Origin: Candidatus Marinimicrobia bacterium CG08_land_8_20_14_0_20_45_22 | Lineage (GTDB): Bacteria; Fidelibacterota; UBA2242 | Reading direction: 5' to 3' | Length of the DNA stretch: 38,284 bases | NCBI GenBank assembly: GCA_002774355.1 | Contig: PEYN01000123.1 | Span: 1-38,284, forward strand | In this document: positions 1 to 38,284 of the stretch, one piece after another | Numbering within the stretch: the stretch's first letter is position 1 | Layout of the letters: the number at the start of each line of letters is the position of its first letter | Notes under the pieces: generated by a model | The model's database searches: none | Told to the model about the DNA's origin: nothing | The model's input: only the letters and a program-made list of their open reading frames with translations | Position numbers and translations under genes: made by a program

Positions 1-24
1 TGTCTTGTCCTAAAATAGTTGACA
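1..24. repeat. IS left terminal inverted repeat
   Basis: The sequence TGTCTTGTCCTAAAATA-GTTGACA matches the opposite end at 1247-1271 with two substitutions and one single-base gap. It starts at the very first base of the window, so the window or contig boundary coincides with the IS tip. Confidence 0.85.
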
Positions 25-26
25 GG

Positions 27-854
27 TTAATAGGCCACATAAACACTCTCCGGGGTGCGGTAACCCAGCGCCATGTGCGGCCGGTTTTGATTGTATATTT
101 TCACTGATTCTTTGACCAATGTCCTAGCAATCTCTTTCGATTGCAGAGTCTCACCTAAACAAAATTCATCTTTCAAGATTCCATTGACCCTTTCCGCTAA
201 AGCATTCTCATAGACATGGTCCTGCTCGGTCATACTGATTCTGATTTTATTCTTTTGCAGTATTTTTATATAGTCTTTGCAACAATACTGGATACCCCGA
301 TCCGAATGGTGGATCAATTCGGACGGCTCTTTGGTTTGGCGTAAAGCCATCTTCAAAGCCCGCAGACTGCCGTCAATCGATAAACTGTTGCTCAGATCAT
401 ATCCCATTATCTTCCGCGAATAATAGTCCGTAATAAGCGCTAAATACTGGAATCCTTCCAGTGTATGAATATAAGTTATATCCGACACATAGACCTGTCC
501 AGGACGTTCAATCCGAATATCTTTGATCAGATTCGGATAATATCGGAACGGATGACGTGAGTCAGTCGTCCGGGTATATCGTTTACGTCTTTGGACTAAC
601 ATTTGGTGTTCCCGTAGTGTCTCAAACAAACGATCTCTACCTACATGAATACCCATCTCGCCTAGCATATAATGCAACTTCCGAACGCCAATCCGCGGTT
701 GCTGATAACGTATTTGACGAACCATCTCAAGAACAGGTGCTTCTGCCTGTTTTCGACACTCCGTTAAGCGCTTATGCCCATAATAGCCCTGACGACTAAT
801 TCCAAACCATTGGCACAATTGATTCGTACTGCATTGCTGATCCCGACGCTTCAC
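27..854 (-). CDS. IS3-family transposase OrfB (DDE integrase)
   Basis: This is the catalytic half of an IS3-family transposase, which cuts and joins the IS ends as the OrfAB fusion. Residues 1-60 hold an HTH_21-like segment (QWFGISRQGYY). The rve integrase core follows, with the DD(35)E triad visible: D125 in YVSDITYI, D185 in HHSDRGIQY and E221 in NALAERVNG. The C-terminal NxxRPHMALGYxTP motif is typical. At 275 aa it is full length. The GTG start overlaps the OrfA stop as GTGA. The OrfB frame is also open upstream to the A_AAA_AAC site at 890-896, so the main product is probably a -1 frameshift fusion with OrfA. No inactivating lesion is visible. Confidence 0.95.
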   Translation of the reverse strand: MKRRDQQCSTNQLCQWFGISRQGYYGHKRLTECRKQAEAPVLEMVRQIRYQQPRIGVRKLHYMLGEMGIHVGRDRLFETLREHQMLVQRRKRYTRTTDSRHPFRYYPNLIKDIRIERPGQVYVSDITYIHTLEGFQYLALITDYYSRKIMGYDLSNSLSIDGSLRALKMALRQTKEPSELIHHSDRGIQYCCKDYIKILQKNKIRISMTEQDHVYENALAERVNGILKDEFCLGETLQSKEIARTLVKESVKIYNQNRPHMALGYRTPESVYVAY

Positions 855-1225
855 TCTTTTACGACCTTTTTCAATTCCTGAGTACCAGAGTTTTTTTTAA
901 AGGATATTCCATAGGTCTCTTCGGCGGCTTCAATCAAGCATTCCAGACAGAATTTGTCCAGATTCGACTTCGCTAAGGCCGCCTCTAACTGGCGCTTCTC
1001 TGCCTCTAACTTCTTGATCTTGTCCACTTCATCTCGCTTCTGTACCATCACGACTTTCCCTATTAAATGATCTTTTCCAAAGTCTTTTATCCAGTTATAG
1101 ATTCCACCCAGACTAATCTCGTAAATTCTACTGGCTTCTGCAATACTCAGTACTCCAGATTCAATCTCTCCTATCACTTTCTGCTTAAATGCATTACTGT
1201 AACGAAAACTTGTCCTGGTTGACAT
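851..1225 (-). CDS. IS3-family transposase OrfA (HTH protein)
   Basis: This small protein binds the IS ends and supplies the N-terminal part of the OrfAB transposase. It carries an HTH_Tnp_1-type helix-turn-helix (FRYSNAFKQKVIGEIESG, then SIAEASRIYEIS and IYNWIKDFG). A charged leucine-zipper-like coiled coil (KIKKLEAEKRQLEAALAKSN) follows and ends in a segment characteristic of the family (LIEAAEETYGISFKKN). I chose the ATG at 1225 because it has a GAGGAG ribosome-binding site. A TTG at 1252 in the same frame would lie inside the terminal repeat. The stop overlaps OrfB by 4 nt, and the A8C run at 890-898 near its 3' end is the likely frameshift site. Confidence 0.92.
   Translation of the reverse strand: MSTRTSFRYSNAFKQKVIGEIESGVLSIAEASRIYEISLGGIYNWIKDFGKDHLIGKVVMVQKRDEVDKIKKLEAEKRQLEAALAKSNLDKFCLECLIEAAEETYGISFKKNSGTQELKKVVKE
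890..896 (-). promoter_or_regulatory. putative -1 frameshift heptamer A_AAA_AAC
   Basis: On the minus strand the OrfA codons read TTT AAA AAA AAC TCT, giving the canonical X_XXY_YYZ heptamer A_AAA_AAC in the correct phase. A -1 slip enters the OrfB frame, which is open from here through the OrfB GTG (encoding LWYSGIEKGRKRVKRRDQ). IS3 elements normally make OrfAB this way. I found no clear downstream stem-loop by eye. Confidence 0.75.
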
Positions 1226-1246
1226 TGCTTTTTTCTCCTCTTCTTT

Positions 1247-1271
1247 TGTCAACCTATTTCAGGACGAGACA
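1247..1271. repeat. IS right terminal inverted repeat
   Basis: Read on the minus strand from 1271, this begins TGTCTCGTCCTGAAATAGG and pairs with the left end at 1-24. The last three sense codons and the stop of the disrupted host reading frame (1259-1627) are supplied by this repeat, which shows that the host gene was cut here. Confidence 0.85.
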
Positions 1272-1627
1272 TTTCTTACAAACTCGTCATCATTCTTTAT
1301 TTTTACAAATATTGAATCTATTCCACCACCGTTTAGAAGAATATCCGTTAGGTCTTCTGGAGTAAGATTTATACCCAAGGAATTTAACAGCTCTCTTGGT
1401 TGAAGCAATTCTTTATATAAATCAAAAATATGCGGAGTTTTCTCAATAAGTCTTAGATACCAGTAAGTTTCAAGGGCTTCAAATTGTGCCTTTCGTAAGT
1501 AAGATAAGGTCTGAGTTTCAGAATTTAGATTGTAGTTGAAAATCTCAGAAATAACAGGATAATCTGAGCTATAATTAGATTTTCTCCATTCAGCAACTTT
1601 TGATTTTAGTATGCTATGCAATGTCAT
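1259..1627 (-). pseudogene. 5' fragment of DEAD/DEAH helicase or type III restriction-like gene, cut by IS
   Basis: The 122-aa frame starts MTLHSILKSKVAEWRKSNY and contains KAQFEALETYWYLRLIEKTPHIFDLYKELL. I recognise this as the N-terminus of a large helicase family protein often annotated as a type III restriction res subunit or DEAD/DEAH-box helicase. Those proteins are many hundreds of residues long, with the ATPase motifs downstream. Here about 118 host codons are followed directly by IS sequence at 1271, which adds VSS and a stop. The rest of the gene would lie beyond the left edge of the window. A GGAGG sequence lies about 10 nt before the ATG. The fragment cannot be catalytic. The family assignment is from memory of the N-terminal motif and is not proven. 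Confidence 0.7.
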
Positions 1628-1867
1628 TATGAATTAGCCTCCAAGTGTTTTGAAACTGCCATTGCGTATAACGCCAAGGTAATTCTTACTTCTCCCGGCT
1701 CTGCAAAACGTACGTAATCTTTTATGAACACACACAATTAGAATATAAATTAATGCTTCAATATATACAAGAAATAGACTTGGCGGATTCTGGGTTTCCT
1801 TGTCTGCCCTAAAATTACGACTTACGCCTCACGATCTCGTCATCGGATATTGGAATAAGGTTGTTTA

Positions 1868-2218
1868 CTGTAACCCTGTTGCCTGTAACCCGTTGCCTGT
1901 CTCCTGTAACCCGTTGCCTGTAACCCGTTGCCTGTAACCCGTTGCCTGTAACCCGTTGCCTGTAACCTGTTTCCTGTAACCCGTTTCCTGTAACCCGTTG
2001 CCTGTAACCTGTTTCCTGTAACCCGTTGCCTGTAAACCCGTTGCCTGTAACCCGCTTCCTGTAACCCGTTGCCTGTAACCCGTTGCCTGTAACCCGTTGC
2101 CTGTAACCCGTTGCCTGTCTCCTGTAACCCGTTGCCTGTAACCCGTTGCCTGTTGCCTGTAACCCGTTGCCTGTCTCCTGTAACCCGTTGCCTGTTGTCT
2201 GTAACCTGTTTCCTGTCT
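1868..2218. repeat. 14-bp minisatellite (TAACCCGTTGCCTG), about 22 units
   Basis: The unit TAACCCGTTGCCTG is repeated head to tail for about 350 bp. Variants include TAACCTGTTTCCTG, TAACCCGTTTCCTG, an inserted TCTCCTG or TTGCCTG, and one unit with an extra A (GTAAACCCG, near 2033). The unit is not a multiple of three and no coding frame runs through it. It occupies most of the 677-bp gap between the IS-disrupted gene and the TonB receptor. At 1628-1867 I see only AT-rich sequence without a gene. At 2219-2304 there are short AATCTCAAATCTCCAATCTT-type repeats just after the receptor stop. It is not a CRISPR array, because there are no unique spacers. Confidence 0.95.
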
Positions 2219-2304
2219 CCGTTATCAGGTTTCGGGCTTGTCCGCCATTGGTAGGTACAATCTCAAATCTCCAATCTTAAATCTTAAATTATCTGAATGA
2301 TACC

Positions 2305-4728
2305 CTATTTAATATCAATAGAAAGACCACCATAATACGTAGTTCCGTACATGGGCGCATACATAAATGCGGCGTCATCTAAATGTCTCTCATCCTGTAC
2401 ATAATTAAAAATATTATCTACACCGGCGTATAATTTGAATTGGCTAAACCGTTTGGAAACATGGGCATTAAACAACATATACGGATCGGTCTTCTTGATT
2501 TTTGACTGACTTCCGACAAGCGGTTCTATGTCCTCATTGTAGTAATCGATATACATGTTGCCCTGATAATCTCCCAAAAATACAAAATTCCAATCTTTCG
2601 GACTATACTCAATCTTCAGGTTACCTGTCGTCATAGGAAAGCGTGGGATATATTTACTAACACTCTCGTATTGACTACCGATCCAATCTTTACGAGCATG
2701 GTCATATTCACCCTGATTGAATGTAAAATCAAGACCAATATCAAGTTTCTTGGTGATATTTGCCATCACCGATAATTCAACCCCCTGAACAAAAGCATTG
2801 TCAATGTTTTTCCATTGATAGTCGTAGCCCAATGCGGCGATGTCTTCTTCGGCATCAGTAAAACCGATTTTATTTTTCAAATTGGTACGGAAAATGTTGG
2901 AGCTGATCCGCACATTTGCCCCATAATAATCAGCTGAAAGATTATAACTCACCGACGTTTCAGGATTCAAGTCGGAAGATTTCCAGATACGCGGCGAACC
3001 ACTGCAAAGATGCAAATCTTCCGAAAACCCATAAGGCGCGCGAAAGCCGGTTCCCACATTGGCTCTTAAAGTAAACTTTTCTGTGAGAGCGTACTTAATC
3101 GCTAAACGGGGATTTAGGCTCGTCTCGCTAAAACTAGTTTTCGGAAACGCCGTGGTTTCAGACACCTGTCTACCGGTAGTATATTCTTCACTGGAATGAT
3201 GATTGTCGATTCTGATACCGGGGACAATGGTGAAAAGATTGCTAATAGCCCATTCGTCCTGTAAAAATGAACCGAATTCGCGGGCTGATTTATTGCCTAC
3301 AGATCTATAAGATTGCCCAAGATACTCGCTTTCGGGATTAACAACAACATACATCCCCGACTCTCCAAGATCGTCGTAATAACCCTGAACGCCAACGAGA
3401 ACATTGTGCTTTTTTATGTGTTTTAAAAATGTAAGCGTGGAAGTATAGGATTTTTCTTGGGCGAGATAAGGCCGCATACCCCGTAAATCAGGTACGCTGT
3501 CGCCATGAGTTGCCATGTAATCACTTAGGTAAGAGTCATTCGTGGCTTCCCGATTATGGTTTACGTAAGCTAGTGAGAAATTCAGCTCTGAACTAGAACC
3601 GATGGGTTTGGTGTAATTCATCTCGGCTTCATAGCGTTCTGTGGTGATACTTTCGGTGCCGTCGGTAAGCGGATTTTTGTAATAATCGTCGGTCATCGTT
3701 CCTCCTTGTCTTTTCTCAAAAACCGATTTCCCTCTGATTACCAGCTTATCGCTGTTGAAAAATGCGTCATTAACAAACAAACTAAAACCGGCATTGGTCA
3801 AGTTGCTGGCAACCCGGTCGGATATGCCATCCTTATTTTTTACCTCTTCGCTAGTAGCGCCTGGACCGGTTTCATCAACCGCATCTCCCGTTACACGTTG
3901 AGCAAATGCAGTAAGACCGATATTCCCTTTTTCGTTCCTTATAGATGACGAAAGATCGTATTGGTTCGTATTGTATTTCCCGAACTGGACGCCAGTCGTT
4001 GCAGATGGAATAAATGAAGGCTCTTTGGTAACGATGTTAATCGCCCCGGCAATGGCACTGCTTCCATATAACGCCGAGCCGGCGCCCTTAACGATTTCAA
4101 TTCTGTCCACATCGGCTGTACTCAACTGCTGGAGACCGTAAACCCCGGCTAATCCCGAATACATTGGTTGCCCGTTAATTAATACCTGAGTATGTTCGGC
4201 GCCAAGTCCCTGCACCCTTACCATCGTGAAATTGCAATACTGGCATTGCTGTTCGACGCGAATTCCGGGAGTGCCTTCCAGTGCCTCGTAAAGATTGACG
4301 GCATTTTTATTCTCTATTTCGTGCACAGTGATAACTTCCGTTCGTACGGGAACATCCTTGATATAATGTTTTGTCCGCGTCCCGGTGACTACCACCCGTT
4401 CAAATTCCAGAACATCTTCATCCAGTTCGAAGAAAAGAATGACAGCCTTCTTTCTTTCCATAATCACCTCTTTTTCCTGCGACTTGTAACCGATTGCCTG
4501 CGCAACGATAGTACATTTTCCCAACGGAAGATTTACCAGCTTGAAATGTCCGCTTGCGTCCGCCGCGGTTCCCAGATTCGTTCCTTTAACCATGACATTG
4601 GTAAAAGGTATATGCTCACCGGTCGATTTTGACTTTACATCTCCAAAAAGCATCGCATCTGTTTTTTCAGCTCCCATGACACTTATATTCAAACAAAAAA
4701 TAAATAGTAAAAATAAAATCTTTTTCAT
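2305..4728 (-). CDS. TonB-dependent outer-membrane receptor with Cys-x-x-Cys plug
   Basis: This is an outer-membrane active transporter driven by TonB. After a signal peptide (residues 1-20) come a carboxypeptidase-regulatory-like domain (about 26-100: LFGDVKSKSTGEHIPFTNV, then GHFKLVNLPLG), a TonB-box-like segment (RVVVTGTR, 111-118) and a plug (about 123-235: NLYEALEGTPGIRVE, then DRIEIVKGAGSALYGSSAIAG). A 22-strand type beta barrel runs to the C-terminus, which ends GGLSIDIK. The plug contains QQCQYCNFTMVRVQGLG with C162 and C165. I have seen this arrangement in Bacteroidetes BtuB/heavy-metal-type receptors. The gene follows the small His-rich membrane protein at 4808 by 79 nt, so a metal or metal-complex substrate is likely. 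Full length at 807 aa. The substrate is inferred only. Confidence 0.93.
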   Translation of the reverse strand: MKKILFLLFIFCLNISVMGAEKTDAMLFGDVKSKSTGEHIPFTNVMVKGTNLGTAADASGHFKLVNLPLGKCTIVAQAIGYKSQEKEVIMERKKAVILFFELDEDVLEFERVVVTGTRTKHYIKDVPVRTEVITVHEIENKNAVNLYEALEGTPGIRVEQQCQYCNFTMVRVQGLGAEHTQVLINGQPMYSGLAGVYGLQQLSTADVDRIEIVKGAGSALYGSSAIAGAINIVTKEPSFIPSATTGVQFGKYNTNQYDLSSSIRNEKGNIGLTAFAQRVTGDAVDETGPGATSEEVKNKDGISDRVASNLTNAGFSLFVNDAFFNSDKLVIRGKSVFEKRQGGTMTDDYYKNPLTDGTESITTERYEAEMNYTKPIGSSSELNFSLAYVNHNREATNDSYLSDYMATHGDSVPDLRGMRPYLAQEKSYTSTLTFLKHIKKHNVLVGVQGYYDDLGESGMYVVVNPESEYLGQSYRSVGNKSAREFGSFLQDEWAISNLFTIVPGIRIDNHHSSEEYTTGRQVSETTAFPKTSFSETSLNPRLAIKYALTEKFTLRANVGTGFRAPYGFSEDLHLCSGSPRIWKSSDLNPETSVSYNLSADYYGANVRISSNIFRTNLKNKIGFTDAEEDIAALGYDYQWKNIDNAFVQGVELSVMANITKKLDIGLDFTFNQGEYDHARKDWIGSQYESVSKYIPRFPMTTGNLKIEYSPKDWNFVFLGDYQGNMYIDYYNEDIEPLVGSQSKIKKTDPYMLFNAHVSKRFSQFKLYAGVDNIFNYVQDERHLDDAAFMYAPMYGTTYYGGLSIDIK

Positions 4729-4807
4729 GATGATTTCCTTTTCTCCTTTAACAATTGGCTCCTTCGTATTTTAATCACAAGATAGTATCAAAACACTGTT
4801 TCCAAGT

Positions 4808-5272
4808 TTACGCTCCACTTTTCACAGGATATAAATCCCGCGACTGATTGAATCCAAATGGATTTGAATGTTTTCTACTTAAAATAAATTGGACAAATTG
4901 GAGCAGAGAAGGCGGACCACGTTTAAGAATATCATTGCGGAATATCCGGGCGGGATGCCACTGAGGCGAGGTATTTGTTTTTAAATCTAGGCTGTGATAT
5001 AGTAAGAAAGCAACTAAAAACACCCTAAATACAAACGACGAGAGAATATTGTAAATAAAAGCAAGATTGATATACTCGCTTTTTGAATGACTATAAATCG
5101 GGAAAGCATTATCGTTTTTGCATTTTTGATAAGGATGCGCATGAACAATAATTTTTCCGCTTTCATCAATATGGAAATGGGTGTAGTAAGAGAATGTGAA
5201 CATTATCCATACGAACGCCAGTAATGTAAATACTGCAATTAAGGTCTTAGTTTTACTTCGAGAAATAATCAT
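4808..5272 (-). CDS. small His-rich membrane protein, probable metal-handling partner of the TonB receptor
   Basis: This 154-aa protein has a membrane segment at about residues 10-29. Next comes a His-rich extracytoplasmic stretch with THFH (31-34), VHAHP (43-47) and YSHS (60-63). A second hydrophobic segment spans about 69-93, and a C-terminal KRGPPSL motif is at 117-123. The pattern H-x-H, G-x-I-I-V-H-A-H-P, H-S-H-S, R-G-P-P resembles small unnamed proteins that I associate with TonB receptors in Bacteroidetes, but I know of no characterised member. Histidine pairs suggest Zn, Cu or Ni binding. It lies directly upstream of the CxxC-plug receptor on the same strand and probably shares its transcript. 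The gene starts at ATG 5272, 8 nt after a weak TGAG. No enzyme motif is visible. Confidence 0.75.
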   Translation of the reverse strand: MIISRSKTKTLIAVFTLLAFVWIMFTFSYYTHFHIDESGKIIVHAHPYQKCKNDNAFPIYSHSKSEYINLAFIYNILSSFVFRVFLVAFLLYHSLDLKTNTSPQWHPARIFRNDILKRGPPSLLQFVQFILSRKHSNPFGFNQSRDLYPVKSGA

Positions 5273-5322
5273 TCACATCTCAACATTACGCGGGGGAATG
5301 TAAAAAAAATATATGTCAGAAT

Positions 5323-5330
5323 CAAAGATA
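5323..5330 (-). promoter_or_regulatory. possible promoter -7 element TATCTTTG
   Basis: In the 223-bp spacer before the His-rich gene, the minus strand carries TATCTTTG, which matches the Bacteroidetes -7 consensus TAnnTTTG about 50 nt before the ATG. TTACAA lies 17 nt upstream, but no good TTTG -33 box is found. The rest of the spacer shows no clear metal-regulator operator. Weak evidence. Confidence 0.25.
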
Positions 5331-5495
5331 TATTTACGCACAAAACATTGTAAGAAGATAACCGCTTAATGATATTGAAAATAACCTCTTCTCTTTAATT
5401 TACCGTTAAGAAGAACTGCTATTTTTATTGATCTTTGCATTCTATTGTACTTATCGGATTTTCACTCCGATACTCACACGTTAGAAGCGACCGAA

Positions 5496-5906
5496 TCAGA
5501 GATCTTGTGCGGGTTTTTCCCGATTTTCTCCCAATAATTTTTCGATTTTCTCTAACAAACTATCCGGTTTAACAGGTTTATCTAAGAAAATATCCACCGG
5601 CAAATAATCTCTATCCGGCGCGAATCGATAAGGAACCTGTTTACGTTCGTGGATACAACTCAAAATGATAATCGGTAAATCGGTCAGTTTCAGATTCTCT
5701 CGGATATTTTTAGCGAGTTGAAAGCCTTCAAACGCCGAGGGCATCATAACATCCAACACCACTAAATCGAAAGGTTCTGACTGGACTTTCCGAAAACCCG
5801 CCTCGGGCGTCTGTGCCGTTTCTACTTTGTAGCCATGCTTTTCAAAAAACATGGTCATCACTTCCAGAAAATCGACATCGTCATCAACAAATAATAAACG
5901 GCTCAT
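5496..5906 (-). CDS. stand-alone response-regulator receiver domain
   Basis: This is a 136-aa single-domain receiver of CheY type with no output domain. The acidic pocket is D8-D9-D10 (LLFVDDDVDF). The phospho-acceptor is D52 (LVVLDVMMP), the switch serine is S83 (IILSC) and the conserved lysine is K110 (FLDKPVKP). I chose the ATG at 5906 because AGGAG lies 6 nt upstream. A longer frame to 5978 only re-reads the end of the upstream gene. It starts one base after the stop of the FAD oxidoreductase, so the two are translationally coupled. It may pass phosphate between kinases or act by protein contact. No histidine kinase is present in the window. Confidence 0.9.
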   Translation of the reverse strand: MSRLLFVDDDVDFLEVMTMFFEKHGYKVETAQTPEAGFRKVQSEPFDLVVLDVMMPSAFEGFQLAKNIRENLKLTDLPIIILSCIHERKQVPYRFAPDRDYLPVDIFLDKPVKPDSLLEKIEKLLGENREKPAQDL

Positions 5907-5907
5907 G

Positions 5908-7263
5908 CTAACTCCTATCCTTTGCCTCAACCATTTTACTGATAGCCGCTTCCGCCGCATTGACAATCCCGTAAGCAATCGGAGAGGCGGTAATCATGGG
6001 ATGAGTTCCCGATTGAAACATAGCGATCTGCTCGGCGGTCATCCGATTCTGAACACATGCGGAAATCGCATTCATAATCTCGCCGACACTGGCATCACCT
6101 CGCACCTGACCGCCTAAGAGAATACCGGAATTGGCTCCAAATACCAGTTTGATCTTGACATTCGCCGCACCCGAGAGTTTGCCGGGGTGACGATTGATGC
6201 TTTCGTTCACGGCGCTGATAACCTTGTAACCGTGAGCCTTCGCCATTTTTTCGGTCAATCCTGCCGTTCCGAGAGCCAAGTTACCTACAGCGGTTCCCCA
6301 AACACCGATAGTACCGGGCGTTTCACGTTTAATGCCAAATACATTGGCGCCGGCGACCCGAGCTTCCAGCGTCGCAATAGATGCTAATCTCAACGCCGAA
6401 GAGTTACCACCAAAAAAGGAAACTTTCTCGGCACAATCGCCGCAAGCAAAAATATTGGCATCGCTGGTTCGCATGGCGCGATCCACAACGATTCCGCCGG
6501 TCAATCCGATACGCAGACCGATTTTCTTCGCCAGATCGGCATTGGCGACCGCTCCGATTCCCAAAATGACAATATCCGCAACAATCTTTTTCCCATCTGC
6601 AAGCGTTACACTCTCCACTTGCTCGCCGCCATCAATGGAAACAATCTTTGATCCGGTATAGATTACAATGCCGCGAGACCGGAGTTGCTCTTCCATTTCC
6701 ACGCAAAAATCATCATCATAGGACTGGGAAAGACAGTGCTCTTCGATCTCAACGACACTGACATTTTCAACGCCGGACTTCTTGATCTCGTCGCTGATCT
6801 CGATTCCAATGAAACCGCCGCCAATGACCACGACATTTTTTGCTGATTTTAACCTTTTTTGCATCTCTGTCAGGTATGGAATTTCCTTGATAATCGCATA
6901 TACGCCATCTTTGTCGTGTCCTGGGGTCGGAGGCATTGCCGGGTAACTACCCGTTCCAATAATCAATTTATCATAACCAAATGATCCCTTATCCGTCTTG
7001 ATAATCTTTTCCTTTCGGTCGACGTCAATCACCCGTTCGATCCGGAGATCAATTTTCATTTTCTCATAAACCCCATCAGGAATCAGGTCATCAAGAGGAC
7101 TTTCCAGCGATCCAAAAATGTAAGGAATACCACAGGGGATCAAAACTTTTTCCTCTTTGCGAATTACCAAAACTTGCTTGTCCGGATAATGACGACGAGC
7201 CGTTTGTGCGGCTGTCAATCCGGCGGCACTGCCACCGACCACAATTACATCATACTTTTCCAT
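5908..7263 (-). CDS. CoA-disulfide reductase/NADH oxidase-like FAD oxidoreductase
   Basis: This is a pyridine-nucleotide-disulfide oxidoreductase family flavoprotein that transfers electrons from NAD(P)H through FAD to a disulfide, polysulfide or oxygen. The FAD-binding motif is VIVVGGSAAGLTAA (residues 7-20). The single redox cysteine is C44 (LIPCGIPY), at the place of Cys42/43 in Nox and CoADR. The NAD-binding motif is VVVIGGGFIGIE (about 148-159), the second FAD motif is ANIFACGDCAE, and a C-terminal dimerisation domain follows. Length 451 aa is normal. ATG 7263 follows GGGA closely; an in-frame TTG at 7278 would put the ribosome site inside the gene. The substrate (CoA disulfide, polysulfide or O2) cannot be decided from sequence. 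It is followed at once by the receiver domain gene. Confidence 0.9.
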   Translation of the reverse strand: MEKYDVIVVGGSAAGLTAAQTARRHYPDKQVLVIRKEEKVLIPCGIPYIFGSLESPLDDLIPDGVYEKMKIDLRIERVIDVDRKEKIIKTDKGSFGYDKLIIGTGSYPAMPPTPGHDKDGVYAIIKEIPYLTEMQKRLKSAKNVVVIGGGFIGIEISDEIKKSGVENVSVVEIEEHCLSQSYDDDFCVEMEEQLRSRGIVIYTGSKIVSIDGGEQVESVTLADGKKIVADIVILGIGAVANADLAKKIGLRIGLTGGIVVDRAMRTSDANIFACGDCAEKVSFFGGNSSALRLASIATLEARVAGANVFGIKRETPGTIGVWGTAVGNLALGTAGLTEKMAKAHGYKVISAVNESINRHPGKLSGAANVKIKLVFGANSGILLGGQVRGDASVGEIMNAISACVQNRMTAEQIAMFQSGTHPMITASPIAYGIVNAAEAAISKMVEAKDRS

Positions 7264-7884
7264 TTCTTTCCCTTTCAATACAATGATTTAACATTTAACT
7301 CATCCTGAAACTTCGGGACGAGTGAGCAAATATAACCGGTAAAAATCCGAAAACATCTCATAAGCCGTCCTATAGCCATTCGGACTTCTCGGCAACATGA
7401 TAAAATCAAGGTTTTCATTTCCCCCTGCGTTCCGTTGCCGCTCGCTGAAATATTTCTCGTAGTAACTACTCAAATATCTAGTCTCTAATTTTCAAAACTC
7501 ATATCCGCGCCTTAATGCCTTTTGTGGACAGGATGAAAAATATTTCCGGCATCTCTAAAATGATATGTTTAATCCGCTTCTGCATTTGGGCGCTCATCGC
7601 TAATTTTATCTCAAACATCTGTGTAAATTTACCACGCATTGGCAACAGCGCCAAATTTTTATTGGACACTAATGGATAATCTCTTGAATAGGATTGTTAG
7701 ATAAATAATAAGAAACAGCGAACTCCGCCTGCGGCGAACAGGTTTTGTGTTGGACGCAATAGTCATTGGGCATTTCTATTTCGGGTCCAAGGTTCCGAGT
7801 TCTGGGTTTGACCACCGGATTATAATCCAAAACCAGTATGACGACACAAAAACTGGTTTCACAGAACACGAAACCCGGAACTTC
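7264..7884. other. 621-bp intergenic region without a convincing gene
   Basis: Only short open frames occur (up to 66 codons), without ribosome sites or recognisable protein. The sequence includes a small CGCC-TGC-GGCG palindrome at 7726-7736 and a nested hairpin at 7798-7882 adjoining the stop of the next gene. The leader of the oxidoreductase gene must lie in the first ~100 bp, but I see no clear promoter. Confidence 0.7.
7798..7882 (-). repeat. nested inverted repeat containing copy 1 of the AAACCAGT hairpin element
   Basis: Outer arms AGTTCTGGGTTT (7798-7809) and AAACCCGGAACT (7871-7882) pair over 12 positions with one G-U. Inside them, AAACCAGT (7830-7837) and ACTGGTTT (7852-7859) form a perfect 8-bp stem with a 14-nt loop. 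Read on the minus strand, the inner part (7860 to 7827) is AAACCAGT-N14-ACTGGTTTTGG, the same stem, loop length and tail as the element at 22042. It begins 24 nt after the stop of the acyltransferase-like gene at 7885, in the sense orientation of that gene. It may be a terminator or a REP-like element. Confidence 0.7.
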
Positions 7885-9186
7885 CTATCCGCCGTACAGA
7901 ATCTTATGCGAATCGATGCGCGCTTTTTTATTGCCTGAAAACAGCGCCATGACTTTGATCGTGATCCACTCTAATGAAAATATGAAGTCAACCTTTTCCC
8001 ACAATCGCACGATAATGATCCAGATTAGGAAAACGACTGCCATAAAAACGAAAATCTGCGTCGCATCCCATATCAGTAGAGGAATCTGATTAACGTATGA
8101 AACAGCGGCTTTCCAGAATTGCTCGAAAAACAAATAAACGCCGTGCGCCAAAATAGATTCAGTGATATAAATTGTCAGAGAAACAATACTGAAGCGCCGG
8201 ATGGTTAAAGTCTTCTCGATCCGGCGAAGCCGCCGCTCAGGTCGGCAATAGTCATAGTATCCCAGCATCAGGATCGTCGCAAAGGTCATCGCTCCGAGGT
8301 TCATTATCTGGATTATGATTGGAATGTTGTCCGACATGATATTTTCGAACGGATTATCAGCGACAAAAACCCACATGAGAAAGAAAACGAGTGTGACGCC
8401 AAAGAACAACACGGCGGTTTGGCGAATCTTGTGAAATTTTTCGTTGCACTGAATGGCAGAGCCAATAATAGCGCCAACATATCCAAACCCGAGGATTGGG
8501 AAAAAACGGAAGCGTCCCATTGTCATTTTACCAAACACCATCAGCGGCAGTTTCCAGTTGCGTCTGGTCAGTTCGTCGAAGACATGGGGCTTTACGGCAT
8601 GCACGATCGGAGTAAACACAAACCAGATCAACGTGATGATTGCCAGTCCAACATAAATATGCCGAGGTTTTACGACATTCGAATCCGGATCGGCAGACTT
8701 TCTCGATTTCATTTTATTGATGATGAATAAAATGAATGCCGGCACGATAATACCTGTCAAAGCGATGGAATCCAGCGTGTCGGCATAGTAGCGAATCTTG
8801 AAGTTGAAAAGGCTAAAAGTTCCATTCTCGAACATGCCACCTGAGAAAATGAACACGGTTAACCGACTGATCAATATCAGCAAGACGGCGGATAAAACCC
8901 TTCTAAGAATGTAAGCAGAACTTTGATTCGGGTCCCGCCGATACACACGCAGAAAACCGTAAGCGATATTTGCGCCGGTAATCAGGGTAAATATCGGTCC
9001 CCATAACGATAAAACGATCACTGGGGCGAGAAGGAAAATGACCTCTTCTGGAATCGCAGACATCAATGGATCGAAAAGCGACGGATCGTTCTTTCCGATC
9101 TGATAAATCAGAGAATGCATCGGAATCAAAAACAGGATAGCGATGCCTTTGACGATATCAAATGTATAGATTCTCTCCCGATCCAT
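7885..9186 (-). CDS. multi-pass membrane protein, acyltransferase-like (DUF1624/HGSNAT-type N-terminus)
   Basis: This is a 433-aa integral membrane protein with roughly ten hydrophobic segments. The N-terminus YTFDIVKGIAILFLIPMHSLIYQIG resembles the R/K-G-hydrophobic-H motif of the DUF1624, YeiB and acyltransferase-3-like families. In those families the first helix carries a conserved His that accepts or positions an acyl group from the cytoplasmic side. ITGANIAYGF and the basic loops between helices also fit. I chose ATG 9186 because GGGATGGGA precedes it; a longer frame reaches 9243 but adds an unlikely N-terminus. It stands apart, with 621 bp downstream and 346 bp upstream. The substrate is unknown, and the family call is tentative. 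Confidence 0.7.
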   Translation of the reverse strand: MDRERIYTFDIVKGIAILFLIPMHSLIYQIGKNDPSLFDPLMSAIPEEVIFLLAPVIVLSLWGPIFTLITGANIAYGFLRVYRRDPNQSSAYILRRVLSAVLLILISRLTVFIFSGGMFENGTFSLFNFKIRYYADTLDSIALTGIIVPAFILFIINKMKSRKSADPDSNVVKPRHIYVGLAIITLIWFVFTPIVHAVKPHVFDELTRRNWKLPLMVFGKMTMGRFRFFPILGFGYVGAIIGSAIQCNEKFHKIRQTAVLFFGVTLVFFLMWVFVADNPFENIMSDNIPIIIQIMNLGAMTFATILMLGYYDYCRPERRLRRIEKTLTIRRFSIVSLTIYITESILAHGVYLFFEQFWKAAVSYVNQIPLLIWDATQIFVFMAVVFLIWIIIVRLWEKVDFIFSLEWITIKVMALFSGNKKARIDSHKILYGG

Positions 9187-9441
9187 TTCCCATCCCAAAT
9201 TCCGCCCGACTTTATCAAAATTAACCGCGGAGCACGCCGCCACTGCTAGTGGCTGGGTTCAGGTCGCAGAAAATTCCATCAACAACTGTTTTATCCGTCA
9301 TGGGCGGAGAAACTCAATCAAGATTAACCACAGAACACGCGTTATCAACGATGGTAGGATTCAGAGTGAAGAAGCATTTCATCTGGCATTGACACTTTCA
9401 GATTTCAGTCGTCTCTAATCTACGTAATCCAACCGAATCAA

Positions 9442-9456
9442 TCCGCCAGAGGCGGA
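9442..9456. repeat. perfect palindrome TCCGCC-AGA-GGCGGA
   Basis: This is a 6-bp perfect stem with a 3-nt loop in non-coding DNA. Related cores are CGCC-TGC-GGCG (7726-7736) and CGCC-ATC-GGCG (9501-9511). They share the CGCC-N3-GGCG core and all lie between genes. Confidence 0.6.
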
Positions 9457-9497
9457 CAGGCCCAATCGACCTGTCAAACTAATGTCTAAATGACAAA

Positions 9498-9515
9498 CCC
9501 CGCCATCGGCGCGGG
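9498..9515 (-). terminator. possible terminator of the NfeD-slipin operon
   Basis: On the minus strand, CCCGC (9515-9511) pairs with GCGGG (9502-9498) and the stem is followed by GTTTGTCATTT. It starts 17 nt after the slipin stop. The stem is only five pairs and the T-run is short, so intrinsic termination is uncertain. Confidence 0.35.
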
Positions 9516-9532
9516 AACTGACAACTGATGAC

Positions 9533-10300
9533 TTACTTCTGTTCGATTACCTTGTTCTCCATCAACTTAATGAATGGCGTAAACAGATCGATCGGCACCG
9601 GGAAGATGATGGTCGAATTATTTTCCGTAGCGATCTCCCGTAACGTCTGGAGGAAACGCAGTTGAATGGTGACGGGTTGCTTATTCAGTATGTCACCAGC
9701 TTCCAGCAAGCGCGCAGATGCTTGAAATTCGCCTTCGGCATTGATGATTTTGGCGCGGCGCTCGCGTTCGGCTTCTGCCTGCTTGGCCATGGCTCTCTGC
9801 ATTTCCTGCGGCAGGTCGACATGTTTGATCTCGACCTGCGACACTTTGATGCCCCACGGATCGGTGTGTATGTCGAGAATCGTCTGCAGTTCGGCATTGA
9901 TCTTATCCCGGCCGGAAAGCAGATCGTCAAGTTCCTGCTGACCGAGAACGCTTCTGAGCGTTGTTTGGCTCAATTGCGACGTGGCGTACAGATAATCTTC
10001 AACCTCCACGATGGCTTTATTGGGGTCGATGACACGGAAATAGACGACGGCATTGACTTTGACTGATACATTATCCTTCGTTATAATGTCCTGCGCCGGC
10101 ACATCATGCACAACGGTTCGCAGACTAACTTTGATCATCTTATCAATGCCGGGGATGATCAGGAAAATTCCGGGGCCTTTGGCGCCGACCAGACGACCCA
10201 GACGAAAGATGACGCCGCGTTCATATTCCTTGAGAACGCGGATCGCGCTGGAAAGAAACAGCACGATTAAAACGACAATGGTAATGGTGGAAATGGACAT
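9533..10300 (-). CDS. slipin (SPFH/band-7 membrane protein)
   Basis: This is a membrane-anchored SPFH scaffold protein of the slipin/stomatin type. An N-terminal transmembrane segment (about residues 4-21) is followed by the band-7 domain. Visible motifs are [74 protein letters not shown] and [36 protein letters not shown] (a coiled coil). Length 255 aa is typical. ATG 10300 has AAGGAG 6 nt upstream. It follows the NfeD protease by 27 nt. The NfeD-slipin pair is an established conserved gene couple in which NfeD is thought to cut slipin near its C-terminal hydrophobic end. Likely role: membrane microdomain organisation or quality control. Confidence 0.95.
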
Positions 10301-10327
10301 GTTGCACTCCTTTTTTATGTTATCAAC

Positions 10328-11656
10328 TTACGACTCAATCAATATTTTTTCGACTTTCAACGTCATCCGGTCAACCGTCCGAACGACAATGCGGCTTCCT
10401 TTTTCGATCGGTTCGTCCGAAATCGCCTGCCAGTATTCGCCATGCACGGCAACCATTCCGCTCCGAAAAACATCGGTCAGGGCAATGCCAGTTTCTTCGA
10501 GCAAACCTTCTTTCCCCGTCGTCGGTTTCTGCTGGTGTGTTTTAACCGTCAACATCAGCGCGACGATGAAAAACGCCGCTGAGAAAAGTACAATGGGAAT
10601 AATCACAGACAGTGAAATGGAAAACAGCGCCTTCGGCGCATTGGTCACATCAATCAACATCATGGAACCTAACAGCATAGAAATTATTCCTCCGATCGTC
10701 AAAAGTCCGAAACTGACGATCTTTACTTCTAAGATGAATAAAACAATGCCAACGACAATTAACGCCAGTCCGGCATAATTGATCGGCAGAATCTGAAACG
10801 AGAAAAAGGCGAGAATCAGAAAAATCCCACCCAGCACGCCGGGAAAGATCGCGCCCGGATTCGCAAATTCAAAATAAATGCCGTAGAAGCCAAGCATCAA
10901 CAGCAGATAAGCGACGGTCGGGTCGCTGATGATGTCCAGAATTTTCCGCGCGATGCCAAGTGGTCGAACGACGATTGTAGCATCTTTCGTGTGAATCGTC
11001 TTTTTACCAGCGGCGAGTTTGACGGTTTTCCCGTCTAACCATTCCAGCAATTCATCCCTATCTTTGGCAACGAGATCTACGACATGTTTCTTAACCGCTT
11101 CGGTTTCGGTAATCGATACGCTTTTCCGGACGGATTGCTCCAGCCAGTCGGCGTTCCGCCCGCGTTGTTCAGCGATGCTTCGGATAAAAGCAACCGCGTC
11201 ATTGGTCACTTTTTCCATCATCGTTTCCGTTCCGGCTGAATCAGGCTTCTCTCCGCCAAATCCGCCTCCGCCCATCGTGACCGGATGCGCCGCGCCGATG
11301 TTCGTACCGGGCGCCATCGCCGCAAAATGCGCCGATGCCGTGATGAACACGCCCGCCGATGCGGCTTGCGCGCCGCGCGGAAAAACATAAACAACAACGG
11401 GAACTTTGGAGTTCAGGATGTCCTTGATGATGTCGCGCATGGAAGTCATCAATCCGCCGGGCGTATCCATTTGGATGATCATACATTCAGCGTTATCTTC
11501 TTCTGCCTGTAAGATATTATCGTGAATGTAGGATGCGGCGACCGGGTTGATGATGCCATCGAGTTCCAGAACGCGCACTTCGGCGGCTGAAATGGCCTGC
11601 GTTGCCATCACTGCCATCGCCAAACTCAGTATAAGGATTGGGATTTTCTTGACCAT
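10328..11656 (-). CDS. NfeD long form: membrane serine protease with ClpP-like domain
   Basis: This is a 442-aa protein with a signal peptide or first TM (residues 1-25), a ClpP/SppA-like protease domain (about 26-235), several TM helices (about 245-370) and a C-terminal OB-fold NfeD domain (about 385-442). The catalytic dyad is visible as S100 in RGAQAASAGVFI and K149 in MEKVTNDAVAFIRSIAEQRGRN, matching the Ser-Lys pair known for archaeal PH1510. MDTPGGLM (63-70) forms the oxyanion-loop region. The Gly-rich insert TMGGGGFGGE (127-136) is longer than usual. ATG 11656 has AGGA 9 nt upstream. It is the partner of the slipin gene downstream, which is its likely substrate. Confidence 0.95.
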   Translation of the reverse strand: MVKKIPILILSLAMAVMATQAISAAEVRVLELDGIINPVAASYIHDNILQAEEDNAECMIIQMDTPGGLMTSMRDIIKDILNSKVPVVVYVFPRGAQAASAGVFITASAHFAAMAPGTNIGAAHPVTMGGGGFGGEKPDSAGTETMMEKVTNDAVAFIRSIAEQRGRNADWLEQSVRKSVSITETEAVKKHVVDLVAKDRDELLEWLDGKTVKLAAGKKTIHTKDATIVVRPLGIARKILDIISDPTVAYLLLMLGFYGIYFEFANPGAIFPGVLGGIFLILAFFSFQILPINYAGLALIVVGIVLFILEVKIVSFGLLTIGGIISMLLGSMMLIDVTNAPKALFSISLSVIIPIVLFSAAFFIVALMLTVKTHQQKPTTGKEGLLEETGIALTDVFRSGMVAVHGEYWQAISDEPIEKGSRIVVRTVDRMTLKVEKILIES

Positions 11657-11712
11657 TCTCAGATTCCTAAATTGATAATGAACATCAGAACTTACGTAAT
11701 TCTACAATCAAT

Positions 11713-12132
11713 TTAACGACTTTCGGCTGGATTATTCATCTTTTTCACATGGGAAACCAGCGGCACGCGATGCGGTTGCTTTTCCGGCGATTCTGCCGGA
11801 CTGGCGACGACCGAATAATCGCCGAACTCGACGAGGATGAAGTAGAGTAGATATTGTCCCGTAGCCGTTTCTGGATCGATGTCGTAAACATAACGCCCGC
11901 TTCGATATTCCATCGGTCGCTCTCTAAACATCTCCCACCGGTCGTTGCGGATGAAAATGCTCACTTTTCGAATTTGCAGATCGCCGCTTTGCAGAATACA
12001 TTCTACCGAATCCGCTCGAGCATTTTGAAGCGAGTCCGGCGAAGCATGAAAAATGCGCGGCGTTTCAGCCCCGACTGAATACTGCGTCAATGCAAGGAAA
12101 CAAAACAGCAGTAACCAGCCGTGTATTCGCAT
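11713..12132 (-). CDS. small secreted protein of unknown function
   Basis: This 139-aa protein has a signal peptide (MRIHGWLLLFCFLALTQYSV, cut after VGA). The mature part looks like a single beta-sandwich: IFHASPDSL, VECILQSGDLQIRKVSIFIR, YRSGRYVYDIDPETATGQYLLYFILVEFGDYSVVASP. I do not recognise a family, though the shape resembles an Ig-like or E-set domain. ATG 12132 follows TTGGGA; a TTG at 12141 is in the same frame. It lies 15 nt after the beta-barrel gene and 56 nt before nfeD, so it is probably part of one envelope operon. The C-terminus is polar and Pro-rich. Confidence 0.75.
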   Translation of the reverse strand: MRIHGWLLLFCFLALTQYSVGAETPRIFHASPDSLQNARADSVECILQSGDLQIRKVSIFIRNDRWEMFRERPMEYRSGRYVYDIDPETATGQYLLYFILVEFGDYSVVASPAESPEKQPHRVPLVSHVKKMNNPAESR

Positions 12133-12147
12133 CGATCCCAAGGCGAT

Positions 12148-13479
12148 TTAGAATAAAACCGCCAGCGATAATGCCAGACGGTCTTCGGTATATTTCTGCT
12201 TGGTTGTCGTCTCGAAGTACGGATAGTAATTGGACAGATTGCCGAAACCGCGCTGATATGAGCAACCGATAATAAGAGATCTGTTCAGAATGGTTTCAAC
12301 GTTTGCGCCGATGACATGATAATATTCTTCGTCGCTGTCTTTAAGATCGGCATAAGGTGACTGTACCCTGCGGTAAGCAAAGCGCGTCGACAGCGAATTG
12401 CCGAAAGGAATGGCAATCGAGGCGCTGATATCCGTTGTGTTACGCAGATTCCAGTAGAGGTCGCGGTTGATGGCGGTCTCATCTTCCAGAAGATCAACTT
12501 CGATCTTCTGCCAATTATGAAAAACAATGTCCATGCCTAATGTAATTTTGGCGATCTTGATCGCAAAGTTACTCCCGATTTCCAGCGGATAACGGGATTT
12601 ATACTTGAAATCATAGGTGTCAAGGTAAGTAGTTAATGTATCCTCGTCGTCTGTATATTCTTGCGTCCTTTCTCTGACCTCGCGAATGGACAGATTCAGT
12701 GGAGCCGATATGCGCAGTCCAAGTTTATAGTTGTCCGATTGGAAACACAGACCGAAATCCGCGTTGACGCCGGAATAACTGGGTTTGATATTCTGATTGT
12801 AAACGATGGAACTGTCACCAATTAAGTTATGGACATCCGTACTGGTTTCGGTCGCCTGATAGTTCCGTTCACCACTATAAAAATTCAGCGACATGCCCAT
12901 GTTTACATTTTTCATAAATTCCGTTGCTCCGGCTACTCTGACAACATCAATTGAGCCAGTTTCCCGGACATTATACTCCAGATCAGTATCCACAATAAAC
13001 GGATTATCATCTTCATCGTAAAATGTGGTTCCCGTGATTCCCTTGCTGGTGGCTGACGAGTAATAATATGCCGCTGGAGTATAGCTGGCGGACAAAACAA
13101 AACTTCCCTGATAAACCGGCAACGGATAAGCAAATCCAATGTAGTCAATGTAGGATTCACTCGATGAAGCGGAATATTCCTTTCCGACATCAGCCAAAGT
13201 AGATAATTGTTTGACAGAAAAACTCTTGCCGGTTATACTGGCTTTCGGACGTTTGATGTTGGTCAGAAAAGCAGGATTATATTGCGTTGACGAGATATCC
13301 GTCGCTAGTTGTGAATTATTCAGTAGAGTAAACGCGGAGGCGCCAAAGCCGTAAACACTCCAGAAAGGACGAAGCGCTTCACTGCTCATTACCTCATCAA
13401 ATTGCTGGGCAAAGCCGTTTGAATGAATCAGAAAGAAAATAACCGCTAAGGCGGGAATAACCTTACGAAAAGATGACAT
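12148..13479 (-). CDS. outer-membrane beta-barrel protein, FadL/PorV-like
   Basis: This is a 443-aa protein with a signal peptide ending at GFAQ (about 25). A series of amphipathic beta-strands follows: FVLSASYTPAAYYYSS, MGMSLNFYSGERNY, YKLGLRISAPLNL, LEIGSNFAIKIAKITLGMDIVFHNW, LIIGCSYQRGFGNL. It ends in an aromatic/hydrophobic residue typical of barrel proteins (LALSLAVLF). The N-terminal SVYGFGASAFTLLNNSQLATDISSTQYNPAFLTNIKRP has the ALAGD-YNPA-type motif of FadL/OmpP1 and PorV-like families in FCB bacteria. It may transport hydrophobic ligands or act as a surface-protein shuttle; the sequence does not decide. It starts 11 nt after the Tyr/Ser-rich lipoprotein stop, so co-expression is likely. 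Confidence 0.82.
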   Translation of the reverse strand: MSSFRKVIPALAVIFFLIHSNGFAQQFDEVMSSEALRPFWSVYGFGASAFTLLNNSQLATDISSTQYNPAFLTNIKRPKASITGKSFSVKQLSTLADVGKEYSASSSESYIDYIGFAYPLPVYQGSFVLSASYTPAAYYYSSATSKGITGTTFYDEDDNPFIVDTDLEYNVRETGSIDVVRVAGATEFMKNVNMGMSLNFYSGERNYQATETSTDVHNLIGDSSIVYNQNIKPSYSGVNADFGLCFQSDNYKLGLRISAPLNLSIREVRERTQEYTDDEDTLTTYLDTYDFKYKSRYPLEIGSNFAIKIAKITLGMDIVFHNWQKIEVDLLEDETAINRDLYWNLRNTTDISASIAIPFGNSLSTRFAYRRVQSPYADLKDSDEEYYHVIGANVETILNRSLIIGCSYQRGFGNLSNYYPYFETTTKQKYTEDRLALSLAVLF

Positions 13480-13490
13480 ATTACGACTTC

Positions 13491-14612
13491 CTATTTATGA
13501 TTGCTTTTAGAAGAACTGCTATGAGCTTTAGGTGAAGAAGAAGGGCTCGATGAAGAACTACTTCCGGAGTTGGAAGATGAACTGTTCGAATTGGATGACG
13601 AACTGCTGGAAGTACTAGAACTACTCGAGTTACTGGAACCACTCGAACTGTTCGAACTGCTGGAACTGCTCGAAGGATTTGACGACGAGCTATTGGAACT
13701 CGAAGATTTTGAGTTCGAAGTGGAGCGCTTACTAGTAGTAGCATGGGACGAACCGGATTTATTTGTATATGTGGCTTTCGAACTAGTTGGGGAGCCTGTA
13801 TTTTTTCGGATAATAGTGGTATGAGGCGCCGTAGCCGGCGTCAGAGTTGTTTGGAATCCAACAATGGATTCTCCAGTCGTGGTTTTGTCCGCTGGATTTT
13901 TTGATGTCGAATGTGCTTTTTGCGAACTGGAACCGGTTATAGTCGTGGCCGTCTTAGTATTGGAAGCAGAAGTTGTACTGCTGGCTTGGAAAGATGACGG
14001 CATATAGGAAATCGTGTTCTGAAAATCGGAACTATTTGCGTTACTGGAAGCCCGACTGCCACTAACAGGAGTTTCTTTAGCATGCCATTGGGCCTTTATC
14101 TGATCCGGTCCTTTGGCAACCGTTTCTCCACTTCCGCCACTGTAGTAATACCAGTGATTGTAATGGCCGCGATAGCCGCCACCGTACCAACCATAGTAAG
14201 GATTGTAATATCCACTGTAGTAACCGCCGTAATAGGAATAATACCGATAGTAATCCCAATCGTAAAACGGATCATAGCTCCACGGATCGTAATAACCTAA
14301 GGAATAGGAATTGTTCGGATAATACCCGTAGCGATAAGAAAAATACATCCGTGGATTCGCGCTGTAACCATACCAAAGGTTTGTGCGCAGAAAATCCTGG
14401 TAAGCGTCTCGGTAACCTGTATTGTAATCGTTCAAATTTGACGTATCAAAACTGTAATTTTCAAAGGACTGATCATCCAGAATAACGGTATCGGATTCCG
14501 CCTGTTCGTAGATTTCCTGACGGACAATCGGTTCCGCAAATTTCGTATAGCAACCGGAAAGGAAGAAAACGCCGGTCAACGTTGCCCCAAAAATCAATAG
14601 GTTGCGTTTCAT
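13491..14612 (-). CDS. lipoprotein with Tyr/Gly-rich middle and Ser-homopolymer-like tail
   Basis: This 373-aa protein is not assigned to a family. MKRNLLIFGATLTGVFFLSGC gives a lipobox with C21 as the lipidated residue. Residues 80-157 are extremely Tyr/Gly/Trp-rich (YYRYYSYYGGYYSGYYNPYY). Residues about 180-300 are Ser/Thr-rich, and from about 305 the chain is almost pure Ser with scattered Asn, Gly and Thr, ending KSNHK. I chose ATG 14612 because GAGAGG lies 6 nt upstream and it puts the lipobox at the N-terminus; the frame extends to 14711 without a sensible signal. It is probably a surface-exposed disordered protein, perhaps adhesive or structural. Repetitive codons in 13500-13740 invite slippage, so length may vary. 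It is placed between two envelope genes. Confidence 0.8.
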   Translation of the reverse strand: MKRNLLIFGATLTGVFFLSGCYTKFAEPIVRQEIYEQAESDTVILDDQSFENYSFDTSNLNDYNTGYRDAYQDFLRTNLWYGYSANPRMYFSYRYGYYPNNSYSLGYYDPWSYDPFYDWDYYRYYSYYGGYYSGYYNPYYGWYGGGYRGHYNHWYYYSGGSGETVAKGPDQIKAQWHAKETPVSGSRASSNANSSDFQNTISYMPSSFQASSTTSASNTKTATTITGSSSQKAHSTSKNPADKTTTGESIVGFQTTLTPATAPHTTIIRKNTGSPTSSKATYTNKSGSSHATTSKRSTSNSKSSSSNSSSSNPSSSSSSSNSSSGSSNSSSSSTSSSSSSNSNSSSSNSGSSSSSSPSSSPKAHSSSSKSNHK

Positions 14613-14712
14613 TTTTAGCCTCTCTTTCATCGGCCCAAATTTACCCATCTGTTTCATCGAATTCAAGTAACTCTCATTTGTTTGACAAACGAACTTGCTA
14701 AAAGGTTCCATT

Positions 14713-16443
14713 TTATTTTTTCCCTGAGCGAGGATTTTTACCTGTAATGATCAAATTTGCCGGCAACATCCGGATTCCGCGCCGCGTTTCCAGAATCCCC
14801 CGAATGACGATCGGACGGTTGCGCAGGCTTTCCGATCCGCGAATCGGAACGCTTAAACGGTTCCAAATATTATTTTCAAGACGGGAATAGACCAGCGAGT
14901 CGCCCCATTCGATTTCATTCGGTTCGGTTGAAATCAGCAACTGGAGTTTGACATTTTCTTCCGGTTCCGGCAGATTGTTCCGGAGATCGATAAGAATTTG
15001 ACAGGATTCGCCAGGCGTCAAGAATCCATCCTGATCCTTATCAACGAAAAACATCCCGGCGCTGAATTCGGAAACAGGCGTTTGCTTCTTAGAAAAAACC
15101 GAAACCTGTCGCCAATCCGGAGTCGGCAACACCTGAACATCGAATTCTTGGCTGTCTTCTCCACCGCGATTATCTGTGACTGCAACATTAAAGTGAAAAT
15201 AGCCCGTGTCAGGTGGTAACCAAATCAGCATTCCGGTTTTTTCTAACAACTCCGTGTTCGACGGACCAGCAACCATCGAATAGCGCAAATTATCGTAAAG
15301 ATCAATCTCAACTGCCTGAATGCGATACAGGAACAAATCCCCGTCGTACGTTTTTTCCGGCGGCTCCGAGATAATTCGCGGCGGATTGTTCCGGCTGATC
15401 GGCTGAAATGTTCTCGGCAATTCGTTGATCTTTTTCACCGGAAAGAAATAAGTTCCTTTTACAGGCGGCGATTGAAACACGTCCGCCGAATTGATTCCGT
15501 CAAGAACGACATCGGCGATCGTAATGCTTCCAGTGAACATTCCAGTCTGCAGGTAAGGCGTCCGAAATGAGTTTTTATCCGCCTGATCTCCGACATAAAC
15601 CACCCGATTCTCCTGGGGTGACCAATGTACGAATTGCGCGTAATGGCGGATCGCCGTTTTATACTTTTCATCACCGATAATGACATTGATGGCTGTCGTA
15701 TCGCCAGTTCGGACACTAGAAACCGAACCGTCGGGATTTGTTAGAAAAAAAAGTTGCCCGCTCGGCGAACAAGTCATGGATAAAACCGGAGCGTAAAATT
15801 GAAAAACTCGCGTGATGAACAGTGAATCTATCGGCGATTGGTTGATTCGGAACAATCCCTGACGGATATTTTCAATCCACGCAACCGAACCCTGATCAGG
15901 CATAAGAATAGGATAGGAGTTCGCCGTCAGATATGATTGGGTGATTTCACGGTTTTCACTGGAAGGAACATTAAACAGGTTCAGGTTCCCGTCGATAACG
16001 TTGGAATATAAAATCGTCTCGTTGTCGTTTAAAAATGTTGGCGAACTTCCATAAACCGGCAACGCCGTGACAGCCTTTGTGTCCAGATTCATAACATTCA
16101 AATGGCGCGAAAGGCCTTTGCTGAAGACGATCTGCTTCTGATCCGGCGACATAGACGGAAAGTACAGGTCTTCGTCGGATTCGTACAATTTTTCGGGCGC
16201 GCTACCGCTTACGGCAACGAGATAAATACAGTCGGAATAGTCACCGCCGAGCCGACCATTGAAGATGATTGACTGAGCATCGGGATTGAAGCGCGGAACG
16301 ATAACATAGCCGGATTGAACCTTCTCGATCAGTGTTCGTGGATTGGAAAACCGGATCGTCGGGCTTTTTTCACTTTTACGCGGCGCACAGGTCATTAGCA
16401 CAAGCGCGCTTAACCAGATAACCGTTACCTTTTGAAGTCGCAT
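14713..16443 (-). CDS. lipoprotein with TolB-like propeller, cadherin/Ig-like domain and Ca-binding-type loop
   Basis: This 576-aa protein has a lipobox at MRLQKVTVIWLSALVLMTC (C19). Residues about 45-330 are TolB/PD40-type propeller repeats (VPRFNPDAQSIIFNGRLGG, FPSMSPDQKQIVFSKG, HWSPQENRVVYVG). About 350-440 form a putative-Ig/cadherin-like domain (PPRIISEPPEKTYDGDLFLYRIQA, then TGMLIWLPPDTGYFHFNVAVTDNRGGEDSQEFDVQV). The segment FFVDKDQDGFLTPGESC carries a DxDxDG calcium-type loop. A beta-rich C-terminal domain follows. It is likely outer-membrane-anchored, in the periplasm or on the surface. It is first in the minus-strand envelope cluster and begins 60 bp from the divergent LptF/G frame. 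AAGGA precedes the ATG. Ligand unknown. Confidence 0.82.
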   Translation of the reverse strand: MRLQKVTVIWLSALVLMTCAPRKSEKSPTIRFSNPRTLIEKVQSGYVIVPRFNPDAQSIIFNGRLGGDYSDCIYLVAVSGSAPEKLYESDEDLYFPSMSPDQKQIVFSKGLSRHLNVMNLDTKAVTALPVYGSSPTFLNDNETILYSNVIDGNLNLFNVPSSENREITQSYLTANSYPILMPDQGSVAWIENIRQGLFRINQSPIDSLFITRVFQFYAPVLSMTCSPSGQLFFLTNPDGSVSSVRTGDTTAINVIIGDEKYKTAIRHYAQFVHWSPQENRVVYVGDQADKNSFRTPYLQTGMFTGSITIADVVLDGINSADVFQSPPVKGTYFFPVKKINELPRTFQPISRNNPPRIISEPPEKTYDGDLFLYRIQAVEIDLYDNLRYSMVAGPSNTELLEKTGMLIWLPPDTGYFHFNVAVTDNRGGEDSQEFDVQVLPTPDWRQVSVFSKKQTPVSEFSAGMFFVDKDQDGFLTPGESCQILIDLRNNLPEPEENVKLQLLISTEPNEIEWGDSLVYSRLENNIWNRLSVPIRGSESLRNRPIVIRGILETRRGIRMLPANLIITGKNPRSGKK

Positions 16444-16503
16444 CGGGAGATTCCTTGTGATTTTCTTGAGTTTTCCATCTGAAAAAGTTTAAGCAAGTCT
16501 TCT

Positions 16504-18015
16504 ATGATATTCAATAGAAATATTGTCACGGTTCGCGTTTATCGCAAACATACCTCCGATAATTCAATTTGTAAAAAGTCCCGGCGATTCTGTATATTTG
16601 CATCCGTGAGAAATTTCGTCCGAACCTGCGTAAAAAGAATATCTGCCTTCAGTGGTGCTTGGATCGGCGCCCGTTATATTTACCGTGAACTGATCTTCCC
16701 GTTTCTCTTCGCGATCGGTGTCGTAACGTTCATTCTGCTGGTCAATTTTCTCCTGAAATCTGTTGACAGACTCCTCGGAAAAGGATTGCAATTCAGCGTC
16801 CTGATCGAATTTCTATATTTGAATCTGGCTTGGATCATCGCCATGTCAGTTCCGATGGCGGTTCTCGTTGCATCGCTCATGGCTTATGGACGTCTTGCCG
16901 AAGACAACGAGATTACCGCCATGCGCGCCAGCGGCATTAGTTTTTTCACGGTTCTTGGACCGGGAATTGTCTTTGGAACGGTTGTCGCCGTATTCATGGT
17001 CTACTTCAGCAATAATATTCTTCCCGATTTCAATCACAAAGCGAGACTTTTGGCGGGAGACATTTACCGTCTCCGTCCCGGATTAACCATCGAACCGGGA
17101 TATTTTATGGACGATATTCCGGATTATTCGATCTACGTCAAGTCAAAAAAGGGCGAACTGCTCCGGCAAATCACCATCTATAACAAAAATCAGTACGATA
17201 CACAGACAACAATCTATGCAGACAGCGGGTTTCTTGCCGTTGACGGCAACACGATCCTCTTCACATTGTTCTCTGGACAAATCCACGAACTCAATCTTGA
17301 GGATATGTCAGATTATCGGCGCATCGATTTCAAAAAACACCGAATCGCAATTCCCGTTGATAACATGATGCTGGAGCGCCGCGATACCGCCCGAAGAGGC
17401 GACCGCGAGATGAATATTTCCATGATGCGGAAAGAGATCGCCAAATTTTCGGAGGAACATAAGAAAATCCTTTACAAGATCAATAAACTCACCATGAGCG
17501 AACTGGGACGTAAAGCGCCGGCTAAGATAGAAACTTTGGAGAAGATCATCGAGTCGGAAAAAGTAAAAAACTCTCAAACTTTGTCGCCGCTCGTAGCGAT
17601 GCAGAAAAACGCCCATTTGAATGCCCTGAAAAACCGAGTCAAAGGCGAATCCGGACTTGCATTTAGCTACCAGAAACAAATCAACAAATACAATGTGGAA
17701 ATCCAGAAGAAATTCTCGATTCCCTTCGCATGTATCATGTTTGTCCTCATCGGCGCGCCGCTGGGAGTCATGACGCGGAAAGGCGGTATCGCCGTCGCCG
17801 CAACATTAAGTATTGCATTTTTCCTGCTTTATTACGTTTTTCTCATCGGCGGAGAAGAACTCGCCGACATGGTGATCATTTCACCGTTTTGGGCGATGTG
17901 GATGCCAAATCTTCTCATCCTGATTATTGGCGTTTATTTGATCTATTACACGTCGCACGAACAAAAAACAATGGATTTTCGCAAAATATTCCGATTTTTC
18001 AGTCGGAAAAAATAG
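16504..18015 (+). CDS. LptF/LptG-family lipopolysaccharide export permease
   Basis: This is an inner-membrane permease of the LptBFG ABC exporter that moves LPS to the periplasmic bridge. The sequence shows the family layout: RYIYRELIFPFLFAIGVVTFILLVNFLLKSVDRLL (first TM), IIAMSVPMAVLVASLMAYGRLAEDNEITAMRASGIS (TM2 and the coupling segment), a periplasmic beta-jellyroll (about 190-300), a long charged coiled-coil insertion (about 300-400) and three C-terminal TMs with IPFACIMFVLIGAPLGVMTRKGG. Length is above E. coli LptF because of the insertion. The first 34 residues are atypical, and GTG 16606 is a likely alternative start since the TM motif follows closely. No good ribosome site precedes either. 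The other permease subunit and LptB are not in the window. Confidence 0.92.
   Translation: MIFNRNIVTVRVYRKHTSDNSICKKSRRFCIFASVRNFVRTCVKRISAFSGAWIGARYIYRELIFPFLFAIGVVTFILLVNFLLKSVDRLLGKGLQFSVLIEFLYLNLAWIIAMSVPMAVLVASLMAYGRLAEDNEITAMRASGISFFTVLGPGIVFGTVVAVFMVYFSNNILPDFNHKARLLAGDIYRLRPGLTIEPGYFMDDIPDYSIYVKSKKGELLRQITIYNKNQYDTQTTIYADSGFLAVDGNTILFTLFSGQIHELNLEDMSDYRRIDFKKHRIAIPVDNMMLERRDTARRGDREMNISMMRKEIAKFSEEHKKILYKINKLTMSELGRKAPAKIETLEKIIESEKVKNSQTLSPLVAMQKNAHLNALKNRVKGESGLAFSYQKQINKYNVEIQKKFSIPFACIMFVLIGAPLGVMTRKGGIAVAATLSIAFFLLYYVFLIGGEELADMVIISPFWAMWMPNLLILIIGVYLIYYTSHEQKTMDFRKIFRFFSRKK
16568..16600 (+). promoter_or_regulatory. possible promoter, TTTG-N21-TATATTTG
   Basis: TTTG (16568-16571) and TATATTTG (16593-16600), separated by 21 nt, match the Bacteroidetes -33/-7 pattern TTTG...TAnnTTTG. 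The -10-like TATATT with TTGTAA upstream is also acceptable for sigma-70. It ends 5 nt before GTG 16606. If it is real, the LptF/G message would be nearly leaderless and the first 34 codons of the longest frame would not be translated. Based on pattern only. Confidence 0.3.
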
Positions 18016-18103
18016 GGAAGATTCGATTATCGGTACAAAACAATTCCCCTGTTTGATGCTTTTTATATGAAAAAACATTCCACAAAAACGGAGATAGAAA
18101 TAG

Positions 18104-19405
18104 ATGATTCCTACTGATTTTATCGAAAAAAAGAAAAACGGACTGGAACACACACCGGAAGAGATCGACGACTTTATTCGTGGCTACGTCAAAGGCACAG
18201 TCCAGGATTACCAGATGGCGGCGTGGCTGATGGCGGTCAATTTCATCGGAATGACCGATGCCGAAACGATCACACTCGTCGATACAATGCTTCATTCAGG
18301 CAAAGTAATTGACTTATCTGATGTCACTGAATTCAAAGTCGATAAACACAGCACCGGCGGAGTCGGCGACAAGGTTTCGCTGATTCTGGCGCCACTCGCC
18401 GTATCCGTCGGATGCGTCGTGCCGATGATCTCCGGGCGCAGTCTCGGACATTCCGGCGGGACTCTGGACAAACTCGAAAGCATCCCCGGTTTTAACGTCA
18501 ATCTCTCCCGCGCCGAATTCCAGAATCTTGTTAAAAAAAACCGGCTCGCGATGGGCGGTCAGACGCCCGATCTCGTTCCCGCCGACCGTAAAATGTACTC
18601 TCTGCGCGACGTGACTTCGACGGTCAAATCCATTCCACTCATCTGCGGAAGTATCATGAGTAAGAAAATCGCCGAAGGCATCGATGGACTGGTTCTTGAC
18701 GTCAAAACCGGCAACGGAGCATTTCTGGCAAATTATGAAGACACACAACGGCTCGCCCGCCAGTTGAAAAATGTCGGCGAATATTTCGGCTTGAAAGTCG
18801 TCACCCTGCTTACGGACATGAATCAACCGCTCGGAAAAAATGTCGGCAACTGGTTGGAAGTGCTCGAATGCATCGACGTCCTGAAAGGCGGCGGACCTGT
18901 CGATCTTGTCGAATTGACGCTGATTCTCACCGGCTGGATGATGATCCTTTCCGGACTCGAAACCGATCTGACAAACGCCAAAACGACTCTGCGCCGGGCG
19001 ATTGATTCTGGATCCGCTTATGAGAAATTCTTGATGATGGTCTCCGCACAAGGCGGCGACGTTTCATTGATCGAAAAGCCTGAAAAATACCAGAAAGCCA
19101 AACATACCGCGCCAGTTCTTTCGGAAAAATCCGGTTATATCGCTCACATCGAAACCACGTCGATCGGCATGATCTCGCTGGGACTCGGCGCCGGTCGAAA
19201 AACGCTGACGGACGTAATTCAACCGGAAGTTGGACTCGTCATCGAAAAGAAGTTGGGCGATTTTGTATCCGTCGGAGAACCGCTGGCGATCGTCTATGCT
19301 ACCAACGAAAACGCGTTCAAACACGCTGAATCAGCTATTCGTGAAGCATACGGTTTTTCCGAAATCCCCATCGCTCCGCCTCCGTTAGTTTACGAAACGC
19401 TGTAA
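18104..19405 (+). CDS. pyrimidine-nucleoside (thymidine) phosphorylase
   Basis: This enzyme cleaves thymidine, deoxyuridine or uridine with phosphate to the free base and (deoxy)ribose-1-phosphate, in cytoplasmic nucleoside salvage. The family signature is clear: KVDKHSTGGVGDK (78-90), SGRSLGHSGGTLDKLESIPG (110-129), then the alpha/beta phosphate-binding region (SIPLICGSIMSKKIAEG) and the C-terminal PYNP domain (LGLGAGRKTLTDVIQPEVGLVIEKKLGDFVSVGEPLA). Length 433 aa matches bacterial PyNP/DeoA. ATG 18104 has GGAGA about 9 nt upstream. It follows LptF/G by 88 nt. The 3' end overlaps the convergent Ppx/GppA-like gene by 16 nt. Specificity for thymidine versus uridine is not resolved. Confidence 0.95.
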   Translation: MIPTDFIEKKKNGLEHTPEEIDDFIRGYVKGTVQDYQMAAWLMAVNFIGMTDAETITLVDTMLHSGKVIDLSDVTEFKVDKHSTGGVGDKVSLILAPLAVSVGCVVPMISGRSLGHSGGTLDKLESIPGFNVNLSRAEFQNLVKKNRLAMGGQTPDLVPADRKMYSLRDVTSTVKSIPLICGSIMSKKIAEGIDGLVLDVKTGNGAFLANYEDTQRLARQLKNVGEYFGLKVVTLLTDMNQPLGKNVGNWLEVLECIDVLKGGGPVDLVELTLILTGWMMILSGLETDLTNAKTTLRRAIDSGSAYEKFLMMVSAQGGDVSLIEKPEKYQKAKHTAPVLSEKSGYIAHIETTSIGMISLGLGAGRKTLTDVIQPEVGLVIEKKLGDFVSVGEPLAIVYATNENAFKHAESAIREAYGFSEIPIAPPPLVYETL

Positions 19406-20259
19406 ATCGAAAGCGGCAGAATATGGATCCGTTCCAAATCGAAGTGCCTGAGCAAATGCTCAACTAAAATCGCGGTCGGCAATAACAACGATTGATAATT
19501 CGGATCGCTTATGCGGCGACGGAGTTCCGTCGGCGAAAGTTTACAAATTTCAGTAATAATCTTTTGAACATCAGCAAGCGTCAGGAAGATTTCCCGAACA
19601 ACTGACCTTTCCATTTCCGGATAAGCAAACTTCCATAACGCCATAACCGCGTCGCTGACGCAGATAAATTTTCCCGAGCGGGAAACCCATCGAAAACGTT
19701 CCAATTCATCCGAAATATGTTGACGCAATCCGATTAAATCTTCCGGCGCCGGCGTCGAATTCCACAAAAATTGGTCGGAAATACGACACAATCCCAATTG
19801 CAACGTCAGGATCATTTGAATGCTTCGCCGTGTCCCCGCATCGATGTGAAAATCGCCTTCGCCGAGACGTATAACACAAAAATCTTCTTCGCTCGTTAAG
19901 AGATCAACGGGCAAGAACATTTTGCTTTCTATTTCTGGCGTCAATATTTGCGGCGGCGGGAAACCGCGCTCTTTTAAAAACAACCTCAGATTCCTCAATG
20001 TCTGCGAATCCATCAGATAACCAGTGGCAGTCACGGTTATCGAATCGGGTTTATATTTTTCGGTCTGTTGGATAAAATCGTCCAGAATACTTTCCGCACG
20101 ATCCTAAATTTCAGACTGCTCGTCCCGGCTGGAAAATTCTGCGGCGGCAATTCGTGCAATTTCCTTCCGCAATTGCAGAACCACTTCAGATTGGTCTGCC
20201 TTTTCGATGATTTTCGAGATCATCGAAAAGGCGTCGATATGGATAGTTGCGGCGATCAT
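19390..20259 (-). pseudogene. degenerate Ppx/GppA-like gene interrupted by one in-frame TAG
   Basis: ATG 20259 opens a 51-codon frame (MIAATIHIDAFSMISKIIEK...) that ends at TAG 20104-20106. The same frame then continues without interruption for 237 codons to 19390, and only a GTG at 20034 could restart it. Joined, it would be 288 residues plus the TAG position, close to the two-domain Ppx/GppA length of about 300. The later part aligns by eye with the family: LQLGLCRISDQFLWNSTP corresponds to LPLGAVRLTERFL, and the C-terminal LLPTAILVEHLLRHFDLERIHI to the usual ADVI-AGAAIL segment. The phosphate-binding motifs DxGSN and DIGGGS are replaced by HIDAFSM and RLGEGDF, so it is probably not a normal phosphatase. 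It may be a pseudogene, a read-through case or a base-call error. Confidence 0.7.
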
Positions 20260-20350
20260 CAAAATAAATTAAGACAGAATACTTTTCGGCGCAACCGTCT
20301 TATTGAAAAATCAGTTTCGCGGCTTGAACCGGATTGAGTAAGTTTTCATC

Positions 20351-22036
20351 GTGGATAAAATCGTTTGCCTGATCCAGCCGCCGATCGAAGATTTTTACGG
20401 AACGCCGATCCGCAACTATCCATTGGGTTTGCTGTCCATCGCCGCCGCGATTCGCGAATTTCATCCAACACTGATCGACTTGCGGAACGCGAAACCGCGA
20501 CCGGTTTTTCTTCCCAACGCGCTGAAAGATGTTTCGCTGTTTTATCATCCCGACGACGCCTCGCCGTTTTCGCTGTACAAACGATTTTACCGCTTCGGAC
20601 TTTCGGACGAAGAAATCGCGCGGCGAATTCCCAGCGAATTCGACATTTTCCTGATTTCCGCGATGTTCACAACTTATTCTGAAACGGTTTTTCAACTCAT
20701 TCAACTGATTCGTGAAAGAAAACCTTCCGCGATCATTATTATCGGCGGTGCTGATGCTTCCGTCCGACCTGAAAATTATCTTCAGATCGGCGCAGATTTC
20801 GTCATTTTCGGCGAAGGTGAAATCGCTACGAAACGTCTGCTGGACGAATTGGAAAAAAATTCGCCGAACTTTGATTCGGTTCCCAATCTTGTCTGGCAAA
20901 ACGGGAGCGAAATCGTTCGCAATCCCGTCGAATGGATCGCATATTTGAACGCACTTCCGTTCGCTGACGCTCAGACGCCGGGGACGCCGGAATATTTCAT
21001 AAACGGCAAACGCCACGCGATGATTATCGCCAGCCGCGGATGTCCATATCGGTGCGAATTCTGCTCGATCCACCTAACGATGGGCGACCGCTACCGGATT
21101 CGCTCTACGTCGAACGTTCTCGATGAAATGGGTGAAAAGATCGCCACCAGAATCCGCTCTTTCGATTTTGAAGACGATCATTTTGGCGGAAACCGGCGCT
21201 GGCTGACCGAATTCCTTGACGGCGTCATCGAACGTTTTCCGGATTTTCACCTCTCAATTCAGGCAATGAACGGTATTACGGCATCGAATCTGGACGCGGA
21301 AATATTGAAGAAAATGAAACATGCGGGATTTTCCTCGTTGAATGTTTCGTTGGTGACGCCCGGCGAAACGATGCAGACGAACCTGAAGCGGCCTTTCGGA
21401 ACTAAGAAATTTATCGAAATCGTCAACAGCGCTCACAGTATCGGACTTTCTGTCACCGCTTACATCATCATCGGGCTTCCGGGCGAAACAGCGTCGGAAA
21501 TCCTGAACGCGATTCTTCTTCTCGCAGGTTTGCCGTGCCTGATCGGTCCGTCGCTTTTTTACCTTGTGCCCGGCACACTGGTTTTCGACCGGCTGCAAGA
21601 TTCCGGAAAAGTTCCCGAATCCACGCTTTGTTCCCGGAGCAGTTTTTATCCGGTTGAAACGCCGGATTGCGACCGGCTTTCTGCCATGACGCTTTTCCGG
21701 ATTTGCCGCATCGTAAACTTCTTAAAAAGCCTTGCCGACGACGGATTTCCATCGGTCGAGATTGATTCCGACGACGATAAAATCCACATTCCGACGGGCG
21801 TCTCCGGCAAGGAAAGCCAGAAACTTTTAGGCGTTTCGCTCATCCGGCGATTATTTCTGACGGGAATTCTCTACGGAACCGGTAAAAAACAGAACGGCGC
21901 TTATCAGCTCGTTCGGGAAAAATATTCTCCGGAATTGCTTGAATCCTTTCTAAATCATGATTGGAAAATCTGCGGCATCCGGTCGGGAAAAACGTTCACA
22001 AAAGCGGAAATCGAGGTAAAGTGGAGGCAATGTTGA
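20351..22036 (+). CDS. B12-binding-domain radical SAM protein
   Basis: This is a 561-aa cobalamin-type radical SAM enzyme. The N-terminal Rossmann-like B12-binding domain (1-180) begins KIVCLIQPPIEDFYGTPIRNYPLGLLSIAAAI and carries IIIIGGADASVRPENYLQIGADFVIFGEGE. The radical SAM domain follows, with the 4Fe-4S motif C231-x3-C235-x2-C238 (SRGCPYRCEFCSIHL), then FDFEDDHFGGNRRW and YIIIGLPGETASEI. The DxHxxG base-off B12 signature is not seen, as in many class-B members that lack it. Such proteins methylate or rearrange lipids, hopanoids, antibiotics or tetrapyrroles; the substrate here is unknown. The start is GTG 20351, with no strong ribosome site. It is divergent from the Ppx/GppA-like gene (91 bp between starts). 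A hairpin follows the stop. Confidence 0.9.
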   Translation: MDKIVCLIQPPIEDFYGTPIRNYPLGLLSIAAAIREFHPTLIDLRNAKPRPVFLPNALKDVSLFYHPDDASPFSLYKRFYRFGLSDEEIARRIPSEFDIFLISAMFTTYSETVFQLIQLIRERKPSAIIIIGGADASVRPENYLQIGADFVIFGEGEIATKRLLDELEKNSPNFDSVPNLVWQNGSEIVRNPVEWIAYLNALPFADAQTPGTPEYFINGKRHAMIIASRGCPYRCEFCSIHLTMGDRYRIRSTSNVLDEMGEKIATRIRSFDFEDDHFGGNRRWLTEFLDGVIERFPDFHLSIQAMNGITASNLDAEILKKMKHAGFSSLNVSLVTPGETMQTNLKRPFGTKKFIEIVNSAHSIGLSVTAYIIIGLPGETASEILNAILLLAGLPCLIGPSLFYLVPGTLVFDRLQDSGKVPESTLCSRSSFYPVETPDCDRLSAMTLFRICRIVNFLKSLADDGFPSVEIDSDDDKIHIPTGVSGKESQKLLGVSLIRRLFLTGILYGTGKKQNGAYQLVREKYSPELLESFLNHDWKICGIRSGKTFTKAEIEVKWRQC

Positions 22037-22041
22037 AACCT

Positions 22042-22076
22042 AAAAACCAGTTTTCGCTCTGCCAGACTGGTTTTGG
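22042..22076 (+). repeat. AAACCAGT hairpin element, copy 2 (possible terminator)
   Basis: AAAACCAGT (22043-22051) and ACTGGTTTT (22066-22074) form a perfect 9-bp stem with a 14-nt loop, followed by GG. The stem can be lengthened by ACC/GGT across a 2-nt bulge. It starts 5 nt after the radical SAM stop. Stem sequence, loop length and the TTTTGG tail are identical to the copy at 7827-7860, while the loop differs. The loop resembles the half-copy at 23641-23666. Confidence 0.7.
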
Positions 22077-22185
22077 TAAACTAGCTCTAATTCTAACTCG
22101 TCGAATTTTCAATCTCCAATTTGAAATTTGAATTTGTACGAATTCATTCGTAGGTTTAACCATGGTTGTGACAGGTGAAGGAAAA

Positions 22186-23523
22186 ATGACGAACGGTTTG
22201 AAAGCCAAAACCGCAATGTTCACGATCTTCCTTATTTTTACCACAGTCCTCGCCATGTCGTGCCAGGAATGTCCGACCGAACCGGAATATGAAATTGACC
22301 TGAGTGTCGAGGATTATCTCTGCACATGGGTTGATTTACGTGTAACATTAACTGAATCTAGTAATTCAAAGTACATCTCCATAAAAAGCATCGACGGAGA
22401 GATCGAATTCACGCCGTCTTATGGCATAATCGGTTCCGATACCGTTCTGCGTATCGATGGGCTTCAACCATTAACCGAATATTCTTTCCGTGCCTATTAT
22501 CTAAAACATGACAAGGCTATCGATTCAAGCAATATTGTCACGATTCATACCCGCGAGACAACCAGTAGCAATTTTCGCTGGGAAATCGATCGGATAGGGG
22601 TACATCCAACTTGCTTAAATGATGTACAGATTATTTCCGAGAATAATGTCTGGGTAGTGGGAGATATTCGACTGGAGGATACCTATACCTACGATTCTGC
22701 TGGTGTCTGGCAAGAACCCTATTCTGGTGCACACTGGGATGGTAATGAATGGAAACTCATACGTTTTATAGAAGGAACAGTCCGCCGACCAAATGGAATA
22801 AAATGTTTCTCAGATTCGAGCATTTGGCTCACTCCAGGTTCAATTTGTTACTATGATGGCAGTACGACTAAACAAATATGGATTCAAAATTACTCGGCTG
22901 GTGAATTTCTATATCGAGTCTGGGGATCATCGGAGAGTGATATCTGGTTTGTGGGTTCGGAAGGTCTGATTGTCCATTATGATGGTGAAACTTTCTCGCG
23001 GATACCAACCGGTAATACTATTCGCTATGTCGATGTGGAAGGTACTCCGGATGGAAAAAACGTATTTGTGGTTGGCCATAATTTGAAAATCCCCTACGAA
23101 TGTTGTGTATGGCATTTTATTGATGGAAATGGACAAATTATCTATTACACGGATGATCCAAATCAAACAGAAGGCACTTACGGTTCTGTTTATCGAGTTG
23201 GATTGTTTGAGAATAAAGCCTATTTCAAAACAGTTACTGGAATGTGGGTCTATGATTTTAAAAAAAATACATCTGAATTAGATCCTGCTATTGCAGACGC
23301 TCCGATAACCAGCATGATTGTACAGGATCGTAACGACATCATGGGATTATGCGCCGATGGTTCATGGGCTCATTATAATGGTCAAAATTGGAGTACCAAC
23401 GATGATTTTTACTGGTCTGGAACGATCTCGTGTAATCGTGCTGATTTTAAAGGTGATTTTGCTCTGATGGTCGGTGTTTCCAGAGATGCCAGTTGTGGTG
23501 TAATTATTCGCGGCTATCGTTAG
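22186..23523 (+). CDS. FN3-like lipoprotein with repeated YDG-type propeller motifs
   Basis: This 445-aa protein has a lipobox at residues 23-26 (AMSC, C26), followed by QECPTEPEYE. Residues about 32-125 form a fibronectin-III-like domain (LSVEDYLCTWVDLRVTLTESSN, then LQPLTEYSFRAYYL). The rest carries propeller-type repeats such as VWGSSESDIWFVGSEGLIVHYDGETF, NNVWVVGDIRLE, GAHWDGNEWKLIRFIEG and GSWAHYNGQNWS. I know this FN3 plus W-x-VG-x2-G-x-I-x-HYDG layout from lipoproteins of Ignavibacteria, KSB1 and related groups, often misnamed glucosyltransferase. I see no catalytic motif. ATG 22186 has AAGGA just upstream; the frame opens at 22162. It is probably surface-exposed. Its base composition is more AT-rich than the flanking genes, which could mean recent acquisition. 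Confidence 0.8.
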   Translation: MTNGLKAKTAMFTIFLIFTTVLAMSCQECPTEPEYEIDLSVEDYLCTWVDLRVTLTESSNSKYISIKSIDGEIEFTPSYGIIGSDTVLRIDGLQPLTEYSFRAYYLKHDKAIDSSNIVTIHTRETTSSNFRWEIDRIGVHPTCLNDVQIISENNVWVVGDIRLEDTYTYDSAGVWQEPYSGAHWDGNEWKLIRFIEGTVRRPNGIKCFSDSSIWLTPGSICYYDGSTTKQIWIQNYSAGEFLYRVWGSSESDIWFVGSEGLIVHYDGETFSRIPTGNTIRYVDVEGTPDGKNVFVVGHNLKIPYECCVWHFIDGNGQIIYYTDDPNQTEGTYGSVYRVGLFENKAYFKTVTGMWVYDFKKNTSELDPAIADAPITSMIVQDRNDIMGLCADGSWAHYNGQNWSTNDDFYWSGTISCNRADFKGDFALMVGVSRDASCGVIIRGYR

Positions 23524-23583
23524 AATAAAAATCCTGTTTTAGTAATATCGCGGAATCTTCCCTTGTTAACTATCCGCCGATAA

Positions 23584-23603
23584 AAGGAGGAGGGTTTCTC
23601 CTT
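23584..23603 (+). terminator. possible terminator after the FN3 lipoprotein
   Basis: AAGGAG (23584-23589) and CTCCTT (23598-23603) form a 6-bp stem with an 8-nt loop, followed by ATTAGTTT. It begins 60 nt after the stop in a spacer between convergent genes. The T-run is imperfect. Confidence 0.4.
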
Positions 23604-23640
23604 ATTAGTTTCGTCAGGTTCTCAAACATGACGGGATATA

Positions 23641-23666
23641 TTTGACAGATCGAAAACTGGTTTTTT
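23641..23666 (-). repeat. AAACCAGT element, half-copy 3
   Basis: On the minus strand from 23666 the sequence reads AAAAAACCAGTTTTCG, then ATCTGTCAAA. It matches AAAAACCAGTTTTCG-CTCTGCCAGA at 22042-22067 with three mismatches, covering the left arm and the loop. The right arm ACTGG is missing. It begins 22 nt after the stop of the LPP20-like gene, in the sense orientation, as for the other two copies. Confidence 0.6.
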
Positions 23667-23688
23667 CATAAATCTCCGCGGCTACTTT

Positions 23689-25152
23689 TCATAACCCCAT
23701 TTCGGTCATTAGTTTCTGAACCAGCAGATCGCCGACTTTTGTGATGGCTTTCGACCCGGCGTTTTCCTCCGAATTGCCGCTATTCTTCTCCTCGACGAGA
23801 TAGTTCCCGACGACCGTCTGTTTCTGAATATTGAAAACCTTCAGCGAGCCGCGCGCTCGACCGAAATAAAACCCTTCCTGTACTTTGTTGATCTGACCGG
23901 AAGAAACCGTTCCGACGATCACCAGATCAGCGCCGGTGTTTTTCGCCGTCTCGAAGATCATTTCCGGTTTACCGGTTTCAATCTCGTTCGGCGTCAACTT
24001 CTGAAACAAACCGTTTTCTACGACGGTAAAGCCCGCGCCGGTAAATTTTCCCATCAGCGCGTTTTCGAGATACGAAATCTGAACCGGTTTGCCGATGTTG
24101 GTTTCGATGATCTTTACGACGACGCGATTTTCCGGTAAAAGATTGAATGTATGCGTGTCCTGTGCGATCTTAAATTCTTCCGGGAAACGGACTTTCGCCT
24201 GAATGACGATTTTCCCCGCCGATTCGATGTTTCGGACTTCACAGATCGCCTTGCCCGACGCGTCCGTTTGTCCCTGCGGCGTGAACGTCGCCTTCCCCTG
24301 TACTAACGAAAAATCGACCGGCAAATTGGGAATCGGATGACGTTTGGCGCTTTCCGTCCAGAAAACCGATACGGTTAGCGGTTGTTCCAGAGCCGCGCCG
24401 AGTTTGACCGGTTGTTTCTCGCCGGAACCTTCGATGGTAATGCTTCCCTGCATCGCGTCAGCCAACGCTTTATAACCTTCGCTGAATGATTTGATCTGAG
24501 AAACGAGCGTCGGCGAAAGGCCGGTCAGCGAAAGTATCGGCGTAAAATTTGTCTGTGCTTCCCGAATTTGCCGGATCGCGAGAAACACGTTTCCGCCACG
24601 CGCCAGATCGAGCGACTCGGTGAGCCGCATTCCGCTAATATTCATCGTTTCATCCATCATTTCCTTCATGAATGCCCGATGAGATTCTTCGGAAAACAGA
24701 ACAAGCACGAAAGCCTGAAATGTCATCTGCGCTTTTCTTCCCGAATCTTCCTGCCATTGCTCGACAAACACTTTTTCTGGAGAAACAGAGATGATGGCTT
24801 TGGAAATGACCTTTACGCTTGAACTCGTAAAAGCGTCCAGTGAGGTCGTCTTGCCGGATTTTTCGATGATGGAATCCTTCGTTTCGCTGTTGATGATAAC
24901 ACCCAGCGATTCGATGATCTGCCGCTTGGCGTCGTTGATCGCGTTCGTCCGCGCTTCGGCTTCATCGGAATATCTGTTGGACATGCCGACGAAATAGCCG
25001 GGTATTATTTTTTCCGTCCATGACGGTCGCGGCTCTTTCGTCAATCGCTTTTGCGCAAAAACCGTTTCGCTGGAAATCAGCAGAAATATCGTTGCGATTG
25101 TTAAAAACCGGGACAGTTGAACAGGTCGGATGTAAATTTTTCGTCGAAACAT
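23689..25152 (-). CDS. secreted LPP20-like protein with an Ig-like and a C-terminal FlgT/CsgG-like domain
   Basis: This 487-aa protein has a signal peptide (about residues 14-33, ending VFAQ). The region about 45-155 resembles LPP20/FlgT N-terminal domains: PSWTEKIIPGYFVGMSNRY, then EAEARTNAINDAKRQIIESLGVIINSET. The region about 240-340 resembles a Big-1-type Ig domain (LTVSVFWTESAKRHPIPNLPVDFSLVQGKATFTPQGQTDASGKAICEV). The region about 345-485 resembles a FlgT-C/CsgG-like alpha-beta domain (ISYLENALMGKFTGAGFTVVENG, ADLVIVGTVSSGQI). There is no lipobox cysteine. ATG 25152 has GGAG 5 nt upstream. It is divergent from the DUF4835 gene across 188 bp. Role unknown, probably periplasmic or outer-membrane associated. 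Confidence 0.8.
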   Translation of the reverse strand: MFRRKIYIRPVQLSRFLTIATIFLLISSETVFAQKRLTKEPRPSWTEKIIPGYFVGMSNRYSDEAEARTNAINDAKRQIIESLGVIINSETKDSIIEKSGKTTSLDAFTSSSVKVISKAIISVSPEKVFVEQWQEDSGRKAQMTFQAFVLVLFSEESHRAFMKEMMDETMNISGMRLTESLDLARGGNVFLAIRQIREAQTNFTPILSLTGLSPTLVSQIKSFSEGYKALADAMQGSITIEGSGEKQPVKLGAALEQPLTVSVFWTESAKRHPIPNLPVDFSLVQGKATFTPQGQTDASGKAICEVRNIESAGKIVIQAKVRFPEEFKIAQDTHTFNLLPENRVVVKIIETNIGKPVQISYLENALMGKFTGAGFTVVENGLFQKLTPNEIETGKPEMIFETAKNTGADLVIVGTVSSGQINKVQEGFYFGRARGSLKVFNIQKQTVVGNYLVEEKNSGNSEENAGSKAITKVGDLLVQKLMTEMGL

Positions 25153-25215
25153 ATCATCTCCATTTCATGATCTATCGATTCTGCGGTAAGAATAAACAGA
25201 AAATTGCTGATTTTC

Positions 25216-25231
25216 AACTAAAATATTAGTT
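25216..25231. promoter_or_regulatory. dyad AACTAA-AATA-TTAGTT in a divergent promoter region
   Basis: A 6-bp inverted repeat with a 4-nt spacer lies 64 bp from the LPP20-like start and 110 bp from the DUF4835 start. It could be an operator serving one or both genes. TATATT at 25261-25266 is a possible -10 for the plus-strand gene, without a convincing -35. Pattern only. Confidence 0.25.
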
Positions 25232-25340
25232 AGAGCTTTTCAACTTTTATTCAAATTGGTTATATTGCGATGCAAGATATGAAACCGATCGAGAAAAAGC
25301 CTATTTTCTGCCCAGAACGCGCCAAGCGAAAGGATTCGAT

Positions 25341-26183
25341 ATGAAAAAGACGTGGTTCATCGCTCTATTTATACTGATGTTCGCCCTTCAAGCGACGCCT
25401 CAATTTACTAATGTCACGGTCGAAATTTCCACAGATCGCATGCCGGAAAAAGAGCGAGCCGACCTTAAAACGCTCGAACAGATGATGCCTGCCTATTTCA
25501 AGAACTTTGCATGGTTCGAAAATTCGTACGGCATCGACATTCCGCTGAAAATCAGCATGTTCCCGCAGAGCGTCAACTCGAGCGGCTACGAACGTATTTT
25601 CACGGCTCAGATATTCATTTCCAACGAAGTCGCCGATAACCGATTCTTCGAAAAATCGTTCAAATTCGTTTACAACACAAACGATCCGATCGGGCACATC
25701 GAAATGGCGCATTCCCTGCTGAGCGTTCTGGATTTCTATGCATGGATGATGATCGCCGCCGAACTCGACACCTACGAGCCGCTCGGCGGAAATAACGCTT
25801 ACGAAAAAGCCAGAGACGTAGCCACCCGCGCGCAGGCTTCCGACAAAACGTGGGGCTGGAAAGACCGTTTAACGGATTTAGACGAACTTCTCCGAGTCAG
25901 GAACTATCGTCTGAGTAAATACAGTTATTGGATGATCGTCGATTTAATTGATCAGGAAAAAATGGAAGAAATTTCACCGGCTATCGATCGTTTTCTGAAA
26001 AATCTTACAGCGATGTTTGAGGAAAATGCCCGCGAACGTTACACGCATATTTTCCTGGATGCTCATGCACGAGATTTGATCAAAATGCTGAAAGATTATG
26101 GAACTGCCGAACAGATCGATCGGCTAATAGCGCTCGACCCAGACAACAAAGATGCCTACCAAAAAGTTCCTAACGAGAAATAG
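25341..26183 (+). CDS. DUF4835 protein, PorD-like
   Basis: This 280-aa protein has a signal peptide (MKKTWFIALFILMFALQATPQ). The body shows the DUF4835 pattern: FTNVTVEISTDRMPEKERADLKTLEQMMPAYFKNFAWFENSYG, IPLKISMFPQSVNSSGYERIFTAQIFIS, and near the C-terminus FLDAHARDLIKMLKDYG. In Bacteroidetes, DUF4835 includes PorD, a periplasmic or outer-membrane factor linked to type IX secretion. Here it may have that role or a wider one, since no other T9SS gene is in the window, although the FadL/PorV-like barrel is 12 kb away. ATG 25341 has AAGGA 6 nt upstream. It is convergent with the GT2 gene, with 6 bp between stops. Confidence 0.8.
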   Translation: MKKTWFIALFILMFALQATPQFTNVTVEISTDRMPEKERADLKTLEQMMPAYFKNFAWFENSYGIDIPLKISMFPQSVNSSGYERIFTAQIFISNEVADNRFFEKSFKFVYNTNDPIGHIEMAHSLLSVLDFYAWMMIAAELDTYEPLGGNNAYEKARDVATRAQASDKTWGWKDRLTDLDELLRVRNYRLSKYSYWMIVDLIDQEKMEEISPAIDRFLKNLTAMFEENARERYTHIFLDAHARDLIKMLKDYGTAEQIDRLIALDPDNKDAYQKVPNEK

Positions 26184-26189
26184 TTGCCG

Positions 26190-27233
26190 TTAACACTTCA
26201 GCGCGGCGTAGGTCTTTTTCCCCAATAGATAATAACTTAGCGCGGATGAACCGCGATACAGTCTCTGTAATATTTCGCCGTCGCCTTTTCGGCGGATCGA
26301 AGCGACGATTTTTCGTTTCCTGTAAATGGCTCCGGGATGCGCAAGAATCCAGCCGTGCGCTTTGAGAATCGCCCACGCTCGCCCGAAATCGCCTTTTATC
26401 AGCGAGAAAACCAGCGCTATATCGTCGAGGGCGATTCGTAGCGGAGTCAGATAAAGCGTCAGCGGAAGCCTGAAATTCGAGAGAAACATCAGCAGGCTAT
26501 TCCGATGATTAAGATATTTTTTAAATGGCGAATCGGCGCCGAGCGTATAGCCGGAACGATGCCAGACAACGGCTTTGGGTTCTACAACCACTGAGTATCC
26601 CATCAATTGTAAGCGCCACTCGAGATCGATTTCTTCCATATGCACAAAGAATGTTTCGTCAAATAAACCGGCGTCGATCAGAACCTGTCGTCTCGCTAAA
26701 AACGCAGTCCCAGACGCCCAGAAAATACAGTTCGATCCGGAATCATATTGTCCGTCATCCGGTTCGATCGTCTCGAACATTCGCCCGCGGGCAAACGGAA
26801 ACCCTAACATGTCCATCTCGCCTCCGGCGGCTCCGGAATAATCGAATAACCGACGATTTTGGTACGAAAGAAGTTTCGGCTGGACGACGGCGATCTCCGG
26901 CGACGACTGGATTTGCTGAAGCATGGCTTCGATCCATCCCGCTTGATGAATCGTATCGTTGTTCAAAATTAAAACAAATTCCGCAGATGCCTGACGGATT
27001 CCTGCGTTGCATCCGCCCGCAAAACCATGATTTTTATCGAGAGCGAGAATTTGAACTTCAGGGAATTCCCTGCGAACCACTTCAACGCTTTTATCTGAAG
27101 AAGCGTTATCTACGAGAATGATTTCCAAAGGCATATCGGTCGAATGGACAAGCGATGTTAGACAATCCCGAAGAATATCCTCTCCGTTGTAATGCGGAAT
27201 GACGACGGAAACAAGTGGTTTGGATGTTGTCAA
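26190..27233 (-). CDS. family 2 glycosyltransferase
   Basis: This 347-aa GT-A enzyme transfers a sugar, often rhamnose-type, from a nucleotide sugar to a polysaccharide or glycan acceptor. It shows VSVVIPHYNGEDILRDCLTSL (7-28), IILVDNASSDKSVEVV (38-53), the HGFAGGCNAGIR loop (69-80) and the DxD-equivalent ILNNDT (89-94). Further on come the acceptor-side motif FFVHMEEIDLEWRLQLMGY and a basic hydrophobic C-terminal tail that may sit at the membrane. The start is TTG 27233, without a strong ribosome site; no ATG fits. It follows the DUF2723 gene by 24 nt and is the last gene of the 12-kb directon. The acceptor is unknown; glycosylation with the DUF2723 protein is possible. Confidence 0.92.
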   Translation of the reverse strand: MTTSKPLVSVVIPHYNGEDILRDCLTSLVHSTDMPLEIILVDNASSDKSVEVVRREFPEVQILALDKNHGFAGGCNAGIRQASAEFVLILNNDTIHQAGWIEAMLQQIQSSPEIAVVQPKLLSYQNRRLFDYSGAAGGEMDMLGFPFARGRMFETIEPDDGQYDSGSNCIFWASGTAFLARRQVLIDAGLFDETFFVHMEEIDLEWRLQLMGYSVVVEPKAVVWHRSGYTLGADSPFKKYLNHRNSLLMFLSNFRLPLTLYLTPLRIALDDIALVFSLIKGDFGRAWAILKAHGWILAHPGAIYRKRKIVASIRRKGDGEILQRLYRGSSALSYYLLGKKTYAALKC

Positions 27234-27257
27234 ATTTACTAAACTAATCGCTTATCC

Positions 27258-30146
27258 TTATTTACCGATCGGCTTGGCGGATTTGGATGTTGCCTTCTTC
27301 GACTCGTAAGTGCTTTTCATCGCCGCGGCGCCATGATCATCGGGATGCGCTTTCAACCAATCACCTAAAACCCGGATGGCGCCATCAATATTTTCCATTT
27401 CTTCATAAGCCTTAACGAGTAGACCGGCGATTTCCGGACTATTTTTGTTCTGGCTTTCCAACGGTTCCAAAATTTCCAGCGCCGCTTGATAATTCTTTAA
27501 CGGAGAAATAAAAACGCTGGCGTAACGGATTTTATCCTGAATCGTCTGCCCGGGCATACCCATCAGTTCATGAAGGCGGCGAATGAGTTCTTCCTCTCTT
27601 CCACCTTCAAAATAGAGCATCCCGACCTGCAAAAAAACTTCCTTATTGCCAATCGGCAGAACGCTTTCCGGTAATTTGACTTCCATTGAATCCAGAATCG
27701 CAGCTAATTCTGCCTTGTTCTTCGTTACTTGAGGCGAAACATTGTCCCGATCGCTGGCGCTTCTCCGCATCATGCGATCGCTACTGTATAATTTTTCAAC
27801 TGCCAATTGGAAAAAACCGCTCCTGTAGTTGCCGACGAGTTTGACAACGTTATCGTCAAAATATACTTTCGGATTGTTGAGATTCCGGTAGCGATAGACG
27901 TGGTTGAGGTTGTATTCCAATTTTTCGGCGTTGATACGCTTGACCGGTTGCGGATGAATGCGGAACGCCAACCCTTCCATCTGTAGAAATGGATCCATGT
28001 TCAATTTATTATCTTGAGAAACAGTAACGGCATAATAAAAAGGCCTCTTCCATTGGTTCGCTTCGAGGAGTTGCATGATCATGATATCCTGAACGCGCAG
28101 TCCTTGTCCCATGATTGTCGGTTCGAGTTCCCACTTCAGCGGCGGAAGCGCGCTGTTCGGCGGCGGCGTTAATCTAACTTCGGTCTTCTTCCATGGAATG
28201 ATGCCCAGATTGTCGATATCTGCATCGGTCATACCGCCCAGAGAGAGCTTCGGTTCAATATCGCGTAGTTGTTTGATGTACCACGGTGTGTTGAGGAGGC
28301 TGAGATTGACGACTTTCACATCGCGCCGAATGCCTTCGACTTCCTGAAGATACCACAGCGGAAAAGTGTCGTTGTCGCCGTTGGTAAAGATGACGCCATC
28401 TTTTTCACACGTCTGGAGAATATTGTATGAATAGTCCCACGCGACATAATTCCCTTTCCGGGAATGTTCATGATAATTGGCGCGAAGAACATTCAACGGC
28501 AGAGCAAGAAGCAGAAGAATGGTCGCGACATACGTTAACGGTTTCCGCAGTTTTTCGTTTTTCAGTTTGGTGAGATGACTGATGATAACCGATGCGCCGA
28601 TGCCGATCCAGATGGCAAATGCGAAGAACGAGCCGACATATGAATAGTCACGCTCTCTCGGTTGCGGATCGTCCTGATTCAAATAGAGAACGATCATCAA
28701 GCCGGTAAATAAGAATAGCGCCATCACAGACAATGCTTTGTTCTTGTCCTTCCCGAAATGAACCATCAGCCCGTAAAGTCCAATGAGAAACGGAAACGGC
28801 AGGAAAAATTGGAACGGATCGACTTTATCGATACTTCTGCCAATGAATTGCCAATTGAAATAGCGAACGTACATATAATTGATTTGGTAATTCCAGAAGT
28901 ATTTCCACGTGGCAAGGCTTTGCGAAACGCCGGGCCTTTTGTATTTGCTTTCGGCTTCCGGTTTCCATTTCGCTCGATTAAAAATATCCGTGAACGACCG
29001 TTCGCCATATTGCTCGCGTTCCAGATAGGCGACCGCTTGATGCGTCGTTTCGGGATCGTTCTCGTCAATTCGCGGATTCTGAGCACTCCGGATGAAGATC
29101 GTCATGTAGGACGAATATCCGATGATGATCAGCGTCAGACATATGAGTCCGAGCGATAACAGATTGTGCTTTTTCGCGATCGCCCAACCCGTGACGCCGA
29201 AAACGGCAAGAATCGCCAGAACCATGACGCTCAAGCCGTATTTGTCCGCAACGGTCGGCAAGCCGCGGATAACGCCCCCGTTGATAACCAGAAAAACGGC
29301 TGACGCCGCGAAAGCCATCAGAACATTCTGCGCGTGTTCTTTCAGGCGCAGATTGATCGTTTTCCGATAAAGTGGAATATATATACCGAGAACCACCGCA
29401 AGCGTTAACATCGCCTGCACGGTAAACGTAACGCGGCGAAATTGAAGGAAAAACAGAAAAATCAACCCAGCGACTGCTACGCCGATGATGATGTCGGCGA
29501 TCAACCACCAGATGGAAGAGATTTTCGTCTTTTTGAAATAAATGATCAGCGCGATAAAGAAAATCGTCAGCAGATTCAGCAAGTGAATACCCGTCGCCAA
29601 ACCGATAATATATGCAATGATGAGCAAATAGCGTTCATGTCTCGGCTTGTCGGATTTTTCCTCCCAGACCAGCGTGAGCCAGACGACAATCGCGGTTAAA
29701 AAAGTAGAAAACGCGTAAACTTCCGCTTCGACCGCATTAAACCAATGGCTGTCGGAATAGGCGAATGTCATCGCGCCAACGAAAGCGCCCGCATAAACGG
29801 CTATTTTATGAAGCGGCTGTTGCGGATTTCCCCAGCTTTTTAACAATTGCACAATGATGAGAAAAAGAAACATGACGGCTAAAGCGCTGACGATCGGCGA
29901 AATCATGTTTACCCGAAATGCGATGTCGGAACTGAACGGTATCATCGAAAAAAACCGCCCAATCAGAAGATACAGCGGACTGCCCGGAGGATGCGGAACG
30001 GCAAGCGTGAACGACGTTGCGATAAATTCGCCGCAATCCCAGAAGGAAACTGTCGGCGAAATTGTATCCAAATAGACGATAAAGCTGAACAGAAATGTCA
30101 GAATCGCCAGAATCGTCTTTTCCTTATTTTCTTTGAAATAGTTCAT
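27258..30146 (-). CDS. DUF2723 multi-pass membrane protein, GT-C/O-mannosyltransferase-like
   Basis: This is a 962-aa integral membrane protein. The N-terminal DUF2723 signature is clear: TFLFSFIVYLDTISPTVSFWDCGEFIATSFTLAVPHPPGSPLYLLIGRFF (about residues 13-62). The D and E in WDCGEF lie where GT-C enzymes keep the catalytic acid. About 12-14 TM helices follow, then a large soluble part with GDNDTFPLWYLQEVEGIRRDVKVVNLSLLNTPWYIKQL and a C-terminal TPR-like region (about 820-950). Human TMEM260 of this family is a protein O-mannosyltransferase, so a lipid-linked sugar donor is plausible. ATG 30146 has AAAGGGA just upstream; the frame reaches 30167. The neighbouring GT2 and DUF1844 genes are probably on the same transcript. 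Confidence 0.92.
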   Translation of the reverse strand: MNYFKENKEKTILAILTFLFSFIVYLDTISPTVSFWDCGEFIATSFTLAVPHPPGSPLYLLIGRFFSMIPFSSDIAFRVNMISPIVSALAVMFLFLIIVQLLKSWGNPQQPLHKIAVYAGAFVGAMTFAYSDSHWFNAVEAEVYAFSTFLTAIVVWLTLVWEEKSDKPRHERYLLIIAYIIGLATGIHLLNLLTIFFIALIIYFKKTKISSIWWLIADIIIGVAVAGLIFLFFLQFRRVTFTVQAMLTLAVVLGIYIPLYRKTINLRLKEHAQNVLMAFAASAVFLVINGGVIRGLPTVADKYGLSVMVLAILAVFGVTGWAIAKKHNLLSLGLICLTLIIIGYSSYMTIFIRSAQNPRIDENDPETTHQAVAYLEREQYGERSFTDIFNRAKWKPEAESKYKRPGVSQSLATWKYFWNYQINYMYVRYFNWQFIGRSIDKVDPFQFFLPFPFLIGLYGLMVHFGKDKNKALSVMALFLFTGLMIVLYLNQDDPQPRERDYSYVGSFFAFAIWIGIGASVIISHLTKLKNEKLRKPLTYVATILLLLALPLNVLRANYHEHSRKGNYVAWDYSYNILQTCEKDGVIFTNGDNDTFPLWYLQEVEGIRRDVKVVNLSLLNTPWYIKQLRDIEPKLSLGGMTDADIDNLGIIPWKKTEVRLTPPPNSALPPLKWELEPTIMGQGLRVQDIMIMQLLEANQWKRPFYYAVTVSQDNKLNMDPFLQMEGLAFRIHPQPVKRINAEKLEYNLNHVYRYRNLNNPKVYFDDNVVKLVGNYRSGFFQLAVEKLYSSDRMMRRSASDRDNVSPQVTKNKAELAAILDSMEVKLPESVLPIGNKEVFLQVGMLYFEGGREEELIRRLHELMGMPGQTIQDKIRYASVFISPLKNYQAALEILEPLESQNKNSPEIAGLLVKAYEEMENIDGAIRVLGDWLKAHPDDHGAAAMKSTYESKKATSKSAKPIGK

Positions 30147-30178
30147 GTTTTCCCTTTGACTTTCCATGTATTTTCAGT

Positions 30179-30484
30179 TCACGTTTCAGACGGAGATTCA
30201 GGTTTATTTTTCTCTGTTTTTAGTTTTTCTTCAACAAAATTCATTTTCAGCTCGGACAGTGAACGTTCCAAAACCTGTGTTTCGGCATCGGTCAGGTTGC
30301 CGCGCGTTTTTTCCTTTAGCATTTCGATCATGTCTATCGTAAAAGAGGCTTCATCCAGATTAACCTCGACCTTTGCAGTCGCCGTATTTTGCCGTTTGCC
30401 AAGATAAATCCAGCCACTCGCTACCAGCGATTGGAGCAATCCCGCAAAAAGCATCTGGTTTTTATCCATTTTTTCGTTCGCCAT
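30179..30484 (-). CDS. DUF1844 protein
   Basis: This 101-aa cytoplasmic protein of unknown function shows the family core: MLFAGLLQSLVASGWIYLGK (residues 11-30), EVNLDEASFTIDMIEMLKEKTRGNLTDAETQVLERSLSELKMNFVEE. It matches DUF1844, usually 80-120 aa and mostly helical. ATG 30484 has GAGG 6 nt upstream and lies 8 nt after the recG stop. It is 32 nt before the DUF2723 start. The C-terminal tail (KLKTEKNKPESPSET) is disordered. Confidence 0.9.
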   Translation of the reverse strand: MANEKMDKNQMLFAGLLQSLVASGWIYLGKRQNTATAKVEVNLDEASFTIDMIEMLKEKTRGNLTDAETQVLERSLSELKMNFVEEKLKTEKNKPESPSET

Positions 30485-30492
30485 TACGACCT

Positions 30493-32631
30493 CTATAAAA
30501 TATTTACAAAGCCCATATATTCAGAATAATTAGTCAGCAGGTGATTCCGCACCCGCGCGTTTTCCTGCTTTCTGAGATGAGGATCGGATTTCAGCAAATC
30601 GAATGCTTCATTCCGCGCCACTTTCAGCAGTTCCTTATCAGTTATCAAATCGGCAATTTTCATTTTGGGAAACCCGTGCTGGCGCGCGCCATAGAATTCG
30701 CCGGGCCCGCGTAATTTAAGGTCTTCCTCCGATATTTCAAAGCCGTCGGTCGTCGCGAGAATCGTCTGCAGACGCCTTTGCGAAATGTCTGTGCGTTTAC
30801 GTTCGACAAGAATACAAACGCCGTCTGTTTTCCCTCTGCCAATCCTTCCGCGCAGTTGATGGATTTGCGTCAGTCCGAACCGTTCGGCATTTTCAACGAG
30901 CATCACCGTCGCTTTTGGATTGTCCATCCCAACTTCAATCACGGTTGTACTCACCAGAATGTTCACGGTTCCGGCAATGAATTGCCGCATGATGTCGTCC
31001 TTTTCAGCCGAAGACATTCCGCCGTGCAGTAAAGCGAGTTTCAACTCGGGAAAAACGCTTCTCTTCAAGTATTCAAATCCCTGTGTCGCGGCTTTCAGAT
31101 CGATCTTTTCCGATTCCTCGATGAGCGGGTAAACGATGTACGCTTGATAGCCTCTTTTAACCTGTTCGCGTATGAGATAATAAGCCTCTGAAATGCGATC
31201 TTCATTGACGAGTTTCGTCACGATTTTTCCCTTTTGCGACGGCATCTCGTCCAGAATCGAAACATCCATGTCGCCGTACAACGTCATGCTAAGCGTTCGT
31301 GGAATCGGCGTCGCCGTCATTACCAAAACGTCCGGATTCAACCCTTTGCTGATCAGAGTTCCTCTCTGCAAAACGCCAAACCGATGTTGTTCATCAATGA
31401 TAACCAGCGACAGTTTTTTGAATTCCACGCCTTCCTGAATCAGCGCGTGCGTCCCGACAATGAGTTGAGCCTTTCCGGTTTGAATAGATTGCAGAATGTC
31501 GTCCCGCTCGGCTTTCTTTTGCCCACCAATGAGCAGACAAATATCGATTCCGACCAATTCCGCGAAGATTTTGAGATTTCGGTAATGCTGTTCGGCGAGA
31601 ATTTCCGTCGGCGCCATGAACGCAACCTGAAAACCGTTGCCGATTGCGATGCTGGCGCAAAGCAAAGCGACGATCGTCTTTCCCGAGCCGACATCGCCCT
31701 GAAGCAGGCGATTCATAACTTCGGACGATTTCATATCGTCCCAGATTTCGTGAACCACACGCTTCTGCGCAACGGTCAACGCAAACGGGATTTTCTCGTA
31801 AACCTGTTTAATCAGCGGTCCGGCACTTGGATATTGAAACGCTTTTCGGCTCGCCTTGATTCCCGCTTTGTTCACGCCGAGCATCAATTCAAGATAGAAT
31901 AATTCCTCGAACTTGAACCTGACTTGCGACTTTTCAAGAACTTCAAGCGTTTCCGGAAAATGAATCTGCCGAAATCCTTCGTTGATGCTCAGGAGTTTGA
32001 GGCGTGATATTGTTTGAAACGGCAGAATTTCGTCAAATGCCCACTCGAATTCATCTACGATGGGACGTAAAAGCCGCCGGAATCCGCGACTGTCCAGCGC
32101 GACTTTTTTCAGTTCGGCAGTCGTCGGATAAAGCGGAATGATGCGCGCCGTGTGTAGCGTCGAATCCCATTCGGCGGTTTCCAGCCGATCATAGTCAGGA
32201 TGAACAAAACGCGGTCCGTTATAAAATTCGACGCGGCTATGCAGAGCCACCAGATCGCCGGCTCTGAAAACGTTTTGGATATATTTCACGCCGTTGAACC
32301 AGATACATGACATCAGACCGGAATCGTCTTTAATGAAAACTTCATAAAAACTGCGCCGTGCCGTTTTCACCAATCTCTGCGTCGTCACTTCGCCGACTAT
32401 TGTCGCCGGTTCGCCGACTTTCAATTGGCTGATTTTTGTGATCGTACTTCGGTCTAAATAACGACGCGGAAAATAGTAGATGAGATCGGTAAACGTACGA
32501 ATGCCGACCGCCGCCAGCGCTTCCACTCGCTTGGGACCGACGCCCTTGACATACGTAATCGGCGTATCGGGTTTGATATAAGGTTTTGGAACGCTCGTTT
32601 CCGGCAAATCTGGCTCCCGACCGACTACCAA
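30493..32631 (-). CDS. recG: ATP-dependent DNA helicase RecG
   Basis: This enzyme regresses stalled replication forks and branch-migrates Holliday junctions. The 712-aa frame opens with a helix-hairpin-helix (TPITYVKGVGPKRVEALAAVGIRTFTDLIYYFPRRY) and a wedge/OB domain. The SF2 helicase core follows: Walker A GDVGSGKT (312-319), DEQHRFG (about 413), TATPIPRTLSM, and the C-terminal TTVIEVGMDNPKATVMLVENAERFGLTQIHQLRGRIGRG. I chose TTG 32631 because it overlaps the DUF4139 stop (TTGGTAG), which suggests coupling. The longer frame to 32748 merely re-reads the end of that gene. The usual RecG length is about 690 aa. The ribosome site is weak (AAAGAAG). Confidence 0.95.
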   Translation of the reverse strand: MVVGREPDLPETSVPKPYIKPDTPITYVKGVGPKRVEALAAVGIRTFTDLIYYFPRRYLDRSTITKISQLKVGEPATIVGEVTTQRLVKTARRSFYEVFIKDDSGLMSCIWFNGVKYIQNVFRAGDLVALHSRVEFYNGPRFVHPDYDRLETAEWDSTLHTARIIPLYPTTAELKKVALDSRGFRRLLRPIVDEFEWAFDEILPFQTISRLKLLSINEGFRQIHFPETLEVLEKSQVRFKFEELFYLELMLGVNKAGIKASRKAFQYPSAGPLIKQVYEKIPFALTVAQKRVVHEIWDDMKSSEVMNRLLQGDVGSGKTIVALLCASIAIGNGFQVAFMAPTEILAEQHYRNLKIFAELVGIDICLLIGGQKKAERDDILQSIQTGKAQLIVGTHALIQEGVEFKKLSLVIIDEQHRFGVLQRGTLISKGLNPDVLVMTATPIPRTLSMTLYGDMDVSILDEMPSQKGKIVTKLVNEDRISEAYYLIREQVKRGYQAYIVYPLIEESEKIDLKAATQGFEYLKRSVFPELKLALLHGGMSSAEKDDIMRQFIAGTVNILVSTTVIEVGMDNPKATVMLVENAERFGLTQIHQLRGRIGRGKTDGVCILVERKRTDISQRRLQTILATTDGFEISEEDLKLRGPGEFYGARQHGFPKMKIADLITDKELLKVARNEAFDLLKSDPHLRKQENARVRNHLLTNYSEYMGFVNIL

Positions 32632-34004
32632 CTTCTTTGATATGTGTACTTGACAGTCACACTTTTTTCGGCGGGAACACTCAGTGGAAAAATTAGCAGA
32701 CGATCGCTTTTTTTCTGATATGAATGTGAGGCGCTTTTTACGAACCAATCGTTATTCATTACTTCCTGAATCTCAACGTAAGCCGATTCTGTCCGTTTAT
32801 TCGTAATATCGATTTTAACGGAAATCACTTCCGAACGTTCTCCGGTTTTCTGACGATCTACGATGATTTTCTTACCTTTAACATCGAACGCCTTACCGAC
32901 GACCAAATCCAGCGTATCGTCTTTGGCAGTATGGTTGATCTTATCCTCACCGACCAGTTGAAGCGTATTGTCCACATCCTTTTTAAAGATACGAAAAACG
33001 CCTTCTGGAAGCGGAATTCCAAGATGATTTTCCGCCGAGTTGACAAATTTTAAGTGAACTTCAAGCGGCGATTCCGATTCGCTTATTGCAGAATTTTTAA
33101 ACATATACAATTTTTGTGTGCTTGCCGCCACTTCATCGAACAACGCGATCTGTTTAATCTCCCGGTCTTTGATCGTCACAGGACGCTGGAGTTCGTACAG
33201 GTGATAATCAAACAATCCGCGTTCTTCAAAAGGGGCTGAAGCGGTTACCGCTTCAGCGCCGACATATGCGCTGACCTTAGGAGAAGGTCTTCTTCTAACA
33301 CGGTTAATATTACCGGCGACAATTTTCATTTTGGCATTTTCGTAGGTTGTACCGGATTGGTTATCGAGCGAAACCCACGAATTGAGTGTGAAATCCTTGT
33401 CATTCTTGTCCAACACCATTAAATATTCCGCGTGCCAACTCATCCCGGCTGTCAGATAACTAATCTCCGACTCAACTTGAGCGCCAATTTTAGATGACAG
33501 AAGCCACTGCAGAGTCGGCTTCAGGATCAGGCCGGACGGCAGAGCAGGAAAATCGTAATCGGCAATATTCTCGACCGAAGCGATCTTGATGCCGCCGGTC
33601 GGAAGTTGCAGAACGAGATTTCCACCATCATATTGTAGCAATTTTCCATTAGTCTGCTCACCGGATTTGGTTTTGTACGAAATCGTTTCGCCGATATATT
33701 TCTCGAAAATTTTGTCCGAGTTGACCAAATCGTACAGGAAATTCTGTTCGAGAACCGTGATGGCGTCATCTTTGCCGGGAAAGGTGATGTGCACCGACGT
33801 CGGATCGACGAGCGCTGGAATTCCCTCGATCCGAACTTCCGATTCGCCTTTGAGAATATCGAGTGTGCGGATCTGGAGAATCAGTCCCAAATTGTCGTTA
33901 TAAACGGTTACCTGCGTGGATTTTACAGACGACGCGGCATAAATCGCCATCGCCAAACCGAACACGATCAGCAATAAAACGGAAGTTCGCATCAGATTTT
34001 TCAT
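32625..34004 (-). CDS. secreted DUF4139 protein
   Basis: This 459-aa protein has a signal peptide (MKNLMRTSVLLLIVFGLAMAIYA). The DUF4139 core is visible: TQVTVYNDNLGLILQIRTLDILKGESEVRIEGIPALVDPTSV, WLLSSKIGAQVESEISYLTAGMSWHAEYLMVLDKND, WVSLDNQSGTTYENAKMKIVAGNINRVRR, and a C-terminal beta domain ending VPAEKSVTVKYTYQRSW. Function is unknown; the family is mostly beta and extracytoplasmic. ATG 34004 is preceded by a strong AGGGGGG. It lies 48 nt after valS and overlaps the recG start by 7 nt, so the three are probably co-transcribed. Confidence 0.9.
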   Translation of the reverse strand: MKNLMRTSVLLLIVFGLAMAIYAASSVKSTQVTVYNDNLGLILQIRTLDILKGESEVRIEGIPALVDPTSVHITFPGKDDAITVLEQNFLYDLVNSDKIFEKYIGETISYKTKSGEQTNGKLLQYDGGNLVLQLPTGGIKIASVENIADYDFPALPSGLILKPTLQWLLSSKIGAQVESEISYLTAGMSWHAEYLMVLDKNDKDFTLNSWVSLDNQSGTTYENAKMKIVAGNINRVRRRPSPKVSAYVGAEAVTASAPFEERGLFDYHLYELQRPVTIKDREIKQIALFDEVAASTQKLYMFKNSAISESESPLEVHLKFVNSAENHLGIPLPEGVFRIFKKDVDNTLQLVGEDKINHTAKDDTLDLVVGKAFDVKGKKIIVDRQKTGERSEVISVKIDITNKRTESAYVEIQEVMNNDWFVKSASHSYQKKSDRLLIFPLSVPAEKSVTVKYTYQRSW

Positions 34005-34052
34005 ACGTTCCCCCCTGATGAATGTTGAATGAGTAAAAAGTCCGGCCGCCGA

Positions 34053-36716
34053 TCAATCGCTCAACGCGGCGAGACTTGCTTTCAATTTGACCAATTGTTC
34101 TTTATTGAACGCTTCCTTTTCGCGCTCTTTTACAACGACTTCCTTCGGCGCTTTTGCGATGAAAGAAGGATTTGAGAGTTTGGAATAACTGGCTTTCAAT
34201 TGTCCTTCCAAGCGTGAAATTTCCTTTTCAAGGCGCGTTTTTTCACCGGAAATATCGATCAAGCCTTCGAGAGGAATAAAAAATTCGGCGCCATGAATAA
34301 TGACTGCCGACGAAGGATGTGGTCTCTCAAGTTTTTCTGAAACCTGAATATCGCTTGCTTTGACCAGATTCCGAATATACCCTGCGATCATCGGATCGTT
34401 CAGAAGTTTGACTGGAATCTGAGCATCCGTTCCTCTGACCACCAGATGGAGCGCGGCAGACGGCGGAATATTCATCTCGCTTCGTGCGGTCCTCAACGCC
34501 GTGACAACTTCTTGCATAATCGCAAAAGTTTCGTCAATCGCTTTCGCCTGCGTGGCTGTTTTCGCCTTTGGCCATGACGAAACGATGATATCCGGCTCAT
34601 CTGCGGCTTTGATCTTTTGATAAATCTCTTCCGTGATGAATGGCGCATATGGATGCAGAAGTTTTAGAAAATTTTTCAGGACATAAGCCGCGACGGTCAG
34701 TGCCGTGCGTTTTTCTTCGAGAGATTTTTTATACAGCCGGTCTTTGATGAGCTCGATGTACCAATCGCAGAAATCACTCCAGACGAAATCATAAATATTT
34801 CGGGCAACTTCGTCGAACCGGTACTTTTTCAAATTTTTGTCCACACTTCGAATCGTATGATTGAGGCGATTTAAAATCCACTTATCGGCAAGTTCCAGAT
34901 TCAGGCGATTCGGATCGAACGGTTCATTCAGAATAGTTTCGTCGTCGAGATTCATGAGAATGAAACGTGATGCGTTCCAGATTTTGTTCATAAAATTTCG
35001 CCCAACTTCGAGACGCTCTTCGGAAAATAAAATGTCCTGCCCTTGCGGCGCAATCAGCATGACGCCGAATCTCAGCGCATCTGCGCCAAAGCGATTCACG
35101 AGATCGATCGGATCGGGCGAATTGCCCAGTGACTTGCTCATTTTTCTGCCCTGAATGTCGCGAATAATGCCAGTGAAATAGACGTCTTTGAACGGAACTT
35201 CGCTCCGGAATTCGAGACTTGCCATAATCATTCGCGCTACCCAAAAAAAGATGATGTCCGGTGCGGTTACGAGATCGTTGGTCGGGAAAAATGCTTTCAG
35301 GTCGCGCGTTTCATCCGGCCAGCCCATCGTCGAAAACGGCCAGAGCCACGAACTGAACCATGTATCGAGGACATCGGTATCCTGCCGGACTTTTCCACCA
35401 CACTTCGGGCATTTCTCAGGATCTTCAATCAGCGCATCCATCCAACCGCATTCGTCACAATAAAAAACAGGAATGCGATGTCCCCACCACAGTTGGCGGG
35501 AAATGCACCAATCGCGGACGTTGCTCATCCAGTGTGAATAGGTTTTATACCAGCGTTCCGGGTGAAAGTGTATCTGTCGCTCTTCCACAACTTTTAGCGC
35601 AGGTTCTGCGAGCGGCGCCATTTTGACAAACCATTGTTCGGAGAGATACGGCTCAATCATGACGCCTGCGCGTTCGGAATAGCCAACACTGTGCAAATAA
35701 TTTTCGACCTTTTGGAGCAAACCCAGCCGTTCCATTTCCGCTACGACGAATTTTCTTGCCTCGAAACGGTCTTTGCCAACCACGAGTTCGCCCGCGGCGT
35801 CATTCATCGTCGCGTCGGGATTCATCACATTGATCTGCGCCAAACCGTGACGCGCACCAATCTCAAAATCGTTCGGATCGTGCGCAGGAGTCACTTTCAC
35901 CGCACCGGTTCCAAACGTCGGATCGACAAAATCGTCTGCGATGATCGGAATAATCCGATTTTGAATCGGAAGAACGACATTTTTCCCAACGAGATTCACG
36001 TAATGTTTATCTTTTGGATTCACGGCAACGGCAGTATCGCCGAGCATCGTTTCCGGGCGTGTCGTCGCGACGACGATAAAGCCGGATTTGTCCTCGAGCA
36101 GATATTTAAAGTACCAGAGATGTCCCTGCGTTTCTTTGTGAATCACCTCTTCATCAGAAAGCGCCGTCCGCGACGCCGGACACCAATTGATAATGCGCCT
36201 CCCGCGATAAATCAATCCTTTTTGATAAAGATGAACGAATACTTTCCGGACCGCGTGCGAAAGTCCTTCGTCAAATGTGAAGCGTTCCCGTTCCCAGTCC
36301 AATGAACAACCGATTTTTTTCAGCTGGTTGATGATGATCGACTTGTGTTTTAGCGCCCAATCCCAGACGATTTTGACAAATTCCTCACGGCCATAATCGA
36401 ACCGCGTCTCCCCTTGCTTTTTCAGGTTTTTCTCGACGACGTTTTGCGTGGCGATTCCCGCGTGATCAGTACCGGGCAACCAAAGCGTTTCAAATCCCTG
36501 CATCCGCGCATGACGCACCAAAATATCCTGAAGCGTATTGTTCAGAACATGCCCCATCGTCAGGATTCCCGTTACGTTCGGTGGCGGGATGACAATAACG
36601 TACGGCAGTTTATCGGTTTCAGAATTCGCATGAAAATATTTCTTTTCCATCCAGTAATCGTACCAACGCGATTCAACATCAGATGGACTGTATGTTTTTT
36701 CTAAAGACGCAGCCAA
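34053..36716 (-). CDS. valS: valyl-tRNA synthetase
   Basis: This enzyme charges tRNA-Val with valine and edits threonine in its CP1 domain. It has 887 aa. The HIGH motif is TMGH (53-56, in PPPNVTGILTMGHVLNN), with Thr instead of the first His. Editing-domain motifs are TTRPETMLGDTAVAVNP and HDPNDFEIG. A zinc-type knuckle CDECG...CPKCGG lies at about 418-438, followed by WFSSWLWPFSTMGW, and KMSKS at 525-529. The anticodon-binding domain and a C-terminal coiled-coil arm (about 825-887) follow. TTG 36716 has GAGGA 7 nt upstream and fits the family N-terminus. It is in the minus-strand directon 11 nt after the CNBD gene. Confidence 0.97.
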   Translation of the reverse strand: MAASLEKTYSPSDVESRWYDYWMEKKYFHANSETDKLPYVIVIPPPNVTGILTMGHVLNNTLQDILVRHARMQGFETLWLPGTDHAGIATQNVVEKNLKKQGETRFDYGREEFVKIVWDWALKHKSIIINQLKKIGCSLDWERERFTFDEGLSHAVRKVFVHLYQKGLIYRGRRIINWCPASRTALSDEEVIHKETQGHLWYFKYLLEDKSGFIVVATTRPETMLGDTAVAVNPKDKHYVNLVGKNVVLPIQNRIIPIIADDFVDPTFGTGAVKVTPAHDPNDFEIGARHGLAQINVMNPDATMNDAAGELVVGKDRFEARKFVVAEMERLGLLQKVENYLHSVGYSERAGVMIEPYLSEQWFVKMAPLAEPALKVVEERQIHFHPERWYKTYSHWMSNVRDWCISRQLWWGHRIPVFYCDECGWMDALIEDPEKCPKCGGKVRQDTDVLDTWFSSWLWPFSTMGWPDETRDLKAFFPTNDLVTAPDIIFFWVARMIMASLEFRSEVPFKDVYFTGIIRDIQGRKMSKSLGNSPDPIDLVNRFGADALRFGVMLIAPQGQDILFSEERLEVGRNFMNKIWNASRFILMNLDDETILNEPFDPNRLNLELADKWILNRLNHTIRSVDKNLKKYRFDEVARNIYDFVWSDFCDWYIELIKDRLYKKSLEEKRTALTVAAYVLKNFLKLLHPYAPFITEEIYQKIKAADEPDIIVSSWPKAKTATQAKAIDETFAIMQEVVTALRTARSEMNIPPSAALHLVVRGTDAQIPVKLLNDPMIAGYIRNLVKASDIQVSEKLERPHPSSAVIIHGAEFFIPLEGLIDISGEKTRLEKEISRLEGQLKASYSKLSNPSFIAKAPKEVVVKEREKEAFNKEQLVKLKASLAALSD

Positions 36717-36727
36717 GATTTCCTCAA

Positions 36728-37255
36728 TTAACTTTCGATCATTAAACTAAATGCCGTCGTAAGTTTTAAAACATTTTGATTTGCCTGCTTGAGACGACGG
36801 CTCAAAACGTGGGCAATGTTTTGCATAACCTGAAAACCGATTTCGGGTTGCGTGTGACAGATTGAAAAAAAATCCTCTTTGGCGATTCTGCCCAGAACGC
36901 AGTCAGAAAGCGCTTTGACGGTTGCGGTGCGTCGATCGTCATCGCTAAAAAGACTCATTTCGCCGAAAAACGGATACTGGTCACTTGATAGTGCGAGAAT
37001 GCTTTTTTCACGCGTATCCGTTTGCACCGCACTGGTTTTCAGTGTAAGCGCCTGCGAAATTTCGACCTTCCCGTCCAGCAAAATCAGGATCGAATGTCCG
37101 GGCGTTCCTTCTTGCAAAATCACGTCTCCATTCTTGAATTCTACCATTTTGGTGACAGTGCAAAAATGGTGAACCTGATCTTCGGTCAATCCGCCGAAGA
37201 TTTCATAATACAAAAGAGTCTTTGCGCCGATTTGATTATAGTTTTTCTTCATCAT
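36728..37255 (-). CDS. stand-alone cyclic-nucleotide-binding domain protein
   Basis: This 175-aa protein is one CNB (CRP-like) domain: YYEIFGGLTEDQVHHFCTVTKMVEFKNGDVILQEGTPGHSILILLDGKVEIS, then FFGEMSLFSDDDRRTATVKALSDCVLGRIAKEDFFSI (phosphate-binding cassette FGEMSL...RTAT). A C-terminal helix follows, without a helix-turn-helix, so it is not a transcription factor of CRP type. The cassette has R-T-A-T, compatible with cAMP or cGMP. The ATG overlaps the K+ channel stop by 4 nt, so the two are translated together. It may act as a separate cNMP-sensing subunit of that channel. 11 nt separate it from valS. Confidence 0.9.
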   Translation of the reverse strand: MMKKNYNQIGAKTLLYYEIFGGLTEDQVHHFCTVTKMVEFKNGDVILQEGTPGHSILILLDGKVEISQALTLKTSAVQTDTREKSILALSSDQYPFFGEMSLFSDDDRRTATVKALSDCVLGRIAKEDFFSICHTQPEIGFQVMQNIAHVLSRRLKQANQNVLKLTTAFSLMIES

Positions 37256-38284
37256 TGGATGACTATCGCTTTTTCGTTTTCCTGAATTACGTACTCGTCG
37301 TCGGGATTAAGATTTACGACGACCTTATTCTCCTCGCCCAGTGTCTTTCCCGCTTCTTTCAATTTCTTTTCGATGAATGCGTCTAAATGCGACGAATCGG
37401 ACGACAGAAAATCCGACAAGCCAATCGATTCCACTTGAGCAAGAAGTCCGATGGCCAAGACGTGATGTTGACTGTGGAAATAATCAAACACGTCCTTGTA
37501 TTTTTTTCCATGAAATCTTGCCGGAATCGGCATGGTCACAATCATGTTTTTGCTCGTCGGACTAAGAATCCCTCCCAAAATATTGGTCAATCCGGGTTCA
37601 ATGATGTTACTCGCAACGATAAAATCTGCGTATTGATCACTGATGATCACATCGTCGGCACGAGCGCGCTTGACATGCGCCTCATTCTCACGGTTCATGA
37701 TAAAGGCGATGATCTTGAGTTTGGACGACATGGATCTGATCGTCAGCGTCGCGAGAACTGTCTGTTCGTCGGCATCCGTCGGCGATAACTGTGCAAGATT
37801 CGGCAGTAAAATGGCGATTTTAGCGGCTTTGATATTCGCACGTTCCAATGTCGCCGCCCGCGTGTAGTCGCCGCGGACGAACTTGACGGAATACTTGCGA
37901 AATTTGTCCAGTACGGCATTAACGCGATCCTCCGGAAGTTCGTTGACCAAAATCATCTTTGGAATTTTTTTCCGGGAAAGCGTTATGAAGGTATCGACAA
38001 TCGATTCCGCGCGGTTGTTCCAGCCGCAAACGACGATGTGATTTTCATATTTAATTGATTCCAAACCTTGGTCCTCCCTAATTTTCTTTGAGACAAAAAT
38101 CGAAGATATCGTCGCCGTAATGAGCGATAACAGCGATATTCCTGAAAACATGACGAAAATGGCGATCAATCGTCCACCGACGGATTTAGGCGCAATATCG
38201 CCGTATCCGACGGTAAAAACTGTCACGAACGCCCACCAAACCGAATCGAAAAGATTACCGTATTGATTGGAATTTTGGGTCGAT
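37252..38284 (-). CDS. potassium channel with RCK (TrkA-N) domain, 5' part missing
   Basis: The frame is open to the window edge, so the N-terminal TM helix is outside. The visible part begins with the pore helix LFDSVWWAFVTVFTVGYGDIAP. TVGYGD is the K+ selectivity filter. A second TM (IAIFVMFSGISLLSLITATISSIFV) and an RCK/TrkA-N Rossmann domain follow (NHIVVCGWNNRAESIVDTFI, then VRGDYTRAATLERANIKAAKIAILLP). A TrkA-C-like tail is next. It resembles MthK/Kch-type two-TM channels. A GTG at 38226 is in frame but lies inside the pore region, so it is not the start. The 3' end overlaps the CNBD gene by 4 nt. Ligand for the RCK domain is unknown. Confidence 0.93.
   Translation of the reverse strand, partial: STQNSNQYGNLFDSVWWAFVTVFTVGYGDIAPKSVGGRLIAIFVMFSGISLLSLITATISSIFVSKKIREDQGLESIKYENHIVVCGWNNRAESIVDTFITLSRKKIPKMILVNELPEDRVNAVLDKFRKYSVKFVRGDYTRAATLERANIKAAKIAILLPNLAQLSPTDADEQTVLATLTIRSMSSKLKIIAFIMNRENEAHVKRARADDVIISDQYADFIVASNIIEPGLTNILGGILSPTSKNMIVTMPIPARFHGKKYKDVFDYFHSQHHVLAIGLLAQVESIGLSDFLSSDSSHLDAFIEKKLKEAGKTLGEENKVVVNLNPDDEYVIQENEKAIVIQ

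Follow-up and report, generated by a model that had tools for sequence, protein, structure and literature searches.

The small histidine-rich protein encoded directly upstream of a TonB-dependent receptor (TBDR) gene in the window, the whole stretch of 38,284 nucleotides analysed here, is best explained as a candidate leader that senses metal in cis and stalls its own ribosome, a reading that we consider probable. We computed its family, the shared motifs, their near-fixed spacing, the gene neighbours, the promoter palindromes and the fold statistics, and from these we infer arrest, metal binding, the direction of control and the identity of the metal in the window's organism. The preliminary description had seen in the protein a metal-binding partner of the receptor that hands over, senses or captures a metal. 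The link to metal and the option of sensing are supported, while handing over or capture for this receptor is not, because the same family also precedes genes for RND efflux, ZnuA-type ABC transport and di-haem proteins. The RAPP/RGPP end, the near-fixed spacing and the unconserved tether are together better accounted for by a regulatory nascent chain than by a component of transport. The main clue is the RGPP motif, which had been mentioned in passing as a tail. The features are collected in Table 1.

Table 1 Features of the small gene, its receptor and the adjoining ORF in the window.
Feature	Position	Strand	Basis or remark
Response-regulator receiver ORF upstream of the small gene	5496..5906	(-)	Pfam PF00072
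Small His-rich ORF, candidate metal-sensing arrest leader	4808..5272	(-)	154 aa, ATG start
N-terminal membrane segment, residues 3-30, N-terminus positive	5183..5266	(-)	AlphaFold2 helix 3-30; hydropathy
His sensor H32-x-H34...G39...H44-x-H46-P47, predicted hairpin	5132..5179	(-)	Alignment of 11; AlphaFold2 strands 31-35, 41-45
Loop His/Glu H62...E66	5075..5089	(-)	H62 in 90/90, E66 in 66/90, neither in the search pattern
Tether, residues 67-116, with second hydrophobic segment	4925..5074	(-)	Sequence unconserved, length near-fixed
R118-G-P-P121, predicted arrest motif of RAPP/RGPP type	4910..4921	(-)	Sequence motif
PP codons to receptor ATG, 181 nt	4729..4909	(-)	33 extra codons, stop, 79-nt gap with Shine-Dalgarno-like AAAGGAG
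TonB-dependent receptor (TBDR), 807 aa	2305..4728	(-)	Pfam CarboxypepD_reg_2, Plug and barrel; AlphaFold2 pTM 0.82
Plug motif C162-Q-Y-C165	4234..4245	(-)	Sequence

The histidine motifs, the two hydrophobic segments and the RGPP that had been described for the small protein are all present in the ORF, namely HFH (H32, H34), VHAHP (H44, H46, P47), SHS (H62) and RGPP (118-121). AlphaFold2 predicts helices at residues 3-30 and 64-99 and, at modest confidence (mean pLDDT 75.6, pTM 0.42; residues 41-60 in blocks of 66 and 58), a hairpin behind the first of them that carries four histidines. The histidines are indeed conserved in homologues. Eleven members, the window protein and 10 relatives that a protein search or a profile search had yielded with no motif query, share H32, H34, G39, H44, H46, H62, E66, R118, P120, and P121 without exception, and this conservation shows that the motifs are not chance. 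In a larger set of 90 members, the two loop residues are kept as listed in Table 1 and RxPP in 87, and residue 60 is His in 68, with Tyr in the window copy. A hydropathy above 1.6 ahead of the His motif marks an N-terminal hydrophobic segment in 83/90 members, and the segment preceding RxPP is clearly hydrophobic in 60/90 and not so in 14. No Cys column is conserved in the family, and Cys is altogether lacking from 23 of the 90 members.

A profile search of 245 genomes from the window's phylum gave matches at E < 1e-10 in 12, the window's own genome included. The DNA pattern HxH-x4-G-x2-[VI]-x-H[AS]HP, run on one genome per species, matched at least 119 stretches, and the 80 public loci studied are those among the pattern matches listed. 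All 80 encode the small family, one copy being cut before its end. Their titles name Bacteroidota taxa in all but three cases (two Ignavibacteria/Ignavibacteriales and one 'bacterium'), genus names being taken by us to belong to that phylum. HxH, G, and HxHP were demanded by the query in these loci; H62, E66, and RxPP were not. The set of 90 consists of the 80 pattern loci, the window and nine relatives; it leaves out the weak matches L010-L027 and L045-L048, the off-frame L006 and L008, the cut L040, L042 (protein identical to L057), the copy in L247 and six further copies within genomes already sampled. The locus sample, drawn from the matches listed, is metagenome-rich and phylogenetically uneven, with ORFs called mechanically and starts chosen by rule.

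No Pfam family scored above cut-off for the 17 members scanned, and NCBIfam gave no family for the window protein, the sole member scanned there. PF11162 (DUF2946) matched none of the 17 members and occurred in 0/61 genomes (own and relatives); membership of the DUF2946/CruR family was rejected, as there is no PF11162 match and no conserved CXXC. A profile of 11 members found no sequence match among solved structures, the fold comparison of the small protein gave no match at E <= 0.001, and the plasmid collection held no match. The literature searched contains no account of the small family or of a manganese arrest leader, though members may be present in the supplements of the CutF and RAPP surveys. 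One weak relative (L045 1300-1779 (-), E 7e-5) has HxH, a His-rich stretch and an SRGPP end ahead of a TolC-like ORF, and it may be a distant family member.

RAPP/RGPP motifs are reported to cause the most robust arrest of their kind (Fujiwara et al., PMC12992588). A motif of this kind is found near the C-terminus of 89/90 members (40 RGPP, 39 RAPP, 4 RPPP, 3 RSPP and one each of RDPP, HAPP, and KSPP), the motif region of the ninetieth being cut by the locus end. The RxPP-like motif lies 1-7 residues ahead of the stop in 87/89 members. R[AG]PP is absent from all 348 complete neighbouring ORFs (135,369 aa), only one of which has RxPP within its last 20 residues. The window copy is atypical in that its RGPP is followed by 33 residues after PP. 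Set against the features expected of RAPP/RGPP arrest peptides, the family shows a C-terminal R[A/G]PP, a length of <=154 aa, an N-terminal hydrophobic segment and a same-strand next ORF.

The distance from sensor to motif is nearly fixed. The last loop His lies a median of 57 residues from the final Pro (10-90% range 54-59, n=89), and H32 a median of 87 residues (83-89, n=89). Pairwise identity among 64 non-redundant members is 0.108 in the tether, 0.811 in RxPP and 0.527 in the sensor, the last value being partly owed to the query, which demanded sensor residues. The centre of the second segment lies 31-41 residues from the Pro (middle 80% of 60 clearly hydrophobic members), about the distance at which membrane insertion pulls a nascent chain hardest. 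Fixed spacing alone is no proof, because homologous proteins often keep their length.

The window TBDR starts 79 nt downstream of the small ORF on the same strand, and the two plug cysteines pointed out in the preliminary description are found in it as C162-Q-Y-C165, the receptor itself being confirmed by Pfam. Within the fetched stretches of the window genome, which hold 19 plug-domain matches, only this TBDR has a CxxC and only this one adjoins a small gene. Both cysteines are invariant in 36 aligned receptors, a set selected for CxxC. The receiver ORF upstream of the small gene recurs in G009 (L002) and G011 (L009). In the window's phylum, a TBDR-like ORF follows the small gene in L002-L005, L007, L009, and L040-L044, recognised by eye and confirmed by search for L004. 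Co-occurrence with TBDRs, the proposed module of the preliminary description, extends to the public loci: a next ORF is visible in 76 of the 80 loci listed, and 75 of these ORFs share the strand of the small gene and 67 are TBDRs by profile, against 7 profile matches in 373 other neighbouring ORFs. The plug CxxC is present in 50 of these 67 TBDRs, absent from 16 and cut off in one; 36 are CQNC (35 by script and L113, with a shifted ORF start) and 14 have another CxxC.

The next ORF is not a TBDR in nine of the 76 loci. In L072 and L102, the small gene is followed by OEP, adaptor and CusA/CzcA RND efflux genes, as read from the extended stretches L206 and L207, and the cut locus L099 has an OEP start after the small gene that resembles L072. 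In L050 and L098, an unknown protein of 440-450 aa, ZnuA and two ABC-3-like permeases follow. The small gene precedes a di-haem DHOR in L082, L084, and L109 (Pfam was run on the L082 locus), and in L126 the next ORF is on the opposite strand. Three genomes with non-TBDR contexts (G247, G248, G249) hold a further copy of the small gene ahead of a TBDR-like ORF, judged by eye.

No family occurs in more than three of the 62 same-strand ORFs scanned at -1/-2, where a further 69 ORFs lie on the opposite strand, nor in more than two of the 60 ORFs scanned out of 86 at +2/+3. ORFs with CxPC shorter than 260 aa are absent at -2, -1, +2, and +3 from the 80 loci listed, and a thioredoxin-fold CxPC partner as in Stenotrophomonas was rejected on this ground. 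Several side observations were made. The three TBDRs of L029, L030, and L031 (about 1480-3930), with 46% identity to the window receptor and a CSYC plug, are nearly alike in three genomes from two families. In place of the small gene they are preceded by a different one, which in L029 is DUF4198 by Pfam, and they represent a second metal-receptor arrangement that has perhaps spread laterally. A conserved 110-aa ORF (MKIAIPLTGGKLS.HFGHCEEF), NifX/NifB-like by eye and missing from the window, separates the small gene from a response regulator or transporter in L002, L007, and L009. The 440-450-aa protein between leader and ZnuA/ABC-3 genes (L208, L209, about 8206-10239) has no Pfam or NCBIfam match and is a possible outer-membrane metal porin. 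Within the window, insertion-sequence-like genes lie just downstream of the receptor (27-1252 (-)), with an rve integrase core in 27-854 and no Pfam match for ORF 851-1252 (-), and an NfeD and SPFH/Band 7 protein pair is found at 9533-11656 (-).

The spacer from the stop of the small gene to the first downstream ATG measures 37-426 nt (median 117, n=75), and none of the 75 spacers contains an intrinsic terminator. We simulated a stall by removing the stretch under a ribosome halted at PP and then predicting the openness of the next start. Openness rose by 0.089 in 71 loci versus 0.019 for shuffled spacers, and by a mean of 0.086 in 69 leader pairs versus 0.006 in 104 control pairs formed by other genes in those loci. 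Gains above 0.2 were seen in 13/69 leader pairs versus 2/104 controls (Fisher P = 1.5e-4). The predicted fold effect is carried by a minority of loci, and in the window it is nearly nil (0.47 to 0.51).

Four known systems bear comparison. CruR of Bordetella pertussis precedes a TBDR gene, senses copper by CXXC and needs RAPP, and its spacing matters (Roy et al., PMC9426467). The small family resembles CruR (DUF2946, PF11162) as a small exported leader with a C-terminal RAPP directly before a TBDR gene and with a metal motif at conserved spacing from RAPP (PMC9426467), but the CXXC of CruR binds its signal, copper, 46 residues from RAPP, whereas the small family has no conserved Cys and, in the 17 members scanned, no DUF2946 match. 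Its sensor is probably periplasmic, because the histidines lie about 57-87 residues from PP. CutF of Rhodobacter capsulatus is likewise exported, with a Pro-rich C-terminus and periplasmic metal sensing, and a hairpin over the start of the next gene is counted as a further likeness; it differs in using CxxxC and copper and in a stall that is reportedly prolonged by copper (PMC9973294). The survey of CutF-like proteins includes many Bacteroidota, and its His-only clusters (14, 17) reportedly precede HupE/UreJ genes (PMC9973294). Its filters (<150 aa, PP in the last 15 residues, a signal, a downstream gene within 1 kb; PMC9973294) fit typical members of the small family but not the window protein (154 aa, PP 33 from the end).

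Like the small family, ApdA, ApdP, ApcA and the peptides of the uORF census are small proteins of membrane or secretory type with R[A/G]PP close to their C-terminus. The census reports TBDR-linked uORFs throughout Gram-negatives and, for two Streptomyces peptides, predicts copper sites of His/Cys type (PMC12992588). It differs in defining a class through motif and neighbour, and the sections consulted name no family like the small one and no Mn/Fe link (PMC12992588). The CQNC-type TBDR with pTFP of Stenotrophomonas maltophilia shares the CQNC plug and is under MntR, but its partner is a downstream thioredoxin-fold protein (CAPC; PMC13217887). The window plug is CQYC.

Two palindromes upstream of the small gene bear on the metal. 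TTTAG-N6-CTAAA is found in 9/72 non-redundant promoters versus 0.1 in shuffles, and AATACC-N8-GGTATT in 6/72 versus 0; both are absent from the window. Among six Cytophagales genomes, three of Larkinella/Spirosoma have exactly two copies of the exact TTTAGACNNGTCTAAA, one between MntR-like and Nramp genes and one before the small gene. A fourth genome has one exact copy, at mntR/mntH. With one mismatch allowed, the fifth has an mntR/mntH site and the sixth only sites within ORFs, the totals of 2-6 per genome being not clearly above a reversed-pattern control (1-4). The Nramp ORFs of L217 and L218 reach 650 and 636 bits against an NCBIfam MntH cut-off of 430, the regulators beside the mntH-like genes have MntR as best NCBIfam match, below cut-off, and the mntR/mntH-like pair was identified by eye in L216, L221, and L225. 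Where a genome has both copies, the receptor plug carries CNVC in two cases (L052, L064) and no CxxC in one (L053).

AATACC-N8-GGTATT occurs at 19 sites in six Bacteroidales genomes versus 4 for the control. Among 17 fetched sites, 7 front a small gene and 2 a FeoB-type ORF, 3 fall within ORFs, 1 is elsewhere, 2 separate a divergent SO_0444-type permease/porin-like pair (L239 tested) and 2 adjoin Crp/Fnr-like genes (a weak match in L240, the one tested). The FeoB-type ORF of L236 has FeoB as its best match, the cut ORF scoring just below cut-off, and the small gene and FeoB have the palindrome in common in two Bacteroidales genomes. Loci L235-L248 hold sites of this palindrome. In L003, from the window's order, a DtxR-family gene lies directly upstream of the small gene, and the window genome has two DtxR-type domain proteins adjoining FeoB-like ORFs (FeoB by eye), with no ZnuA match and no Nramp match. 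A TonB-dependent Mn transporter, MnoT, has been described (PMC9334652). The palindrome shared with mntR/mntH, the different one shared with FeoB, the DtxR neighbour, the MntR-regulated CQNC TBDR and MnoT make Mn(II)/Fe(II) the metal most likely sensed, judging from sequence context. The metal evidence is mixed, as ZnuA-type ABC, CusA/CzcA efflux and di-haem contexts occur too, the one-mismatch counts do not clearly exceed their control and the window genome shows no Nramp match. In addition, the mntR/mntH palindrome belongs to genomes whose receptor plugs differ from that of the window, which slightly lowers our confidence in the overall reading.

Zinc, first favoured from the ZnuA contexts, lost ground once the links to MntR/MntH and FeoB emerged and the window genome gave no ZnuA match. 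That the sensed metal is zinc or copper instead of Mn/Fe, an alternative on the metal alone that overlaps the other readings, now appears rather doubtful. His ligands suit Zn, a ZnuA-family ABC system follows in 2 loci, and CusA/CzcA RND genes follow in 2 full loci, with one cut locus beginning alike. The Pfam family of ZnuA, however, includes Mn/Fe-binding proteins too, one palindrome is shared with mntR/mntH in three genomes and the other with FeoB in two, a DtxR-family gene adjoins the small gene in L003, and the CQNC-plug TBDR of Stenotrophomonas is MntR-regulated (PMC13217887).

The five invariant histidines (H32, H34, H44, H46, H62), the sixth that most members keep, the placing of four histidines on the predicted hairpin and the linkage to metal transport genes would suit a membrane-anchored periplasmic metallochaperone or buffer, whose His hairpin takes receptor-imported metal to inner-membrane importers and whose RxPP is a structural or interaction motif. 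We regard this as unlikely, since it leaves unexplained the RAPP/RGPP preference at the extreme C-terminus, the near-fixed spacing with an unconserved tether, the upstream same-strand position in 75/76 loci and the association with efflux as well as uptake. Moreover, the mature RxPP would sit in different compartments, because the segment before it is clearly hydrophobic in 60/90 members and not in 14. The same 60 hydrophobic segments and the sensor identity of 0.527, partly raised by the demands of the query, could also speak for a dual-purpose protein, a stalling leader that would go on to bind metal in the membrane after its release. The nearest precedents, CruR and CutF, are reported as undetected by proteomics or rapidly degraded, and we consider such a mature role highly unlikely.

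The favoured reading, a cis-acting nascent-chain sensor, could operate as follows. The ribosome would translate the small protein into the inner membrane, with the N-terminal helix as the anchor of the chain and the His hairpin coming out into the periplasm. On reaching the terminal R-G/A-P-P, the ribosome can stall, at which point PP would be 73-87 residues away from the hairpin and about 57 from the last loop His. The sensor would be exposed just at the stall decision, because these distances approximate the reach of the ribosome tunnel and translocon. With little metal, the stall may persist and keep the downstream start open, so that the receptor is made; metal on the His cluster may cause the chain to fold or the second hydrophobic segment to insert, pulling the chain free and turning the receptor off. 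The sign of control could be reversed, as is reported for CutF (PMC9973294). The window copy is an outlier, with its 33-residue tail, nearly nil fold effect, lack of palindromes and Tyr60. For the family as a whole, we see about an even chance that unnamed His-based, periplasm-facing nascent-chain sensors of Mn(II)/Fe(II) control receptors for metals in the outer membrane, and in some cases efflux, throughout Bacteroidota and sister phyla, atop MntR-linked or FeoB-shared transcriptional control.

One family of metal-sensing stalling switches seems to run through Bacteroidetes and their relatives. Bacteroidota possess TBDR genes in great number, and for many of these no ligand or regulator is known. 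A recognisable metal-sensor leader would mark which receptors serve metals and give a directly testable readout of the metal. If the reading is true, an arrest-type leader for another transition metal would stand beside the copper leaders CruR and CutF, and the sensing of metal by nascent chains, which published studies have shown for copper in Proteobacteria, would extend to a His-type sensor, probably of Mn/Fe. Many 'hypothetical proteins' ahead of TBDRs would then be reassigned as switches, with the caution that small conserved proteins beside transporters may act in cis and not as partners.
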